From NCBI RefSeq assembly GCF_030813915.1, contig NZ_JAUSUJ010000013.1:62001-126000 (forward strand): a stretch of 64,000 nucleotides of DNA, written 5' to 3'. Position numbers and translations under genes: made by a program. Positions 1-64,000 of this stretch are shown piece after piece. The stretch's first letter is position 1, and each line of letters opens with the position of its first letter. Source of the DNA: Rhodoplanes tepidamans (lineage in GTDB: Bacteria; Pseudomonadota; Alphaproteobacteria; Rhizobiales; Xanthobacteraceae). The notes beneath the pieces are model-generated. The model did not search any database. It worked only from the letters and a program-made list of their open reading frames with translations, and was not told where the DNA came from.

Positions 1-3000
1 ATCACCCGGCATCTCGCCGAGTTCGACCGCACCGTGAAGACCTATGGCGGCGACCTGGTCGAGCGCATCGGCCAGCGCACCCAGGAGGTCAACGAGACCC
101 TCAAGGTCTATCTCGACGGCTTCGACACCCGCGTCACCACCAAGTCGACCGAGGTGGCGGACCTGCTGGAGAACCGGCTGCTGCGGTTCCAGGACGCCCT
201 CGACCAGCGCACCCTGACGATCGGCGAGACGCTGACCACCCGGGTCGCCGACATCAGCAAGTCGGTCGGCGACAGCAGCAAGGAAGTGGTCGCCGCCCTC
301 GACCGCCGCGTCGAGGCGATCACCGACCTGATCAACGCCGGCGGCCAGCAGTTCATCGACGCCGTCGGCGGCAAGATGAGCGAGATCGACGGAACGCTGG
401 CGGCCCGCTCGAACGAGGTCACGACCGCGCTCGACGGCCGCATTGCCCGGCTGGAGGACCTGCTCGTCACCCGCGCCGCCGCCCTGAGCGGCGAGATCGA
501 GAGCCGCAGCCAGGCCGCGGCCGAGCTGCTGCTCGGTCGCGCCGAGAGCCTGACCGCGAGCGTCGAGGCGCGCAGCAAGGCGGCCGCCGAGGAGATGCTG
601 ACGCGCGTCGAGAGCCTCACCGGCGAGGTCGAGACCCGCGGCAAGGCCGTCGCCGACGCCCTGCTCGACCGCACCCAGGCCGTCACCCACGACATCGAGC
701 TGCGGACCCGCACGGCGGCCGACGCCCTGCTCGGCCGCGTCGAGACCCTGACGGCCGACGTCGAGACCCGCAGCCGGACCGCGGTCGACACGCTGGTCGA
801 CCGGCTGGGCACCGCCACGGCCGAGGTCGAGAGCCGGACCCAGACGGTGGCCGACCACCTGCTGGACCGGGCCACGACCGTCACCAGCGAGCTCGAGACC
901 CGCGCCCTCTCGGCCGCCGACCTGCTGGTCGGCCGCATCGGGACGGCCGCGAGCGACATCGAAAGCCGCAGCAGGACGGCGGCCGACCACCTGCTCGGCC
1001 GGGCCGACATCGTGACCACCGACATCGAGGTCCGGACCCGCGCCGCCGCCGACCAGCTGGTCGAGCGCACCGCCGCGGTGGCGAACGGCATCGAGCATTC
1101 GACCGCGACGGCCGCCGAGACCTTCGCGGCGCGCATCGACCGGCTCGCCGCCGAGATCGAGGCACGCTCGGGCACCACGGCGACCTTCCTGTTCGACCGC
1201 TTCGAGGGCTTCGCCCGCGACATCGAGGTGCGCAGCAACACCGCCGCCTCGTTCCTGAGCGAGCGGATGGACAGCTTCGGGGCCGACATCGAGGCGCGCT
1301 CCGACACGCTCGCGTCGCTGCTCGCCGAGCGGGCCGAGGCCGTGGCCCACACGGTCGAGACCCGCACCGACACGGCCGCCGCGATCCTGGTCGAGCGGGC
1401 CGAGCGCGCCGCCAAGGCGGTCGAGGACCGCAGCACCGCGGCGACCGAGCTGCTCGCCGGCCGCTTCGAGGCCGCCTCGCGCGACGTCGAGAGCCGCAGC
1501 AACGCCGCCACCGAGATCCTCGCCACCCGCCTGGAGGCGGCGACCCGCGAGATCGAGGCGCGCAGCCGCGAGACCACGGCGGCGCTGGCCGGCCGCATCG
1601 AGCAGCTGGCCGAGGCGGTCAAGACCAACACGCTGGAGGCCGAGATCGCGCTGGAGCGGCTCGGCGAGAACACGGCGAACGCGGTGCGCAGCAGCGCGGC
1701 CGACGCCGAGTCCAGCATCCTGCGGGCCGCCGGCGTGTCGACCGACCAGCTCCGCGTCGTGGTGGACGAGATCCAGGAGCTCCTGACGACCGTCTCGTCG
1801 GGCGTCGCCGGCACCCTCAAGCAGGACGCCGTCGATCTCGAGCGCCTGCTCACCGGCACCTCGGCCACGGTCAGCGGCACCCTCAAGCAGGACGCCGCCG
1901 AGATCGAGCGGCTGCTCCGCTCGCTGTCGGCCGGCCTCTCCTCGACGCTGCGCCAGGACGCCGCCGAGGTCGAGCGCGCCCTGTCGACCGTCACCGAGGG
2001 CGTCAGCACGACGCTGCGCGAGGACGCCGGCGAGTTCGAGCGGACCCTGACCGCCCTGTCGACCGGCATCAGCAGCCGGCTGCGCCAGGACACCAGCGAG
2101 GCCGAGCGGACCCTGACCACCCTGTCGACCGGCGTCAGCAGCCGGCTGCGCCAGGACACGGCCGAGGTCGAGCAGGCCCTCTCCGGCCTCTCCAACGAGG
2201 TCAGCGGCACCCTGAGGTCCGACGCCGCCGAGGTCGAGCGCACGCTCACCGCGGTGACCGCCAGCCTCGGCGACACCATCAAGCGCAGCGCCGCCGAGGT
2301 GCAGCAGTCGCTGACCGGTCTCTCCACCGAGGTCGCCGCCACCTTCGTGGGCAAGGCCGACGAGATCGCCGGCGCCATCGAGAGGCGCTCCACCGAGCTC
2401 AACCGCGTGCTCGACGAGAAGAGCAGCGGCCTCCTCTCGGCCATGACGGCGAAGGGCAGCGAGTTCACGGCCGGCATGAGCCGGGTCACCGACCACGCCG
2501 TGAAGTCCATCGAGGCGAAGGCCTTCGCCTTCACCCAGACCATGATGGACAACTCCAACGAGCTGGCCCGCGTCATCACCGAGGCCAGCACCAAGGCCAC
2601 CGACACGGTCAACAAGAGCCTGAAGGACCTGCAGGACACGTCGCGCGGCGCGGTCACCGACTCGGCCGCGGCGCTGACCAAGCGCATGCAGGACTGGCAG
2701 GAGATCACCAAGACCACGGTCGCCCAGTCGGCCGCCGGCCTGACCCAGAAGCTGCAGGAGCTGCAGGAGGTCACCCGCACCACGGTGGCGCAGTCGACCA
2801 CCGCCCTGACCCAGAAGGCGCACGAGCTGCAGGAGAGCACCAGGACCATGGTGGCGCAGTCGACGGCGGCCATCACTCAGTCGGCTCAGGAGCTGCAGAA
2901 GACGGCCACGACCACGGTGGCACAGTCGACCGCGGTCATCGCGCAGTCGACCCAGGAGCTGCAGGACAGCACCACACGCCTGGTCGGCCAGTCCGGCACG

Positions 3001-4794
3001 CTGCTGGCGCAGCGGGCCCAGGAGTTCCAGCAGGTGAGCCGCGTCGCCGTCGAGCAGTCCACGGCGACGATCCTCGGCCGCATCGAGGAGCTGCAGAAGG
3101 TCTCCGAGGACGCGATCGAGCAGTCGAAGCAGACCGCCGTGGCGACCGTCTCGGAGATCCTCGAGACGCACGGCATGCTGCGCTCCGACACCACCGCCCT
3201 GTTCGAGCGCCTGCGCGAGGCGAACGCCCTCATCCAGGAGGTGCTCGGCGGCGCCCAGGACAATCTCGGCGCCATCGAGCAGGGCCTGTCGTCGCGGGTG
3301 ACCGAGTTCGTCACCACGATGAACGAGCTGCTCGCCCGCACCAACCAGACCACCGACCGGGTCAACGAGCACATCGGCTCGTTCCAGGACATCAGCAGCA
3401 AGGTGATGAACGAGCTGGGCGAGATCGTCACCCAGTTCGACAGCCACGGCCGCTCGCTGACCGAGATGGTCGACCTGATCGAGGGCTCCAACCGGCGCAG
3501 CGAGGAGGTCCTCTCCGAGCGGCGGGCCGACCTCGAGAGCATCGTCGCCACGCTGGACGGCCGCACCGAGGATCTCGACCTCCGGCTCAAGCGCTTCTCG
3601 GATCTGCTCGAGGAGTCGCTCGGGGCCGCCGAGGGCCGGGCCCGCGACATCGCCCGCATCGTCGCCGAGGCCTCGTCGCAGGGCGCCCGCGCCATCGCCG
3701 AGAACCACGAGCGGGTGCGCTCGACCGCCGAGGAGGAGCGCCAGCGCACCGCCGAGAGCCTGCACAGCGTCTACGAGCAGGCCTCCAGCGAGGCGCACGC
3801 CCTGTTCCGGCAGACCGCCAACGAAGCCGAGTCGATGCTGCAGGCGGCGACCGAGCGCTTCACCGACGTGCTGTCGAACATGAAGCAGATGACGTCCGAG
3901 ATGCAGCGCGAGCTGGAAGGCACCCGGCAGGAGCTGCGCCGCGGCATCCTCGAGCTGCCGCAGGAGACCGCCGAGAGCGCGGCCCAGATGCGGCGCGTGA
4001 TCGTCGACCAGATCGAGGCGCTGGCCGAGCTCAACCGCATCGTCGCCCGCCACGGCCGCACCCTCGACACGACGACGGTCGAGCCGACCCGGCGGGCCCA
4101 TCGCGAGGAGGCGGAGCTGGCGGTCGCCTCCGGCGGCGGCCGCGGCCAGGGCGGATCCCGCACCGTGGTACGCGAGGTCCCGCCGTCCCGTGCCGAGGCG
4201 CCGGTGGGGCCGCCCCCCGCCCCGCCGCAGCCGGTCGGCCGTCGCCAGATCGAGCGCAATCCGATCGAGCGCAATCCGGAGCCGCAGACCCAGGTTCCGC
4301 CCAACGGCCCGAACAACGGCGGCCGCGGCGGCTGGCTCTCCGACCTCCTGAGCCGCGCCTCGCGGGAGGACGACGACCAGCCCCTGCCCCGCGGCGGCCA
4401 GCCCCAGGCGCTGCGCCAGGACGGCCCGGCCGACGATCGCAGCAGCCGCTACACGATCGAGTCGCTCGACGCACTGTCGGTCGACATCGCCCGGATGATC
4501 GACCACGACGCCGCGGCCGAGCTGTGGGACCGCTACAATCGCGGCGAGCGCAACGTGTTCACGCGCCGCCTCTACACCATGCAGGGCCAGAAGACCTTCG
4601 ACGAGATCCGCAAGCGCTACCGGGCCGACCGGGAGTTCAAGCAGACCGTCGACCGCTACATCGGCGAGTTCGAGCGGCTGCTCGAGGAGGTCTCGCGCAA
4701 CGATCGCGGCCAGGTCGTCGCCCGCACCTACCTGACCTCGGAGACCGGCAAGGTCTACACGATGCTGGCCCACGCGGCCGGACGGTTCGACTGA
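1..4794 (+). CDS. Giant apolipoprotein-like coiled-coil protein, probable growth pole ring (GPR) homologue, 5' end missing
   Basis: The frame is open from base 1, so the gene starts upstream; 1597 codons are visible. The protein is almost wholly helical and built from 22-residue repeats, the periodicity of apolipoprotein A/E helices. There are three repeat types in order: an ETRSRTAADxLLxR type (about residues 150-540), a TLRQDAAEVERTL type (about 580-770) and a TVAQSTxxLTQxxxELQ type (about 890-1020). A Pro/Gln/Arg-rich linker (about 1370-1480) precedes a compact C-terminal domain of about 110 residues. Giant proteins of this build in Agrobacterium form a ring at the growth pole and organise polar peptidoglycan insertion. 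Assignment as GPR is inferred from architecture, size and probable taxonomy. A strong hairpin terminator follows at 4990. No signal peptide can be judged because the start is absent. Confidence 0.7.
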   Translation: MTRHLAEFDRTVKTYGGDLVERIGQRTQEVNETLKVYLDGFDTRVTTKSTEVADLLENRLLRFQDALDQRTLTIGETLTTRVADISKSVGDSSKEVVAALDRRVEAITDLINAGGQQFIDAVGGKMSEIDGTLAARSNEVTTALDGRIARLEDLLVTRAAALSGEIESRSQAAAELLLGRAESLTASVEARSKAAAEEMLTRVESLTGEVETRGKAVADALLDRTQAVTHDIELRTRTAADALLGRVETLTADVETRSRTAVDTLVDRLGTATAEVESRTQTVADHLLDRATTVTSELETRALSAADLLVGRIGTAASDIESRSRTAADHLLGRADIVTTDIEVRTRAAADQLVERTAAVANGIEHSTATAAETFAARIDRLAAEIEARSGTTATFLFDRFEGFARDIEVRSNTAASFLSERMDSFGADIEARSDTLASLLAERAEAVAHTVETRTDTAAAILVERAERAAKAVEDRSTAATELLAGRFEAASRDVESRSNAATEILATRLEAATREIEARSRETTAALAGRIEQLAEAVKTNTLEAEIALERLGENTANAVRSSAADAESSILRAAGVSTDQLRVVVDEIQELLTTVSSGVAGTLKQDAVDLERLLTGTSATVSGTLKQDAAEIERLLRSLSAGLSSTLRQDAAEVERALSTVTEGVSTTLREDAGEFERTLTALSTGISSRLRQDTSEAERTLTTLSTGVSSRLRQDTAEVEQALSGLSNEVSGTLRSDAAEVERTLTAVTASLGDTIKRSAAEVQQSLTGLSTEVAATFVGKADEIAGAIERRSTELNRVLDEKSSGLLSAMTAKGSEFTAGMSRVTDHAVKSIEAKAFAFTQTMMDNSNELARVITEASTKATDTVNKSLKDLQDTSRGAVTDSAAALTKRMQDWQEITKTTVAQSAAGLTQKLQELQEVTRTTVAQSTTALTQKAHELQESTRTMVAQSTAAITQSAQELQKTATTTVAQSTAVIAQSTQELQDSTTRLVGQSGTLLAQRAQEFQQVSRVAVEQSTATILGRIEELQKVSEDAIEQSKQTAVATVSEILETHGMLRSDTTALFERLREANALIQEVLGGAQDNLGAIEQGLSSRVTEFVTTMNELLARTNQTTDRVNEHIGSFQDISSKVMNELGEIVTQFDSHGRSLTEMVDLIEGSNRRSEEVLSERRADLESIVATLDGRTEDLDLRLKRFSDLLEESLGAAEGRARDIARIVAEASSQGARAIAENHERVRSTAEEERQRTAESLHSVYEQASSEAHALFRQTANEAESMLQAATERFTDVLSNMKQMTSEMQRELEGTRQELRRGILELPQETAESAAQMRRVIVDQIEALAELNRIVARHGRTLDTTTVEPTRRAHREEAELAVASGGGRGQGGSRTVVREVPPSRAEAPVGPPPAPPQPVGRRQIERNPIERNPEPQTQVPPNGPNNGGRGGWLSDLLSRASREDDDQPLPRGGQPQALRQDGPADDRSSRYTIESLDALSVDIARMIDHDAAAELWDRYNRGERNVFTRRLYTMQGQKTFDEIRKRYRADREFKQTVDRYIGEFERLLEEVSRNDRGQVVARTYLTSETGKVYTMLAHAAGRFD

Positions 4795-4830
4795 GCGGTT
4801 CTCGGTCGTGATGGATCGGACCCGACTTCC

Positions 4831-4909
4831 GCTCGTCCCCGCGAAGGCGGGGACCCAGAGGCGATACGGCACGCCGCCCCTGGATCCCCGCTTGGGCGGG
4901 GATGAGCGG
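4831..4909. repeat. Intergenic inverted repeat (CGTCCCCGC / GCGGGGAT type)
   Basis: The left part reads CGTCCCCGCGAAGGCGGGGA and the right part GGATCCCCGCTTGGGCGGGG, each with an internal hairpin, separated by about 25 bases. This is the common proteobacterial intergenic palindrome whose chance translation reads PAQAGIQ. It lies just after the stop of the coiled-coil gene. Confidence 0.6.
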
Positions 4910-4989
4910 AGTGTGGGTCGACTTCAGTGGAAACCGATCCGAGGCTTCGAACGAGAGGCGTCCAAACAGTCGTGACAAGCGACAGGACG

Positions 4990-5019
4990 AAAGGCGGCGC
5001 CCCCGGGCGCCGCCTTTTT
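4990..5019 (+). terminator. Intrinsic terminator of the coiled-coil gene
   Basis: A perfect 12-base stem (AAAGGCGGCGCC with GGCGCCGCCTTT) around a CCCG loop is followed by a short T tract (TTTTTC) on the plus strand. It lies about 195 bases after the stop codon of the only upstream plus-strand gene. Confidence 0.8.
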
Positions 5020-5407
5020 CGTTGGGACCGCGCGGCGCCTTCGCGCACCGATCTTCCAAATGCTTCGGAAGAGCCGGAGAGGGCGCCAGACAGAGTGGGA
5101 GGCGAGCGGCTCGCCGCTCAGGCCGCCGGGGATCGCACCGGCGCAGCGCGGGCGGCGTCGACGTCCGGGCTGCGGTATCGATCCTGCGGGATCCGGCTCA
5201 GGGTAGAGCCCATCGGCGGCCCGGCTGCGAGGCCGTAGACTTTCGAGAAGCTCATGATCAGCGGCCGCCACCGGTCCGGATCGCCCCGGTTCGGATTGCC
5301 GGCCTCGATCACCGACGGCGCGAGATGGACCCGGTGCACCGCACCTCGAAGACGACGCTCCGGCGCCGCACCGCCCGGCTCCCGGGCCTGCCCCGTCGAG
5401 CGACCGG

Positions 5408-6253
5408 CTACCGCACCCGGCTGCCGGCCGGCCGGGCCGGGGCGCCGCCGAACAGGAGGCGGCTGGGGTTCTGGTCGATGTTCTTGACCGCCTGCTCGAG
5501 CGTCGAGATCGCGCGGCGGCCGTCGACCGCGAGGCGCTCCCATTCGCGCAGGCCGGTCTGGCTGAAGCGCGTCAGCCCGGTCGACATCTGGGTGATGTTC
5601 TTGTCGAGATTGTCGGCCAGCGTGCGGATCGAGCGGGCCGCCAGCGCGATGTCCTCGAGCTTGGTCTCGGCCCCGGTCATCACCGACTCAGCGGTCGCCA
5701 CGATGCGGTCGATGCGCTCCGAGTTGTCGGCGAGCGTCTGGGTGAAGGCCTCCATGTTGCGCAGCGTGGTGCGGAAGGAGGTCTCGTTGTCGGCGACCAG
5801 CGAATCGAGCCGGCGCAGCACGCTGCGCGCCGCCGAGGTGACGTCCTGCCCGGCCGAGAGATCGGCGCGCAGGATCGGCGGATCGAGCAGCGGCGCGGTG
5901 GCCGAGCCGCCGCGCAGCGACACCGAGGCGAAGCCGGTGAGGCCCTGGAAGTCGAGGCCGACATGGGTGTCGGTGCGCAGCACCACGGCGCGGTCGACCG
6001 CGACCGACACGATCACCTGGCGGGGCGCGTCGGGATCGATGCGCACCGAGGTGACGTCGCCGACCCGGATGCCGTTGAACAGCACCCAGGAGCCGGGCCG
6101 CAGGCCCGACACGGCGCCCTCGAACACCACGTCGTAGCGCTTGCGGTCGAGGCCGCCGGGCGGCGCGCTGAACCAGTAGACGAACGTGAAGGCGCCGACC
6201 ACGACGGCCAGCGTGAACAGCCCGACCAGGATGTAGTTCGCTCGCGTTTCCAT
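5408..6253 (-). CDS. mlaD: MlaD family phospholipid-binding MCE protein
   Basis: 281 residues. One N-terminal membrane helix (about residues 6-28) anchors the protein in the inner membrane. An MCE domain follows (about 40-120, with VLFNGIRVGDV and GLDFQGLTG, typical of MlaD), then a helical C-terminal half. MCE proteins bind lipid and couple the MlaFE ABC transporter to the periplasm. The ATG at 6253 was chosen because the membrane helix starts directly after it; upstream in-frame codons add an unlikely Arg/Asp-rich extension. It is last in the mlaE-mlaF-mlaD run, 78 bases after mlaF. No mlaC or auxiliary lipoprotein follows. Confidence 0.9.
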   Translation of the reverse strand: METRANYILVGLFTLAVVVGAFTFVYWFSAPPGGLDRKRYDVVFEGAVSGLRPGSWVLFNGIRVGDVTSVRIDPDAPRQVIVSVAVDRAVVLRTDTHVGLDFQGLTGFASVSLRGGSATAPLLDPPILRADLSAGQDVTSAARSVLRRLDSLVADNETSFRTTLRNMEAFTQTLADNSERIDRIVATAESVMTGAETKLEDIALAARSIRTLADNLDKNITQMSTGLTRFSQTGLREWERLAVDGRRAISTLEQAVKNIDQNPSRLLFGGAPARPAGSRVR

Positions 6254-6331
6254 CGTCGAACCGCCCGCCCTTTCGTCGTCCCGCACGGCCGCAGCCGGCC
6301 GGCGTCTTCCCTGCCCCGCAGGCCCGCCCGT

Positions 6332-7120
6332 CTAGGCCACCCGGACCGGCTCGCCGACACGCGACCGCACGCCCCGGAAATAGGACCGGATCCACGGATG
6401 ATCCGACGCGAGCATGGCGGACATCGGGCCGACCGTGATGACCCGCCGATCGGCCAGCACGGCGATCCGGTCGCAGACCGCGTGCAGGCTGTCGAGATCG
6501 TGGGTTACCATGAAAACCGTGAGACCCAAAGTCTGCTGCAGGGTCTTGATCAGCGTATCGAATTCGGCCGCCCCGATGGGGTCGAGCCCGGCCGTCGGCT
6601 CGTCCAGGAAGACGATCTCGGGGTCGAGCGCCAGCGCCCGGGCGAGCGCGACGCGCTTGATCATGCCGCCCGACAGCTCGGACGGGATCTTGTCGCAGAC
6701 GCTCGCGTCGAGGCCGACCATCTCCAGCTTGGCGACCGCCACCTCGTCCATCAGCCGGCGCGACAGCGACAGGTGCTCGCGCATCGGGAACTGGACGTTC
6801 TGCAGCGCGGTGAGCGACGAGAACAGCGCGCCCTGCTGGAACAGCACGCCCCAGCGCCGCTCCAGTGCCCGCCGCGCCCGCGCCCCGAGCCGGGCCGGAT
6901 CCTCGCCGAACACCGTGATCCGGCCGGAGCGCCGCGGCAGCAGGCCGACGATGGTGCGCAGCAGCACCGACTTGCCGATGCCCGAGGCGCCGACGCAGCC
7001 GAGGATCTCGCCGCGGGTGACGTCGAGCGACACCCCGTCGAGCACCGTGGTGTCGCCGAACCCGCTGACCAGGTCGCGCACGCCGATGACGAGCTCGTTG
7101 CCGGGGGCCAGCATCGTCAC
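6332..7120 (-). CDS. mlaF: MlaF phospholipid ABC transporter ATP-binding protein
   Basis: 262 residues, cytoplasmic ATPase of the MlaFEDB-type lipid transporter. Walker A is GASGIGKS (residues 44-51), the signature motif is LSGGMIKR, Walker B ends in VFLDEPTAGLDP, and the switch histidine lies in VTHD. The GIGKS form and GGM signature are typical of the MlaF/Ttg2A subfamily. The start is GTG at 7120 or ATG at 7114. It is the middle gene of mlaE-mlaF-mlaD; the 145-base gap to mlaE holds a long palindromic repeat, which could affect coupled expression. Confidence 0.93.
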   Translation of the reverse strand: MTMLAPGNELVIGVRDLVSGFGDTTVLDGVSLDVTRGEILGCVGASGIGKSVLLRTIVGLLPRRSGRITVFGEDPARLGARARRALERRWGVLFQQGALFSSLTALQNVQFPMREHLSLSRRLMDEVAVAKLEMVGLDASVCDKIPSELSGGMIKRVALARALALDPEIVFLDEPTAGLDPIGAAEFDTLIKTLQQTLGLTVFMVTHDLDSLHAVCDRIAVLADRRVITVGPMSAMLASDHPWIRSYFRGVRSRVGEPVRVA

Positions 7121-7137
7121 GCTCCTCCCCGGCCGCG

Positions 7138-7244
7138 GTCATTCCGGGACGGCGCGCCAGCGCCGGACCCGGAATCCAGCCAGGATGTCCGAGACCGTCG
7201 CTGGATTCCGGGTTCGCGGGCTGGTGCCCGCGCCCCGGAATGAC
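7138..7244. repeat. Palindromic intergenic repeat, family A copy 1 (GTCATTCCGG...CCGGAATGAC)
   Basis: About 107 bases. The ends GTCATTCCGG and CCGGAATGAC are exact inverse complements, and the inner arms ACCCGGAATCCAGC and GCTGGATTCCGGGTT also pair, giving a long hairpin. Two more copies occur at 32321 and 47121. This copy lies inside the mla operon between mlaE and mlaF. Confidence 0.9.
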
Positions 7245-7265
7245 GGGTGAGTTCCGCCAGCATCG

Positions 7266-8396
7266 TCACATCCCGATCGTCGCGAAGAACATGGCGAACA
7301 GGCCGTCGAGCCCGATCATCAGGAAGATCGACTTCACCACCGAGGCGGTGGTGTGCAGCCCGAGCGACTCGGTCGAGCCCTTCACCTCGAGCCCCTCGAC
7401 GCTCGCCACCGCGCCGATCACCAGCGCCATGAACGGCGCCTTGATCATGCCGACGGCGAAGTCGTCGATCGAGATGGCGTCGTGCAGGCGCGACAGGAAG
7501 ATGTCCGGGCTCATGCCGCCGTACAGCCAGGCGACCAGGCCGGCGCCGTAGAGCGCCGCCATCGAGCCGACGAAGGTGAGCGCCGGCAGCGCGATCACCA
7601 GGGCGACGACGCGCGGCAGCACCAGCACCTCGAGCGGGTCGAAGCCCATGGTGCGCAGCGCGTCGGTCTCCTCGCGCATCTTCATCGAGCCGAGCTCGGC
7701 CGTGTAGGCGCTGCCCGAGCGGCCGGCCACCATGATGGCGACCATCAGCACGCCGATCTCGCGCAGCACCAGGATGCCGACCATGTCGACCACGTAGGTC
7801 TCGACCCCGAAGCGGCGGAAATGAAAGAGACCCTGCTGGGCGATGATGCAGCCGATCAGGAAGGTCATCAGCAGGATCACCGGCACGGCCCGCCAGCCGA
7901 CCCGGTCGAGATGGTGCACGGTCGAGGTGAAGCGGAACGTCCACGGCCGCAGCGCGGTGCGCAGCGCCACCACGGTCAGCTCGCCGAACATCTGGACGAT
8001 CAGCAGCAGGTCGCGGACGAGGCCGACCACGGTCTCGCCGAGGCGGGCGAGCGCGTCGGCGAGCGGATTGAAGCGGCGCCGCGGGATCGGCGTCCGGTTG
8101 ACGGCATGGGCGACGTCGACGAGGGCGCGCCAGCGCTCCGGCAGGTCGAGCACCGCGGCGGTGCGGCCGTCGGTGCGCAGGGTGCGCACCAGGCGCTCCA
8201 GCAGCCACGCTCCGAAGGTGTCGAGCCGCTCGACCCCGCCCATCCGGATCTCGACCGCGGAGACGCCGCGGGCGCGCCGCACCGCCGTCTCGACCAGCCG
8301 CTCCAGCTCGCCGGCCCGGTCCGCCGTCCACGAGCCCGCGGCGGCGAGCGCGAGCCGCCCGTCCGTGACGCTGAGATCGAGCAGGCGATCGCTCAT
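7266..8396 (-). CDS. mlaE: MlaE family phospholipid ABC transporter permease with N-terminal STAS domain
   Basis: 376 residues. Residues 1-100 form a STAS-like domain (VEIRMGGVERLDTFGAWLLE) corresponding to the separate MlaB subunit of E. coli. The remainder is the MlaE permease with about five to six membrane segments, including GILVLREIGVLMVAIMVAGR and the EEI-like stretch around AELGSMKMREETDALRTMG. It probably forms the inner-membrane channel with MlaF and MlaD for phospholipid traffic to or from the outer membrane. It is first in the mla operon and divergent from the epimerase gene. The fusion supplies the missing mlaB. Confidence 0.92.
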   Translation of the reverse strand: MSDRLLDLSVTDGRLALAAAGSWTADRAGELERLVETAVRRARGVSAVEIRMGGVERLDTFGAWLLERLVRTLRTDGRTAAVLDLPERWRALVDVAHAVNRTPIPRRRFNPLADALARLGETVVGLVRDLLLIVQMFGELTVVALRTALRPWTFRFTSTVHHLDRVGWRAVPVILLMTFLIGCIIAQQGLFHFRRFGVETYVVDMVGILVLREIGVLMVAIMVAGRSGSAYTAELGSMKMREETDALRTMGFDPLEVLVLPRVVALVIALPALTFVGSMAALYGAGLVAWLYGGMSPDIFLSRLHDAISIDDFAVGMIKAPFMALVIGAVASVEGLEVKGSTESLGLHTTASVVKSIFLMIGLDGLFAMFFATIGM

Positions 8397-8508
8397 CTGG
8401 GGCTCCGGCGGCGAGAGCTACGGGATCCCCCGACTCGCCGACCCTGATACTTGACACCGCGCCGCCGGCCTGTCGAGGTCCACGGCCCTGTTGCTCCGAG
8501 GCACCACG

Positions 8509-9495
8509 ATGTCCCTCCGTCTCGCCGCCGCGTCGGAAAAATGGCCGATCGCAGGCACGTTTACGATCAGTCGCGGGGCCAAGACCGAGGCCCGCGTGGT
8601 GGTCGCGACCGTGACCGACGGGACACACACGGGCCGCGGCGAGTGCGTGCCCTATGCGCGCTACGGCGAGAGCGTCGACAGCGTGCTGGCCGCGATCGAG
8701 GCCATGGCCCCTGCCCTGGCGGCCGGGTGCGACCGCGCCGCCCTGCAGGAGAGCATGCCGGCCGGGGCGGCCCGCAACGCCATCGACTGCGCCCTGGTCG
8801 ACCTCGCGGCGAAGCGCGCCGGGGTGCCGGCCCACGCCCTCTTCGGCCTGCCGGCGCCGCAGCCGCTCGTCACCGCCTACACGATCTCGCTCGGCGCGCC
8901 GGACGCCATGGCGGACGCCGCGGCGGCGGCCGCCGCCCGGCCGCTCCTCAAGGTGAAGCTCGGCGGCGGGCCGCAGGACCCGGAGCGCATCGCCGCGGTG
9001 CGGCGCGCCGTCCCCGGCGCGACCCTGATCGTCGACGCCAACGAGGGCTGGACCGAGGCCGACCTCGCGGCCAATCTCGCCGCCTGCGCGGCGGCCGGCG
9101 TGCAGCTGGTCGAGCAGCCGCTGCCGGCGGCCGACGACGCGGCGCTCGCCCGCGTGCCGCATCCGGTGCCGGTATGCGCCGACGAGAGCGTGCACGGCGG
9201 CGACACGCTCGCCCGCCTGCGCGACCGCTACGACGCCGTCAACATCAAGCTCGACAAGACCGGCGGCCTCACCGAGGCGCTGGTGGTGGCGGCGGCGGCG
9301 CGCGCGCTCGGCTTCGAGATCATGGTCGGCTGCATGGTCTCCACCTCGCTCGCCATCGCCCCGGCGGTGCTGCTCGCGCAGGGTGCGGGCTTCGTCGATC
9401 TCGACGGACCGCTGCTGCTTGTGGGCGACAGGCCACACGGGCTCGTCTTCGACGGCAGCGTTCTCCATCCCGCTACCCCCCTGCTGTGGGGGTGA
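8509..9495 (+). CDS. L-Ala-D/L-Glu (dipeptide) epimerase, enolase superfamily
   Basis: 328 residues, muconate-lactonizing subgroup. All catalytic residues are visible: the KVK motif (K148, K150), metal ligands D176 (VDANEGW), E202 (VEQP) and D225 (CADES), and the second acid/base lysine K247 (NIKLDKTGG). Three ligands and this lysine fall at the numbers known for the E. coli enzyme YcjG. It probably epimerises L-Ala-D-Glu from murein peptides for recycling; other dipeptide substrates are possible. The ATG at 8509 is preferred because CCGAGG lies just upstream; an in-frame TTG at 8491 is the alternative. Divergent from mlaE. Confidence 0.88.
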   Translation: MSLRLAAASEKWPIAGTFTISRGAKTEARVVVATVTDGTHTGRGECVPYARYGESVDSVLAAIEAMAPALAAGCDRAALQESMPAGAARNAIDCALVDLAAKRAGVPAHALFGLPAPQPLVTAYTISLGAPDAMADAAAAAAARPLLKVKLGGGPQDPERIAAVRRAVPGATLIVDANEGWTEADLAANLAACAAAGVQLVEQPLPAADDAALARVPHPVPVCADESVHGGDTLARLRDRYDAVNIKLDKTGGLTEALVVAAAARALGFEIMVGCMVSTSLAIAPAVLLAQGAGFVDLDGPLLLVGDRPHGLVFDGSVLHPATPLLWG

Positions 9496-9581
9496 GTCTT
9501 TTCCCGATTGAGGGTTCCAGGCTCGACGGGTACCAATTCCGGACGGCCGACTCGGGGACGGCTCGCACGGGGGAATGGATC

Positions 9582-10154
9582 ATGCGGACTGCCGCCTGGA
9601 TTCTCGGAGCCTCGCTCGCACTCGCCGCCGCGACGACGGCCGCCATCACGCCGGCCGCCGCCGACGTGCTGATCACGTCCGACACGGGCGGCATGATCGG
9701 CGACTACGTGGCCCGCTGGCAGCGGGTCCGCCAGAGCGGCGAGCGCGTCGTCATCGACGGCACCTGCCTGTCGGCCTGCACGATCGTGGTCGGGATGATC
9801 CCGCGCGACCGGCTGTGCGCCACCCGCAACGCCGCCCTCGGCTTCCACGCCGCGTGGCTGCCGGACGCCAACGGCAACCGGGTGACCAGCCCGATCGCGA
9901 CGAAGGCGCTGTGGGGCATGTATCCGGGCAGCGTGCGCCGCTGGATCACCCGGCGCGGCGGCCTCACCCCGCGCATGCTGATGATGCGCGGCCGTGACCT
10001 CGCCGCCGTGGTCCCGTCCTGCGAGTCGGGCGCCCGGCGGATCGCCGCCTCGCCGCGGCCGGCCGCCCGCGTCGGCCGTCAGGCCCGCGCGCTCCGCCGC
10101 GCCCCGGCCGCGATCGCCACGCCGGCCGTCGCCGAAGCCGCCATGGCCAGGTAG
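9582..10154 (+). CDS. Exported protein of unknown function with ClpP-like DGTCLSACT motif
   Basis: 190 residues. A signal peptide (residues 1-28, ending TPAAADV) indicates export. The mature part has DGTCLSACTIVVGMIP, resembling the nucleophile region of the ClpP/crotonase-fold periplasmic family (COG3904-like), followed by LGFHAAW, which could hold a histidine. Whether it is a peptidase is not known. The C-terminal 40 residues are Ala/Arg-rich and probably disordered. The ATG at 9582 follows GGGGGA. Its 3' end overlaps the convergent MFS gene by 76 bases. Confidence 0.7.
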   Translation: MRTAAWILGASLALAAATTAAITPAAADVLITSDTGGMIGDYVARWQRVRQSGERVVIDGTCLSACTIVVGMIPRDRLCATRNAALGFHAAWLPDANGNRVTSPIATKALWGMYPGSVRRWITRRGGLTPRMLMMRGRDLAAVVPSCESGARRIAASPRPAARVGRQARALRRAPAAIATPAVAEAAMAR

Positions 10155-11233
10155 GCGAAGCTGCCGAAGGCCGAGACCAGCAGGCCCGAGGCGCCCATCG
10201 CCACCGCGAACACCACGGCGACGACGCTCGCATAGTCGCCCTGGCCGGTGGCACCGCGATGCTCCTCGGCGAGGAAGTGCATGGCGCCGAGATGGGCGGC
10301 GCCGAACGACAGCGCGTGCAGGCCCTGCAGCGCCGGCAGCAGCCCGGCCGGCGGGTCGAACGCCATCACGGTCCAGCGCAGCACCGCCCCGGCGCCGCCG
10401 AGGAGCAGCATGTCGAGCGGCCGCAGCCGCGTCCCCAGCCGGCCCGAGAAGGCGAACAGCCCGATCTCGGCCACCACGCCGATCCCCCACAGGGCGCCGA
10501 TCTCCAGCCCGTCCAGGCCCTTGGCGGCCCATTGCAGGCTGGCGAAGCCGTGCAGCACCGCGTGGCTCGCCTGGATCAGGGCGCCCGCCGCGACCACGGC
10601 GACGAAGCGCGGCGATCGCCACGGGCTCGGCCGCGCCGCCGCCGGGCCGGCGCCCTCCGCGGGCGGATGCAGCGGCCGCAGCAGGCTGGCGGCGGCGGCG
10701 GTGGCGACGAGCGCCCCGACCAGGCCCCAGATCACGTCCGGCGCGCCGAACCGCTGCAGCAGCAGGCCGCCGCCCAGATTGGCGACGATGAAGCTCGCCG
10801 AGCCCCACAGCCGCACCGGCCCGTAGGCCCGGCCGCGCTCGGCGAGCCCGCGCAGCGCGAAGGCGTCGGCGAACGGCAGGATCAGGGCCTGGGTCAGCGA
10901 GGCCGCCGCATAGGCCGCGAGGATCGCCGGGAAGCCGTGGCTGCGCTCCAGCAGCACGAAGGACGCCACCGTCACCCAGGAGGCGACGATCAGCGGCCCC
11001 TTGAGCCAGCCGCGGCGGTCGGCCAGCCGGGTGGCGAGCGGCACCACCACGGGCCGGGTCGCCATCGCCAGCGCCAGCACGAGGCCGATCTCGCGGGCGT
11101 CGAGGCCGCGGTCGGCCAGCCACACCGGCAGGAAGGGCAGCTGGATGCCGGCGAAGACGAAATAGGCCGCGTAGAAGACGCCCATTCGCCGGGCGAAGCC
11201 GTCGTCCGGCAAAGTCCTGTTAAACAAAGGCAT
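10079..11233 (-). CDS. MFS transporter, phenylpropionate permease (HcaT)-like
   Basis: 384 residues with about 12 hydrophobic helices and no signal peptide. The N-terminus (YAAYFVFAGIQLPFLPVWLADRGLDAREIG) matches the PPP family (HcaT/YfcJ type) of the major facilitator superfamily, whose known member imports 3-phenylpropionate in E. coli. The substrate here is unknown. An alternative start is ATG at 11185, closer to the usual family start. No catabolic genes adjoin it. The 3' end overlaps the exported protein gene tail to tail. Confidence 0.8.
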   Translation of the reverse strand: MPLFNRTLPDDGFARRMGVFYAAYFVFAGIQLPFLPVWLADRGLDAREIGLVLALAMATRPVVVPLATRLADRRGWLKGPLIVASWVTVASFVLLERSHGFPAILAAYAAASLTQALILPFADAFALRGLAERGRAYGPVRLWGSASFIVANLGGGLLLQRFGAPDVIWGLVGALVATAAAASLLRPLHPPAEGAGPAAARPSPWRSPRFVAVVAAGALIQASHAVLHGFASLQWAAKGLDGLEIGALWGIGVVAEIGLFAFSGRLGTRLRPLDMLLLGGAGAVLRWTVMAFDPPAGLLPALQGLHALSFGAAHLGAMHFLAEEHRGATGQGDYASVVAVVFAVAMGASGLLVSAFGSFAYLAMAASATAGVAIAAGARRSARA

Positions 11234-11397
11234 CTCGCGGATTGCGCTCCGGTGGCGAGTCGTGCAGATGCTTTAGATCGCGGTCGCCGAAGTGGAAACC
11301 GGTTTTGCGTCCGGCCCCGCTCCACGCCTCGTCCCGGGTGGGTCCCGTGGGCGAATTCGGCTGTCCGGTCCGACCGGAGCCGAACGAACGGGTGACC

Positions 11398-14292
11398 ATG
11401 TCCGACGCCCTCTCCTCCTACCCGCCGAGCCCGGATCCCGATCCGGCCGCGCCGCCGTCGCCCGCCGAGATCGACTACGAGGCGATCAGCGAGGCGCTGA
11501 TGGAGACCCGGCGGGGCCGCTGGTTCCTGGAGGAGCACGCCCGCCGCACTCGCCTGGAGGAGATGGATCTCCTCGCCCTCATCCTCGGCCGCATCGAGGT
11601 GGCGATCGCCGACGCCCGCGACGAGGCGCGCGCCAAGCTCGCCGAGCCGGCGCTGCCGCTCGCCGTGCTGGAGCGGCTGCCGGTGTCGCTGGAGCGCATC
11701 GAGGCACGGCTCGCCTTCCTGCCCGATCCGGCCGCCGACCGCACCGAGGACATCCTGGGCGCCATCGACCGGCTGCACGAGACCGTCGCGGCGCGGCCCG
11801 AGCCGGCCCCGGCCGCCGACCTGGAGCCGGTGGCCGCCGCCCTCGCCCGCATCGAGGCGGCGATCGCCGAGCAGGCGCCGCCGGCGCCCGAGGTGCGGGC
11901 CGCCGATCTCGCGCCCCTGCCCCGCATCGAGACGGCGCTGTCCGACCTTCGCGACGCCCTGGCGGCGCAGGCGCCGGCGCCGCCGGCGATCGGCCCCGAC
12001 GACCTCGCCCCGCTCGGCCGCATCGAGGCGGCCGTGACCGAGCTGCTCGCCGCGCTGGCCGCCCAGACGGCGCCGGAGCCCGAGATCCGGGCCGCGGACC
12101 TCGCCCCGCTGGAGCGGATCGAGACCGCCGTCGGCGAGCTCAAGGCCGCGCTGTCCGAGCAGGCCGCGGCGGAGCCGGCGGTCGGGCCGGACGACCTCGC
12201 CCCGCTCGGCCGCATCGAGACCGCGCTCGCCCGCATCGAGGCCGCCGTCGCCGAGCAGCAGCGCGCCGAGCCGGAGGTGCGGGCCGCGCCGGCGCTCGGG
12301 CCGGACGACCTCGCGCCGCTGGCCCGGATCGAGACCGCCGTGTCCGACATGCAGGCCGCCCTCGCCGCCCGCGAGCCGCCGGCGCCCGAGGTGCGGGCCG
12401 AGGACCTCGCCCCGCTCGGGCGGATCGAGGCGGCGCTGGGCGATCTGCAGGCCTTCCTCACCGCGCCCGAGCCGGCCGCATCCGAGCCGCCCGCGCCCCT
12501 CCTCGGCCCCGACGATCTCGCCCCGCTCGGGCGCATCGAGGCGGTGCTGGGCGATCTCCAGGCCTTCCTCACCGCGCCGCGGCCGGCCGAGCCCGTCCTG
12601 GGACCCGACGACCTCGCACCGCTCGGCCGCATCGAGGGCGCGCTGGCGGAGCTCCGCGCGACCCTCGCCGCACCGGCCCCGGCCCCGGCCGCGCCGGCGA
12701 TCGGCCCGGACGACCTCGCTCCGCTGACCCGGATCGAGGCCGCGCTCGCCGATCTCCGCACCGCCGTGGCGGCGCAGCCGGAGCCCGGCATCCGGGCCGA
12801 CGACCTCGCCCCGCTCGCCCGCATCGAGAGCGCGGTCGAGGCCCTGCAGGCCACCGCCCCGTCGGCCGGCTGGACCGACGACCTCGTCGGCGCGCTCGGC
12901 CGGATCGAGAAGGCGCTCGGCGAGGAGCGGGCCCCGCCGGCCCTCACCAGCATCCTGGAGGATCTGGTCGCCGCGCTGGCCCGCGTCGAGGCGGTGCTGA
13001 TGCGCGAGCCGCATCAGGACGCCGCCGCGGCGCGGCGCGACGTGTTCGCCGCGGTCGAGCGGATGGAGGCGCTGGTCGAGGCGACGCTGCGCACCACCCG
13101 CGAGCCGCCCGGCGCCGAGGAGATGCGGGCCGAGCTGATGTCGCTCGCCGGCGCCGTGGAGAGCGTCGGGACCGCGGTCGCGGCACTGTCCGCCGACCCG
13201 GAGCGCGCGGCCGTGCACGGCGAGGCGACGGCCCGGCTGCTGCACGAGCAGAACGCCTGGCTGCACCGGCTCGTCGAGGCGCTGGCCCGCATCCAGCCGG
13301 TCGCCGAGGCCAACGCGGTTCCGCCCGCCCCGGCCGCGGCGGCGGCCGCGACGATCCAGGCAGCGGCCCAAGCCCCGGTCACCGCATCGGTCGACGCCGC
13401 CGTCGGGATCGTGCCGGCACCGGCGCCGGCCCCCGAGCCGGTCGCCGCGACCCGCGAGCCCGCCGAATCGAACGAGCCCGCCGCGCCGCCGCAGGTCGCG
13501 GAGGCCGTGGAGGCCGCGCCGGCGGAGTCCCCCGCGGCCCCCGTGATACCCGCGGCGGCGATCTCCGACCCCCTCCGGCCATCCACGACTTCGTCCGCGA
13601 ACGACTCTCTGGACATGGATGCCCGGCACGAGGCCGAGCATGACGAGTCAGCATCAGCGGCCGGTGACATGACGCCCGCCGCCGTGGCGGAGGAGCCGCC
13701 GATTCCGGTGGTCGATTTCGACTTCGGGACGTCGGCCGCCGCCCCGGAGAGCGCGTCCGGGAGCGAGATCGCGGCCGCAGAGCCGGCAGAGCCGGTCGAG
13801 ACCCCGGCCGCCGCCGTGGCGGTCGCACCGGAGGCCGGGCCGACGCCGCAGGTGCCGGAGACGGCGGCGGAGCCGCCCGTCGCCACCGTGACGACCGGCA
13901 TCACGCCGTTCCATGTGCCGTCCTGGCTGGTCGGGAACGATGCCGAGGCGGCCGCGGCCGCGGGCGCGATCGCGGCGCCCGTCGCGGAGCCCGAGCCGGC
14001 CGCCGCGGCGGAGCCGGAGGCGGCTGCCGCGCCGCCGCCCGAGCCGGCCCGCCGCGACCCGGTCAGCGCCTACCGGTTCTCCATCGGCGACGTCCCGGCC
14101 GCCTCGGGATTCTCGCAGGGCGGCCGGGCGGCCGGCCTGTCGGGTCCGGGCTGGAGCCGGCTCGGCCGCATCCACGAGGCCGAGGAGGCGGAGGCGGCCG
14201 AGCCGCCGCCGCCCATGCACACCGTGCCGATCGACCCGCTGGCGCCGCTCAAGACGCTCACCGAGGAAGAGAAGATCGCGCTGTTCAGCTGA
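11398..14292 (+). CDS. Large Ala/Pro/Glu-rich protein with ten DLAPLxRIE repeats
   Basis: 964 residues, no signal peptide. The N-terminal domain (about residues 25-80, EALMETRRGRWFLEEHARR) resembles a short domain I recall from large rhizobial proteins of unknown function. From residue 170 to about 475 there are ten copies of DLAPLxRIE followed by a short amphipathic helix and a Pro/Ala linker, spaced about 30 residues apart. A long Ala/Pro/Glu-rich low-complexity tract follows. The C-terminus has a conserved-looking tail, YRFSIGDVPAASGFSQGG and LTEEEKIALFS. It is probably a cytoplasmic scaffold; function unknown. The ATG at 11398 was chosen because the compositional bias begins there; GTG at 11392 is possible. 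Confidence 0.75.
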   Translation: MSDALSSYPPSPDPDPAAPPSPAEIDYEAISEALMETRRGRWFLEEHARRTRLEEMDLLALILGRIEVAIADARDEARAKLAEPALPLAVLERLPVSLERIEARLAFLPDPAADRTEDILGAIDRLHETVAARPEPAPAADLEPVAAALARIEAAIAEQAPPAPEVRAADLAPLPRIETALSDLRDALAAQAPAPPAIGPDDLAPLGRIEAAVTELLAALAAQTAPEPEIRAADLAPLERIETAVGELKAALSEQAAAEPAVGPDDLAPLGRIETALARIEAAVAEQQRAEPEVRAAPALGPDDLAPLARIETAVSDMQAALAAREPPAPEVRAEDLAPLGRIEAALGDLQAFLTAPEPAASEPPAPLLGPDDLAPLGRIEAVLGDLQAFLTAPRPAEPVLGPDDLAPLGRIEGALAELRATLAAPAPAPAAPAIGPDDLAPLTRIEAALADLRTAVAAQPEPGIRADDLAPLARIESAVEALQATAPSAGWTDDLVGALGRIEKALGEERAPPALTSILEDLVAALARVEAVLMREPHQDAAAARRDVFAAVERMEALVEATLRTTREPPGAEEMRAELMSLAGAVESVGTAVAALSADPERAAVHGEATARLLHEQNAWLHRLVEALARIQPVAEANAVPPAPAAAAAATIQAAAQAPVTASVDAAVGIVPAPAPAPEPVAATREPAESNEPAAPPQVAEAVEAAPAESPAAPVIPAAAISDPLRPSTTSSANDSLDMDARHEAEHDESASAAGDMTPAAVAEEPPIPVVDFDFGTSAAAPESASGSEIAAAEPAEPVETPAAAVAVAPEAGPTPQVPETAAEPPVATVTTGITPFHVPSWLVGNDAEAAAAAGAIAAPVAEPEPAAAAEPEAAAAPPPEPARRDPVSAYRFSIGDVPAASGFSQGGRAAGLSGPGWSRLGRIHEAEEAEAAEPPPPMHTVPIDPLAPLKTLTEEEKIALFS

Positions 14293-14331
14293 CCCGGCGC
14301 GTCCGGCCCGCCGGGCGTCTGCGGACGGCGC

Positions 14332-15330
14332 TCAGCCGATCAGGCGGCAGAACAGGTCGGCGTCGACATTGCCGCCCGACAGCACCACCACGACCACCTT
14401 GCCGCGGGCATCGACCCTGCCGCACATCAGCGCCGCGAGGCCGACGGCACCGCCCGGCTCCACCACCAGCTTGAGCTCGTGGAACGCGAGGGCGACGGCG
14501 CGGCCGACCTCCTCGTCGGTGGCGACGACGCCGGCGACGCCCATCGCCAGATTGAGCGGGAAGGTCAGCGCGCCGGGCGTCGACATCAGCAGCGCGTCGC
14601 AGATCGAGCCGCTCATCGCCTCGTTGCGCTCGCGCCGGCCGCTGGCGAGCGAGCGGGCGTAGTCGTCGAAGCCGGCCGGCTCGGCGGTGAAGATCCGCGC
14701 CTGCGGCGCCTTCGCCTTGACCGCGATGGCGGTGCCGGCGGTGAGCCCGCCGCCCGAGGCGTTGACCAGCACGATGTCGGGCGACAGATCCTGGGCGGCG
14801 AGGTCGATGACGATCTCGCGCCCGACCGTGCCCTGCCCGGCGATCACCAGCGGATGGTCGTAGGGCGGCACCACGAAGGCGCCGCGCTCGCCGGCGATGC
14901 GGCGGGCGATCGCCTCGCGGTCCTCGCGCACGCGGTCGTACAGGACCACCTCGGCGCCGTAGCCGGCGGTGCGCACCTGCTTGCTCTTCGGCGAGTCCGA
15001 CGGCATCACGATCGTCGCCGGCATGCCGAGGAGCTGCGCCGCCGCGGCGACACCCTGCGCATGGTTGCCGGACGAGAAGGCGACGACGCCGGCGGCGCGC
15101 CGCTCCGGCGGAATCGACGCGCAAGCGTTGTAGGCGCCGCGGAATTTGAACGAGCCGGTGCGCTGCAGCGTCTCCGGCTTGAGGAAGACGCGGCCGCCGG
15201 TGAGCCGGTCGAGCACCGGCGCGGCGACGAGCGGGGTGCGCACCGCGACGCCGGCGAGCCGCGCGGCGGCGGCTTCGACATCGGCGACGGTGGGCGGCGG
15301 AAGGTCGGAGGCGGGATCGATCGCAGTCAT
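14332..15330 (-). CDS. Threonine/serine dehydratase, PLP-dependent fold type II
   Basis: 332 residues. The PLP lysine is K62 in GSFKFRGAYNA; the substrate loop SSGNHAQG (86-93) and the phosphate-binding SGGGLTAG are present. It lacks the C-terminal ACT-like regulatory domain of biosynthetic IlvA, so it fits the short catabolic threonine/serine dehydratase or serine racemase group. Expected reaction: L-threonine to 2-oxobutanoate (or serine to pyruvate) plus ammonia. It is convergent with the repeat-protein gene and upstream of pmtA in the same direction. Confidence 0.88.
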   Translation of the reverse strand: MTAIDPASDLPPPTVADVEAAAARLAGVAVRTPLVAAPVLDRLTGGRVFLKPETLQRTGSFKFRGAYNACASIPPERRAAGVVAFSSGNHAQGVAAAAQLLGMPATIVMPSDSPKSKQVRTAGYGAEVVLYDRVREDREAIARRIAGERGAFVVPPYDHPLVIAGQGTVGREIVIDLAAQDLSPDIVLVNASGGGLTAGTAIAVKAKAPQARIFTAEPAGFDDYARSLASGRRERNEAMSGSICDALLMSTPGALTFPLNLAMGVAGVVATDEEVGRAVALAFHELKLVVEPGGAVGLAALMCGRVDARGKVVVVVLSGGNVDADLFCRLIG

Positions 15331-15387
15331 GGCGCGGGACCGTAGACCGCGCGTTTCACGACCGCAAGGCGCGGCCGCGCACGCCGG

Positions 15388-16074
15388 CTACGCCGCGGCG
15401 CGCTCGCGCTCCTCGACGCCGCGGCGGAAGCGGACCAGCGTGTAGACGCCGAGCGGCTTGATCGGCCGGCGCTCGATCAGCGCGACGGCACCGTGCCGCT
15501 CGGCCCAGGCGGCGAGCCGGGCGAAGGGGAACTCCGGACGCAGCCCCATCCTGCGGGCCGGCCGGGCGAGCAGCCGCTCCAGCGCCGCGCCGACGCCCTT
15601 CTCCGAGTAGAGATGGTTGACCAGGATGATCTCGCCGCCCGGCCGCACCACGCGGGCGCACTCGTCGAGCACGCGCTCGGGATCGGCGACCAGCGTGATC
15701 ACGAACTGCGCGACGACGCAGTCGAAGGCGCCGTCCTCGAAGGCGAGGTCGGAGGCGTCCATCACCATCACGGAGTCGACGTGCGGGAAGCGGCCGGTGG
15801 CGAGCCGCGCCTTCGCCTTGGCGACCATCGGGGCCGACATGTCGATGCCGACCACCCGGGTCGAGTGATCGTAGTCGGAGAAGGAGAGCCCCGTCCCCAC
15901 CCCGACCTCGAGGATGCGGCCGCCGACCCGGCGGGCCGCCTCGGCGGCGGCGCGCCGGCCGCTCTCGAAGATCGGCCCGCACACCATGTCGTAGAGCGGC
16001 GCCCAGCGGGCATACGCCTTCTCCATGACGTGGCGCTCGGGATCCGCGAACGCATCGACACGCGGCTCGGACAT
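15388..16074 (-). CDS. pmtA: Class I SAM-dependent methyltransferase, probable phosphatidylethanolamine N-methyltransferase PmtA
   Basis: 228 residues. The N-terminus YARWAPLYDMVCGPIF and motif I LEVGVGTGLSF (about 55-65) are characteristic of the Rhodobacter-type PmtA, which methylates phosphatidylethanolamine stepwise to phosphatidylcholine. The acidic residue binding SAM ribose is in VVGIDMS, and the post-motif III region LVNHLYSEKG is also typical. It lies 57 bases after the LpxH-like gene in the same direction, and a ceramide glucosyltransferase gene is divergent, giving a lipid-modification group. Soluble, acting at the inner membrane. Confidence 0.78.
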   Translation of the reverse strand: MSEPRVDAFADPERHVMEKAYARWAPLYDMVCGPIFESGRRAAAEAARRVGGRILEVGVGTGLSFSDYDHSTRVVGIDMSAPMVAKAKARLATGRFPHVDSVMVMDASDLAFEDGAFDCVVAQFVITLVADPERVLDECARVVRPGGEIILVNHLYSEKGVGAALERLLARPARRMGLRPEFPFARLAAWAERHGAVALIERRPIKPLGVYTLVRFRRGVEERERAAA

Positions 16075-16131
16075 CGGGAACTCCAGGGGAACCGAATGAT
16101 CGGGACGAACGGCCGGACGGCGGCGGCGGCG

Positions 16132-16929
16132 TCAGGCCGCCTGCGCGGCGATCGTCGCCGGCTCGGGCTCGATGCTCTCGGCCCGCCGCGTCCAGGTGAT
16201 GATCTCGAATCGGCCGTCGAAATGCTCGGCCACCGCCGTGCAGCTCTCCACCCAGTCGCCGCAATTGATGTACTGGACCCCGAAGGTGTCGTGCATGGTG
16301 GCGTGGTGGATGTGGCCGCAGATCACGCCGTCGACGGCGTGGTGCTGCGCCTCGGCGGCGAGCGTCTTCTCGAAGTCGCCGATGTAGTTGACGGCGTTCT
16401 TCACCTTCAGCTTGGCCCACTTGGAGAAGGACCAGTAGCCGAAGCCGAGCCGGCGGGTGAGGCCGTTGAGCAGGCGGTTCAGCGTGATGGCGAGGTCGTA
16501 GGCCTTGTCGCCGAGCAGCGCCAGCCAGCGCGCCTGGGAGATCACGAAGTCGAACAGGTCGCCGTGGATCACCAGATAGCGCTTGCCGGTCGGCGAGACG
16601 TGGATGGTGTGCTCCACCACCTCGATGCCGCCGAAATGCGTGCCGTAGTAGTCGCGCAGGAACTCGTCGTGATTGCCCGGCACGTAGACGATGCGGGCGC
16701 CCTTGCGGCCCTTGCGCAGCAGCTTCTGGACGACGTCGTTGTGGGCCTGCGGCCAGTACCAGCTCGACTTCAGGTGCCAGCCGTCGACGATGTCGCCGAC
16801 CAGGTAGACCGTGTCGGCCTCGTGCCAGCGCAGGAAGTCGAGCAGCTTGTCGGCCTGGCAGCCGCGGGTCCCCAGATGAACGTCCGAAATGAACAGTGTG
16901 CGGAAGCGCCGCAGTCCGTTCTCCGTCAC
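16132..16929 (-). CDS. UDP-2,3-diacylglucosamine diphosphatase-like metallophosphoesterase (LpxH-like)
   Basis: 265 residues. All calcineurin-type metal motifs are present: SDVHLG (D16, H18), GDIVDG (D46), GNHDE (86-90), a histidine in IHGD (122) and GHIHHA (205-210). The overall pattern matches the LpxH-like group found in alphaproteobacteria, where it may hydrolyse UDP-2,3-diacylglucosamine in lipid A synthesis. These bacteria often carry LpxI for that step as well, so the physiological substrate is uncertain. It probably shares an operon with pmtA. Confidence 0.8.
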   Translation of the reverse strand: MTENGLRRFRTLFISDVHLGTRGCQADKLLDFLRWHEADTVYLVGDIVDGWHLKSSWYWPQAHNDVVQKLLRKGRKGARIVYVPGNHDEFLRDYYGTHFGGIEVVEHTIHVSPTGKRYLVIHGDLFDFVISQARWLALLGDKAYDLAITLNRLLNGLTRRLGFGYWSFSKWAKLKVKNAVNYIGDFEKTLAAEAQHHAVDGVICGHIHHATMHDTFGVQYINCGDWVESCTAVAEHFDGRFEIITWTRRAESIEPEPATIAAQAA

Positions 16930-17064
16930 GCTCCGCTCCCATCAATGATCGTGAACATGCGCGGGTTCTCGCAGAGTCCTGTTGCGGTTCGATGACGCAG
17001 TGCGGCGACGCGTGCGCCCGGTTGCCGTCATCGGTTCGTCATGCGGGCGTTGTAGTCGCCCGTC

Positions 17065-18195
17065 ATGACACTCCTCGGAATCGCCACCGCGTTCTGCGGG
17101 CTCACCGCCTTCGTCCACGTCGTGAGCGTCGCGGTCGCGGCGTATCGCTGCCGCGTGCCGGCGAGGCATCTGCCGCCGGCGTCCGGAACCCCGCCCGTCA
17201 CCATCGTGCGGCCGGTGTGCGGAATCGAGAATTTCGTCGAGGAGACGCTCGAGTCGACCTTCCGGCTCGACTATCCGGCCTACGAGATCCTGTTCTGCGT
17301 CGCCTCGCCGGCCGATCCGGTGATTCCGGTGGTCGAGGATCTGATGCGGCGGCACCCCGCCGTGCCGGCCCGCCTCCTGATCGGCAACGATCCGGTGAGC
17401 GCCAATCCGAAGCTGAACAACTGCGTCAAGGGCTGGCACGCGGCCGCGCACGACTGGGTCGCCATCGCGGATTCCAACGTGCTGATGCCGGCCGACTACC
17501 TGCAGCGCCTGCTGGCGACGTGGCGGGCCGACACCGGGCTCGTCTGCGCCCCGCCGGTCGGCAGCCGCCCGGACGGCTTCTGGGCCGAGGTCGAATGCGC
17601 CTTCCTCAACACCTATCAGGCGCGCGCCCAGTACGTCGCCGACACGATGGGGCTCGGCTTCGCCCAGGGCAAGACGCTGTTCTGGCGCCGCGACGTGCTG
17701 GAGGCCGGCGGCGGTCTCGAGGCGCTCGGTGCCGACGTCGCCGAGGACGCCGCCTCGACCAAGCTGGTGCGCGGCCTCGGCTGGCGGGTGCGTCTCGCCG
17801 ACGCGCCGTTCGAGCAGCCGCTCGGCCGCCGCCGCGCCGCCGAGGTGTGGCGCCGGCAGTCGCGCTGGGCGCGGCTGCGGCGGGCCTGCTTCCCGCTGTA
17901 CTTCCTGCCCGAGATCCTGACCGGCGGCGTGTTTCCCGGGGTCGCCTTCGCGGCGGCCGTGCACGCGCTCGGCGGGCCGGTGCTGCCGCTGCTGCTCCTC
18001 TTCTGGCTCGCCTGGTACGGGCTCGAGATGGCGCTGGCGCGGGCGGCCGGCTGGCACGTCTCGCGCTGGTATCCGCTGCACGGCCTGCTGCGCGACCTGA
18101 TGCTGCCGGCGCTCTGGCTCGACGGCCTGCTCGGCCAGTCGTTCGAGTGGCGCGGCAACGAGATCCGGGTCGCGGCCGACAGCCGGGCCACCTGA
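17065..18195 (+). CDS. Ceramide glucosyltransferase-like GT21 glycosyltransferase
   Basis: 376 residues. An N-terminal membrane helix (1-25), a GT-A catalytic domain with D136-S-N (ADSNV), the acid in AEDAA (D228) and the RQSRW motif (264-268) of processive family 2/21 enzymes, then two to three C-terminal membrane segments (about 275-345). These match bacterial homologues of UDP-glucose ceramide glucosyltransferase. Agrobacterium-type GT21 enzymes make glycosyl ceramides or glycosyl diacylglycerols. The start ATG at 17065 precedes a good hydrophobic helix. It is divergent from the lpxH-like/pmtA pair with 135 bases between starts. Confidence 0.82.
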   Translation: MTLLGIATAFCGLTAFVHVVSVAVAAYRCRVPARHLPPASGTPPVTIVRPVCGIENFVEETLESTFRLDYPAYEILFCVASPADPVIPVVEDLMRRHPAVPARLLIGNDPVSANPKLNNCVKGWHAAAHDWVAIADSNVLMPADYLQRLLATWRADTGLVCAPPVGSRPDGFWAEVECAFLNTYQARAQYVADTMGLGFAQGKTLFWRRDVLEAGGGLEALGADVAEDAASTKLVRGLGWRVRLADAPFEQPLGRRRAAEVWRRQSRWARLRRACFPLYFLPEILTGGVFPGVAFAAAVHALGGPVLPLLLLFWLAWYGLEMALARAAGWHVSRWYPLHGLLRDLMLPALWLDGLLGQSFEWRGNEIRVAADSRAT

Positions 18196-18307
18196 CCATC
18201 GCTCCCGCTACCACCGTCGCCCGCCGGCTGCCCGGCGGCGGAACCTGTCCGGCCGGGCCGACTTGGCCCGGAAGGACAGAGCACCCCGAACGGGCGGGAG
18301 CATTCTC

Positions 18308-18808
18308 ATGCGGTCACGAACCAACACGACGACGGCGCTTCTCGCGGCCCTGGCGCTCGCCGGCGCCTCGACCCTCGCGATGGCCCAGAGCGGCGGAAGC
18401 GGCGGCAGCAGCGGCGGTGCCTCCGGCGGGGCGGCGGGCGGCGCCTCGACCGGCAGCGGCTCGGCCGCGACCGGCACCGGCTCGGGCAGCTCGGGCGTGG
18501 CCCCGAGCGGCACCCCGAGCGCCGGCGTCGGCTCCACCGGCTCGGTCTCGACCGGCGGCACCCCGATCGCGCCCGGACCGGCTCATCCGGGCCAGGGCCT
18601 GAACAGCCAGGGCACGGCGACGACGCCGACCGGCAGCCAGACCACCGGCACCTCGGTGCCCGGCCCGGCCCTGCCGGGCGGGTCGTCGGCGCGCGGCACC
18701 GGCACCTCGACGCCCTCGCTCAACGGGATGGGCACCCCCGACATCATGAACGGCATGCCGAACAGCGGCACCGGTACCGGCACGACGCCCGGCGCGCCGC
18801 CGCGCTGA
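18308..18808 (+). CDS. Exported Ser/Gly/Thr-rich low-complexity protein
   Basis: 166 residues. A signal peptide (1-27, LALAGASTLAMAQS) is followed by a sequence made almost only of Gly, Ser, Thr, Ala and Pro. There are no cysteines or recognisable domains. The start ATG at 18308 follows GGGCGGGAG. This type of small exported disordered protein is common in rhizobia; a structural or surface role is a guess. Confidence 0.6.
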   Translation: MRSRTNTTTALLAALALAGASTLAMAQSGGSGGSSGGASGGAAGGASTGSGSAATGTGSGSSGVAPSGTPSAGVGSTGSVSTGGTPIAPGPAHPGQGLNSQGTATTPTGSQTTGTSVPGPALPGGSSARGTGTSTPSLNGMGTPDIMNGMPNSGTGTGTTPGAPPR

Positions 18809-18953
18809 CGCGTCGCGCGCGGCCCCGAGGCCCAACGACGCCGGCCGGACGACGGCCGGCCATCGCAGCGTGGAGACTGGGCGCCCGGGCGCCGTCCTGG
18901 TATCGAGGCACGAGCTTCGTCGACCCAGGACACGCCTGCCCCAGGACACGCCC

Positions 18954-19733
18954 ATGGACCTCGGACTGACCGGCCGTACCGCCATCGTCTGCGCCTCGAG
19001 CCGCGGGCTCGGGCGCGCCTGCGCCCAGAGGCTCGCCGAGGCGGGCTGCACCGTGGTGATCAACGGGCGCGACCGCGAGCAGCTCACTGCCGTCGCCGTC
19101 GCCATCGCGGAGAGCACGGCGGCCGCCGTCATCCCGGTGGTCGGCGACGTCGCGACGCCGGACGGCCAGGCGGCGCTGCTCGAGGCCTGCCCGGATCCCG
19201 ACATCCTGATCAACAACAATGCCGGCCCGCCCTTCCGGGATTTTCGCGAGCTCGACCGCGCGGCGATCCTGACGGGCGTCACGGCCAACATGGTCGCGGC
19301 GATCGAGCTGACCCAGAAGGTGATCGACGGGATGCGGGCGCGCCGCTTCGGCCGCATCGTCAACATCACGTCGGGCTCGGTGAAGATGCCGCTGCCCGGC
19401 CTCGACCTGTCGTCCGGGGCGCGCGCCGGGCTCACCGCCTTCATGGCGGGCGTCGCCCGCACCGTCGCCGCCGACGGCGTCACCATCAACGCCCTGCTGC
19501 CCGGCGTGTTCGAGACCGACCGGCTGAAGGCGATGATCGCCGCGACGGCGGCGAAGCGCGGCCTGTCGCCCGACGAGGTCGCGGCCGAGCGCCTCGCCAC
19601 CGTGCCGGCCCGCCGCCTCGGCACCCCGGACGAGTTCGGCGCGGCCTGCGCCTTCCTGTGCTCCGTCCACGCCGGCTACATCACCGGCCAGAGCCTTCTC
19701 ATCGACGGCGGGGCGTTTCCCGGGGCGTTCTGA
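18954..19733 (+). CDS. Divergent SDR family oxidoreductase lacking the catalytic Tyr/Lys
   Basis: 259 residues with a Rossmann fold (CASSRGLGRA, residues 13-22; NNNAG 87-91) and the C-terminal ITGQSLLIDGGA typical of 3-oxoacyl-ACP reductase-like SDRs. The catalytic serine S140 is present, but the Tyr and Lys of the YxxxK motif are replaced by S153 and R157 (LSSGARAG). This matches the atypical SDR subgroup described as lacking a perfect catalytic tetrad. A paralogue with the same substitutions lies at 53479. Substrate unknown. The ATG at 18954 follows a CCAGGACA stretch. Confidence 0.8.
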   Translation: MDLGLTGRTAIVCASSRGLGRACAQRLAEAGCTVVINGRDREQLTAVAVAIAESTAAAVIPVVGDVATPDGQAALLEACPDPDILINNNAGPPFRDFRELDRAAILTGVTANMVAAIELTQKVIDGMRARRFGRIVNITSGSVKMPLPGLDLSSGARAGLTAFMAGVARTVAADGVTINALLPGVFETDRLKAMIAATAAKRGLSPDEVAAERLATVPARRLGTPDEFGAACAFLCSVHAGYITGQSLLIDGGAFPGAF

Positions 19734-19912
19734 ACGCCATGACCATCCCGAGGCAGTGCGGCGGCGCCCCCTCGCCGTCGCCCTCGGATGCCCGCCTTCG
19801 GCGAGCACCTCGGGGTGACGATTGGAAGTGGTCTCGGGACCCTGAAGAGCGGCCGCCCGCTCTTCTCGGAGACTGGACGGAACTGTGCCGATGCCGCGCT
19901 CCGGACCGACGT

Positions 19913-20809
19913 TCACCCGCACATCTCGTCCCGGGCGCGTCCCTCGATCAGGTCGCGGTGCCGGCCGAGCTCCCTCGCGAGGAAATCCATCAGGGCCCGA
20001 ATACGAGGCATGCGCTTCAGGTCACGGTGGGTGAGGATCCACATTTCCTGGCCGAGATTGCCGATGTCGCGTAACGCCCGCAGGCTTGGCTCCGCATCTC
20101 CGAGATAGCAGGGAAGCACACCCAGCCCGAGCCCCGCCTTGACCGCCGCGACGACCATGCCGGTGTGGTTGGCGCGGAACACGACCCGGTCGGCGGGGAT
20201 GTTGGCCGCCACCCACTGGGCCTGCGGCACGTCCGCCCGGCTGGCCGTGTAGCTCACCCACTCATATCGCGTGATATCCGGATCGGCGACGTCGGCGGCC
20301 GGAAAGGAGAGTGCCGAGTAGACACGGTGCGCGAGCGCCGCGATGCGCCGGCCGACGAGACTTTCCGGCGTGGCGGAGCTGATGAGGATGGCGATGTCGG
20401 CCTCGTGACGAGCCAGACTCACGCCGGCCGGCGAGATCACGACCTCGACCTTGATGGCGGGATGCAGCGCCCGGAATTCGGCCAGCGCGCCCGCGATCCA
20501 TGGAACCAGCACACCTATGGCGGCTACCCTGACGGTTCCCGCGAGCCGGAGATCCCGGCCGGACAGCCGCCTCTCCATCGTGACGATGTCGTCGCCGATG
20601 TGAACCGCGGCGTCCAGCATCTCCTTGCCGGCACCGGTGAGGTGGTATCCGTCGGGATGACGGTCGAAGAGCTTGAGGCCGAGCTCCTCCTCCAACGCCG
20701 CCACGCGGCGCAGCACCGTCGAATGCTTGACGCCCAGGGCCCGCCCCGCACCGGCCAGCGTGCCCTCCCGGCCGACCGCCAGGAAGAACTTCAGGCCCTC
20801 CCAGTCCAC
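19913..20809 (-). CDS. LysR family transcriptional regulator
   Basis: 298 residues. The N-terminal winged helix-turn-helix (about 1-60, LAGAGRALGVKHSTVLRRVAALEEELG) is followed by the periplasmic-binding-like effector domain (about 90-290). It is divergent from the DASS transporter gene. A perfect TGTGC-N6-GCACA palindrome lies 13 bases upstream of its start codon and two more stand before the transporter and the first cupin gene, so it probably controls all three units and itself. The effector is unknown; an organic anion imported by the transporter is plausible. Confidence 0.9.
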   Translation of the reverse strand: MDWEGLKFFLAVGREGTLAGAGRALGVKHSTVLRRVAALEEELGLKLFDRHPDGYHLTGAGKEMLDAAVHIGDDIVTMERRLSGRDLRLAGTVRVAAIGVLVPWIAGALAEFRALHPAIKVEVVISPAGVSLARHEADIAILISSATPESLVGRRIAALAHRVYSALSFPAADVADPDITRYEWVSYTASRADVPQAQWVAANIPADRVVFRANHTGMVVAAVKAGLGLGVLPCYLGDAEPSLRALRDIGNLGQEMWILTHRDLKRMPRIRALMDFLARELGRHRDLIEGRARDEMCG

Positions 20810-20821
20810 CCATCACCTCGC

Positions 20822-20837
20822 TGTGCGCATCCGCACA
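20822..20837. promoter_or_regulatory. LysR-type operator candidate 1 (TGTGC-N6-GCACA)
   Basis: TGTGCGCATCCGCACA, a perfect inverted repeat with a 6-base spacer, in the divergent LysR/DASS intergenic region and 13 bases from the LysR start. It fits an autoregulatory site. Confidence 0.6.
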
Positions 20838-20889
20838 AGAGCCTGCCACAAAGGAGGCTCCTTCACCATTGCGGCGGCTGCGCCGCGGC

Positions 20890-20905
20890 TGTGCGTTCCG
20901 GCACA
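20890..20905. promoter_or_regulatory. LysR-type operator candidate 2 (TGTGC-N6-GCACA)
   Basis: TGTGCGTTCCGGCACA, same arms and spacer as candidate 1, centred 68 bases from it and about 80 bases before the DASS transporter start. Confidence 0.6.
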
Positions 20906-20986
20906 ATGCCTGTCGAGACATAGGAGGTTCGCAACCCTCGACGACACCGAATAGCCTCGGCGGAACACCACGAAACGGAGTCTCAA

Positions 20987-22381
20987 ATGCCCGCTTCCTT
21001 GGTTCTCTCACGCCGACTTCCGCCGATCACCGCCTTCGGCATGGTGGCGGTCGGGTCGGCCATCGCGCTGTTCCCACCTGCCGGCCTGGCCACGGCCGAC
21101 GCGCGCGCCGCCGCCCTGGTGATCGGCGCGATCGGCCTGTGGGCCACGGGGACGATCTCCGAGACGCTGACCGTCCTTCTGCTGTTCACGCTCGCCATGC
21201 TCATGAAGGTGGCCCCGCCTCAGGTCGTCTTCGCGGGCCTGGTGTCGTCGTCGTTCTGGCTGGTCTTCGCCGGGCTGGTGATCGGCGCCGCGATCAAGCA
21301 GAGCGGCCTGGGCGCCCGCATCGCCGCCCACCTCGCGGCCGCGCTGAGTCAGACCTACCGTGGAGCCATGGTCGGCGTGGTGCTGTTCGGCCTGGCGATG
21401 GCGTTCCTGATGCCGTCGGGAACCGGGCGCGTCGTGCTGATCATCCCGATTCTGGCGGCGCTGGCCGAACATCTCGGCTATTCAAAAGGCAGCAAGGAGT
21501 ACATCGGCCTGCTTCTCGGCGGCATCTTCGGAACCTATCTGCCGTCCTATGCGATCCTGCCGGGAAACGTGCCGAACAACGTCATGGCCGGGATCGTCGA
21601 AACGATGTTCGGCTGGCCGATTCCCTACGGCGACTACCTGCTCCAGCACTTCCCGGTCCTCGGCCTGGTCAAGACCGGCGTGATCATCGTCGTCCTGCTC
21701 AGACTCTACCGCAACGAATCCGGGAGCCCGGTCCGGGCCGCCGTCCGGCCGACCACGCCGATGTCGCCGGCGGAGCGGCGCCTCGCCGTCCTGCTGGCGG
21801 TCGCCCTCGCCTTCTGGGCGCTCGATTCGATCCACAAGATCTCTCCAGCCTGGGTCGGAATGGTCGCAGCCGTGTTCTGCCTGCTGCCGCGTTTCGGCCT
21901 GCTGCCGCCCAAGGCACTGCAGACGATCAATCTCGAACCCGCGCTGTTCGTGGGCGGCATCATCAGCCTGGGCGCGCTCGTCGCGCATGCCGGGCTCGGC
22001 AGGCATCTCGCCACCTGGGCTCTGAGCTCGCTCTCCCTGGCGCCGGACCACCCCGTCGCGAGTTTCGTCCAGTTGAGCGGGTTGGCGACCATGCTCGGAC
22101 TCCTGACCACACAGCCCGGCATCCCGGCGGTCCTGACGCCGCTCACCAGCACGCTCGCGTCCGCCGGCGGATTGCCGACCGGAGCCGTCCTCGCCTCCCA
22201 GGTGGTCGGGTTCTCGACCGTCATCCTGCCCTACACGGCTCCGCCTCTGGTGATGGCGATGCAGATCGCCGATCTCCCCCGTCGCGAAGTGACCCGGGTG
22301 TGCCTCATCACCGCCGCCGTGACGTTCGTCGTTCTCTGGCCGCTGGACGTCCTCTGGCTGACCCTGCTAGGACGCCTCTAG
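20987..22381 (+). CDS. DASS (SLC13-type) divalent anion/dicarboxylate transporter
   Basis: 464 residues with about 11-12 hydrophobic helices. The paired re-entrant/NxT-type regions are recognisable around LMPSGTGRVVLIIPIL and TTQPGIPAVLTPLTST, features of the divalent anion:sodium symporter family that imports di- and tricarboxylates or sulfate. The exact substrate cannot be read. It is divergent from the LysR gene and followed by a GC-rich hairpin at 22437. The next genes encode cupins and an AhpD-like protein, suggesting uptake of a small organic acid that is then metabolised. Confidence 0.82.
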   Translation: MPASLVLSRRLPPITAFGMVAVGSAIALFPPAGLATADARAAALVIGAIGLWATGTISETLTVLLLFTLAMLMKVAPPQVVFAGLVSSSFWLVFAGLVIGAAIKQSGLGARIAAHLAAALSQTYRGAMVGVVLFGLAMAFLMPSGTGRVVLIIPILAALAEHLGYSKGSKEYIGLLLGGIFGTYLPSYAILPGNVPNNVMAGIVETMFGWPIPYGDYLLQHFPVLGLVKTGVIIVVLLRLYRNESGSPVRAAVRPTTPMSPAERRLAVLLAVALAFWALDSIHKISPAWVGMVAAVFCLLPRFGLLPPKALQTINLEPALFVGGIISLGALVAHAGLGRHLATWALSSLSLAPDHPVASFVQLSGLATMLGLLTTQPGIPAVLTPLTSTLASAGGLPTGAVLASQVVGFSTVILPYTAPPLVMAMQIADLPRREVTRVCLITAAVTFVVLWPLDVLWLTLLGRL

Positions 22382-22436
22382 GACCGGCACGCGAGCCCCG
22401 GCACCCGTCCCAATCGACCACAACTGGCTTCGTGAC

Positions 22437-22466
22437 GGCGCCGCCCCGACGGATCGGGGCGGCGCC
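22437..22466 (+). terminator. GC-rich hairpin after the DASS transporter
   Basis: A perfect 11-base stem (GGCGCCGCCCC with GGGGCGGCGCC) around GACGGATC, 55 bases after the transporter stop. There is no clear T tract, so it may stall RNA polymerase or only protect the RNA end. Confidence 0.45.
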
Positions 22467-22593
22467 TCGCCGTCGTCCTGACGACGCTCGCGACACCGGC
22501 GGCGCGAGGTCCGCTACCACGACAGCGACGTCGCGCAGCGCCCCGACTCCGCGTCACTGCTCGACGACGGCTCGCGAGCCGGTGCTTCGCATT

Positions 22594-22609
22594 TGTGCCC
22601 CGAAGCACA
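22594..22609. promoter_or_regulatory. LysR-type operator candidate 3 (TGTGC-N6-GCACA)
   Basis: TGTGCCCCGAAGCACA, identical arms and spacer to the two sites beside the LysR gene, 109 bases upstream of the cupin 1 start. Confidence 0.6.
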
Positions 22610-22717
22610 CGGCCTGTGCCCATTTCGCGAATGGCTCACGATCCTCGTGAATGCGACGTTTCCGTCGCGCGGCCTGGTTCACGACCGAGCCGCGCCGGAA
22701 ACAGGAAAGGATGCGAC

Positions 22718-23071
22718 ATGTCACCGACCTGCAACTCCATCTCGGCCGACCGGATGACCTGGCAGCCTCATCCCCGTTTTCGCGGCGTCGAGATCGCCTA
22801 CCTCGTCACCCGCGAGAAGGACGACGTCGACGTCACCTTCGCGCTGGTTCGCCTTCCGGTCGGATCGCAACCCGACAAGCACGTTCACGAGCATTCCGAC
22901 GACATCGTCTTCGTCCTGCAGGGCAAGGCGACGATGTGGATCGACGGGGTCGGCGACGTGGCCCTCACCAAGGGGTGCTTTCTCAGGGTCCCGCAGGGCG
23001 TCCAGCATCAGCCGCGGAACATCGAGGAAGACGTTCTGCTCTACAACGTTTGGCTTCCCGCCCTCACCTGA
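22718..23071 (+). CDS. Small single-domain cupin protein
   Basis: 117 residues. Cupin motif 1 is seen as HVHEHSDDIVFVLQG and motif 2 as GCFLRVPQGVQHQPRN, giving three to four histidine metal ligands. Single-domain cupins include dioxygenases, isomerases and lyases acting on small acids; the reaction cannot be read from the sequence. The start ATG at 22718 follows AGGAAAGG. It lies 45 bases before a second cupin gene, so the two are probably co-transcribed. Confidence 0.8.
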   Translation: MSPTCNSISADRMTWQPHPRFRGVEIAYLVTREKDDVDVTFALVRLPVGSQPDKHVHEHSDDIVFVLQGKATMWIDGVGDVALTKGCFLRVPQGVQHQPRNIEEDVLLYNVWLPALT

Positions 23072-23116
23072 GAACACGGCCGGAGCCGATCCCGAGTTCG
23101 CAACGGAGACGAAGAG

Positions 23117-23500
23117 ATGATCAGGAAGAACGTACAGGACATTCCGGCCGTGTATGTCGACAAGGAGGGCTTCAACGGCATGTCGGCGCGCTTCGCCCTC
23201 ACCAAGGACGACGGCTGCCCGAACTACGCCATGCGCGTCATGGAGTTCGCGCCGGGCGGTCACACCTCCCTCCACTCTCATCTGGAGGAGCACGAGTTCT
23301 TCTTCCCCGAAGGCGAGCCGGCGATCGTCGACGGGAACGGCAAGGAGACCCGGCTGAAGCCCGGCGATCTCGTCTACACGGCTCCCAACGAAGTGCATCA
23401 GCTCCGGAACCTCGGGGCGTCGACGATGCGGGTCATCTGCACCATTCCGATCCTTCCGGGCGGCGACGGAAAGAGCACCCGCAAGGGGTCGGAGTGCTGA
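23117..23500 (+). CDS. Second small cupin protein
   Basis: 127 residues. Motif 1 HTSLHSHLEEHEFFFPEG supplies two His and a Glu; motif 2 is PGDLVYTAPNEVHQLRN. It is clearly different from the upstream cupin in sequence, so the pair is not a recent duplication. It is likely a metal-dependent enzyme or ligand-binding protein in the same pathway. An SD-like GGAGACGAAGAG precedes the ATG. Confidence 0.82.
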   Translation: MIRKNVQDIPAVYVDKEGFNGMSARFALTKDDGCPNYAMRVMEFAPGGHTSLHSHLEEHEFFFPEGEPAIVDGNGKETRLKPGDLVYTAPNEVHQLRNLGASTMRVICTIPILPGGDGKSTRKGSEC

Positions 23501-23624
23501 ACCAGGACGCCGGCGCGCCGGCCGCGGCCCGCACGCCGCCCGCCCCCGTCCACCGCACCTCCGTGACGGCCACTCCGGGCGGCAACGCCGCTCGGGGTGG
23601 CTGCACCAGAAGGAGAACGCCATC

Positions 23625-24077
23625 GTGAGCGCTCGATCCACGCTTCTCAATTTCCGGAAAGCTTCGCCCGGCACCATCGAGGGACTCCAGAAGATCAACG
23701 AAGGCAGCAAGGCGAGTGGATTGCCCGTCGCGCTGCTCGAGCTGATCAAGATCAGGACGTCGCAGATCAACGGCTGCGCCTACTGCCTGGCCGTTCACAT
23801 AGCGGAAGCGCGCAGGCTCGGAATGAACGAAACCGCACTCCACCTGCTGCCGACGTGGCGCGACTCCTCGTTCTTCGACGCGCGCGAGCGGGCCGCCCTC
23901 GCATGGGCCGAGGCGGTCACTCTCGTTCACGAGGAGCCCGTCGACGACGCCGTGTACGATCAGGCGAGTACGCACTTCTCCGAGACCGAGCTCGCCGATC
24001 TGACCGGCGCCATCGTCTCCATCAACGGCTTCAATCGCATCGCGGTGGCGTACCGCTTCGCTCATCCGGTCTCCTGA
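23625..24077 (+). CDS. Carboxymuconolactone decarboxylase/AhpD family protein
   Basis: 150 residues, all helical. The peroxidatic motif CAYCLAVHIAEAR (C51, C54, H58) is the AhpD-like CxxC...H arrangement, so a thiol-disulfide or alkylhydroperoxide reductase role is more likely than decarboxylation. The start is GTG at 23625, set by AGAAGGAG at the right distance. It lies downstream of the two cupins in the same direction, with a 124-base gap. Confidence 0.85.
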   Translation: MSARSTLLNFRKASPGTIEGLQKINEGSKASGLPVALLELIKIRTSQINGCAYCLAVHIAEARRLGMNETALHLLPTWRDSSFFDARERAALAWAEAVTLVHEEPVDDAVYDQASTHFSETELADLTGAIVSINGFNRIAVAYRFAHPVS

Positions 24078-24161
24078 GAGAGTGGACCGGTGGCCACGAC
24101 GGACCGGCATGGTCCTGTTCGATGACGGCCGTGCAGGACGTCGTCGCTGGGAGGATGCGAG

Positions 24162-24905
24162 ATGGGCAGCTTCGACCGGCATGTCGACCTGGTGCCGTCG
24201 GGTCGCGACGGCACCGACGAATATCGGCCCGGCGATCCGGCCTGCACGTCGGCCCTCCACGGGCTCACGACAGCCTCGCCTCGGCAGGCGGCGCTGGAGC
24301 GCCTGATCGACGGCTACCGGTCGTTCCGGGACAACTTCTTCTCGCGAAACCGGGACACCTTCGCCCGGCTCGCGCAAGGCCAGGCTCCCGAGATCATGAT
24401 GATCTCGTGCTGCGACTCGCGGGTCGAGCCCGCGATCATCTTCGAGACCGGGCCCGGCGAGATCTTCGCGGTCCGCAACGTCGCAAATCTGGTTCCTCCG
24501 CTCACTCCGGACGGGAGTGCCCACGGAACGATCGCGGCCATCGAGTTCGCCGTGTGCATGCTGCAGGTCGGGCACATCGTCGTTCTCGGGCATTCCTGCT
24601 GCGGCGGGGTTCGGGCGCTCCTGAGCGCCCACGAAGGCACCGCCATCGGACGCTGGCTGCAGACGGCCGCATCGGCCCGGAGCGCCGCCGTCGGGGCATC
24701 ATGCAGCGGGGCTCGGGCCACCCTGCAGCGCGTCTGCGAATACGAGGTGATCAGGACCTCCCTCGTCAACATCCGGGAGTTTCCGTTCGTTCGCGAACGG
24801 ACCCGGCTGGGCCGCCTGAGCCTCCACGGCTGGCACTTCGACATCGAAACCGGGGAGCTCCAGGCCCTCGATCCGGAAGCGGACGAATTCGTGACCTTGT
24901 CCTGA
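24162..24905 (+). CDS. Beta-class carbonic anhydrase
   Basis: 247 residues. Zinc ligands are visible as C84-D-S-R, H144 and C147 (GHSCCGG), with D85-R87 forming the usual dyad. About 40 residues precede the family core (LIDGYRSFRDNFFSRNRDTF), so the true start could be downstream, although no better start codon is seen. It interconverts CO2 and bicarbonate in the cytoplasm. Its position after the cupin/AhpD genes suggests a link to a decarboxylating or carboxylating pathway. Confidence 0.88.
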   Translation: MGSFDRHVDLVPSGRDGTDEYRPGDPACTSALHGLTTASPRQAALERLIDGYRSFRDNFFSRNRDTFARLAQGQAPEIMMISCCDSRVEPAIIFETGPGEIFAVRNVANLVPPLTPDGSAHGTIAAIEFAVCMLQVGHIVVLGHSCCGGVRALLSAHEGTAIGRWLQTAASARSAAVGASCSGARATLQRVCEYEVIRTSLVNIREFPFVRERTRLGRLSLHGWHFDIETGELQALDPEADEFVTLS

Positions 24906-25487
24906 CCGGACAGGAGCATCGGCTTCTTCCTCACGGGTCCGGATACACCCCGCCACGGGGCCGTGCTCCCCGCCGCGAGAGGAGCCCGACACCACCGGTC
25001 CGGGCCCGCGACTCGTCTCCCGTGCCCGGGTGGTCCGCTCGGAGACTCACCACTTCCCCGCGGGAGAGGCCGGTTCCCGCACGAGATCCGGGCGACGGGG
25101 CCGAGGCCTCCGATCGATGCCCCACCCCCTCGCCCCGACTCGCAAAGCCCACCCCCTCTCCCGTTGGAGAAAGTGCGAGCCGACACGATCGCCAGGCAAG
25201 CGTATCAGTCGCGGTCGAGCCCGCCAAACCGTCCGCGAAACGACGCTCACTTGGAAGGATGGGCGCCGGATCGGGCCGGGCGGCGACGGCCGGGGCGGGC
25301 CGGTGCTGTTGGATCCCGTCGTGATGGCGTCGGTCGCGACCTTCGCCACGAGGCGCGAGACGATCGCGCCCACGAAAAAAACGGGCGCCCGCAGGCGCCC
25401 GCTCTTTCTGGAAGGATGCTCGCCGGCAGTGGGCCTGCCGGCTGCCGGCGGCGCGCCCGCCGGCCGTCGGGAGACGTCGGCGGTTCT
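24906..25487. other. Gene-poor region with repeat remnants and a terminator
   Basis: About 580 bases between the convergent carbonic anhydrase and HMGL-family genes. The stretch 25051-25190 resembles a degraded family B repeat (CTCTCCC-type arms), and a strong minus-strand terminator lies at 25374. No open frame here looks like a protein. Confidence 0.55.
25374..25401 (-). terminator. Intrinsic terminator of the HMGL-family synthase gene
   Basis: Read on the minus strand, a perfect GGGCGCC/GGCGCCC stem around TGCG is followed directly by a run of seven T. It lies about 90 bases after the stop of the minus-strand gene ending at 25488. Confidence 0.88.
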
Positions 25488-26717
25488 TCAGGCCGCCTTG
25501 CCGAGAACGCGCTTGGCGAGATCGCGGAACTCGCCCTTGGAGAGCAGCTTCTTGTGCTTGAGCGAGTAGGCCTTGACCGCCTGCAGCACCGTCATGGCGT
25601 CGTCGTCGGACACCTGCATGCCGAGATCCTGCAGCCAGATGTTGACCGAGTCGATGCCCGAGCCCTTGCCCATCACGATGTCGGCGGGCGGCTGGCCGAC
25701 CGCGTCCCAGCGGATCGGGAACAGCTCGGTGGCCATCTGCTCGCCGCAGTTCTTGAACCAGCTGGTGATGATGCCGGACTCGATCTGATAGAGCCCGTTG
25801 CCGACGATCGCCTTGTTGGACGGCACCTGCACGCCGGCCAGTCGCTGGACCAGGTTGGCGAGCGGCGTGAGCTGCGTGGTGTCGAGGCCGATGTCCTGGC
25901 CGTACATGGTCTTGAGCGCCATGACGAGCTCTTCCATCGGGGTGTTGCCCGAGCGCTCGCCGATGCCGAGCACGGTCGTGTGCGCCACCTCGACGCCTTC
26001 GGCCAGCGCCATGATGGTGTTGGCGACGCCCATGCCGAAGTCCTGATGGAAGTGCGCCTCGAGGCGGACGTTCAGGCGCTTCTTCACCTCGCGGGCGAAG
26101 TAGCCGGCGGCGTGCGGCGACAGGACGCCGAACGTGTCGACCAGCGCGACCGCGTCCATGTGCCCTTCCTTGCCGACGCGCTCGATCAGGTCGATCGCCC
26201 ATTTCAGCTCGGCGCGCGAGAAGTCGATCGGGAAGAACACGACCTCGAGCCCGTTGTCGTGAGCGTAACGGGTCGACTCGATCGAGGTCTCGATCGCCTT
26301 CTCCATCTTCCAGCGATAGGCGTTCTCGACGAGGTGCATGCTGGAGGGGATCTCCATCACGACGCCCTTGACGCCGGTGTCGATCGCCCGCTTCACGTCG
26401 TCGACCATGCAGCGCGCGAAGGCGAAGATCTCGGGGCCGAGATTGCGCTTCACGATCTCCTTGATCGCCTCGTTGTCGGACGACGAGACGACCGGCATGC
26501 CGGCCTCGATGCGGTGCACGCCGGCCTCGGCCAGCGCCTCGGCGATCCGGATCTTGTCGTCCTTCGAGAAGATCACGCCGGTCTGCTGCTCACCGTCGCG
26601 GAGCGTGACATCGTGAATCTTGATGTTCTTGGCGAAGTTCAGGCCCTTCGTGGCCTCCGCGGCGTAGTTCCACGGGCTCACGAACCAGTCCTTGGCCTTC
26701 CACGGTTCATTCGCCAT
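25488..26717 (-). CDS. HMGL-like acyltransferase, 2-isopropylmalate/homocitrate synthase family
   Basis: 409 residues, a TIM-barrel of the DRE-TIM metallolyase family. The signature HDVTLRDGEQQTG (35-47) carries the metal/substrate Asp and Arg, and HFHQDFGMGVAN supplies the metal histidines. It lacks the C-terminal LeuA regulatory domain of isopropylmalate synthase, so it is not classical LeuA. Family members condense acetyl-CoA with a 2-oxoacid or cleave related compounds; the substrate is undetermined. The ATG at 26717 follows GAGAGGAG; longer in-frame extensions are Arg-rich and unlikely. Monocistronic with a strong terminator. Confidence 0.82.
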   Translation of the reverse strand: MANEPWKAKDWFVSPWNYAAEATKGLNFAKNIKIHDVTLRDGEQQTGVIFSKDDKIRIAEALAEAGVHRIEAGMPVVSSSDNEAIKEIVKRNLGPEIFAFARCMVDDVKRAIDTGVKGVVMEIPSSMHLVENAYRWKMEKAIETSIESTRYAHDNGLEVVFFPIDFSRAELKWAIDLIERVGKEGHMDAVALVDTFGVLSPHAAGYFAREVKKRLNVRLEAHFHQDFGMGVANTIMALAEGVEVAHTTVLGIGERSGNTPMEELVMALKTMYGQDIGLDTTQLTPLANLVQRLAGVQVPSNKAIVGNGLYQIESGIITSWFKNCGEQMATELFPIRWDAVGQPPADIVMGKGSGIDSVNIWLQDLGMQVSDDDAMTVLQAVKAYSLKHKKLLSKGEFRDLAKRVLGKAA

Positions 26718-27029
26718 CTGGCTGCTCCTCTCGCGATTTCGTCTTGTTGATCGACGGGGGTGGGCCGTGTACGCCGGCGCCCCGCGGGCGCGGCGGTCGT
26801 TTCGCTCCTCGGGCCGGTACTCTACAGACTTTGCCTGAAGACGCGCCGGAAAAGTCGCGTCGGGACGTTGCTCAATCCTCCGATCAGTCATGCAAAAGAA
26901 GCCGAACATGGGCCCCCTGCAAAACCCGCAGGGCACGCCGCGGCGCACGGTTTCACGGGCGTTTCGGCGGGCGCCACGCGACGCGGCGCCGCAGGCCGAC
27001 GGGGCGGCCCGGCGCCGCTCCCCGCCCGA
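26718..27029. other. Intergenic region upstream of the HMGL-family gene
   Basis: About 310 bases between two minus-strand genes. The part 26815-26910 is A/T-richer than its surroundings and probably carries the promoter of the HMGL-family gene, but I could not identify a convincing -35/-10 pair, leader peptide or riboswitch. Confidence 0.4.
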
Positions 27030-27896
27030 TCAGGAGATCGGGTTGACCAGATCGCCGATCCCCTCGATCGACACCGTGACGATGTCGCCGGGCACCAGGA
27101 AGCACTGCGGGGCGAAGCCGATTCCGACGCCGGCCGGGGTGCCGGTGGCGATCAGGTCGCCGGGCTCCAGCGTCACGTAGGACGAAACCGTGGCGATGAT
27201 GGTCGGCGTGTCGAAGATCATGTCGCGCAGCGGCGCGGCTTGGCGGCGCTCGCCGTTGACGGTCGTCACGAGCATCTGGCCGTCGAGCGGGCCCATCTCG
27301 TCGGCGGTGACCAGCCACGGGCCGACCGGGCAGAAGCCGTCGAGGCTCTTGCCGAGGAACCACTGCCTGTGGCGGGTCTGCACGGCGCGCGCCGTCACGT
27401 CGTTGACCACCGTGTAGCCGAACACGTAGTCGAGCGCCTCCTCGGGCCCGACCTTGCTGCAGCGCTTGCCGATCACCACGCCGAGTTCGCCTTCGTAGTC
27501 GGTGGTGCCGGTCGGATCGGCGGAGGCCGGCACCGGCTGCAGCGGATCGGCGAGCGACGAGGTCGCCTTGGTGAAGACCACCGGAAACTCCGGCCGCTCC
27601 TGCCTGTCGCCGGACTGGTCGACGCCGCTGCGGGCGAACTCGAGCGCGTGGTCGTGATAGTTCTTGCCGACGCAGATCACGTTCTTGGTCAGCGGCCCGA
27701 CCGGCGCGGCGAGCGTCAGGCTCGCCAGCGCCGTGGCGGGGCCGTGCCGCAGCGCGTCGGGTCCGGCGTCCAGGAGCGCGATCACGTCGCGCAGGTCGCG
27801 GACTGGCGCGCCGTCGATCAGCAGCGGCCTGAACTCGTCGTGCGCGACGGTGCCGAAGATTTTCCCGTCGGCGGAATGAACGGCGGCGATACGCAT
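27030..27896 (-). CDS. Fumarylacetoacetate hydrolase family protein
   Basis: 288 residues. The N-terminal MRIAAVHSADGKIFG cap is followed by the FAH catalytic domain with the metal ligands in DYEGELGVVIG and the VFGYTVVNDVTAR stretch. Homologues act as 2-hydroxyhepta-2,4-diene-1,7-dioate isomerases, acylpyruvases or oxaloacetate decarboxylases; the substrate here is unknown. The ATG at 27896 was chosen because MRIAAVHS is the family start; the longer frame adds a Gly/Arg/Pro-rich extension. A TRAP binding protein gene lies upstream in the same direction. Confidence 0.85.
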   Translation of the reverse strand: MRIAAVHSADGKIFGTVAHDEFRPLLIDGAPVRDLRDVIALLDAGPDALRHGPATALASLTLAAPVGPLTKNVICVGKNYHDHALEFARSGVDQSGDRQERPEFPVVFTKATSSLADPLQPVPASADPTGTTDYEGELGVVIGKRCSKVGPEEALDYVFGYTVVNDVTARAVQTRHRQWFLGKSLDGFCPVGPWLVTADEMGPLDGQMLVTTVNGERRQAAPLRDMIFDTPTIIATVSSYVTLEPGDLIATGTPAGVGIGFAPQCFLVPGDIVTVSIEGIGDLVNPIS

Positions 27897-28097
27897 GTCG
27901 GGGGCTGGCCTGTTCGGGTGGGCATGGCCGGCCGGGCGGCCGGGGAACGGCCGGATGTTATGGCATGTATTCCGACCGCGAAAGCCGCCGCCTGAACCGC
28001 CGCCGATGCTGCGGCGCACCCCGGACGCTGCAGCGCAGCAAGCCCGGTGCCCCCCACAGCGTGGGGAGCGGTCCGCGAGACCGGCGCGGCGTCCTGA

Positions 28098-29174
28098 TCA
28101 GACGCCGCGCGCCTCCAGCACGGCCCGGATCGACACCCGCGACCAGCCCGCCACCCGGTCGCGGAACGCCGTGTAGGAGTCGTGGACCTTCTGCGCCAGC
28201 GGATTGCGGGCCGCGACCTCGGCGAGGATGTCGGTCGCCTGCCCGCGCGCGGCGACGACGATCGCGTCCGGGAAGGTCTCGAGCTTCACCTTGTGGCGCT
28301 CCACCAGTGCGGCGAGCGCCTCGGCGTTGAGGCGCTCCATCTCGGAGAGCGCGAAGGTCGCCTCGGTGGCGCAGGCATGCGCGACGATCGCCTTCAGGTC
28401 GGCGTCGAGACCGCTCCAGGCGGCGAGCGAGATCAGGCACTCGCCGGTGCCGTTCGGCTTGTTGAAGCCGGGGCCGTAATAGTGCGGCGCCACCCGGTAG
28501 AGGCCGAGCGCGATGTCGGTGCCGGGACCGACGAACTCGGCGCCGTCGAGCACGCCGGACTGCAGGCTGGTCAGGATCTCGCCCGGCGCCGTCGTCTGCG
28601 GCGTCGCGCCGAGCCGGCGATAGACCTCGCCGCCGAGCCCGAGCGAGCGGATCTTGAGGCCCTTCAGGTCGGCGACGTCCTTCATCGGCGTCCGGAACCA
28701 GCCGCCCATGCAGACGCCGGTGTTGCCGCCCATGAACGGCTTGACCCCGAACGGCGCGTAGAGCTCGTCCCACAGCGCCTGGCCGCCGCCGGCCTCGACC
28801 CAGGCGACGTGCTCGGCGGGCGTCAGCCCGAACGGCACCGTGGTGTAGAACGCCGCCGCCGGCTGCTTGCCCTGCCAGTAGAAGGCCGCCGTGTGGCCCA
28901 TCTCGACGACCCCGCCGCCGACCGCGTCGAGCACCTCGAAGGCCGGCACCACCTCGCCGGCGGCATGCACCGTGATCTGCAGCCGGCCGCCGGACATGGC
29001 GGAAATCCGCTCGGCGACGCGCTCGGCCGACATGCCGGGCCCGGGCAGCCGCTTGGGCCACGACGTCACCATGCGCCAGCGCTTCTGCTGCGCCCGCGCG
29101 ACCGAAGGCGCGGCCAGGACCGCGGCGGCGCCGAGCGCGCCACCCGCGAGACGGCGTCGGGTGAGGTTGGTCAT
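28098..29174 (-). CDS. TRAP transporter solute-binding protein (DctP family), orphan
   Basis: 358 residues. A twin-arginine-type signal (TRRRLAGGALGAAAVLAAP) leads to the periplasm. The body has the DctP fold with the conserved KSLGLGGEVYRRLG-like segment and the arginine in GLKIRSLGLGG that binds a carboxylate. No dctQ or dctM genes are near it, so the membrane subunits must be elsewhere. The Tat signal and sequence resemble the group binding 2-oxo monocarboxylates as dimers. It may feed the FAH-family hydrolase encoded downstream. Confidence 0.82.
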   Translation of the reverse strand: MTNLTRRRLAGGALGAAAVLAAPSVARAQQKRWRMVTSWPKRLPGPGMSAERVAERISAMSGGRLQITVHAAGEVVPAFEVLDAVGGGVVEMGHTAAFYWQGKQPAAAFYTTVPFGLTPAEHVAWVEAGGGQALWDELYAPFGVKPFMGGNTGVCMGGWFRTPMKDVADLKGLKIRSLGLGGEVYRRLGATPQTTAPGEILTSLQSGVLDGAEFVGPGTDIALGLYRVAPHYYGPGFNKPNGTGECLISLAAWSGLDADLKAIVAHACATEATFALSEMERLNAEALAALVERHKVKLETFPDAIVVAARGQATDILAEVAARNPLAQKVHDSYTAFRDRVAGWSRVSIRAVLEARGV

Positions 29175-29256
29175 GTCATGCTCCTGAACTCACGAATCCC
29201 GTCGTTCCGGGGCGCTGCAAACACGTGTCGATCCGAGGTCAGGTGCAGCAGCAGCC

Positions 29257-29412
29257 TCCGGACCCTCTCCCTGAGGGAGAGGGTCCGGCGCGAGCGGAGC
29301 TCGCGACCGGGGCGAGGGTTTACGCCGCCCGTTGGCTGGCGCGGCCCCCCCTCACCCGGATCTCGCGCTGCCGCGCGAGATCCGACCACTCCCCGCTGGG
29401 GAGAGGTGAATC
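29257..29412. repeat. Intergenic repeat, family B copy (CTCTCCC...GAGAGG type)
   Basis: It begins with the hairpin ACCCTCTCCCTGAGGGAGAG and ends with CTCCCCGCTGGGGAGAGGTG, with a second hairpin (GGATCTCGCG and CGCGAGATCC) inside. A related element lies at 45346. Just before it, at 29200, is a short piece resembling the end of a family A repeat. Confidence 0.6.
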
Positions 29413-29473
29413 GCAGAGTGGCGCCGACCCGAAGCAAGACGACGGGCGCATCGAAACAGAGCATTCGCCGCAC

Positions 29474-30271
29474 TCACCACCACCGGTGGAAATGATGCAC
29501 CGGGCCGAAGCCGGTGCCGATGGTCAGGCGGTCGGCGGCGGCGATCGCCGCCGCGACATAGGCCTTGGCGTCGCCGACCGCGGCGGCGAGCGGCAGACCG
29601 TGGGCGAGGCCGGCGGCGACCGCGGAGGACAGGGTGCAGCCCGTCCCGTGGGTGTTCTTCGTCGTCACCCGCGGCGCCGTGAACCGCGCGACGCCGGCCG
29701 GCGTGACCAGCAGGTCGACGCTCTCCGGCCCCTCGGAATGGCCGCCCTTGATCAGCACGGCGCGGGCGCCGCGGGCCAGCAGCGCCTCGCCCTGCCCGCG
29801 CATCTCCGCCTCGGTGGTCGCCACCGCGGCGTCGAGCAGCGCCGCCGCCTCGGGCAGGTTCGGCGTGATCAGGTCGGCCGCCGGCAGCAGCAGCCGGATC
29901 AGCGTGTCGACCGCCTCCGGCGCCAGCAGCCGCGCCCCGCTGGTCGAGATCATCACCGGGTCGAGCACGATGTTCCGCGCCCGGTGCCGCGCCAGGCCGT
30001 CGGCGACCGCGGTGATCGCCGCCGGCACCGACAGCATGCCGATCTTCACGGCGTCGACGGAAAGGTCGGAGAACACCGCGTCGATCTGCGCCGCGATGAA
30101 ATCGGGCGGCACGTCGTGGATCGCCGTGACGCCGCGGGTGTTCTGCGCGGTCAGCGCGGCGATCACCGAGGCGCCGTAGACGCCGAGCGCCGAGAAGGTC
30201 TTCAGGTCGGCCTGGATGCCGGCCCCGCCGCTCGAATCCGAGCCGGCGATCGTGACGGCAATGGCGGTCAT
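29474..30271 (-). CDS. thiD: Bifunctional hydroxymethylpyrimidine kinase/phosphomethylpyrimidine kinase ThiD
   Basis: 265 residues, ribokinase fold. [16 protein letters not shown] near the N-terminus is the ThiD substrate-binding signature, and [17 protein letters not shown] carries the catalytic aspartate-equivalent anion hole. It phosphorylates 4-amino-5-hydroxymethyl-2-methylpyrimidine twice to the diphosphate. The start overlaps the thiE stop (ATGA), and it is the last gene of thiM-thiE-thiD. Confidence 0.95.
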
Positions 30272-30930
30272 CCGGCGGCCCGCTCGGCCAGGACGCCGTC
30301 GACGAGGCCGCGCAGGGTGCGGGCCGCGACCTCGGGATCCGGGGCGAGCGACAGCGCCGAGATGACGGCGACGCCGTCGGCGCCGGCCGCGATCACGGCG
30401 GCGGCATTGCTCGCCTCGATGCCGGCGATGCCGACCACCGGCATCAGCGGCGCCCGCCGGCGCAGCACGGCGCGGATCGCCGCGAGCCCCTCCGGGCCCA
30501 TGGGCGCGGCCGGATTGTCCTTGGACAGCGTCGCGTAGACGCCGCCGACGCCGGCATAGTCGATCAGCTCGAGCGGCACGCGCTCGGCCTGGTCGAGCGT
30601 CTTGATCGAGTGGCCGACGATCGCGTCCGGCCCGAGCAGCGCACGGGCGTCCTCGATCGCCATGTCGTCGGGGCCGAGATGGACGCCGGCGGCCCCGGCG
30701 GCGAGCGCGACGTCGACCCGGTCGTTGATCACCAGCGGCACGCCGAGCGGCGCGAGCAGCTCCACCAGGGCCCGCGCCTCGTCGATCATGCGGCGGGTGG
30801 TGCCGAGCTTGTCGCGCAGCTGCAGCAGCGTCGCCCCGCCGGCGACCACGGCGCGGGCGAGATCGACGAGCGGCCGCCCGCCGGCGCGCTCCGGGTCCAG
30901 GATGGCATTGAGACGCACGTCCACCGGCAT
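30268..30930 (-). CDS. thiE: Thiamine phosphate synthase ThiE
   Basis: 220 residues, TIM barrel. [32 protein letters not shown] and VVGIAGI are the conserved diphosphate- and thiazole-binding segments. It joins hydroxymethylpyrimidine diphosphate with thiazole phosphate to give thiamine phosphate. The ATG at 30930 shares one base with the thiM stop, indicating translational coupling, and its stop overlaps the thiD start. Confidence 0.95.
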
Positions 30931-31727
30931 CAGCTCACCTTCGCCCGCTCCTGCAGGTCCTTGCGATCGAGATCGAACAGCGTGTCGAGAATGGCGGTGG
31001 CGAGCGTGCCGGGTCCGCTCGACACCACGGCGGCGCGCTCGCCGGCGACGCCCAGGCAGACGAGCGCCGCCACGGTGGCGCACCACGGGTCGGGCTCGAC
31101 CGCCGCGAAGGCGGCGGTGAGCGCCGCGCCGGCACAGCCCATGGCGGTGATGCGGGTCATCCAGCGATGGCCGTTGGCGACCGCGGCGAGCCGGGTCGCG
31201 TCGGCGATCCGGTCGGTCTTGCCGGTCAGCGCGACCACGGCCCCGCTGTCGCGGGCGAAGCGGGCGACCTGCCCGGGCTCCGCGGCGAGCCCGGACAGCG
31301 TGGAGAACTCCGACGGGTTCAGCCGCAGGATGGTCGGCCGCATCGCCAGCAGCGCCTCGCCGAAGGTGGCGCGGCCGGGCGAGCGGTCGACGAACACCGG
31401 GTCGAGCACCCACGGAATGCCGGCCTCGGCGGCGGCGTCGATGGCGATGCCGATGGCGGCCCGGCGCGGCTCGTCGAGCGTGCCGATGTTGACGAGCAGG
31501 GCGTCGGCACCGGCCACGAAGGCGGCGACCTCGTCGGCCGCGATGGTCATCGATGGCACCGCGCCGGCGGCGAGCAGCAGGTTGGCCGTGTAGGCCTGGG
31601 CGACCGTGTTGGTGATGCAGTGGACGCGCGGCCGCCGGGCGCGCAGGCGCTCCAGCGCGTCGGCCGCCCGCGCGACGAGGTCGCGCGACGACGCGTCGTC
31701 ACCGACGAGACCGCTGGCGTGCGGCAT
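30930..31727 (-). CDS. thiM: Hydroxyethylthiazole kinase ThiM
   Basis: 265 residues. The start of the core (VHCITNTVAQAYTANLLLAAGA) and TRITAMGCAGAALTAAF, with the catalytic cysteine, are typical of ThiM, which phosphorylates salvaged hydroxyethylthiazole. It is the first gene of thiM-thiE-thiD and sits directly under a TPP riboswitch whose 3' end contains its Shine-Dalgarno sequence. Together the operon is a salvage route; no de novo thiC, thiG or thiO genes are in the window. Confidence 0.95.
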   Translation of the reverse strand: MPHASGLVGDDASSRDLVARAADALERLRARRPRVHCITNTVAQAYTANLLLAAGAVPSMTIAADEVAAFVAGADALLVNIGTLDEPRRAAIGIAIDAAAEAGIPWVLDPVFVDRSPGRATFGEALLAMRPTILRLNPSEFSTLSGLAAEPGQVARFARDSGAVVALTGKTDRIADATRLAAVANGHRWMTRITAMGCAGAALTAAFAAVEPDPWCATVAALVCLGVAGERAAVVSSGPGTLATAILDTLFDLDRKDLQERAKVS

Positions 31728-31734
31728 CTCGAGC

Positions 31735-31850
31735 TCCCTCCGCCGGCATGACCCGGATCAGGTTCGACGGGTTGGCACGCCGCTCCGCGGACCGGGAGCC
31801 GGCTTCGCCTCTCAGCCCGGACGCGGATTCGCCGGACACCCCGCTGAGAT
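31735..31850 (-). promoter_or_regulatory. TPP riboswitch (THI element)
   Basis: Read on the minus strand the conserved elements occur in order: GGGGTG (31842-31837), GGGCTGAGA (about 31818-31810), ACCC, then GAACCTGATCCGGGTCATGCC (about 31765-31745; only key bases listed) and GCGGAGGGA. The thiM Shine-Dalgarno GGAGGGAG (31742-31735) forms the 3' end, so TPP binding probably blocks translation of thiM. The variable P3 arm is rather long. Confidence 0.93.
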
Positions 31851-32022
31851 TCCAGGCGGAAGCTAGTCCCTCCCCCGCACCCGCGCAAGCGCCGGCGGGC
31901 CGGCCGTTCCGCTTGTCAAACCGGTCCGGTTTTGCTCGATTGCGGCGACCGCGCGACGGCGCCGCGGAGCGCCGAGCGGCGCGACGGGGCGGCGGGACGC
32001 CGCGGGGCGCGAGGCAAAGCCG

Positions 32023-32259
32023 ATGATTCCGTTCTTCGTCCAGATCAAGTGCAACCTCGGCAAGTCGTACCAGGTCGCCAACCAGCTCGCCGACGCCGAG
32101 ATCGCCTCGGAGATCTACTCCACGGCCGGCGACTACGATCTCCTGGTGAAGTTCTACGTCGAGCCCGGCACCGACATCGGCCACTTCGTCAACGAGAAGG
32201 TGCAGACCATCCCGGGCATCATGGACACCAAGACGATCATCACGTTCAAGGCGTTCTGA
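32023..32259 (+). CDS. Stand-alone Lrp/AsnC ligand-binding (RAM) domain protein
   Basis: 78 residues covering only the effector-binding domain of Lrp/AsnC regulators (AEIASEIYSTAGDYDLLVKFYV and IPGIMDTKTIITFKAF), with no DNA-binding helix-turn-helix. Stand-alone RAM proteins form octamers or decamers and bind amino acids; some modulate full-length Lrp proteins. It is divergent from the thi operon. Monocistronic. Confidence 0.88.
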   Translation: MIPFFVQIKCNLGKSYQVANQLADAEIASEIYSTAGDYDLLVKFYVEPGTDIGHFVNEKVQTIPGIMDTKTIITFKAF

Positions 32260-32320
32260 GCGCGCCCGCCGGGCCGATCGCAAACCGCCGGTCACACGGA
32301 TTCCGCCTGATCAGCTCGGG

Positions 32321-32423
32321 GTCATTCCAGGGCGCACCGAAGGTGCGAACCCGGAATCCAGCGCAGGACTCAGTGCTTGGGGTTGGATTCCGGGTCCGGC
32401 GCTCCGCGCCGTCCCGGAATGAC
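32321..32423. repeat. Palindromic intergenic repeat, family A copy 2
   Basis: About 103 bases with GTCATTCCAG...CCCGGAATGAC ends and the inner ACCCGGAATCCAGC/TTGGATTCCGGGT arms, as in the copies at 7138 and 47121. It lies between the RAM-domain gene and the DMT transporter gene, which are convergent. Confidence 0.9.
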
Positions 32424-32445
32424 CGAGTTGATCGCACGGCGCCGG

Positions 32446-33384
32446 TCACACGTCGCCGGGCGGCGGCAGCCGCGGCGGCGGCGTCTGGCGGCGGCGGGCG
32501 GCGAGCTGCCGCTCGCGCCAGATGACGAACAGGCCGGACAGCACCACGATGCCGGCGCCGCCATAGGCCCAGACGGTCGGGATCTCGCCGAAGGCCGCCC
32601 AGCCGATCAGGAAGGCGAACAGCAGCGCCAGGTAGTCGAACGGCGCCATCACCGAGGCCGGCGCGTAGCGGTAGCTCTCGGTGAGCAGCAGATGCGACAG
32701 GCCGCCGAGGATGCCGATGGCGATCAGCGCGGCGAGCTGCGGCAGCGTCGGCGTCATCCACACGAAGGGCAGGACGACGGCACCCGCGATGGTGCAGATC
32801 AACGAGAAGTAGAAGACGATCGACGGCGTCGTCTCACTGTCGGTGAGCCGGCGGGTCTGGATCACCGCGAAGGCGTTGGAGAAGGCGGCGCCGAGCGCGC
32901 ACAGCGCCCCGACCGTCGCCTCCGCCGAGCCCGCCGTGACGAGCCGCCCGAGTCCGAGATAGGGCCACAGCATCACCAGCACGCCGCCGAACCCGATGGC
33001 GACCGCGGTCCAGCGATAGGCCCGCACCCGCTCGGAGAGCACCAGCGCGGCGAGCGCCACCGTGATCATCGGCGCCGCGAAGCTGATCGCCGTGGCGTCG
33101 ACCAGCGGCAGCCGCGCCAGCGCGGCGAAGTTGAGGAACATGCCGAACACCGCGATGCTGCCGCGGCCGACATGGCCGAGCGGCCGGCGGGTGCGCACCG
33201 CGACGGCGAGCTCGCGCCGCACCGCGTACATCGCGACCAGCAGGATCAGGGCGAAGGCGCTGCGGAAGAACACCACCTGGCCGAGCGGGATTCCGGCCTC
33301 GCCCACATACCGGACCAGGGCCGACATCAGCGCGAACAGGGCCACCGAGACGATCTTGATCAGGATGGCGCGACTGACGCTCAT
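32446..33384 (-). CDS. DMT superfamily (EamA) transporter
   Basis: 312 residues with ten hydrophobic helices in two EamA repeats. VGEAGIPLGQVVFFRSAFALILL near the start and FGEIPTVWAYGGAGIVVLSGL at the end are the usual repeat ends. A metabolite efflux or uptake role is expected; the substrate is unknown. The C-terminal tail is Arg/Pro-rich and cytoplasmic. Confidence 0.85.
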   Translation of the reverse strand: MSVSRAILIKIVSVALFALMSALVRYVGEAGIPLGQVVFFRSAFALILLVAMYAVRRELAVAVRTRRPLGHVGRGSIAVFGMFLNFAALARLPLVDATAISFAAPMITVALAALVLSERVRAYRWTAVAIGFGGVLVMLWPYLGLGRLVTAGSAEATVGALCALGAAFSNAFAVIQTRRLTDSETTPSIVFYFSLICTIAGAVVLPFVWMTPTLPQLAALIAIGILGGLSHLLLTESYRYAPASVMAPFDYLALLFAFLIGWAAFGEIPTVWAYGGAGIVVLSGLFVIWRERQLAARRRQTPPPRLPPPGDV

Positions 33385-33522
33385 GGTGGGGGAAGGCGGG
33401 TCCGGGCGGGAATGCGGGAGTCCCTTGTCGCACGCCCCTCGGGTTCCGAAAACCTCCTCGTGCGCGACCCCGATGTGCGGGGGCGCGAGCGTTCTCGCTG
33501 CCGGTCGGTCCGGCTGGAAACG

Positions 33523-34443
33523 CTACCTGCGCTCCGGCCGCGGCGGGCCGTCGACGGGCGGCAGCGACTTCAGGTACTCGGCCATGGCGGCGCGGTCCGC
33601 CGCCGGCAGCTCGCGGGTGTTGCGCACCACCGCCGCCATGGTGCCGCCGACCGAATCGCCGTCCGGCAGGTCGCCGGTCTCCAGCATGTACTCGACGTCC
33701 TTGGCCGACCAGCTCGCCAGCCCCTTGCCGGTGATGTTCGGCACCCACCCCTGCCCTTCCGGGTTCGGCCCGCCGGCGAAGCGCTGCGATTCGACGATGC
33801 CGCCGAGCGCAGTGCGGGGCGAGTGGCACTCGGCGCAGTGGCCCGGGCCGTCGACCAGATAGGCGCCGCGATTCCAGCTCGCCGATTTCGTCGGGTCCGC
33901 CTGGAACTGGCGGCCGTCGAGGTAGAGGAGCTTCCACAGGCCGATGCCGCGGCGGACCGAGAACGGGAACGGCAGCTCGTGCTCCGGCGCCCGGCCCTGC
34001 ACGGCCGGCAGGGTCTTCAGGAAGGCGAAGAGGTCGCGGAGATCCGCCGTCTCCATGCGCTGATAGGAGGTGTAAGGAAACGCCGGATAGTAGTGGCGGC
34101 CGTCCGGCGAGGTGCCGTCCTGCATGGCGGAGACGAAGCCCGCCTCGCTCCAGCGGCCGATGCCGTCGGCCGGATCGGGCGAGATGTTGGGCGCGTAGAA
34201 GGTGCCGAACGGCGAATGCAGCGGCGCGCCGCCGCCGAGCCGGGTGCGATCCTCCTTGGAGGAGGCGTGGCACGAGGCGCAGCCGCCGGCGAAGAACATG
34301 GTGCGGCCGTTGTCGAGATTCGGCGTGTGAGGGCCGAGCGAGGCGGCGGCGACGCGCGCCGGCTCGGTCAGCACGAAGAACACCGCGACGCCGGTCCCCA
34401 GGACCAGCGCCGCGGCGATCACCAGGATGCGCAGCAGGCGCAC
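33523..34443 (-). CDS. Membrane-anchored di-heme cytochrome c
   Basis: 306 residues. An N-terminal helix (4-26) anchors the protein. Two c-type heme sites are present: C55-ASCH and C203-AECH. The layout (NGRTMFFAGGCASCH and YAPNISPD motifs) matches cytochrome subunits of membrane dehydrogenases such as alcohol or aldehyde dehydrogenases. It follows the cytochrome c' gene by 3 bases and may take electrons from the CoxL-like molybdoenzyme encoded further upstream on the same strand. Confidence 0.85.
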   Translation of the reverse strand: MRLLRILVIAAALVLGTGVAVFFVLTEPARVAAASLGPHTPNLDNGRTMFFAGGCASCHASSKEDRTRLGGGAPLHSPFGTFYAPNISPDPADGIGRWSEAGFVSAMQDGTSPDGRHYYPAFPYTSYQRMETADLRDLFAFLKTLPAVQGRAPEHELPFPFSVRRGIGLWKLLYLDGRQFQADPTKSASWNRGAYLVDGPGHCAECHSPRTALGGIVESQRFAGGPNPEGQGWVPNITGKGLASWSAKDVEYMLETGDLPDGDSVGGTMAAVVRNTRELPAADRAAMAEYLKSLPPVDGPPRPERR

Positions 34444-34446
34444 CGA

Positions 34447-34884
34447 TCAGCTCTTCTTGACGCGGTAGCTCTCGTGGCAGCCGCCGCAGTTCTTCTGCAC
34501 CTCCGAGAAGGTGGCCTTGAAGCTCGCCTCGTCCTTCACCTTGCCCTTGGCGGCGGTGGCGTCCTCGCCGAACTTGGCGAGCTTGGCCTGGAAGTCGCTC
34601 ATGTTCTGCCAGATGCGCGGATCGGCCGCGGTGTCGCCGCCGGTCTTGGCGGTCTCCGGATAGAGCGCCTTGCTCTTGGCGGCGCTGTCCGCATAGGTCT
34701 GGAAGATCGCCTGCGCCTTGGCGAGATCGAACGGCATCTCGCCGCGCGCCATCAGGGCGCCCGTTCGTGCCTGGTCGCCATTGGCCTTCATGAGGGCCTT
34801 TCGCTGCGCGATCGGGTCCTGCGCGGCGACGGCGGTCACACCCGCGAGGAGCACAGCGGCGGCGAGCATCGTACGGATCGTCAT
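34447..34884 (-). CDS. Cytochrome c' (class II cytochrome c)
   Basis: 145 residues: a signal peptide (1-21, ending VAAQ), a four-helix bundle and the C-terminal heme site C133-GGCH. Periplasmic; cytochromes c' bind NO or act in electron transfer. It is the first gene of a two-gene unit with the di-heme cytochrome. The 208 bases upstream contain an A/T-rich stretch (about 34990-35050) that probably holds its promoter. Confidence 0.9.
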   Translation of the reverse strand: MTIRTMLAAAVLLAGVTAVAAQDPIAQRKALMKANGDQARTGALMARGEMPFDLAKAQAIFQTYADSAAKSKALYPETAKTGGDTAADPRIWQNMSDFQAKLAKFGEDATAAKGKVKDEASFKATFSEVQKNCGGCHESYRVKKS

Positions 34885-35092
34885 GAGGTCTCCTGTTCGA
34901 TGAGGTCGGTGGCTGGTCGGACCGGCGTGGTGCCGGTCCCGGCCGCCGGTGCGGCAGGCCAGGGCCCCGCGAGATCTACCGAGAAACCCCTACGCTGGCA
35001 TCTCACTGGAACGACTCTAAGATCACGAGTTCGCGATACGGTTTTGATGGCACCACCGCCCGGGTGTGGCCGCGCTGCCGCACCGGCACACA

Positions 35093-37393
35093 TCACAGGG
35101 CGTGCATGCGATCATGTTCGCGCAGCGCCGCCCACACGGCCTGCGCGGTCGCCGGCATGTCGATGTCGCGGATCCGCCGGGCCCGCCACAGCGCGTCGAC
35201 CACGGCGTTGATCACGGCCGGCGCCGCCCCGATGGTGCCGGCCTCGCCGGCGCCCTTCACGCCGAGCGGGTTGGTCGCGCACGGCACGTTGCGCGTCTCG
35301 AAGACGAAGTCCGGCAGGTCGCCGGCGCGCGGCAGGGCGTAGTCCTGCAGCGTCGCGGTGACCAGCTGGCCCGAGTCGCGGTCGTAGACGGCCTGCTCCA
35401 TCAGGGCCTGGCCGAGCCCCTGGGCGACGCCGCCGTGGATCTGGCCGGCGAGCAGCAGCGGGTTGAGGGTCATGCCGACGTCGTCGACGATGACGTAGCG
35501 GACGATCGTCACCGCCCCGGTCTCCGGGTCGATCTCGACCTCGGCGAGATGCGTGCCGTTCGGATAGGTCGCGGCCTTCGGCCGGACCGTCTCGGCGACG
35601 GTGAGCCGCGCCGGCGTCGCCTGCGGCGCGGTGGCGACGGTGGACAGGCTCACGGTGCGGTCGGTGCCGGCGATGCGCACGACGCCGTCGGCGAGCTCGA
35701 GGTCGGCCGCCGCCGCCTCCAGCGCATCGGCCGCGATCGCCTTCACCACCTCGGCCAGCCGGTTCGCCGCGCCGTCGACGGCGACGCCGCCGACCGGGAT
35801 CGAGCTCGACCCGCCCGTGCCGGCACCGGTGGCGATCGCGTCGGTGTCGCCCTGCACGACCCGCACCCGCGACGGCGGCACGCCGAGATGCTCGGCGACG
35901 ATCTGGGCGTAGGCGGTGGCGTGGCCCTGGCCGGTCGACTGCGAGCCGATCAGCACCGTGACGACGCCGTCGCGGTCGAGCCGCAGCGTCGCGGTCTCCG
36001 GCCCGACGGCGCCGCAGGCCTCGACATAGGTGGCGAGCGCGATGCCGCGGAGCCGGCCGCGATGGCGCGCCTCGGCGGCGCGGTGCGGGAAGCCGGCCCA
36101 GTCGGCGATCTCCTGGGCGCGCGCCATGTGGGCGGCGAAGTCGCCGGTGTCGTAGACCTTGCCGGTCGCGGTCGTGTAGGGCATCGCCGCCGGCGCGACG
36201 AAGTTCCGGCGTCGCAGGTCGTCCGGCGCGACGCCGAGGTCGCGCGCCGCGGTGTCGACCAGGCGCTCGATCACGTAGGACGCTTCCGGCCGCCCGGCGC
36301 CCCGATAGGCGTCGACCGGCACCGTGTTGGTGAAGACGCCGCGGATGCGCACGTGGCACGCCGGGATGTCGTAGACGCCCGGCAGCATGCCGGCGCCGGC
36401 GAACGGGATGTAGGGCGCGTAGCACGACAGATACGCCCCCATGTCGCACACCATGTCGACGTCGAGGGCGAGGAAGCGGTGATCGGCGTCGAGCGCGAGG
36501 CGCGCCGTCGTCACGTTGGCGCGGCCCTGGCTGTCGCCGAGGAAGTGATCGGCGCGATCGGCGACCCAGCTCACCGTGCGGCCGAGCCGCTCCGCCGCCA
36601 CGGCGGCGAGCGCATACTCGCGATACGGAAACAGCTTCGTCCCGAAGCCGCCGCCGACGTCCGGCGTGATCACCCGCAGCCGCTCGGGCGGGATGCGCAG
36701 CACGTGCTCGGCCAGGATGTCGCGCACCGTGTGCGAGCCCTGGCTGCCGAGCGTCAGCGTGATGCGCCCGTCGCGCTGGTCGACCGCGGCCGTCACGGCG
36801 CGTGTGTCCATGTAGTTGGCGACGAGGCGCTGGTTGACCAGGCGCAGCTCGACCACGTGGGCGGCCGCCGCGAAGGCGCGTTCGGTCGCCGCGGCGTCGC
36901 CGAGCGTCTGGGTGTAGGCGACATTGCCGGCCCGCCCCGGCCACACCGGCGGCGCGTCGGGCGACAGGGCCGCGACCGGATCGACGACGTGCGGCAGCGG
37001 CTCGACCTCGACCACGATCGCCTCGGCGGCGTCGCGCGCCCGCTCGACCGTGTCGGCGACCACGAAGGCGACGGCGTCGCCGACATGGCGGACGACGTCG
37101 CCGGCCAGAACCGGACAGTCCGCCGGCTCCACCGTGACGCCGCGCGGAATGCCGAGGCAGGGCAGCGGGCCGAGCGCGGCGAGATCGGCGGCGGTGAGGA
37201 CGAGGCGCACGCCCCGCAGCGCCGCGGCCGCCGTGGTGTCGACCGAGCGGATGCGGGCATGGGCGTGCGGGGTGCGCAGCACCACGGCGCGCAACGCGTC
37301 GCCCGGCACCAGATCGGCGACGTAGCGCCCCGCCCCGCGCAGGAAGGCGGCGTCCTCGGTGCGGGCCACGGCTTGCGACAGTCCGAACTTCAT
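35093..37393 (-). CDS. Xanthine dehydrogenase/CO dehydrogenase-like molybdopterin subunit, form II CoxL type, orphan
   Basis: 766 residues. The active-site loop reads AYRGAGR (362-368), the form II signature, not the AYxCSFR of true form I CO dehydrogenase. Moco-binding GGGFGTK (247-253) and the catalytic glutamate region GVKGAGEAGTIGA near the C-terminus are intact. It probably oxidises an aldehyde or N-heterocycle. No FAD (medium) or 2Fe-2S (small) subunit genes adjoin it, so partners must be encoded elsewhere, possibly with the nearby cytochromes as acceptor. The ATG at 37393 follows GGGGGAG. Confidence 0.87.
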   Translation of the reverse strand: MKFGLSQAVARTEDAAFLRGAGRYVADLVPGDALRAVVLRTPHAHARIRSVDTTAAAALRGVRLVLTAADLAALGPLPCLGIPRGVTVEPADCPVLAGDVVRHVGDAVAFVVADTVERARDAAEAIVVEVEPLPHVVDPVAALSPDAPPVWPGRAGNVAYTQTLGDAAATERAFAAAAHVVELRLVNQRLVANYMDTRAVTAAVDQRDGRITLTLGSQGSHTVRDILAEHVLRIPPERLRVITPDVGGGFGTKLFPYREYALAAVAAERLGRTVSWVADRADHFLGDSQGRANVTTARLALDADHRFLALDVDMVCDMGAYLSCYAPYIPFAGAGMLPGVYDIPACHVRIRGVFTNTVPVDAYRGAGRPEASYVIERLVDTAARDLGVAPDDLRRRNFVAPAAMPYTTATGKVYDTGDFAAHMARAQEIADWAGFPHRAAEARHRGRLRGIALATYVEACGAVGPETATLRLDRDGVVTVLIGSQSTGQGHATAYAQIVAEHLGVPPSRVRVVQGDTDAIATGAGTGGSSSIPVGGVAVDGAANRLAEVVKAIAADALEAAAADLELADGVVRIAGTDRTVSLSTVATAPQATPARLTVAETVRPKAATYPNGTHLAEVEIDPETGAVTIVRYVIVDDVGMTLNPLLLAGQIHGGVAQGLGQALMEQAVYDRDSGQLVTATLQDYALPRAGDLPDFVFETRNVPCATNPLGVKGAGEAGTIGAAPAVINAVVDALWRARRIRDIDMPATAQAVWAALREHDRMHAL

Positions 37394-37575
37394 GGCGTCT
37401 CCCCCGGCGGCGTCCGCGCGAGCGAATCCGCTCGCGCACGCGCTCTGTCGGCCGATGGTGTCGCGACGGCCCGGAAATGCCACCGAGGCCTAAGGTCGCA
37501 AGCCGGACGGCGCGGCCGGCCGCCCCCGCGCCCGATCGGGACGCGGCGTGCGGCACCGGGAGACCGCCGCCGGCC

Positions 37576-40500
37576 TCACTCCGCCGGCTGGCCGGTCGGC
37601 GCCGCCGGCATCGCGCCGGCACGCCGGCGTCCGCCGGTCAGGCCGGAGAGCCAGCTGCCCACCACGTAGAAGGCCGGCGTGAAGATCAGGCCGAACGTGG
37701 TGACGCCGATCATGCCCGAGAACACCGCGGTGCCGAGCGCCTGCCGCAGCTCGGCGCCGGCGCCGGTCGCCCACACCAGCGGCACCACGCCGAGGATGAA
37801 GGCGAGCGACGTCATCAGGATCGGCCGCAGGCGCAGGCGGGCCGCCTCGACGGCGGCGGAGGCGCGATCGCGCCCCTGGTCCTCGAGCTGCTTGGCGAAC
37901 TCGACGATCAGGATGGCGTTCTTGGCCGCCAGTCCTATCAGCACCACGAAGCCGACCTGGGTCAGGATGTTGTTGTCCATCCCGCGCAGGATGACGCCGG
38001 TGATCGCCGCGACGAGACACATCGGCACGATCATGATGACGGCGAGCGGCAGCGTGAGGCTCTCGTACTGGGCGGCCAGCACCAGGAACACGAAGACGAC
38101 GCCCAGCCCGAAGGCGAACAGCGCGGTGTCGCCGGCCTTGATCTGCTGGTAGGCGAGGCCCGTCCATTCGTAGCCGATGCCGGGCGGCAGCGTCTCGGCG
38201 GCGAGCTTCTCCATGATGGCGATGGCCTGGCCCTGCGAGTAGCCGGGGGCGGAATCGCCGTCGAGCTCGGCGGCCGGATAGAGGTTGTAGCGCGGCACCC
38301 GGTACGGACCGGAGATGTCGCGCACCGTGGTGAACGCCCCGATCGGCACCGTCTCGCCGCGGGAGTTGCGCACCCGCAGCGTCAGCACGTCCTTCGGCTC
38401 CAGCCGGTGCTCGGCATCGGCTTGCGCCTGCACCCGGAAGGTGCGGCCGAACAGGTTGAAGTCGTTGACGTAGAGCGACCCGATATAGACCTGCAGCGTG
38501 TTGAACACGTCGGCCATGTTGATGCCGAGCAGCTGCGCCTTGGTGCGGTCGATGTCGAGATAGAGCTGCGGCGTCGAGGTCTCGAACAGCGAGTACACCT
38601 GCTTGAGGCCCGGGGTCTGGGCGGCACGGCCCATCATGCCGTAGACGGAGCCGAGCAGCGCCTGCGAGCCGACGCCGTTGCGGTCCTGGACCATCATGCG
38701 GTAGCCGCCGGCGTTGCCGATGCCCTGCACGGGCGGCGGCAGCACGACGACCATGAAGGCCTCCTGGATCGCCGCCAGCTTGCCGAACAGCGCCCCCTGG
38801 ATGGCCGCCGCGGTCTTGGCGGGGTCGCCGACCCGCTTCTCGAACGGCTCGAGGATCAGGAACATGGCGCCGGCGTTCGGCGCGTTGGTGAAGGTGGCGC
38901 CCGAGAAGCCGACGATGTTGATGGCGTGGCCGACGCCCGGCGTGGCGAGGGCCATGTCGGCGGCCCGCTTCATCACGGCATCGGTGCGTTGCAGGGAGGA
39001 GCCCGGCGGCAGCTGCGAGGCGACGATCAGATAGCCGCGATCCTGCTGCGGGATGAAGCCCTGCGGCGCGCTGCGGAACTCGTTGAGGCCGAAGCCCAGC
39101 ACGGCGGCGTAGGCGAGCAGCATCAGGACGGTGAGCCGCACCACCCGGCCGGCGAGCCAGCCGTAGCCGTTCGCCACCGCGTCGAAGCCGCGGTTGAACA
39201 GGCGGAAGAAGCCGTGCACCGGCTTCTCGAACCACCGCTCGCGATGGTGCGGATCGTGCCCCTTGAGGAGCAGCGCGCACAGCGCCGGCGACAGGGTCAG
39301 CGACACCAGCAGCGAGATCAGGGTGGAGCCCGCGATGGTCAGCGCGAACTGCTGGTAGAACTGCCCGGAGATGCCGGTGATGAACGCGGTCGGCACGAAC
39401 ACGGCCGACAGCACCAGGGCGATGGCGACGAGCGCGCCGCCGACCTCGTCCATGGTCTTGTGCGCAGCGTCTCGCGGGCTGAGCCCGGCACTGATGTTGC
39501 GCTCGACGTTCTCCACCACGACGATGGCGTCGTCGACCACGATGCCGATGGCGAGCACCAGGCCGAACAGCGACAGGTTGTTGAGCGAGAAGCCGAACAG
39601 GCTCATCACGAAGAAGGTGCCGACCAGCGAGATCGGAATCGCCAGGATCGGGATGACGGCGGCCCGCCAGGTCTGCAGGAACAGGATGACGACCAGCACG
39701 ACCAGGATCGCCGCCTCGAAGATGGTCTCGACGACGGCGCGCACCGACTCCGCGATGAACGTGGTCGGATTGTAGATGATGGCGTGTTTCACGCCCTCCG
39801 GGAAGCCGGACGCGAGGCGCTCCATCGTCGCCACGACGCCCTGCCCGGTGGTCAGCGCGTTCGATCCCGGCCGCTGGAACACGCCGAGCGCGACCGAGGG
39901 CTGGCGATCGAGATAGGACGTGGACGAGTAGTCCTGCGCGGTCAGCTCGACGCGGCCGATGTCCTTGATGCGGACGACGGCGTTGTCGGTCTGCTTGACG
40001 ACGACGTTGGCGAACTCGACCGGATCCGACAGGCGGCCGAGCGTGCGCACCGCCACCTGGAAGGCGAGTTGCTCCGGCACCGGCGGCTGGTTGAGCACGC
40101 CGGAGGCGACCTGGATGTTCTGCGCCTGCAGGGCCGCCGTGACGTCCTGGGCGGTGAGGTTCAGCGACTGCAGCCGGTCGGGATCGAGCCAGATCTGCAT
40201 CGCGTAGTCGCGGCTGCCGAACACCGTGATCGAGCCGACGCCGTCGACGCGGGACAGCACGTCCTTGATCTGGATGTTGGCGAAGTTGGAGATGAACAGC
40301 GTGTCGCGCGAGGAATCCGGCGAGAAGAGGTTCACCACCATCAGGATGTCGGGCGACGACTTGTTGACCGTCACGCCGATCTGCTGGACCTGCAGCGGCA
40401 GGCGCGGCTGCGCCACCGCCACGCGGTTCTGCACCTGCACCTGGGCGATGTCGAGATTGACGCCGATGTTGAACGTCACCGAGATCGAGAAGCGACCGTC

Positions 40501-40758
40501 GGCGGTCGAGTTCGAGGAGATGTAGAGCATTCCCTCGACGCCGTTGATCTGCTGCTCGATCGGCGCCACCACGGTCTCGGCGACCGTCTCGGCGCTGGCG
40601 CCGGGATACTGGCCCGTCACGTTGATGACGGGCGGCGCGATCTCCGGATACTGGGCGACCGGCAGCCGGATGTAGGCCACCGCGCCGAGGATCACGATGA
40701 CGATCGAGACGACCGACGCGAAGATCGGCCGCTCGATGAAGAAGTGCGAGAGCTTCAT
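37576..40758 (-). CDS. RND multidrug efflux pump inner-membrane transporter (HAE1 family)
   Basis: 1060 residues, full length for AcrB/MexB relatives. It starts MKLSHFFIERPIFASVV; the proton-relay DD pair is in GIVVDDAIVVVENVER, and two large periplasmic loops are present. It exports drugs, detergents or plant compounds across the envelope together with the adaptor encoded 7 bases upstream and an outer-membrane channel not found in the window. It closely resembles BepE-like pumps of rhizobia and Brucella. Confidence 0.94.
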   Translation of the reverse strand: MKLSHFFIERPIFASVVSIVIVILGAVAYIRLPVAQYPEIAPPVINVTGQYPGASAETVAETVVAPIEQQINGVEGMLYISSNSTADGRFSISVTFNIGVNLDIAQVQVQNRVAVAQPRLPLQVQQIGVTVNKSSPDILMVVNLFSPDSSRDTLFISNFANIQIKDVLSRVDGVGSITVFGSRDYAMQIWLDPDRLQSLNLTAQDVTAALQAQNIQVASGVLNQPPVPEQLAFQVAVRTLGRLSDPVEFANVVVKQTDNAVVRIKDIGRVELTAQDYSSTSYLDRQPSVALGVFQRPGSNALTTGQGVVATMERLASGFPEGVKHAIIYNPTTFIAESVRAVVETIFEAAILVVLVVILFLQTWRAAVIPILAIPISLVGTFFVMSLFGFSLNNLSLFGLVLAIGIVVDDAIVVVENVERNISAGLSPRDAAHKTMDEVGGALVAIALVLSAVFVPTAFITGISGQFYQQFALTIAGSTLISLLVSLTLSPALCALLLKGHDPHHRERWFEKPVHGFFRLFNRGFDAVANGYGWLAGRVVRLTVLMLLAYAAVLGFGLNEFRSAPQGFIPQQDRGYLIVASQLPPGSSLQRTDAVMKRAADMALATPGVGHAINIVGFSGATFTNAPNAGAMFLILEPFEKRVGDPAKTAAAIQGALFGKLAAIQEAFMVVVLPPPVQGIGNAGGYRMMVQDRNGVGSQALLGSVYGMMGRAAQTPGLKQVYSLFETSTPQLYLDIDRTKAQLLGINMADVFNTLQVYIGSLYVNDFNLFGRTFRVQAQADAEHRLEPKDVLTLRVRNSRGETVPIGAFTTVRDISGPYRVPRYNLYPAAELDGDSAPGYSQGQAIAIMEKLAAETLPPGIGYEWTGLAYQQIKAGDTALFAFGLGVVFVFLVLAAQYESLTLPLAVIMIVPMCLVAAITGVILRGMDNNILTQVGFVVLIGLAAKNAILIVEFAKQLEDQGRDRASAAVEAARLRLRPILMTSLAFILGVVPLVWATGAGAELRQALGTAVFSGMIGVTTFGLIFTPAFYVVGSWLSGLTGGRRRAGAMPAAPTGQPAE

Positions 40759-40765
40759 CGCGGGC

Positions 40766-41971
40766 TCACTCGGCCTTGGCGGTCGGCGGGCCGGCCTTCT
40801 CGGCCGAGGCCTGGGGGCCGGCCGGGGCGGGCGAGGCGTTCGCCTCTTCCTTCGGCGTCACCTTGCTGTTGGGACGGACCCGCGCGATGCCGTTGACGAT
40901 CACCCGGTCGTCCGGCTTCAGGCCGGTCTTGACGACCCGCAGCTTGCCGTCGAGCTGGCCGAGCGTGACGAAGGTCTGCTTGGCGACGTTGTCGCCGCCC
41001 ACCACGTAGACGAACTTGCGCACCTGCTCGGAGCCGATGGCGACGTCGGGAACCAGCATCGCGGTCTGCGGGGCGGACGCCGGCACGCGCACGCGGGCGA
41101 ACATGCCGGGCGTGAACAGCCCGTCCGGATTCGGCAGCACGGCGCGGCCGCGGATCGTGCCGGTGGTCCGCTCGATCACGTTGTCGACGAAGTCCATGCG
41201 GCCGGTGTGCTTGAACTCCGGCTCGTCGATCAGCTTGAGCCCGACCTCGAGGCCGCCGGCGCGGCTGGCCGGGCCGTCGGACGCGGTGCGCTGGTAGCGG
41301 AGATACGCCGCCTCGTCGAACGTGAACTCGAAGCGGATCGGGTCGTAGGTCACGATCACGGCGAGCAGCGTCGTGGTGCCGCCGGTGCCGCCCGTCACCA
41401 GGTTGCCGACCGACACGCGGCGATCGCCGATGCGGCCCGTGATCGGCGAGCGCAGCTCGGTGAACTCCAGATCGAGCGTCGCCTGACGCACCGCCGCCTC
41501 CTGGGCCGCGACCGAGGCCTCGGCGACCCGCTTGGCCTGGGTGCGCTGGTCGAAGGTCTGCTCCGTGATGGTCCGGTCGCGCACGAGCTGCTGGGCGCGC
41601 TGCAGATCGGCCTCGGTGAAGGCGAGATTGGCCTTGGCCTGGGCGAGGTTCGCCTTGGCCTGGTCGAGCGCCGTCTGGAACGGCCGCTTGTCGATGGTGA
41701 ACAGCAGGTCACCCTGCTTCACCAGCTGGCCGTCCTTGAAATGGATCTGATCGAGATAGCCGGACACGCGCGCCCGCACCTCGACCGAGTCCACCGGGAC
41801 GAAGCGGCCGACATACTCGTCGTAGTCGGTGACGGTGCGCTCGACGGGCTTCGCCACCGTCACCTGCGCGGGCGGCGGTCCGCCGGCCTGCTGCTGCTTC
41901 GTCTCGCCGCCGCATCCGGCCAGGAGAAAGGCCGTGCCGACGGCCACGAGGCGCGCCCACTTCGAACTCAT
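40766..41971 (-). CDS. RND efflux periplasmic adaptor (membrane fusion) lipoprotein
   Basis: 401 residues. A lipobox (FLLAGCG) gives a lipid-anchored periplasmic protein. The barrel-sandwich halves (VEVRARVSGYLDQIHFKDGQ and TELRSPITGRIGDRRVSVGN) flank a coiled-coil hairpin (about 100-160), the standard AcrA/MexA layout. It is first in the efflux operon. No regulator gene adjoins it. The ATG at 41971 starts directly at the signal peptide; the longer open frame upstream is not family-like. Confidence 0.92.
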   Translation of the reverse strand: MSSKWARLVAVGTAFLLAGCGGETKQQQAGGPPPAQVTVAKPVERTVTDYDEYVGRFVPVDSVEVRARVSGYLDQIHFKDGQLVKQGDLLFTIDKRPFQTALDQAKANLAQAKANLAFTEADLQRAQQLVRDRTITEQTFDQRTQAKRVAEASVAAQEAAVRQATLDLEFTELRSPITGRIGDRRVSVGNLVTGGTGGTTTLLAVIVTYDPIRFEFTFDEAAYLRYQRTASDGPASRAGGLEVGLKLIDEPEFKHTGRMDFVDNVIERTTGTIRGRAVLPNPDGLFTPGMFARVRVPASAPQTAMLVPDVAIGSEQVRKFVYVVGGDNVAKQTFVTLGQLDGKLRVVKTGLKPDDRVIVNGIARVRPNSKVTPKEEANASPAPAGPQASAEKAGPPTAKAE

Positions 41972-42069
41972 GACAGCTCCGGATTTTCCTGACCGCTCGA
42001 CATCGCGCATTCTCGTGGCCCTAAAAAGGCCTGCCTGGGAAGGAAGCCCGGCGCTGGCGCGACGTCCCG

Positions 42070-43308
42070 ATGGTCTTCCATAACCGCGTGGCATTCCCCA
42101 TATCCGGCCGTGCCATGCAAGTCTATCAACTTGTTCGCCGAACTCGCAGTTCGGCCGAATCCCCCGTCTCTGATCGAACTCCGGGTTCGCTGCCGCGGCG
42201 GTATCGCCATGGCCGTCACGTCGATCCGAACGGCGACGTCCGGCTTCGTGAGGTCGCCGGCGACGATCGTTCCGGCAATTTCGCTGCGGAGCGCGGCGGC
42301 GTTCCGAACGATAATTCCCCGACCGCCGGGCCGGAGCCCGACGGCCGCGACGATGCCACACTGCTCGACGCGTACTCGCACGCCGTCACGACCGTGGTCG
42401 ACCGCATCGGCCCGGCCGTGGTGCGGCTCGATGTCGCCGGACCGCAGGGGCGCCGCGGGTCCGGCTCCGGCGTGATCGTCTCTCCCGACGGGCTGATCGT
42501 GACCAATCATCACGTCGTCGCCGCGGCGATGCAGCCGGGCGCGGCGCGCCTCGCCGTCACCACGGCGGACGGCCGGCGGCTCGGCGCCCGGCTGGTCGGG
42601 GCCGATCCGGACACCGATCTCGCGCTCGCCCGCGTCGACGAGAACGTGACGCTGCCGGCCGCCGCGCTCGGCGACTCCAAGCGTCTGCGGCGCGGCCAGC
42701 TGGTCGTCGCCATCGGCAATCCGCTCGGCTTCGAGTCGACCGTGACGGCCGGCGTCGTGTCGGCGCTGGGACGCTCGCTGCGCGCCTCCAGCGGCCGCCT
42801 CGTCGACGACCTGATCCAGACCGACGCCGCCCTCAATCCGGGCAATTCCGGCGGGCCGCTGGTCGCCTCGCACGGCGAGGTGGTCGGCATCAACACGGCG
42901 ATCATCCAGGGCGCCCAGGGGATCTGCTTCGCCATCGCGGCCAACACGGTGAAGCACGTGCTGGGCGAGCTGGTGCGGCACGGCCGGGTGCGGCGCGCCT
43001 GGATCGGCATCGCGGCGGCCCAGACCGCCCTGCCCGCCCGGTTGCGGCATCTCGCCGGCGTCGCACAGGAGAGCGCCGTGATGGTCGCTTCGGTCGAGCC
43101 GGGCAGCCCCGCCGCCGGGGTCGGCATCGTCGCCGGCGACGTGGTGCTGGCGATCGACGGCCGTCCGGTGACGGGCGCCGACGACCTCGTCCGCAGCCTG
43201 AGCGGCGAGCGGATCGGCCGCGACACCGCGATCGAGATCCTGCGCGACGGCGGCCGGCGCACCGTGTCGCTCGTCCCGCGCGAGCGACCGCAGCGCGCGG
43301 CGGCGTGA
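42070..43308 (+). CDS. HtrA/DegP-like S1C serine protease with PDZ domain, apparently without signal peptide
   Basis: 412 residues from the first ATG. The trypsin-like triad is complete: H148 (TNHHVV), D183 (DPDTDLALARV) and S260 (NPGNSGGPLV). One PDZ domain follows (about 315-405). The first 95 residues are polar and show no signal peptide or membrane helix, so the start is uncertain: ATG 42070 or ATG 42115 are the only early choices and neither has a clear ribosome site. It may act in the cytoplasm or the N-terminus may be misread. Divergent from the efflux operon. Confidence 0.82.
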   Translation: MVFHNRVAFPISGRAMQVYQLVRRTRSSAESPVSDRTPGSLPRRYRHGRHVDPNGDVRLREVAGDDRSGNFAAERGGVPNDNSPTAGPEPDGRDDATLLDAYSHAVTTVVDRIGPAVVRLDVAGPQGRRGSGSGVIVSPDGLIVTNHHVVAAAMQPGAARLAVTTADGRRLGARLVGADPDTDLALARVDENVTLPAAALGDSKRLRRGQLVVAIGNPLGFESTVTAGVVSALGRSLRASSGRLVDDLIQTDAALNPGNSGGPLVASHGEVVGINTAIIQGAQGICFAIAANTVKHVLGELVRHGRVRRAWIGIAAAQTALPARLRHLAGVAQESAVMVASVEPGSPAAGVGIVAGDVVLAIDGRPVTGADDLVRSLSGERIGRDTAIEILRDGGRRTVSLVPRERPQRAAA

Positions 43309-43374
43309 CCGCCGGGACTGCGCGCCCGGCGGCGCGGACGCCTCGTCGTCCGCGTGCGCACGCGGACGTGTACG

Positions 43375-43435
43375 ACTTATAGATTTACTTCTGGCATAGT
43401 GCTCGTTTAGGTTGTAGGCACAACCCGCGGGCGCC
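43375..43435 (+). promoter_or_regulatory. A/T-rich promoter-like tract with GGTTGT-AGGC-ACAACC palindrome
   Basis: In an otherwise very GC-rich sequence, 43375-43410 is A/T-rich (TTATAGATTTAC) and is followed by a perfect 6-base inverted repeat with a 4-base spacer (43410-43425), 84 bases before the MIase/SnoaL fusion gene. It is a plausible promoter with operator. Confidence 0.35.
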
Positions 43436-43509
43436 GCGCCGCCCTGTCCGGCCGCTCCCCTCCTCCGGCCGGAGCGACGGCGCGTGCCCGCAACCGGAGG
43501 GCGGGCGCG

Positions 43510-44259
43510 ATGCTGTTCTACGTGCAGATGAAATGGAACTATCAGGGGCGGATCTCGCAGGACCAGCTGTGGGACCTCGAGGCGCGCGAGGGCGATCACG
43601 GCGTCGAGGGGATCCGGGCCGGCTTCGTCCAGCTCTACAAGGTGGTGTCGCAGCATCGCATCATCGCGATCGTCAACGCGGAGTCGCTCGACGACCTCGA
43701 CCGAAACTCGATGGGCTGGCTGCCCATGCGCGAATACCTGGAGTTCGAGCAGGTCTGGGCGCTGCGCGACTACGAGGGGTTTCTCGCCGACGTGAAGGCC
43801 AGGTTCCCGCAGCCGGGACAGCCCCTGCCCGCCCCTGTCGATCCGGCCGCGACCCGGACCGTCGCCACGGCGTGGTTCCACAACATGCAGATCGGCAGGT
43901 CCGACGACGCGATCGCGCTGCTCGATCCCGACGTCACCTGGGACAATGTTCCGCCGGTGCCGAGCGTCAGCGATCTCGCGCCGTGGCTCGGCTCCTATCG
44001 CGGCGTGCCGGACGTGCTCGCCAGCTTCGGGGTGTGGGCCGCGCATTCCAGGATGCTGAGCTTCACGCTGCAGGGCGACGTGATGGTGGACGGCGAGCGG
44101 GCCGTCGGCATCGTCCACGAGCACGCCCAGTGCATCGCCAACGGCAACGAGTACGACCTCCAGGTCGCGACCTTCCTGACGGTGCGCAACCGCAAGATCG
44201 TCGGCTGGCGGGTGTGCTGGGACGTGTCGCCGCTGGTGCGCGCCTATCGCAACCTGTGA
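43510..44259 (+). CDS. Fusion of muconolactone-isomerase-like and SnoaL/NTF2-like domains
   Basis: 249 residues. Residues 1-95 (MLFYVQMKWNYQGRISQDQLWDLEA) resemble the muconolactone delta-isomerase-like ferredoxin-fold family; residues 110-249 are an NTF2/SnoaL-like cone domain (TAWFHNMQIGRSDDAIALLDPDVTWDN). Both are small-ligand-binding folds, so an isomerase, hydratase or sensor role is possible, but the reaction is unknown. An ankyrin repeat gene begins 8 bases after its stop, so the two are very probably co-transcribed and may work together. Confidence 0.8.
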   Translation: MLFYVQMKWNYQGRISQDQLWDLEAREGDHGVEGIRAGFVQLYKVVSQHRIIAIVNAESLDDLDRNSMGWLPMREYLEFEQVWALRDYEGFLADVKARFPQPGQPLPAPVDPAATRTVATAWFHNMQIGRSDDAIALLDPDVTWDNVPPVPSVSDLAPWLGSYRGVPDVLASFGVWAAHSRMLSFTLQGDVMVDGERAVGIVHEHAQCIANGNEYDLQVATFLTVRNRKIVGWRVCWDVSPLVRAYRNL

Positions 44260-44267
44260 GGCCGGCG

Positions 44268-45320
44268 ATGGGCACCGGCTCACACGACGGCGCGGACGCC
44301 CTCGTCCGCGCCGTGCGGTTCGGCACGGCGGCGGGCGTGCGCGCCGTGCTGGCCGCCGGCCAGAACCCCGATCGTCCCGATCCGGCGAGCGGACTGACGC
44401 CGCTGATGTTCGCGGCCGGGCTCGGCGACACCGACAAGATCGCGGCGCTGCTCGCGGCGGGCGCCCTCACCGACGCGCTCGACCGCAAGGCCGGCACGGC
44501 GGCGCTCCACAAGGCGTGCCAGGGCGCGCACACCGAGGCGGCGCGGCTGCTGATCGAGGCCGGCGCGTCGGTCGACCTGCAGGCGACATCGACCGGCCAC
44601 ACGCCGCTGTTCGAGGCGATCTGGTTCAAGGCCGACGACATCGTCGCCCTGCTGCTCGACCGCAGCTGCCGGCTGACGCCGACGACCTATTACGGCTTCA
44701 CGCTGGCCGAGCATCTGGCCTACGCGAAGCGCGTGAGCCAGGGGGCCGGCGACGCCGACAAGCTCGCCCGCATCGAGGACCTGATCGCGCAGCGGCGGGC
44801 CCGCGACGCGGCGGCGCAGGACGAGGCGGGGCTGATCCGCGCCGTGCAGGCCGGGGACGTCACGGCGCTGCGCGACGTGCTCGCGGCCGGCGCCGCCGTC
44901 GACCGGCGCTGGCCGGTGGTCGGCGGCTTCGACGACGGCCACACGGCGCTGCTGGTCGCCGCCCGCGACGGCCACACCGACATGGTCCGCCTGCTGATCG
45001 AGGCCGGCGCCGACGTCAATGCGGTCGAACCGGTGTTCGGCGCCGTGCCGCTGCACAAGGCGACCTACAACGGCCACCTCGACATCACCCGGCAGCTCGC
45101 CGCGGCGAAGGGCGTGGCCCTCGACTACCAGGGGCCGTCGAACGGCTACACGCCGCTGCACGACGCGCTGTGGCACGGCTTCGCCGACTGCGCGTCGGTG
45201 CTGGTCGATGCCGGCGCCCGCACCGACATCGTCGCCTGGGACGGCAAGCGCCCGCTCGACCTCGCCCGCGAAAAGCTCGGGCCCGACCATCCGCTGACCA
45301 AACGGCTCGCGGGAACGTGA
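44268..45320 (+). CDS. Ankyrin repeat protein
   Basis: 350 residues with two blocks of ankyrin repeats: about residues 10-125 (SGLTPLMFAAGLGDTDKIAALLAAGA, TAALHKACQGAHTEAARLLIEAGA) and about 185-340 (HTALLVAARDGHTDMVRLLIEAGADVN, GYTPLHDALWHGFADCASVLVDAGA). A helical linker with GDADKLARIEDLIAQRR separates them. No signal peptide; a cytoplasmic protein-binding role is likely. Directly downstream of the MIase/SnoaL fusion gene. Confidence 0.88.
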   Translation: MGTGSHDGADALVRAVRFGTAAGVRAVLAAGQNPDRPDPASGLTPLMFAAGLGDTDKIAALLAAGALTDALDRKAGTAALHKACQGAHTEAARLLIEAGASVDLQATSTGHTPLFEAIWFKADDIVALLLDRSCRLTPTTYYGFTLAEHLAYAKRVSQGAGDADKLARIEDLIAQRRARDAAAQDEAGLIRAVQAGDVTALRDVLAAGAAVDRRWPVVGGFDDGHTALLVAARDGHTDMVRLLIEAGADVNAVEPVFGAVPLHKATYNGHLDITRQLAAAKGVALDYQGPSNGYTPLHDALWHGFADCASVLVDAGARTDIVAWDGKRPLDLAREKLGPDHPLTKRLAGT

Positions 45321-45345
45321 TCTCTGTACAGGCGGCTCGGCCGTC

Positions 45346-45488
45346 TTCCCTCTCCCCTCGCGGGAGAGGGTGCCCTCGCGGAGCGAGGGCGGGTGAGGGG
45401 GCGTTCCGCGAATTCAGAGACTGTGGAATCCCCCCTCACCCGTCTCGCCGCCACGCGGCGAGCCTCCCTCTCCCGCGAGGGGAGAGGG
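45346..45488. repeat. Intergenic repeat, family B copy
   Basis: The ends CCCTCTCCCCTCGCGGGAGA and CTCTCCCGCGAGGGGAGAGG each fold as hairpins and are also complementary to each other; two smaller hairpins lie inside (CCCTCGCGGAGCGAGGG and CTCGCCGCCACGCGGCGAG). It lies between the convergent ankyrin and murJ genes and could act as a transcription barrier. Related to the element at 29257. Confidence 0.75.
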
Positions 45489-45534
45489 ACAAGCGCAGAG
45501 TCCCGGGAGAGGCTCCAGGCGATCAGGAGAGGTG

Positions 45535-47109
45535 TCACGCCGGGTCGACCGGCGGCGGCACCGGCGGCGCCGCGGCCTTGCGGCGGCGGGCGAGGCCGCG
45601 CAGCCACTGGCGACCGAACAGGGCCGCGATCGCCAGCGCATAGGCGACCGCCCCGATCAGCGCCAGCGCGGCGAGCGTCAGCTCGTGGCGCAGCACCTGC
45701 CCGGGCTCGAGCATCGCCGCGACGAGGCGCTGGCCGGCCATCAGCGCGAAGGCGAGCACCACGGCGGCGGCCGCGAGGCGAGCGACCGAGCGCATCAGCC
45801 GCGTGTCCCAGCCGAGGAAGCCGGCCCGCTTCGCGAACCAGACGACCAGCAGGAAGTTCACCCAGGCGCCGACCGAGGTCGCGAGCGCCAGGCCGACCTG
45901 GGCGAGCGGCCCCATCAGGGCGATCTTCAGCGCCACGTTGACGACCACCGAGGCGAGCAGCGCCTTCACCGGGGTCGCCGTGTCGCCGCGCGCCAGGAAC
46001 GTGGCCGTGACGCTGCGGATCAGCACGAAGGGCAGCAGCCCGACCGTGTAGGCGGCGAGCGTGGCGCCGGCCGCAGCCGCATCGGCGGCCGTGAAGGCGC
46101 CGCGGGAGAACAGCGCCAGCATGATCAGGTCGGGCAGCAGCAGGAAGGCGACCAGGCACGGCACCGACAGGAGGAGCGTCAGCTCCATGGCGCGGCTCTG
46201 GGCGTCGCGCGCGCCGGCCTCGTCGCCCGAGGCGATGCGGCCCGCCATCTCGGGCAGGATGACGGTGCCGACCGCGATGCCGATGACGCCGATCGGGAGC
46301 TGGTTGAGCCGGTCGGCGTAGTAGAGCGCCGAGAGCGCGCCGGCCGGCAGGAAGCTCGCGATGATGGTGTCGGCGAACAGCGCGATCTGCAGCCCGGCCG
46401 AGCCGACCGTGGCGGGCCCGAGCGCCCGGAAGAACTTCCTCACGTCCTCGTCGAGCGAGAAGCCGGCGAAGCGCGGCAGGCCGGTGCGGCGCGCCGTGTC
46501 GGCGCCGACCAGCAGCACCTCGAGCACGCCGGCGATCAGCACGCCCCAGGCGGCGGCGTGGCCGGCGGTGGGGAAGAAGGCGGCGAGCGCCAGCGTCGCC
46601 ATCATGCTCAGGTTCAGGAGGACCGGCGCGGCGGCCGGCGCGGCGAAGCGCTGCACGGCGTTGAGCATGCCGCCGTAGAGCGTGACGAGGCTGACCAGCA
46701 CCAGATAGGGAAACGTGATGCGGGTGAGCTCGACGGCGAGGTCGTAGCGGCCGCCCTCGGCCGAGAAGCCGGGCGCCAGCAGGCCGATGACCGCGGGCGT
46801 GAAGGCGAGCGCCAGCGCGAGCAGCACCGCCTCGGCCGCCATCAGCATGGTGAAGACGCGATCGGCGAACAGCCGCGCCGGGTCCGGCCCGCCCTGCTTG
46901 AGGATGCGGGCATAGGCCGGCACGAAGGCGGAGTTGAACGCCCCCTCGGCGAAGATGGCGCGGAAGTGATTCGGCAGCCGCAGCGCGACGAAGAAGGCGT
47001 CGGCCACCGGCCCGGCGCCCAGCACCGCGGCCAGCATGATGTCGCGCAGGAAGCCGGTGACGCGCGAGACGAGCGTCAGCCCCCCGACAGTCGCGATGCG
47101 TCCGAGCAT
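45535..47109 (-). CDS. murJ: Lipid II flippase MurJ
   Basis: 524 residues, MOP superfamily with about 14 membrane helices. The N-terminus TLVSRVTGFLRDIMLAAVLGAGPVADAF carries the conserved Arg residues of MurJ, and the family motif around RLPNHFRAIFAEGAFNSAFVP is intact. It flips lipid II to the periplasm for peptidoglycan synthesis. Full length. The 3' end is followed by a family B repeat and the 5' side by a family A repeat, so it is probably monocistronic. Confidence 0.95.
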   Translation of the reverse strand: MLGRIATVGGLTLVSRVTGFLRDIMLAAVLGAGPVADAFFVALRLPNHFRAIFAEGAFNSAFVPAYARILKQGGPDPARLFADRVFTMLMAAEAVLLALALAFTPAVIGLLAPGFSAEGGRYDLAVELTRITFPYLVLVSLVTLYGGMLNAVQRFAAPAAAPVLLNLSMMATLALAAFFPTAGHAAAWGVLIAGVLEVLLVGADTARRTGLPRFAGFSLDEDVRKFFRALGPATVGSAGLQIALFADTIIASFLPAGALSALYYADRLNQLPIGVIGIAVGTVILPEMAGRIASGDEAGARDAQSRAMELTLLLSVPCLVAFLLLPDLIMLALFSRGAFTAADAAAAGATLAAYTVGLLPFVLIRSVTATFLARGDTATPVKALLASVVVNVALKIALMGPLAQVGLALATSVGAWVNFLLVVWFAKRAGFLGWDTRLMRSVARLAAAAVVLAFALMAGQRLVAAMLEPGQVLRHELTLAALALIGAVAYALAIAALFGRQWLRGLARRRKAAAPPVPPPVDPA

Positions 47110-47120
47110 GCTCGCTTCCC

Positions 47121-47223
47121 GTCATTCCGGGGCGCACCGCAGGTGCGAACCCGGAATCCAGCCACACACCCCGAGTTCTCGGCTGGATTCCGGGTTCGGC
47201 GCTGTGCGCCGCCCCGGAATGAC
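47121..47223. repeat. Palindromic intergenic repeat, family A copy 3
   Basis: About 103 bases with GTCATTCCGG...CCGGAATGAC ends and inner ACCCGGAATCCAGC/GGCTGGATTCCGGGT arms. It lies between murJ and the DegT-family aminotransferase gene, 12 bases upstream of the murJ start. Confidence 0.92.
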
Positions 47224-47247
47224 CGAGAAGCGACTATTCGGTCGTGA

Positions 47248-48408
47248 TCACCCCTTCGCCGCGCGGCGCACCGAATCGATCACCCGGTCCTGCGTCGGCG
47301 CGTCCAGATAGGCGTGCATCGGCAGGCTGATCACCTCGGCCGCGACCTTGTCGGACACCGGCAGGCCGTTGCCGGCGGTCGGGAAGTGCTTGTAGGCGAC
47401 CTGACGGTGCAGCGGGATCGGATAGTAGACCGCGGTCGGCACCCCGTCGGCCCGCAGCGCCGCGGCGAACGCGTCGCGCGTCCCGGCGGGAATCCGGATC
47501 GTGTACTGGGCCCAGACGGAGGAATACCCCTCCGGCACCACCGGCACGCCGACGACGTCGGCCAATCCCTCGGCGTAGCGCTTCGCCACCGCGTCGCGGG
47601 CGAGAATCTCGTCGGCGAAGATCTTCAGCTTCTCGACCAGCACGGCGGCCTGCACGGTGTCGAGCCGCGAGGTGAGGCCGATGCGGACGTTGTCGTACTT
47701 GTCGGAGCCGTGGCCGTGCACCCGCAGGCTCTTCAGCGTGGCGACCAGGTCGGCGTCGTCGGTGAAGATCGCGCCGCCGTCGCCGTAGCAGCCGAGCGGC
47801 TTCGCCGGGAAGAAGCTCGTCGCCGTGGCGGTCGCGAGCCCGTCGACGCCGAGCCGCCGGCCCTTGTAGGTGGCGCCGAACGACTGCGCCGCGTCGTCGA
47901 GCACGAACAGGCCCTCGGCCCTGGCCAGCGCCGCGATGCCGTCGTGATCGGCCGGCAGGCCGAACAGGTCGACCGGGATGATGCCGCGCGGCGTCAGTCC
48001 GAGCGACTTCGCCTTGGCGATCGCCGCGGCGGCGCTTTCGACCGAGATGTTGTAGGTCGCCTCGTCGATGTCGGCGAACACCGGCGTCGCGCGATGCAGC
48101 GCCACCACCTCGGCGGTGGCGCAGAACGTGAAGGACGGGCAGATCACCGCGTCGCCCGGACCGATTCCCTTGGCCATCAGCACCAGCGACAGCGCGTCGG
48201 TGCCGCTCGCGCAGGTGACGGCGTGGCTGGCGCCGCAGAAGGCGGCGAGGTCCTTCTCCAGCGTCTGCACCTCGGGGCCGAGGATGAACTGGCAGTGCGC
48301 GAGCACGCGCGCGACGGCGTCGTCGACGCGGGTGCCGAGCGCGCGGCGTTGCGCCGCCACGTCGATGAAGGGGATCGGCTGCGGCTGCAGGCGGGCGTGC
48401 TGGGTCAT
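47248..48408 (-). CDS. DegT/DnrJ family sugar aminotransferase, probable GnnB (UDP-sugar 3-aminotransferase)
   Basis: 386 residues, PLP-dependent fold type I. The internal aldimine lysine is K203 (FFPAKPLGCYGDGGA); the start FIDVAAQRRALG and HGHGSDKYDN are typical of WlbC/GnnB-type enzymes that aminate UDP-3-keto-sugars. It lies 64 bases after the Gfo/Idh/MocA oxidoreductase gene, so the two probably make UDP-GlcNAc3N, the precursor of 2,3-diaminoglucose lipid A known in Brucella and Bradyrhizobium. An O-antigen sugar such as Wlb/Wbp products is the alternative. Confidence 0.85.
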   Translation of the reverse strand: MTQHARLQPQPIPFIDVAAQRRALGTRVDDAVARVLAHCQFILGPEVQTLEKDLAAFCGASHAVTCASGTDALSLVLMAKGIGPGDAVICPSFTFCATAEVVALHRATPVFADIDEATYNISVESAAAAIAKAKSLGLTPRGIIPVDLFGLPADHDGIAALARAEGLFVLDDAAQSFGATYKGRRLGVDGLATATATSFFPAKPLGCYGDGGAIFTDDADLVATLKSLRVHGHGSDKYDNVRIGLTSRLDTVQAAVLVEKLKIFADEILARDAVAKRYAEGLADVVGVPVVPEGYSSVWAQYTIRIPAGTRDAFAAALRADGVPTAVYYPIPLHRQVAYKHFPTAGNGLPVSDKVAAEVISLPMHAYLDAPTQDRVIDSVRRAAKG

Positions 48409-48472
48409 CTCGAATCCTGAGTCTGGACGGCCTCGTCCGGCGGGGCGGCGGGGCGCGGTCGGCGGAGCGCGG

Positions 48473-49471
48473 TCAGCCGGCGACGACGCGCGGCTTGCGG
48501 ACCGGCGCGTCGAGCGCGGCGCTGCCGCCTTCGAGGCAGCGGATGGCGATCTCGAGGCTGGCGACGCCCTCCTCGCCGCCCACCGGCGGCCGCGTGCCGG
48601 TGCGCACCGCCTTGATGAAGGCGCCGAGCTCGGAGCGCAGCGGCTCGTCGTGCCCGACCGAGAGGTGGCGCATCGAGTAGCTGCCGTCCGGCTGGAAGCC
48701 GAAGCACTCGGTGACCTGGCGGGTCAGCAGGTCGCCGGTGATGTACTTGCGCTTGGTGGCGATCTGGACGGTGCGCGCCTTGAACGGCGTCAGCCAGTTG
48801 GTGTTGATGTGGGCGAGCACGCCGGAGGCGGTGCGGAACTGCAGGAGCGCGATGTCCTCGCGCTCGGCCTTGGCGCTGGAGAGCTGCGGCTGGACCTCGA
48901 CGATCTCCGAATCGGTGAACCAGCGCACCAGGTCGATGTCGTGCACGGCGAGGTCGATGACGATGCCGACGTTCGACATGCGCGGCGGGAACGGGCCGAC
49001 GCGGGTGATCGCGATCGACAGGATGTCCTCGCTGCGGATCGCCTCCTTGAGGGCCTGCGCGGCCGGATTGAAGCGCTCGACATGGCCGACCATCAGGGTG
49101 ACGCCGGCGCGCTTCGCCGCGTCGATGATCTCGTGGCCCTGCTCCACCGTGGAGGCGATCGGCTTCTCGACCAGCACGTGAACGCCGCGCCGGATGCAGG
49201 CGAGCGCGAGCTCGCGATGCAGATGCGTCGGCGCCGCGATGGTCACCGCGTCGACGCCGAAGTCGAGCAGCTTGCCGATGTCCGGAAACGTGCCGCAGCC
49301 GAGCGTGCGACCGACGAACTCGGTCTGCCCGACGCTCGGATCGGCGACGCCGATCAGCTGCACGCCGGGCAGGCCGGCGAACACGCGCGCGTGGTTGCAT
49401 CCCATCACGCCGACGCCGACGACGCCGACACGCAACGGCTTCTGGGCGCTGCTCTTCGCGCTGTCGACCAT
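48473..49471 (-). CDS. Gfo/Idh/MocA oxidoreductase, probable GnnA (UDP-GlcNAc 3-dehydrogenase)
   Basis: 332 residues. NAD-binding GVGVMGCNHAR (19-29) and the catalytic EKP (102-104) are present, with VGHVERFNPA and IDLAVHDIDLVRWF as in WlbA/GnnA enzymes that oxidise the 3-OH of UDP-GlcNAc. Paired with the aminotransferase downstream. The ATG at 49471 is chosen because the longer frame is Arg-rich and unlike the family. The 230-base upstream region is A/T-rich in 49545-49600 and carries a 7-base hairpin at 49509-49529. Confidence 0.83.
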   Translation of the reverse strand: MVDSAKSSAQKPLRVGVVGVGVMGCNHARVFAGLPGVQLIGVADPSVGQTEFVGRTLGCGTFPDIGKLLDFGVDAVTIAAPTHLHRELALACIRRGVHVLVEKPIASTVEQGHEIIDAAKRAGVTLMVGHVERFNPAAQALKEAIRSEDILSIAITRVGPFPPRMSNVGIVIDLAVHDIDLVRWFTDSEIVEVQPQLSSAKAEREDIALLQFRTASGVLAHINTNWLTPFKARTVQIATKRKYITGDLLTRQVTECFGFQPDGSYSMRHLSVGHDEPLRSELGAFIKAVRTGTRPPVGGEEGVASLEIAIRCLEGGSAALDAPVRKPRVVAG

Positions 49472-49704
49472 GACCGCCTTCCCCAAAGTCTGTCCTGGGG
49501 CCCTCCTAGCACGCCGGGCAGAGGCGTGCGACGTGAAAAGAACGTCAACCAAACACGTTTTGATTCAAACAGTTACAATCTCGGTTCTGGTCCCGCCTAC
49601 GGGCTCTTCCGGATTTCTTTCCCGGCGCGACCTGACAATCGCGGCTGCGTCGCGCGCGCTCCGGCGCGCCGCGACCCCGTCGCGGAACGACCGCGGTGCG
49701 GCGC

Positions 49705-50955
49705 TCACCGCGCCAGGCCGTAACCCTCGAGATCGATCTCGGGCGTGCGGCCGGAGACGATGTCGGCGACGATGCGGCCGCTGCCGCAGGCCTGCGTCCA
49801 CCCGTTCGAGCCGTGGCCGATGTTCAGATACAGCCCCTCGATCGGCGTCGGGCCGAGATAGGGCGGACCGTCGGGCGTCATCGGCCGCAGCCCCGCCCAC
49901 GGCGCCACGGCGGCGCTGTCCACCGCCGCGTCGGGGAAGATCGCCCGCACGGTGCGGCGCACCGCCTCGATGCCGTCGGGACGCACGGCGAGGCTGTAGC
50001 CTGCCACCTCCGCCATGCCGGCGGCGCGCAGCCGCGTGCCGAGCCGCGAGATCATCACCTTGGAATGCTCGTCCATCACGGCCGAGCGCGGCCCGTGCTG
50101 GTCCGACACGAGGTCGACCGTGATGGAATAGCCCTTCACCGGATAGATCGGCAGGTTCAGCCCGAGCGGCCGCAGCAGGAACGGCGCCTCGACGCCGAGC
50201 GCGACGACGACGGCGTCGGCCTCGTGAACGCCACGGTCGGTCTCGACGGCGCGCAACCGCTTTCCGTCGACGCGCAGCCTCTTCACCGTGGTGTCGAACA
50301 GGAAGCGGACGCCTTCTCCCTGGAGCCGCTCGGCGAGCCGCGCCGTGAACAGCGCGCTGTCCCCGGTCTCGTCGCCGGGCAGGTTCAGGCCGCCGGCGAA
50401 GCTCACGCTGGCGCGCGCCAGCGCCGGCTCGGCCGCCAGCACGCCGTCGGCGTCGAGAAGCTGATGGACGACGCCGAACTTCTCCAGCACGGCGCTGGCG
50501 CGGCGGCCGCCCGCCACCTCGTCGGCGGTGCGGAAGAGCTGCAGCACGCCGCCCTCGCCGTGATCGTAGGCGATCCCGGTCTCGGCGCGCAGCGCCACCA
50601 GGCAGGCCTTGCTGTAGTGGGCGATGCGCTGCATGCGCGCCTTGTTGCGCGCGTAGCGCTCGACCGAGCAGTTCTTCAGGAAGGCGGCGAGCCAGACGTA
50701 CTGGTGCGGGTCGAACGTCGGCCGCATGGCGAGCGGCGCGTAGCGGTCGAGCATCCACTTCAGCGCCTTCACGGGCATGCCGGGTGCGGCCCACGGGCCG
50801 GCGAAGCCCGGGCACACGCCGCCGGCATTGCCGAAGCTCGTCTCCAGCCCGGCCCCGGAGCGCCGCTCCACCACCGTGACCCGGTGGCCGGCACGGTTCA
50901 GGTAATGAGCGCAGGCGGTGCCGACCACCCCTGCCCCGAGCACGAGAATGTTCAT
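49705..50955 (-). CDS. FAD-dependent D-amino-acid dehydrogenase (DadA-like)
   Basis: 416 residues. The FAD-binding LGAGVVG is at residues 6-12; the body matches DadA (ETSFGNAGGVCPGFAGPWAAPG, GGVLQLFRT, PIYPVKGYSITVD and IGHGSNGWTQACGSGRIVAD near the C-terminus). It oxidises D-amino acids to 2-oxoacids, passing electrons to the membrane quinone pool. It lies downstream of two tandem TctC genes in a minus-strand catabolic run that also contains an Asp/Glu racemase gene. The ATG at 50955 sits just before the Rossmann motif. Confidence 0.87.
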   Translation of the reverse strand: MNILVLGAGVVGTACAHYLNRAGHRVTVVERRSGAGLETSFGNAGGVCPGFAGPWAAPGMPVKALKWMLDRYAPLAMRPTFDPHQYVWLAAFLKNCSVERYARNKARMQRIAHYSKACLVALRAETGIAYDHGEGGVLQLFRTADEVAGGRRASAVLEKFGVVHQLLDADGVLAAEPALARASVSFAGGLNLPGDETGDSALFTARLAERLQGEGVRFLFDTTVKRLRVDGKRLRAVETDRGVHEADAVVVALGVEAPFLLRPLGLNLPIYPVKGYSITVDLVSDQHGPRSAVMDEHSKVMISRLGTRLRAAGMAEVAGYSLAVRPDGIEAVRRTVRAIFPDAAVDSAAVAPWAGLRPMTPDGPPYLGPTPIEGLYLNIGHGSNGWTQACGSGRIVADIVSGRTPEIDLEGYGLAR

Positions 50956-51078
50956 GATGAGAGGACCTGCGACGCGTCGGCGGACAATGGACGATGCGCC
51001 GTCGCACGCGCTGCCCGACACAGCTGCCTTTCGGCCGGCGACGGCATGATCCCGGGAGCCCCGAGATCGGTACTCCGA

Positions 51079-51137
51079 ATCCCGGGCGTACCCGGGATCG
51101 ACGTTGTGGCGCGCGGCGCCGGTGCGAGCCGGCGCCG
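51079..51137 (-). terminator. Two adjacent hairpins after the first TctC gene
   Basis: A CGGCGCCGG/CCGGCGCCG stem (51114-51137) and an ATCCCGGG-CGTA-CCCGGGAT stem (51079-51098) follow the stop of the TctC gene at 51149. No T run is seen; likely transcript end or processing hairpins. Confidence 0.5.
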
Positions 51138-51148
51138 ACGGCGCAGTC

Positions 51149-52147
51149 TCACTGCGACTTGATCATGGCGGCCTTGATGATCTTCTCGGTGCGAGCCATC
51201 TCGTCCGCGATGAAGGTCTTGAAGGTCTCGGTGCTGGAGCCGATCGGCTCGAAGCCGAGCACGGCGAAGCGCCGCCGGGTGTCCTCGTCGGCCAGCACCT
51301 TGGCGGCCTCGGCCTGCAGCTTGGCGGTGATCTCCGGCGGCAGCCCCTTCGGCGCCCACAGACCGTACCACGAGCCGAAGTCGAGCGGGTTCATGCCCGA
51401 TTCCGCGACCGTCGGGATGTCGGGCGCCGCCTTGCTGCGCTCCAGGCTGGTGATGGCGAGCGCCTTGATCTTGCCCGCCTGCACGAGCGGCAGCGACGCC
51501 ACCATCGGATCGGCGACGAGCTGGATCTGCCCGCTCATCAGATCGGCGAGCATCGGCGTCGCGCCCCGGTAGGCGATGACCAAAGCGTCGACACCCGCCT
51601 CGTGCTTGAGCAGCTCGACCGCGAGATGGCCGGCGGCGCCGAACCCCGACGTCGCGAACGTGTACTTGCTCGGCTCCTTGCGGACCAGGTCGAACAGCTC
51701 TTTCAGCGTGTTGGCCGGGACGTTGGGCGCCGTGCTGACGATCAGCGGACCGGAGGCGACGAGCGTGATCGGCGTGAAGTCCTTCACCACGTCGTAGGGC
51801 ACGTTCTTGAACAGGAACGGCGCGCCGACATGCAGGGACGCGTGCAGCAGCAGCGTGTAGCCGTCGGCGGCCGACTTCGCGACCGACCCGGAGCCCACGG
51901 TCCCGCCCGCCCCGCCGGCCCTGTTCTCGACGATCACGCTGACGCCGAGGGATTCCTGCAGCTTGTGCGCCAGGATGCGGGCGACGCCGTCGACCGAGCC
52001 GCCGGCCGGCACCGGAACCACCATCGTGATCGTGCGGGACGGATAGGCGCCGTCGGCGGGGCCGGCCCATGCGGGACCGGTCGACGCCGGCCCGGCCATG
52101 GTCAGGGCCGTGAAGACAGCGCAGGCTGCCAGTGTGGTTCGCATCAT
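51149..52147 (-). CDS. TctC/Bug family tripartite tricarboxylate transporter binding protein, copy 1
   Basis: 332 residues with a signal peptide (about 1-28). The Bug fold is recognisable: YPSRTITMVVPVPAGGSVDGVAR, IVENRAGGAGG and LMSGQIQLVADP. Such periplasmic proteins bind carboxylates or amino-acid-like ligands. It is very similar along its whole length to the neighbouring copy at 52437. No tctA or tctB is in the window. The start is ATG 52147 or 52144. Confidence 0.88.
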   Translation of the reverse strand: MMRTTLAACAVFTALTMAGPASTGPAWAGPADGAYPSRTITMVVPVPAGGSVDGVARILAHKLQESLGVSVIVENRAGGAGGTVGSGSVAKSAADGYTLLLHASLHVGAPFLFKNVPYDVVKDFTPITLVASGPLIVSTAPNVPANTLKELFDLVRKEPSKYTFATSGFGAAGHLAVELLKHEAGVDALVIAYRGATPMLADLMSGQIQLVADPMVASLPLVQAGKIKALAITSLERSKAAPDIPTVAESGMNPLDFGSWYGLWAPKGLPPEITAKLQAEAAKVLADEDTRRRFAVLGFEPIGSSTETFKTFIADEMARTEKIIKAAMIKSQ

Positions 52148-52384
52148 GTCGTCCTCGTGTCACTCGTGCCGTCGCTCTCCAACCGCGAGCCGGTCGTCGA
52201 CGGGCATCTGCGTACCACCGTGAAGCAAGACATGCGCCAGTCTCGGTCGAATGCGTCGGAGGACGGTCGCGGAACGCACCGATGTCTCGGACGGCGTCGT
52301 GATCAGCTCGGCCCGGCCGCGTCGCGCCGATCGCGTCACCCCGGTCGCGTCACGCCGCGCGAACCGGGGCGTCACATGGAACGA

Positions 52385-52412
52385 GGGCGCGCGAGGCTCT
52401 CCTCGCGCGCCC
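52385..52412 (-). terminator. Perfect 12-base hairpin after TctC copy 2
   Basis: GGGCGCGCGAGG and CCTCGCGCGCCC pair perfectly around a 4-base loop, 24 bases after the stop of the TctC gene at 52437. It has a short weak T-containing tail on the minus strand. It probably ends the racemase-to-TctC operon. Confidence 0.6.
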
Positions 52413-52436
52413 CGGGCACGGGTGATGCGTGCAGGA

Positions 52437-53438
52437 TCAGTCCGTCTTGATGTTCGAGTCCTTGATGATCTTCTCGGCGCGCGCCATCTCGTCGGCGATG
52501 TACTTGGTGAACTCCGCCGTGGTCGAGCCGATCGGGTCGAAGCCGAGCGTCGCGAAGCGCTTCTTGGCGTCGGCCTCGCCCAGCACCTTGACCGAGACCT
52601 CCTGCAGCTTGGCCGTGATCTCCGGCGGCAGACCCTTGGGGCCCCACAGGCCGTACCAGGACACGAAGTCGAGCGGCTTCATGCCGGATTCCTCGACGGT
52701 CGGAATCTCGGGCGCGGACGCGGTGCGCTTGAGGCTGGTCACCGCCAGCGCCTTGATCTTGCCCGACTGGGCGAGCGGCACCGAGGAGAGCGCCGGGTCG
52801 GCGATGAGCTGGATCTGGCCGCTCATCAGGTCGGTGAGCATCGGGCCGGCGCCCTTGTAGGCGATGACCAGCGCGTCGACGCCCGCCTCGCGCTTCAGCA
52901 GCTCGACTGCGAGATGGCCGGCCGAGCCGAAGCTCGACGTCGCGAACGTGTATTTCGACGGATCCTTGCGGACGAGGTCGAAGAACTCCTTGAGGTTCTT
53001 GGCCGGCACGTTGGGGCTGGTGCTGACGATCAGCGGACCGGCGGCGACCAGCGTGATGGGCGTGAAGTCCTTCACCACGTCGTAGGGCACGTTCTTGAAC
53101 AGGAACGGCGAGACGACGTGGATCGACGCCTGCAGCAGCAGCGTGTAGCCGTCGGGCTGGGCCTTCGCCACCGTGTTGGCGCCGACCAGGCCGCCCGCCC
53201 CGCCGGCGCGGTTCTCGACGATCACGCTGACGCCGAGCGCCTCCTGGAGCTTCTGGGCGAGAACGCGGGCGACGCCGTCGACCGAGCCGCCGGCCGGATA
53301 CGGCACCACCATGGTGATGTTGCGGTTGGGATAGGCCTGCGGCTGTGCGCCGGCCGGTTGAAGGCTCGCGGTCGTGAACGTCGCGGCCGTCAGGGCCGTG
53401 ACGGCGACAGCGCACGCTGCCAGGGTGTTTCTGATCAT
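52437..53438 (-). CDS. TctC/Bug family tripartite tricarboxylate transporter binding protein, copy 2
   Basis: 333 residues with a signal peptide (about 1-30). It matches copy 1 closely (FKNVPYDVVKDFTPITLVA, ELLKREAGVDALVIAYKGA, PTVEESGMKPLDFVSWYGLW), so the two arose by tandem duplication and have since diverged. Periplasmic solute capture; no transporter membrane subunits adjoin it. It lies 40 bases after the SDR gene, at the end of the run racemase, molybdoenzyme, aldolase, SDR. The ATG at 53438 is chosen from the signal peptide start. Confidence 0.88.
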   Translation of the reverse strand: MIRNTLAACAVAVTALTAATFTTASLQPAGAQPQAYPNRNITMVVPYPAGGSVDGVARVLAQKLQEALGVSVIVENRAGGAGGLVGANTVAKAQPDGYTLLLQASIHVVSPFLFKNVPYDVVKDFTPITLVAAGPLIVSTSPNVPAKNLKEFFDLVRKDPSKYTFATSSFGSAGHLAVELLKREAGVDALVIAYKGAGPMLTDLMSGQIQLIADPALSSVPLAQSGKIKALAVTSLKRTASAPEIPTVEESGMKPLDFVSWYGLWGPKGLPPEITAKLQEVSVKVLGEADAKKRFATLGFDPIGSTTAEFTKYIADEMARAEKIIKDSNIKTD

Positions 53439-53478
53439 TTTCGTCCTCGTGTCGGTCGGGTCGGGAGCGTACGCGCTC

Positions 53479-54258
53479 TCAATAGGTTCCGGGGTAGCTT
53501 CCACCATCGATCAGCAGATTCTGGCCGGTTATGAATCCGGCCTTGGACGAGCACAAAAAAGCAAAATACGCGCCGAGCTCTTCGGGATCGCCGTAGCGGC
53601 GCGCCGGATTGGCTGCCGCCCGCGCATGCCAGACCTGCTCGAAGCGGTCTCCGACGTCGTCGATCATGCCGCGGATGTGGCGGCGCTGCGCGTCGCTGTC
53701 GAAGATGCCCGGCAGCAGGTTGTTGATCGTGACGTTGTGGGCGACGGTCTGGCGCGCGATCCCGGCGACGAAGCCGACGAGGCCGGAGCGGGCGCCGTTG
53801 GAGAGGCCGAGCTCCGGCTGCGCGATCTTCACGCTGCGCGACACGATGTTGACGATGCGGCCGAAGCGCCGCTCCATCATGCCGTCGACGGTGCGGCGGA
53901 TCATCTCGATCGGCCCGAGCATCATGGCGTCGAGCGCGGCGATCCAGTCGTCGCGCCGCCAGTCGCGGAAGTCGCCGGGCAGCGGGCCGTCGGCGTTGTT
54001 GAGCAGGATGTCGGGCGCCGGGCACGCGGCGAGGAGCGCGTCACGGCCCTCCTCGGTGGTGATGTCGGCCGAGACCCAGGTCACCTCGGCGCCGGTGGCG
54101 TCGCGGATCTCCCGCGCGGCCTGCTCCAGCGTCGTGCGGGTGCGCGCCGCGATGGTCACCGCCACGCCCTCGCGGGCGAGCGCTTCGGCGCACGCCCGGC
54201 CGAGCCCGCGGCTCGCGCCGCAGAGAAGCGCCTTGCGGCCCGACAATCCGAGATCCAT
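53479..54258 (-). CDS. Divergent SDR family oxidoreductase lacking the catalytic Tyr/Lys, second copy
   Basis: 259 residues. Rossmann motif CGASRGLGRA (13-22), NNADG (87-91), S140, but S153 and R157 instead of the catalytic Tyr and Lys (LSNGARSG). Same length and same substitutions as the protein encoded at 18954. It lies in the catabolic run between the DapA-like aldolase (38 bases) and TctC (40 bases) genes. It may reduce a keto acid by another mechanism or have a non-classical role. Confidence 0.82.
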   Translation of the reverse strand: MDLGLSGRKALLCGASRGLGRACAEALAREGVAVTIAARTRTTLEQAAREIRDATGAEVTWVSADITTEEGRDALLAACPAPDILLNNADGPLPGDFRDWRRDDWIAALDAMMLGPIEMIRRTVDGMMERRFGRIVNIVSRSVKIAQPELGLSNGARSGLVGFVAGIARQTVAHNVTINNLLPGIFDSDAQRRHIRGMIDDVGDRFEQVWHARAAANPARRYGDPEELGAYFAFLCSSKAGFITGQNLLIDGGSYPGTY

Positions 54259-54296
54259 GGGCCGCCTCCAGCGCCGTCAGGATGCCGCGGCGCGGC

Positions 54297-55238
54297 TCAC
54301 GCCGCGACCGCCGCCACCGGCTTCAGCTCGAAGCCGTAGGTCTTGTCGAGGCCGAGCTCGGAGACGATGCGCAGCCCGCGGGCGAGGTGATCGGCGGCGA
54401 GGCCGGTGAGCGGCTTGCGCAGGTCGCCGGCCGGCAGGCCGACCGCCTTCATCAGCGACTTCACGGCGACCGGGTTGATGGCCGAGTAGGTGAAGTGCAG
54501 CAGCGGCAGCATGCGCAGATAGGTCTCGCGGAAGGCCATGGCGTCCGTGTAGTCGGTCCACGGCGTCGAGATGGTGGCGATCTCGCGCGGCGCGATGTTG
54601 CCGGTCATGTTGGCGGTGCCGTGCCCGCCGAGGCTCATGGTCGGCACCACGAGGCCGAGATTGGGGCTGTCGCAGCACATCACGGAGACGTCGGGGCGGC
54701 CCGCCAGCACCTGGGCGACCTGGCCGACGCGGCCGGTCGACTCCTTGTGCACCACGTAGTTCGGGTGCTTGAAGATGCGCAGCAGGTTGTCCCAGTGCAG
54801 GTCGCTCTTCACCCGCGGCGGGTTGTTGTAGATGCCGAGCGGCAGGTCGGTGGCGTCGGCGACCTCGAGGAAGAACCGCTCGATGTCGTCCTCGGGCGCG
54901 CAGATATAGGCGGGCGCCGCCAGGATGGCGCCGTCGGCGCCGTTGTCCTTGGCGAACTTCACCATCGCGATCGTCGACTCGGTGTTGTTGCCGGTGCAGC
55001 CGAAGAAGATCGGCATCTTCGGCGTCTTCATCTTCGCCGTCTCGACGATGATGGCCTTCTTCTCCTCGATGGAGAGCATCGAGGTCTCGCCGGTCGAGCC
55101 CATGATCAGGATCGCCGCCGTGCCGTTGTCCTCGTGGAACTTGAGCAGCGTGCGGAACGCCGCGAAGTCGACGGTGCCGTCCTTGTTGAACGGGGTGATC
55201 AGCGCCACGAAGGAGCCGGCGAGCTTGGTCTTGGCCAT
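54297..55238 (-). CDS. Dihydrodipicolinate synthase family (DapA-like) aldolase/dehydratase
   Basis: 313 residues, TIM barrel of the NAL/DapA class I aldolases. GSTGETSML holds the Thr pair, the Schiff-base lysine is in VVHKEST and the tyrosine in GIYNNPPRV. The sequence is not that of the housekeeping DapA (PLGIYNNPP and a longer C-terminus), so a catabolic role on a 2-oxo acid is more likely. It lies between the molybdoenzyme and SDR genes with gaps under 40 bases. The ATG at 55238 matches the family start (TKLAGSFVALITPF). Confidence 0.87.
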   Translation of the reverse strand: MAKTKLAGSFVALITPFNKDGTVDFAAFRTLLKFHEDNGTAAILIMGSTGETSMLSIEEKKAIIVETAKMKTPKMPIFFGCTGNNTESTIAMVKFAKDNGADGAILAAPAYICAPEDDIERFFLEVADATDLPLGIYNNPPRVKSDLHWDNLLRIFKHPNYVVHKESTGRVGQVAQVLAGRPDVSVMCCDSPNLGLVVPTMSLGGHGTANMTGNIAPREIATISTPWTDYTDAMAFRETYLRMLPLLHFTYSAINPVAVKSLMKAVGLPAGDLRKPLTGLAADHLARGLRIVSELGLDKTYGFELKPVAAVAA

Positions 55239-55272
55239 GTGGGTCTCCGCGAAAAGCGAGTTGACGGTGGTT

Positions 55273-57588
55273 TCACACCGGCGCGGCGGCGCGCGCAAGG
55301 GCTGGCGGGTCGAAGGCACGGACGGGCGGCAATGCGCCGACGAATCTCTCCACCTCGACGAGCGTCGACTGGGCACTCGACCCCTGGGCGAGGCGCGAGG
55401 TCCCGATATCGGGCGTCAGCACGTTGGGGTTGCCGTGGACGTCGAGCCCGTCGCCGGAGGGCGCCGGATCGAACCAGGCGCCGGTCGGCATCACGGCGAC
55501 GCGCTCGGCGAGGCCCGGATCGATCACCACGCCGGCCAGGCAGGCCCCGCGGGCGTTGAAGACGCGCACGATGTCGCCGTCCTTCAGGCCGCGCCGTGCG
55601 GCGTCGTCGGGATGAAGCCGGATCGCCTCGCGTCCGAGGATCTTGCCGGCGACCGAGACGGGGCCCGGATCGGTCTGGCTGTGCAGGCGCCGCACCGGCT
55701 GGTTGGTGATCAGATGCAGCGGGAAGCGCGCCGCCTCCGCCGCGCCGAGCCATTCGGCCGGCGGCAGCCAGGCCGGATGCGGCGGCGCATCGTCGTAGCC
55801 GAACGTCTCCACCGCCGCCGACGTGATCTCGATCTTTCCCGACGGCGTGGCGAGGCGGTGGGCGGCCGGGTCGGCGCGGAACTCCTCCATCAGCACGTAG
55901 TCGCGCTCCGGCGGCGGCAGCTCGATCACGCCCTCGGCCCAGAACTGCTGGAACGACGGCAGCTCGATGCCCTTCCTCGCGGCACCGTCGCGGATGCCCT
56001 GATAGACGTGGCGGCACCAGTCCATCTCGTCGCGGCCCTGCGTGAACGCCTCGGCATAGCCGAGCCGGGCCGCGAGCGTCGCGAAGATGTCGATGTCGTT
56101 CCTCGCCTCGCCGACCGGGGCGATCGCCTTGTGCATGGCGAACACGAACGGATCGCGCGAGGTGCCGCCGACGTCGTTGCGCTCCAGCGTCGTCGTCGCC
56201 GGCAGCACGATGTCGGCGTGGCGCGCCGTCGGCGTCCACCACGATTCGTGGACGATCACGGTCTCCGGCTTCTGCCAGGCGCGCTGCAGCCGGTTGAGGT
56301 CCTGGTGATGGTGGAACGGATTGCCGCCCGCCCAGTAGACCAGCCGGATGTCCGGATAGGTCAGGCGCTGCCCGTTGAACTCGTAGGACCCGCCGGGATC
56401 GAGCAGCATGTCGGCGATGCGGGCGACCGGAATCGCGCTCTTCGCCGGGTTGGGCGGCGGCGGCACCTCGGGTCCCGGCAGCGACAGGCGCGGCAGGCCG
56501 GGCCCGTGGATCGAGCCGTGGCCGAAGCCGAAGCCCTGCCCCGGCAGGCCGATGCCGCCCAGCATGGCGGCGAGCGTGATCAGCGCCCAGTAGGGCTGCT
56601 CGCCGTGATGGGCGCGCTGCAGCGACCAGGTCGCCGTCATGTAGGTCGGCACGCCGGCGGCGCGCCGTGCCAGCTCGCGTATTTTTCCGGCCGGCACGCC
56701 GCAGATCGCCTCGGCCCATTCGGGCGTCTTCGCCGTGCCGTCGCTCCTGCCGGTCAGATAGTCGGCGAAGCGATCGAACCCCGCGCAGTAGCGGTCGATG
56801 AACCCGGCGTCGTGCCGGCCCTCCGAGAGCAGCACCTGCGCCATGCCGAGCATCAGCACGACATCGGTGTTGGGGCGGATCGGGATCCACTCGGCGTCGA
56901 GGAACTCCGGCGCGTCGGCCTTCACCGGGCTGACGTTCACGAAGGCGAGCCCGGCGGCGCGGGCACGGCGCAGCCACGTCTCGGTGTCGTGCGCGCCGAC
57001 GCCGCCCGAGCCGACCTGGCTGTTCTTCAGGGCGAGACCGCCGAAGGCGATCATCAGCGTCGCGTTGGCGATCACGCTCGGCCAGTCGGTGGCCCGGCCG
57101 GTCACCGGCTGGAAGGTGCCGAGCACGTGCGGCAGCAGGAACTGCGCGGCGCCGAACGAGTAGTTGGCGAGCTGGTCGACGAAGCCGCCGCCCAGCGCCA
57201 GGAACCGCCGCACCAGCGTGCGGGCGTGGTGCACCCGGCCCGCCGACGACCAGCCGTAGGAGCCGCCGAACACCGCGGTCGGCCCGTACGCGCCGCGCAC
57301 CCGCGACACCTCGCCGGCGACGAGGTCCAGCGCCTCGTCCCACGACACCTCGCGGAAGGCGTCGTGGCCGGTGCGCGGCCTGCCCTCCCGCCACCCCTCG
57401 CGCACCGCCGGCCGCGTGACGCGGAGCGGCGAATGCACCATCGCCGGGATGGCGGCGAGCATCGGCGAGGGCGCCGGGTCGCGCGAGAAGGGCGTGCAGC
57501 GGACCAGACGGCCGTTCTCGACCGTCGCCGTGAAGGCGCCCCAGTGGGACAGCGAGGGACTGCGGTGGGAGGCGGGTGCGGGGGTCAT
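55273..57588 (-). CDS. Molybdopterin oxidoreductase of the DMSO/biotin sulfoxide reductase type (BisC-like)
   Basis: 771 residues. The molybdenum ligand serine is S115 in YGWSSAGRVHH, as in DMSO reductase, TorA and BisC. There is no N-terminal Cys cluster and no Tat signal, so it is a cytoplasmic, single-domain enzyme closest to BisC/TorZ-like types. It probably reduces an S- or N-oxide or acts in reverse on a pathway intermediate. It is second in the run starting with the racemase gene. It needs molybdate, and modBC lie at 62858. Confidence 0.88.
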   Translation of the reverse strand: MTPAPASHRSPSLSHWGAFTATVENGRLVRCTPFSRDPAPSPMLAAIPAMVHSPLRVTRPAVREGWREGRPRTGHDAFREVSWDEALDLVAGEVSRVRGAYGPTAVFGGSYGWSSAGRVHHARTLVRRFLALGGGFVDQLANYSFGAAQFLLPHVLGTFQPVTGRATDWPSVIANATLMIAFGGLALKNSQVGSGGVGAHDTETWLRRARAAGLAFVNVSPVKADAPEFLDAEWIPIRPNTDVVLMLGMAQVLLSEGRHDAGFIDRYCAGFDRFADYLTGRSDGTAKTPEWAEAICGVPAGKIRELARRAAGVPTYMTATWSLQRAHHGEQPYWALITLAAMLGGIGLPGQGFGFGHGSIHGPGLPRLSLPGPEVPPPPNPAKSAIPVARIADMLLDPGGSYEFNGQRLTYPDIRLVYWAGGNPFHHHQDLNRLQRAWQKPETVIVHESWWTPTARHADIVLPATTTLERNDVGGTSRDPFVFAMHKAIAPVGEARNDIDIFATLAARLGYAEAFTQGRDEMDWCRHVYQGIRDGAARKGIELPSFQQFWAEGVIELPPPERDYVLMEEFRADPAAHRLATPSGKIEITSAAVETFGYDDAPPHPAWLPPAEWLGAAEAARFPLHLITNQPVRRLHSQTDPGPVSVAGKILGREAIRLHPDDAARRGLKDGDIVRVFNARGACLAGVVIDPGLAERVAVMPTGAWFDPAPSGDGLDVHGNPNVLTPDIGTSRLAQGSSAQSTLVEVERFVGALPPVRAFDPPALARAAAPV

Positions 57589-57615
57589 GACTCGACTGTG
57601 GACCGGGCCTCGCCG

Positions 57616-58332
57616 CTACGCAACGAGCGCCGCACTCTTCGCGAGTGCGAAGTCCACCGCGGCGTCGGCGTGCAGGAAGGTCGAATCGAACACCGGCAGG
57701 TCGGTGTCGTCCTGACCGACCAGCAGGCCGATCTCGGTACAACCGAAGATCACGGCGTCGGCGCCCTGCGCCTTGCCCCTGGCCATGACGGCCCGGTACT
57801 TCTCGCGCGACGAGTCCTTGACCACGCCGCAGCACAGCTCGCCGAAGATCACGTCGTGCACCATGCCGCGCTCGTCCGAGGTCTCCGGCACGATCGCCTC
57901 GATGCCGAAGCGGTTGCGCAGCCTCGCACGGTAGAACTCCTCCTCCATGGTGAAGCGGGTGGCGAGCAGCAGCGGCCTCGCGATCCGCTTCTCCTTCAGG
58001 GGCGCCGCGGTGGCGTCGACGATGTGGAGGAGCGGCACCGAGACGGCCCGCTGCACGTCGTCGGCGAGCTTGTGCATGGTGTTGGTGCAGATCAGCAGGC
58101 AGTCGGCGCCGGCCTTCTCGAGGCCGCGGCCGATGTCGGCGAGCACCTGCGCGGCCTGCACCCAGTCGCCGGCGCGCTGCAGCGCGACGATGGCGTCGAA
58201 GTCGACCGAGCGCATCAGCACGTCGGCCGAGTGCAGCCCGCCGAGGCGCTCGCGCACCTGCTCGTTGATCCGCCGGTAGTACACCGCGGTGCTCTCCCAG
58301 CTCATGCCTCCGATCAGCCCGATGGTGCGCAT
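57616..58332 (-). CDS. Aspartate/glutamate racemase family protein
   Basis: 238 residues. The catalytic cysteines are C82 (CTNTMH) and C198 (FGCTEI), and the start MRTIGLIGGMSWEST is typical of the aspartate racemase (YgeA-like) group. It interconverts D- and L-amino acids by a two-base mechanism. It is first of the minus-strand catabolic run, divergent from the Lrp/AsnC gene, and the presence of a DadA-like gene at the other end suggests a D-amino-acid or hydantoin-like substrate. Confidence 0.9.
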   Translation of the reverse strand: MRTIGLIGGMSWESTAVYYRRINEQVRERLGGLHSADVLMRSVDFDAIVALQRAGDWVQAAQVLADIGRGLEKAGADCLLICTNTMHKLADDVQRAVSVPLLHIVDATAAPLKEKRIARPLLLATRFTMEEEFYRARLRNRFGIEAIVPETSDERGMVHDVIFGELCCGVVKDSSREKYRAVMARGKAQGADAVIFGCTEIGLLVGQDDTDLPVFDSTFLHADAAVDFALAKSAALVA

Positions 58333-58380
58333 GACGGCCTCCCTTGCTTGCTCGCGACCGGGCAAGCTTAGGCGGTATCG

Positions 58381-58442
58381 GGCGCATTCGGTTCGCAAAA
58401 CAATGCGCCGGAAGGCCGCGAACCGGCAATGCGATTTGCCGG
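58381..58442. promoter_or_regulatory. Two palindromes in the divergent racemase/Lrp region
   Basis: GGCGCATT (58381) pairs with AATGCGCC (58402) over a 13-base spacer, and CCGGCAA (58423) pairs with TTGCCGG (58436) over 6 bases. Both lie in the 169-base gap between the racemase and Lrp/AsnC starts, followed by the A/T-rich tract ATGATAAAAGAAATGAG (about 58448-58464). These are candidate sites for the Lrp protein. Confidence 0.4.
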
Positions 58443-58501
58443 ATTCCATGATAAAAGAAATGAGATTCCAATATCTCGCCTGCACGCGAAATAGGCATTC
58501 C

Positions 58502-58972
58502 ATGGATCGAATCGACCAGAAAATACTCGATCTCCTGCAGGGAGACGCCACGCTGCCGATCGCCGCCATCGCCGAGAAGGTGGGCCTCTCCACGGCGCCG
58601 TGCTGGCGGCGGATCAGGAAGCTGGAGGACGACGGCGTCATCCAGCGCCGGGTTGCGCTGGTCGACCGCCGCAAGGTGAACGTGCCGATGACGCTGTTCG
58701 TCTCGGTGCGCACCACCCGCCACGCGCTGGAATGGGTCGACGACTTCCGCGGCATGATCGCCGACATCCCGGAGATCGTCGAGGTGTGGCGGCTGACCGG
58801 CGACGTCGACTATCTGCTGCGCATCGTGGTGCCCGACATCGACGCCTACGACGCCGTCTACAAGCGCATGATCGACCGCGTCGAGCTCGCCGACGTCTCG
58901 TCCGCCATCGCCATGGAGGAGCTGAAATACACCACCGCCGTGCCGACCGGCTACATCGCGAAGACGCGGTGA
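58502..58972 (+). CDS. Lrp/AsnC family transcriptional regulator
   Basis: 156 residues: an N-terminal winged helix-turn-helix (about 1-60, IAAIAEKVGLSTAPCWRRIRKLEDDGVI) and a C-terminal RAM ligand-binding domain (about 65-145). Amino acids are the usual effectors. Its gene is divergent from the racemase gene, so it probably controls the 49.7-58.3 kb catabolic run and itself. The ATG at 58502 starts the conserved MDRIDQKILDLLQ. Confidence 0.92.
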   Translation: MDRIDQKILDLLQGDATLPIAAIAEKVGLSTAPCWRRIRKLEDDGVIQRRVALVDRRKVNVPMTLFVSVRTTRHALEWVDDFRGMIADIPEIVEVWRLTGDVDYLLRIVVPDIDAYDAVYKRMIDRVELADVSSAIAMEELKYTTAVPTGYIAKTR

Positions 58973-59057
58973 GGACGGGCGAGCGCCGCGGCACTACTTT
59001 TGATTGCATGCCAGATATGAGTGTCGTAAACGCTTCTCGCGATCCGAGGGGCACGAG

Positions 59058-59966
59058 ATGGTCGGCGGGCGGTTTGTCGGAAGCAAGAGAACAGAGGAAA
59101 AGCTCCGAGTCGTAAGGGACTATTTGGCTGCATATACGAAAGCCCTCAAAGGTAAATACTTTCTGATCTACATCGATGCTTTTGCAGGCACAGGAGATTA
59201 TGCACTCGATCGTGGCGATGCCGGGCTGTTCTCTGGAACAGGCGACACCGAGGGACTCGTCACGCGCCCGGGCTCGGCAAAACTGGCGCTCGAACTGGAA
59301 CCTGGTTTCGACAAGCTGATCTTCATCGACAAGGACAGGGACAGCATCGCATCGCTCGAGCGGATAAGAGAACAAAATCCCGGAAAGCTCATTGAAATCC
59401 GCGCAGAGGATTCCAACGCGGCGGTGAGGGCAATATGCTCGGACACCCGTTGGGATTCACGCCGCGGCCGTCTTCTCGGAACTCGAGCAGTCACCTTCCT
59501 CGACCCTTTCGCACTGTCGGTTGAATGGGAAACGCTCGTCGCGATAGGCCGGACCAGGGCGATCGATCTCTGGTACCTCTTCCCGACGAATGCCGTCGGC
59601 CGCCTTCTCGCAAACAACCCGGAGGCGATCCGGGCAGGCTGGGAGGCCAGGCTCAATGCAATCCTCGGCGGCCCATGGTGGCGGGAGGAACTGTACGCAC
59701 CCTTCTCGAAACAGCCGGATCTCTTCGCGTCGACGGAATGCTCCAAGGAGGAGAAACGCGTCGCAAGACCAGAGGACGTAGTCCGCCGGTTCATATCGAA
59801 GCTCGAATGCCACTTCGCTTATGTCGCCGACCGGCCCAGGGACCTCAAAAGGAACAACCAGCCCCGCTTCTCGCTGGTTTTTGCCGTGGCGAATCCGAGT
59901 CGGGGCGCGATCGACCTCGCCAAACGCGTCTCCGATCACATTCTGAAAAACCAAACCAAGGCCTAG
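59058..59966 (+). CDS. Three-Cys-motif partner protein TcmP
   Basis: 302 residues. The start (TEEKLRVVRDYLAAYTKALKG) and YIDAFAGTGDY (38-48, like SAM-binding motif I), with FLDPFALSVEW (147-157, like the D-P-P-Y/F motif of methyltransferases), match the TcmP family, which is regularly encoded beside DUF5131 (three-Cys-motif) proteins and has unknown function. The ATG at 59058 follows GAGGGG. Codons are clearly A/T-richer than in flanking genes (many AAA, GCA, ATA). Its stop codon overlaps that of the convergent DUF5131 gene in the shared bases CTAG. Confidence 0.85.
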   Translation: MVGGRFVGSKRTEEKLRVVRDYLAAYTKALKGKYFLIYIDAFAGTGDYALDRGDAGLFSGTGDTEGLVTRPGSAKLALELEPGFDKLIFIDKDRDSIASLERIREQNPGKLIEIRAEDSNAAVRAICSDTRWDSRRGRLLGTRAVTFLDPFALSVEWETLVAIGRTRAIDLWYLFPTNAVGRLLANNPEAIRAGWEARLNAILGGPWWREELYAPFSKQPDLFASTECSKEEKRVARPEDVVRRFISKLECHFAYVADRPRDLKRNNQPRFSLVFAVANPSRGAIDLAKRVSDHILKNQTKA

Positions 59967-60802
59967 GCGACGGACTTCTCTGGCTTCATTGCAGTTCCCG
60001 TTTTCGGGAAGTCCCTGATCAATCTCCCGTCGATCATTCCCCCACCTTTTCCATGTGGATCGATGACGCGGGCGCCGAGTTCGTCAATTCCGGCTTCGCT
60101 GACCAGAGGATTGCTCCTGTAGGTGCCCCATTGTTTCAGAAACGGCGCAACTCGACGGGCACGGCAATCCGCGATGATATCTCTCGCCCACTGCGCCTGC
60201 ATCGATCGTGCCCGCCCTCCGCTTTCGCCTCCACATATCAACCAATCGGGCCAAGGTCCGCACGCTGGCAGTCTAAGCGGACCGACAGCGGGCTCGTATG
60301 AGACGAAACGGACCACCGCCGGTATGGCGACGAGATGCGGCCACCGCTGATCAAAACGCTCCTGATCCTCCGCGGTGGTGCCCAGCCAGACATTCGAATA
60401 TCCGGCTCTCCAATCGGCAGGCAGCATCTTCTCGATATTTTGAGGTCTCTTTGTCAGGAGCAACCAGTCCAAGCCTGGGCACTCCCGTATCAACTCGAAA
60501 AGGTCAGCACGCCACTCCGTCGGAACCTTGTTGTCGAAAACATCGGCAAGGCTCGCGCAGAAAACGCGTTGGCGCCGCCCATGAGCAGTTCGGAAAAGCT
60601 CGGCACGCGCATTCCAGATACGCGGCGCTTTCCAATAGTCCGCAGTCGTCCTCCTCCGAGCGTGATTTCCCCACTGAACCAGTCCGGACCGCTTCGCCCA
60701 AGATTCAGCGTAGCAGTGGTCGCATCCAGGACTGATCTTCGTGCAGCCGGTCCAGGGATTGAACGTATGATCTGTCCATTCGATTTTTGACCGCTCGGCC
60801 AT
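59963..60802 (-). CDS. DUF5131 (phage Gp37/Gp68-like) three-Cys-motif protein
   Basis: 279 residues. The motif C20-x6-C27-x2-C30 (NPWTGCTKISPGCDHCYAE) is the named three-Cys motif; with its radical-SAM-like spacing it may bind an iron-sulfur cluster, but this is inference. Later conserved blocks include FCASLADVFDNKVP, LLTKRPQNI, NVWLGTTAEDQ and WLICGGESG. Family members occur in phages and bacteria with unknown activity. The convergent neighbour encodes its usual partner TcmP. Base composition is A/T-richer than in surrounding genes, suggesting transfer. Confidence 0.88.
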   Translation of the reverse strand: MAERSKIEWTDHTFNPWTGCTKISPGCDHCYAESWAKRSGLVQWGNHARRRTTADYWKAPRIWNARAELFRTAHGRRQRVFCASLADVFDNKVPTEWRADLFELIRECPGLDWLLLTKRPQNIEKMLPADWRAGYSNVWLGTTAEDQERFDQRWPHLVAIPAVVRFVSYEPAVGPLRLPACGPWPDWLICGGESGGRARSMQAQWARDIIADCRARRVAPFLKQWGTYRSNPLVSEAGIDELGARVIDPHGKGGGMIDGRLIRDFPKTGTAMKPEKSVA

Positions 60803-60894
60803 GGTCGTACGTCCTGTTGTGCGCGCGTCGGTCGAGCGTTCGGTCGAGAATCCACACCGAATCGAAATTGTTCCTCAACCAGGACGATAGCTGC

Positions 60895-61932
60895 TCACCC
60901 GAGCAGAAGCAGCCCCGCCGTCACCACCGCGAGGATCACCACGGTGGTCACGCACACCGTGACGAGGTGGCGCCAGCCGAGCATCTTCATGGCGGCGAGC
61001 GAGGTGCCGAGCCCGAGCGCCGCGATGGCGAGGAGCAGCATCGCCGTGGTGAGCCCGACCAGCAGATCCTTCGCGACCCCATAGAGGGGCGCGATCGCCG
61101 GCACGCCCGGCGCGACCGTGTTGACGACGCACAGCGCCAGGAACGCCAGGGCGAACACCGGCACCGGCGCCTTGGCGCCGCCGGGCGTCGCCTTCACCAT
61201 CCACCAGCCGATGGCGACGATCACGGGCAGCAGCAGGAAGACGCGGAACAGCTTGACGATCACGGCGGTGTTGCCGACCGGCTCGGACACCGCGTAGCCG
61301 GCGCCGACCACCTGGGCGACGTCGTGGATGGTGCCGCCGAGCAGGATGCCGGTCGCCTGCGGATCGAAGCCGAGCGCGGTGGCGAGCGGCGGATAGACCA
61401 CCATGGCGACGGTGGACAGCGCGTTGACGGCGACCACCACGAAGGCGATGTCGGCCTCGCGCCCCGGATAGGCCGGCACCACGGTCGCGGTGGCGAGCGT
61501 CGCCGAGGCGCCGCACACCGCCGTGCCCGCGCCGGCCAGCGCCCCGAAGCCGCGGGCGAGCCCGAAGGCGCCGGCGCACAGAAAGCCGGTCACCACCGTC
61601 GCCGCCATCGCGACCACCACGAGGACGGCCGACCACAGGCCGAGCGCCGCGATGTCGCCGAGCCCGATGCGCAGCCCGAGCAGCGCCACGGCCCAGCGCA
61701 GGATCGTCTTCACGCTCAGCACCAGACCGGGCTGGAAGGCCGGCCGGGCGGCGACGCGGTTGAGCGCGATGCCGATCAGCAGCGCCACCACCATGGCGGG
61801 GATCGGCGCCACCGGGGCGATCAGCGGCGCCAGCGCGACGGCCGCGACCGCGACCGCCCCGGCGAGGGCGAGGCCCGGGGCGACGGCGCGCGCCGCCGCG
61901 AGTCCGGTCGTGCGGGAGAGGGGCATGGACAT
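60895..61932 (-). CDS. YeiH family putative sulfate exporter
   Basis: 345 residues with about 10-11 membrane helices. VKTILRWAVALLGLRIGL, GAGTAVCGASATLATATVV and GGTIHDVAQVVGAGYAVS are the conserved blocks of the UPF0324/YeiH family, related to TauZ exporters proposed to export sulfite or sulfate. No LysR regulator gene adjoins it here. The start is ATG 61932 or ATG 61926. Confidence 0.86.
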   Translation of the reverse strand: MSMPLSRTTGLAAARAVAPGLALAGAVAVAAVALAPLIAPVAPIPAMVVALLIGIALNRVAARPAFQPGLVLSVKTILRWAVALLGLRIGLGDIAALGLWSAVLVVVAMAATVVTGFLCAGAFGLARGFGALAGAGTAVCGASATLATATVVPAYPGREADIAFVVVAVNALSTVAMVVYPPLATALGFDPQATGILLGGTIHDVAQVVGAGYAVSEPVGNTAVIVKLFRVFLLLPVIVAIGWWMVKATPGGAKAPVPVFALAFLALCVVNTVAPGVPAIAPLYGVAKDLLVGLTTAMLLLAIAALGLGTSLAAMKMLGWRHLVTVCVTTVVILAVVTAGLLLLG

Positions 61933-62058
61933 CGGGGGCTCGGTCGGGACCAGGAGGGCGCCCCCGCCCGGCGCGGCGAACGCATGCGGGAACCCGGGTA
62001 TCTAGGGGACGCCCGCGCGCACCGTCAACGCGGGCCGCGGCCGGCCGGGCGCGCCGCC

Positions 62059-62601
62059 TCACCCCGGCAGCAGCCGGTCGACGGCGGCGCGGCAGTCGCC
62101 GCAGATGCCGTAGCTCACCGCGATCGGCACCTCGGGCAGCTCGCCAAGGGTGGCCGGCTCGCGCCAGACGCCGTCGCGCAGCAGGCGGTTGCAGCTCGAG
62201 CAGCGGAACAGCATGCGGCCACGCGGCAGCCCGCTCGCCGAGAAGTTCAGCGGCAGCCGGAACGGCAGCGGGACGGTGCGCAGCTGCCGGTAGGCGATCA
62301 GCACCCCCTCGCCGGGCTCGGCCCGCAGGGTCATCTCCATGTGGCGCTCGCGGTCGGGCGAATCGCAGCGGAACGGCAGCACCACCGGGTCCTCGCGGCG
62401 CCGCACCCGCCACAGCACCGTGTCGAGCAGCGCACGGGTCGGCTCGCCGGTCACGTGGACGAGCAGGTCGGTGCCGAGCACCCGGGCGACCGTCGCGCTC
62501 GCGCCGTCGTTGCCGAGCGCGAAGGCGTCCCACGCACCGCCGACCCCGACGATCCGGTTGCGCCTGTCGAGCCGGCAGTAGAGCTCCTCCGGTGCCGTCA
62601 C
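62059..62601 (-). CDS. PAS-like protein with split zinc-ribbon (CxxC...CxxC)
   Basis: 180 residues. The N-terminal two thirds (LYCRLDRRNRIVGVGGAWDAFALGNDG) look like a PAS-type sensor domain; the C-terminal part has C134-SSC and C167-GDC, a pair that would bind zinc. It has no output domain. The start is GTG at 62601, set by GGAGGAGAAGGGC just upstream. It could be a small redox or metal sensor. The molybdate genes start 256 bases away in the opposite direction. Confidence 0.65.
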   Translation of the reverse strand: MTAPEELYCRLDRRNRIVGVGGAWDAFALGNDGASATVARVLGTDLLVHVTGEPTRALLDTVLWRVRRREDPVVLPFRCDSPDRERHMEMTLRAEPGEGVLIAYRQLRTVPLPFRLPLNFSASGLPRGRMLFRCSSCNRLLRDGVWREPATLGELPEVPIAVSYGICGDCRAAVDRLLPG

Positions 62602-62705
62602 GCCCTTCTCCTCCCGGCCGCGCCCCCGCGACCGGCGCCGACTGTCGCCGCGCCGCTCCGGGCGCGCAACCCCGATATCGACCGGAGTCGGCCGCGGCCC
62701 CGGGC

Positions 62706-62735
62706 TTGGCATCGGCGGGCCCGCCCCGCTATATT
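62706..62735 (+). promoter_or_regulatory. Sigma-70-like promoter of the mod operon
   Basis: TTGGCA (62706-62711), 18 bases, then TATATT (62730-62735). It lies about 120 bases upstream of modB. The CGCTATATT around the -10 resembles half of a ModE box, but the second half-site is poor. Confidence 0.45.
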
Positions 62736-62795
62736 CGCGACGCTACAGCACGACACGCGCGTCCGGACCGACGGACGCGCAGGAGGCGGCCGGGA

Positions 62796-62861
62796 ATGCG
62801 GACGACGGACAGCGGCGGGACCGTGATCGAGGCCGAGATCGGGGCCTTCCGGCGGCCATGA
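62796..62861 (+). CDS. 21-codon ORF translationally coupled to modB
   Basis: ATG at 62796 is preceded by a strong AGGAGG (62781-62786) with normal spacing and ends in TGA overlapping the modB ATG (ATGA). The 21-residue product resembles nothing known. It may be a leader that couples ribosomes into modB or the remains of a deleted upstream gene such as modA. Confidence 0.4.
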
Positions 62862-63556
62862 TGGACCTGACCCCCGAGGAGCTCACCGCCGTCCACCTGT
62901 CGCTGCGCATCGCCATCGTCGCGACCCTGGCGAGCCTGCCGTTCGGCATCTTCGTCGCCTATGCGCTGGCCCGCTGGCGCTTCCCCGGCAAGGTGCTGCT
63001 CGACGGCCTCGTCCACCTGCCGCTGGTGCTGCCGCCGGTCGTCACCGGGTACGTGCTGCTGCTGCTGTTCGGCCGGCGCGGGCCGATCGGCGCCTTCCTG
63101 GCGGAGAACTTCGGCATCGTCTTCTCGTTCCGCTGGACCGGCGCGGCGCTCGCCTGCGGCGTGATGGGCTTCCCGCTGATGGTGCGGGCGATCCGGCTGT
63201 CGATCGAGGCGATCGACCGCCGGCTGGAGGACGCCGCCGGCACGCTCGGCGCCAGCCGGCCCTTCACCTTCGTCCTCGTCACCCTGCCGCTCGCCCTGCC
63301 CGGCCTGATGGTCGGCTCGATCCTGTGCTTCGCCAAGGCGCTCGGCGAGTTCGGCGCGACCATCACGTTCGTCTCCAACATCCCGGGCGAGACGCAGACC
63401 ATCTCGGCGGCGATCTACACCTTCACGCAGACCCCGGACGGCGACGCCGCGGCGCTGCGCCTCACCATCGTGTCGATCGTCATCGCGCTCGGCGCCCTGG
63501 TGGTCTCCGAGGCCGTGCAGCGCTTCGCCAACCGCAAGCTGGCGCAGTTCGAATGA
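62858..63556 (+). CDS. modB: Molybdate ABC transporter permease ModB
   Basis: 232 residues with about five membrane helices. [16 protein letters not shown] at the start, [20 protein letters not shown], the EAA-loop [10 protein letters not shown] and [21 protein letters not shown] are characteristic of ModB. It forms the molybdate channel with ModC. No modA binding protein gene is immediately upstream. Its stop overlaps the modC start (ATGA). Confidence 0.95.
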
Positions 63557-64000
63557 TCCGGGTCGCGGTCGGCAAGACGCTCGGGGCCTTCGCGCTCGAC
63601 ATCGCCTTCGAGAGCGACGGCGGCGTGATCGCGCTGTTCGGCCCGTCGGGCTCCGGCAAGAGCGCCACCATCGGCCTGATCGCCGGGCTGACGCGGCCCG
63701 ACCGCGGCGTGATCGCGCTCGACGGCCGGGCCCTCGTCGACACCGCGGCCGGCACCTTCGTGCCGCCGCACGCCCGCCGCATCGGCCTCGTGTTCCAGGA
63801 CGCGCAGCTGTTCCCGCATCTCAGCGTGAAGCACAATCTCCTGTTCGGCCGCTGGTTCGCGCCCAAGGCGGAGCGGCGCATCGCGCTCGAGCCGGTGGTC
63901 GACACGCTGGGCATCGGCCATCTGCTCGACCGCCGGCCGGGCCGCCTCTCCGGCGGCGAGAAGCAGCGCGTCGCCATCGGCCGGGCGCTGGTGTCGTCGC
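63553..64000 (+). CDS. modC: Molybdate ABC transporter ATP-binding protein ModC, 3' end missing
   Basis: The reading frame starts at ATG 63553, overlapping the modB stop, and runs off the window after 149 codons. Walker A GPSGSGKS (about 32-39), the Q-loop [15 protein letters not shown] and the signature [10 protein letters not shown] are present. It energises molybdate import. The C-terminal molybdate-binding (TOBE) domain would lie beyond the edge. Confidence 0.93.

Follow-up and report, generated by a model that had tools for sequence, protein, structure and literature searches.

The TcmP and DUF5131 genes of Rhodoplanes tepidamans lie tail to tail in the 64,000-nucleotide stretch of contig NZ_JAUSUJ010000013.1 analysed here (the window). 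They are best explained as a whole as an acquired, self-contained cassette of two genes, TcmP and a three-cysteine partner, that would modify nucleobases of foreign nucleic acid, a reading to which we give an even chance of being right. The pair is already catalogued as the phage defence candidate PDC-M41 in PADLOC-DB (v2.0.0), whose component A is a short TcmP and component B is DUF5131; both window proteins match this entry, and their genes adjoin with an overlap of 4 bp.

The gene pair and its genomic site

The TcmP gene occupies positions 59058 to 59966 of the forward strand (ATG at 59058, stop at 59966, 302 aa) and the DUF5131 gene positions 59963 to 60802 of the reverse strand (ATG at 60802, stop at 59963, 279 aa). 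Both are intact where the original prediction had placed them, as convergent genes whose stop codons have the CTAG at 59963 to 59966 in common, which is the 4 bp 3′ overlap. The window TcmP scores 164.1 bits against TIGR04474 (curated cut-off 53, E = 5.7e-48) and its partner 247.8 bits against PF07505 (gathering cut-off 28.9, E = 1.4e-73), E-values at which the family matches are not due to chance. Against the catalogue models, TcmP matches PDC-M41A (PDLC04635) over residues 7-299 with E = 5.3e-71 and 238 bits and belongs to the short subtype; DUF5131 matches PDC-M41B (PDLC04639) with E = 1.5e-53 and PDC-M30B nearly equally well (3.1e-51). PDC-M30 is the sister candidate of PDC-M41, with a long TcmP as component A and DUF5131 as component B. 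Since the window DUF5131 fits M41B and M30B alike and its nearest paired relatives mostly accompany long TcmPs, the window pair mixes both catalogue types.

The block between lrp and yeiH (58973 to 60894), delimited by homology to same-genus relatives, looks acquired from elsewhere. It had been described as A/T-richer than its surroundings, and three measures of composition agree with this. The GC content is 58.3% in TcmP and 58.5% in DUF5131 versus 66-75.5% across the six flanking genes measured. GC3 is 0.677 and 0.632, respectively, versus a mean of 0.912 (sd 0.077) over 42 reference ORFs of the window, a mean that is somewhat raised because these ORFs were chosen by length and GC3 and retained only if GC3 was >0.6. 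Codon adaptation is 0.355 and 0.300 versus 0.72 (sd 0.14) in the reference ORFs, two of which are about as low (0.359 and 0.366).

TcmP is present in 4 of 60 relatives, the source genome counted among the four, and absent from all five other genomes of the same genus, one of which is merely 58% complete. On the left side, homology to four same-genus genomes stops at 58958-58980; on the right side it restarts at 60897 in G004, 62066 in G003 and 62704 in G001, and no restart was found within the DNA fetched from G002. The predicted block limits therefore agree with the left end of homology and with the restart in G004, the one of the four with yeiH at this place. Its gap between lrp and yeiH is occupied by a different gene, which we read as RidA-like, so that the site is a variable one. 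A clean, empty lrp-yeiH junction is seen in none of the relatives compared. The genes lrp and yeiH face each other, so that each of the two imported genes follows one of these in the same orientation. A search for att-like repeats at the block edges gave none that is convincing, promoter and terminator predictions were no more numerous than in shuffled sequence, and a search of plasmids for near DNA matches to the block and its flanks returned only short matches, to racemase or yeiH genes or to unannotated DNA.

Association of the two families and exchange of partners

The pairing was followed in two collections. Among 289 genomes of the class, in which genes were paired by coordinates, TIGR04474 has 18 matches over cut-off in 17 genomes; a PF07505 match lies within about 1 kb of 17 of the 18, and the eighteenth TcmP (G340:C75) begins at a contig edge. 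Eleven of the 17 pairs are ordered DUF5131-then-TcmP, three have the reverse order and three are convergent. Six weaker TIGR04474 matches were excluded from this count: two that were scanned proved to be RlmJ, three further ones align with these two, and the sixth is fragmentary and lies where a contig ends. In IMG/VR, 104 stretches fit the search patterns and 86 of them encode relatives, the best 80 of which correspond to 79 loci. DUF5131 is adjacent in 73 of these 79 (in L154 weakly so, with a score of 24.6), convergent with TcmP in 49, first in 14 and second in 10. In all 49 convergent pairs, which are not mutually independent, the 3′ ends of the two genes overlap, with a median of 17 bp and a range of 4 to 75 bp. 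The pairing counts leave out the TcmP matches H2-H4 on phages and H7, H8 and H10-H15 on plasmids. With P0001 alone as the query, no close relatives of the window TcmP were found in viral_contigs. The predicted occurrence of DUF5131 in phages is seen in 161 of 50,697 phage records.

The comparison establishes the two families as a real module. That they are ordinary accessory genes which became neighbours by chance, for which nothing speaks beyond the absence of a known function, is rejected by the adjacency counts (17/18 at class level and 73/79 among the best 80 of 86 viral relatives), obtained in two collections and three orientations, and we regard it as extremely improbable.

Two of the six viral loci without DUF5131 (again among the best 80 of 86 relatives) are cut by contig edges, and in the other four (L104, L114, L123 and L129) a different three-Cys protein, of the radical SAM kind, is encoded directly downstream of TcmP. 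The partners in L104 and L114 match PA0069/Rv2578c radical SAM models (E = 6.6e-9 to 6e-13) but do not reach the curated cut-offs, and those in L123 and L129 align with them; these PA0069/Rv2578c-type proteins occupy the same slot beside TcmP as DUF5131. A Nostoc TcmP (L008) adjoins a radical SAM protein that, unlike the window DUF5131, is a clear PF04055 member. The cysteine spacing of these alternative partners also differs from that of DUF5131, being C-x3-C-x3-C in the four viral proteins and C-x3-C-x2-C in the Nostoc one. A slot that is filled by differing radical SAM proteins argues that the chemistry is the point of the association.

The two families had been called mutually associated, and this holds from one side. 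TcmP has a three-Cys partner at every examined locus that is not cut by an edge, but DUF5131 often stands alone: PF07505 has 39 matches in 36 class genomes, and 22 of the 39, some of them fragments, are without an over-cut-off TcmP nearby. DUF5131 must therefore have some solo role in those genomes. As to further members of the module, clustering of neighbours at 177 loci, with antisense frames and long TcmPs set aside and several of the smaller groups antisense-looking as well, gave no other family in more than 17 loci. An apparent DUF5131 fusion in a 907-codon frame of G025 was rejected, since residue 663 is where the domain starts, and an ordinary start codon yields a gene of 249 aa.

TcmP and DUF5131 partly co-evolve, as their distances across 80 non-redundant pairs correlate with r = 0.42 (the highest of 2000 permutations is 0.235). 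The window DUF5131 and its counterpart at an Agrobacterium plasmid locus (L005) share 71% identity, yet the TcmP at L005 is of the long type and no more than 21% identical to the window TcmP. PDC-M30A is the best model for the four long TcmPs that were scanned, and of the four longer TcmPs that were scanned for domains, three show a C-terminal wHTH (PF22560), which exceeds the cut-off in one. A wider set of genome loci was picked by window-type DUF5131 (382 stretches matched, 368 of them relatives, the best 80 of the 368 taken). In the closest 25 of these 80 (62-70% identity) a TcmP homologue adjoins DUF5131 without exception, being long in 16, short in one and diverged and low-scoring in eight; among the other 55 a TcmP homologue was found in six and not in 49, some of which are on short contigs. 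One locus alone of the best 80 of 368, from a Rhodospirillaceae MAG (L206), unites high identity (TcmP 52.5%, DUF5131 69%) with the window arrangement, its genes being convergent and 3 bp apart. An integrase beside this pair, suspected on reading, was unconfirmed by Pfam.

Partner types, sorted by length and score classes of our own setting, were mapped onto a carefully built tree of 68 DUF5131 proteins. They require 18 changes there, below the count in every one of 200 shuffles (mean 29.1), so that partner type changes yet also clusters. With supported branches alone taken into account, the long type still involves no fewer than 10 changes; on a rapidly built tree of 142 rows, 29 changes are required. 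As judged from these trees, DUF5131 has repeatedly switched the type of its TcmP partner.

Predicted enzyme classes of the two proteins

The enzyme classes that we assign to both proteins from profiles and predicted models are likely ones, held with good confidence. TcmP, which the original prediction had called methyltransferase-like, appears to be a distant RlmJ relative with a class I methyltransferase fold. RlmJ structures are matched by a 58-row TcmP profile with E = 8e-5, and alignment of the TcmP profile with five RlmJ sequences by hhalign gives a probability of 97.2 (E = 3.3e-11). The AlphaFold2 model of TcmP (pLDDT 91.1, pTM 0.89) resembles Trm1 and RlmJ in fold: the best PDB match in Foldseek is Trm1 (E = 2.8e-6), RlmJ or its homologue LPL1258 is found at ranks 4, 7, 8, 11 and 12, and small-molecule methyltransferases (AzeJ, EgtD and others) rank between Trm1 and RlmJ. 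With normalisation by TcmP, the TM-scores of the Trm1- and RlmJ-type matches do not exceed a modest 0.48. RlmJ is the 23S rRNA m6A2030 methyltransferase (PF04378) and Trm1 a tRNA methyltransferase, both acting on RNA bases.

A closer inspection of the TcmP sequence located motif I, DAFAGTG, at residues 40-46 (59175 to 59195, forward strand), which would bind SAM by homology, with D40, F42, G44 and G46 kept in 58/58 aligned TcmP rows. Motif IV, LDPF, lies at residues 148-151 (59499 to 59510, forward strand) in the alignment of TcmP and RlmJ rows, with D149 and P150 present in 58/58 TcmP rows, where they stand opposite the D-P of 5/5 RlmJ rows. Both motifs, and the cysteine motif of DUF5131 given below, are present as first described. 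TcmP and RlmJ are alike, with some exceptions, in motif I, the following G-S, the acids of motifs II and III, R143 and D149-P150; W172 of TcmP, a Trp in 46/58 TcmPs, aligns with a Trp of 5/5 RlmJ.

The two also differ. Motif IV is DPPY in RlmJ, DP[YF][GA] in the TcmP family and DPFA in the window protein, and PF04378, in which motif IV is DPP(Y/F), does not match the window TcmP at E up to 1. The essential residues of RlmJ, as given in excerpts of PMC3814359, are Y4, H6, K18 and D164, with W195 placed for base stacking, and the N-terminal ones have no counterpart in the TcmP alignment. The invariant K15 in the first helix of TcmP was expected to be the equivalent of K18, but the alignment sets it on an Asn. 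With K15 off K18 and with its own form of motif IV, TcmP may differ from RlmJ in substrate and exact chemistry. The host carries its own RlmJ (G000:C38).

This kinship bears on a rival explanation, in which the pair modifies rRNA or tRNA of host or phage and changes translation under stress or in the course of infection, not strictly as defence. The RNA base methyltransferases Trm1 and RlmJ are among the best folds for TcmP, and among sequence profiles RlmJ alone is a noteworthy match. In addition, according to PMC11619597, loss of RlmF together with RlmJ lowers the infectivity of T5 in E. coli and not that of other T phages or lambda, so that a mark of this class can apparently matter to a phage. 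Since the closest fold to DUF5131 is a DNA enzyme and DNA methylase and BREX genes neighbour some of the loci, we consider this explanation rather unlikely.

The three-Cys motif of DUF5131 is C20-x6-C27-x2-C30 (60713 to 60745, reverse strand). This spacing is kept in 95/95 paired DUF5131 proteins that pass a length filter, from 105 loci, and the three cysteines are invariant across 54 aligned rows. The six best PDB folds for the predicted model (pLDDT 83.8, pTM 0.83) are all spore photoproduct lyase, the best match being modest (E = 6.3e-4, TM 0.42, 13% identity) and the sole one under E 0.001. Spore photoproduct lyase is a radical SAM enzyme that acts on DNA; its three cysteines are clustered, like those of DUF5131. 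It differs from DUF5131 in that the latter has the C-x6-C-x2-C spacing, is without the canonical CX3CX2C, and at E up to 1 matches neither PF04055 (radical SAM) nor PF20903 (spore photoproduct lyase). The radical SAM family TIGR04471 (Radical SAM mobile pair protein A) is homologous to the window DUF5131 over residues 19-224, with E = 4.8e-11 and 42.6 bits, far below the cut-off of 355; its partner is a second radical SAM protein, whereas that of the window DUF5131 is TcmP. Finally, hhalign of DUF5131 with the replacement partners of the PA0069/Rv2578c type gives a probability of 84.6 (E = 6.8e-6) and superposes the Cys regions. In view of the modest fold match to the lyase, the similarity to TIGR04471, the alignment with replacement partners and the lack of a PF04055 match, we call DUF5131 a putative radical-SAM-like barrel with a non-canonical Cys spacing.

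All six nearest solved folds being spore photoproduct lyase, the pair could be a DNA-repair cassette, in which a lyase-like enzyme reverses a base lesion and TcmP serves as a recognition or accessory subunit. Such a subunit would have no need of the SAM-site motifs that TcmP retains, and the patchy spread (4 of 60 relatives) suits conflict genes better, which makes repair a quite improbable role.

Defence context and proposed working

The guess of a modification or anti-phage module coincides with the existing candidate PDC-M41 and with some of the contexts in which the pair is found (repressors, BREX, hna, pAgo and CBASS). Our literature search found no mention of DUF5131, PDC-M41, PF07505 or GMT-wHTH, and for TcmP the results were crowded by papers that use the acronym TCMP in other senses. 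In the excerpts that we obtained, papers on PADLOC candidates name candidates other than PDC-M41, and two other PADLOC candidates, when tested, gave no evidence of activity (excerpts of PMC12409345).

The genes directly beside viral pairs numbered 109 after near-duplicate loci and some pair-overlapping frames had been dropped by hand from 135 picked genes; their commonest family is phrog_4, a CI-like repressor (9/109 genes), followed by other repressors and regulators. These repressor neighbours fit an accessory gene of the lysogeny region in part of the viral loci. At the loci with a replacement partner, N6_N4 DNA methylase genes lie behind the radical SAM gene in L114 and L123, and in L104 a SAM synthetase gene lies upstream of TcmP and a terminase gene downstream. 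Phage-like contigs that carry the pair, the prominence of CI-like repressors, and these methylase and SAM synthetase genes would suit self-marking or counter-defence, whereby the pair modifies its carrier's own DNA against host restriction and a prophage pair has become domesticated as the chromosomal copy. However, the scanned flanking genes of the window pair are not phage genes, copies occur on conjugative plasmids as well, and Trm1 and RlmJ, among the best matches of TcmP, act on RNA; we think self-marking unlikely.

Several loci place TcmP or the pair near genes of known or candidate defence systems. The BREX genes pglZ and brxL are within 6 kb of the Nostoc TcmP. On pSymA of S. meliloti 1021 a short TcmP comes after a DEAD/ResIII helicase gene that is presumably hna; the frame of this TcmP opens 27 bp past the helicase gene with the likely start about 0.1 kb on, and a second, long TcmP and a DUF5131 gene are convergent to it. 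In a table of PMC12445080, hna (SMa2245) and a TcmP (SMa2243) are consecutive entries, both changed by about 1 on the log2 scale. The neighbours of the 25 closest loci were also compared with those of solitary DUF5131 genes (141 picked genes at 25 loci versus 141 of 149 picked genes at 25 of 33 loci), excluding genes of 900 aa or more, by family tallies alone and for the top 25 families only, of 112 versus 74 matched. The former include pAgo, CBASS cyclase, NucC, PD-Lambda-5 and other candidates; the top 25 control families are mostly type II methyltransferases, so that the control holds defence-listed genes as well. Because ORF picking was crude and the top 25 families alone were compared, the test is treated as suggestive, and the defence link drawn from neighbours is a suggestive case of guilt by association.

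In the cassette reading that we prefer, TcmP would be a class I methyltransferase that most likely methylates a base amino group in RNA or DNA, and DUF5131 would most likely perform radical chemistry on a base by means of a [4Fe-4S] cluster and SAM. The two would act sequentially on the same nucleic acid, at the same base or a neighbouring one, and the modified or damaged product would disable a competing or incoming phage. A prophage-borne pair would then provide superinfection exclusion, and a pair on a chromosome or plasmid host defence. The regular co-travel of two SAM-using enzymes, the second of which is swappable, is best explained by a common substrate, which we consider somewhat probable. 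The target could be either RNA, after the kin of TcmP, or DNA, after the kin of DUF5131. For the defence role itself, we see the balance as level.

A bolder reading, which we offer tentatively and think more apt to fail than to hold, is that TcmP and whichever three-Cys radical SAM protein accompanies it form a single modular class of mobile immunity based on nucleic-acid modification, in which the methyltransferase primes a nucleobase and the swappable enzyme converts it. If so, the converted base would be modified or cross-linked and block replication or translation of the invader, and exchange of the partner would tune the targeted base or invader.

Two families named for unknown function and as a partner protein thus gain concrete, testable enzyme classes, as likely ones. 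Their probable identities are now clearer than the catalogue names, and the window pair adds to a kind of candidate already catalogued. If the proposed working is true, radical SAM nucleobase chemistry would take its place beside methyltransferase-based marking among the mobile weapons of the conflict between phages and bacteria, and the repeated exchange of partners offers a route to asking which half sets the specificity.

The lrp-yeiH site in the genus

The region at 60895-62712 of the window belongs to a site that varies within the genus, because yeiH is missing from the matching place in two same-genus genomes, G001 and G003, and G001 additionally lacks nearly all of the 217-aa gene that comes next after yeiH. 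In a third genome, G004, the place of the window's TcmP-DUF5131 pair in the lrp-yeiH gap is occupied by a gene (L076:3060-3581) that, by reading of its translation, is RidA-like and has a signal-peptide-like start.

Partners of DUF5131 in genomes and viruses

Among the best 80 of 368 relatives of the window's DUF5131 in genomes, 49 of the 55 less close loci (L230-L284) have no TcmP homologue near DUF5131 within the DNA stretch around each locus. One neighbor family is common to six loci of this genome set, five of them within L230-L284. On pSymA of Sinorhizobium meliloti 1021 (L100:5310-11130), a putative hna helicase gene, a short TcmP, a long TcmP and DUF5131 all adjoin; no statement on an effect of TcmP on Hna defense was found in passages of PMC12445080.

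TcmP and DUF5131 are regular partners in the viral loci (L101-L179), yet they lie on opposite strands in 49 pairs. In all 49 of these convergent pairs the 3′ ends overlap, by 4-75 bp.

Viral TcmP loci with radical SAM genes

Three viral loci, L114 (4831-9395), L123 (4820-10098) and L129 (4820-9783), carry the same row of four genes, which encode a long TcmP-like protein, TcmP, a radical SAM protein resembling PA0069 and, last, a DNA methylase. This row may be a restriction-type system that includes a radical SAM protein as one of its parts. The second, long TcmP-like protein has a profile match in L114, and the Pfam scan of its L129 counterpart gave zero matches; the domain scan of the DNA methylase gene covered L114 and L123.

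At L104 (2801-8407), on a phage-like contig with a terminase gene, TcmP and a radical SAM gene have a SAM synthetase gene upstream of them, as though the element were equipped with its own SAM supply.
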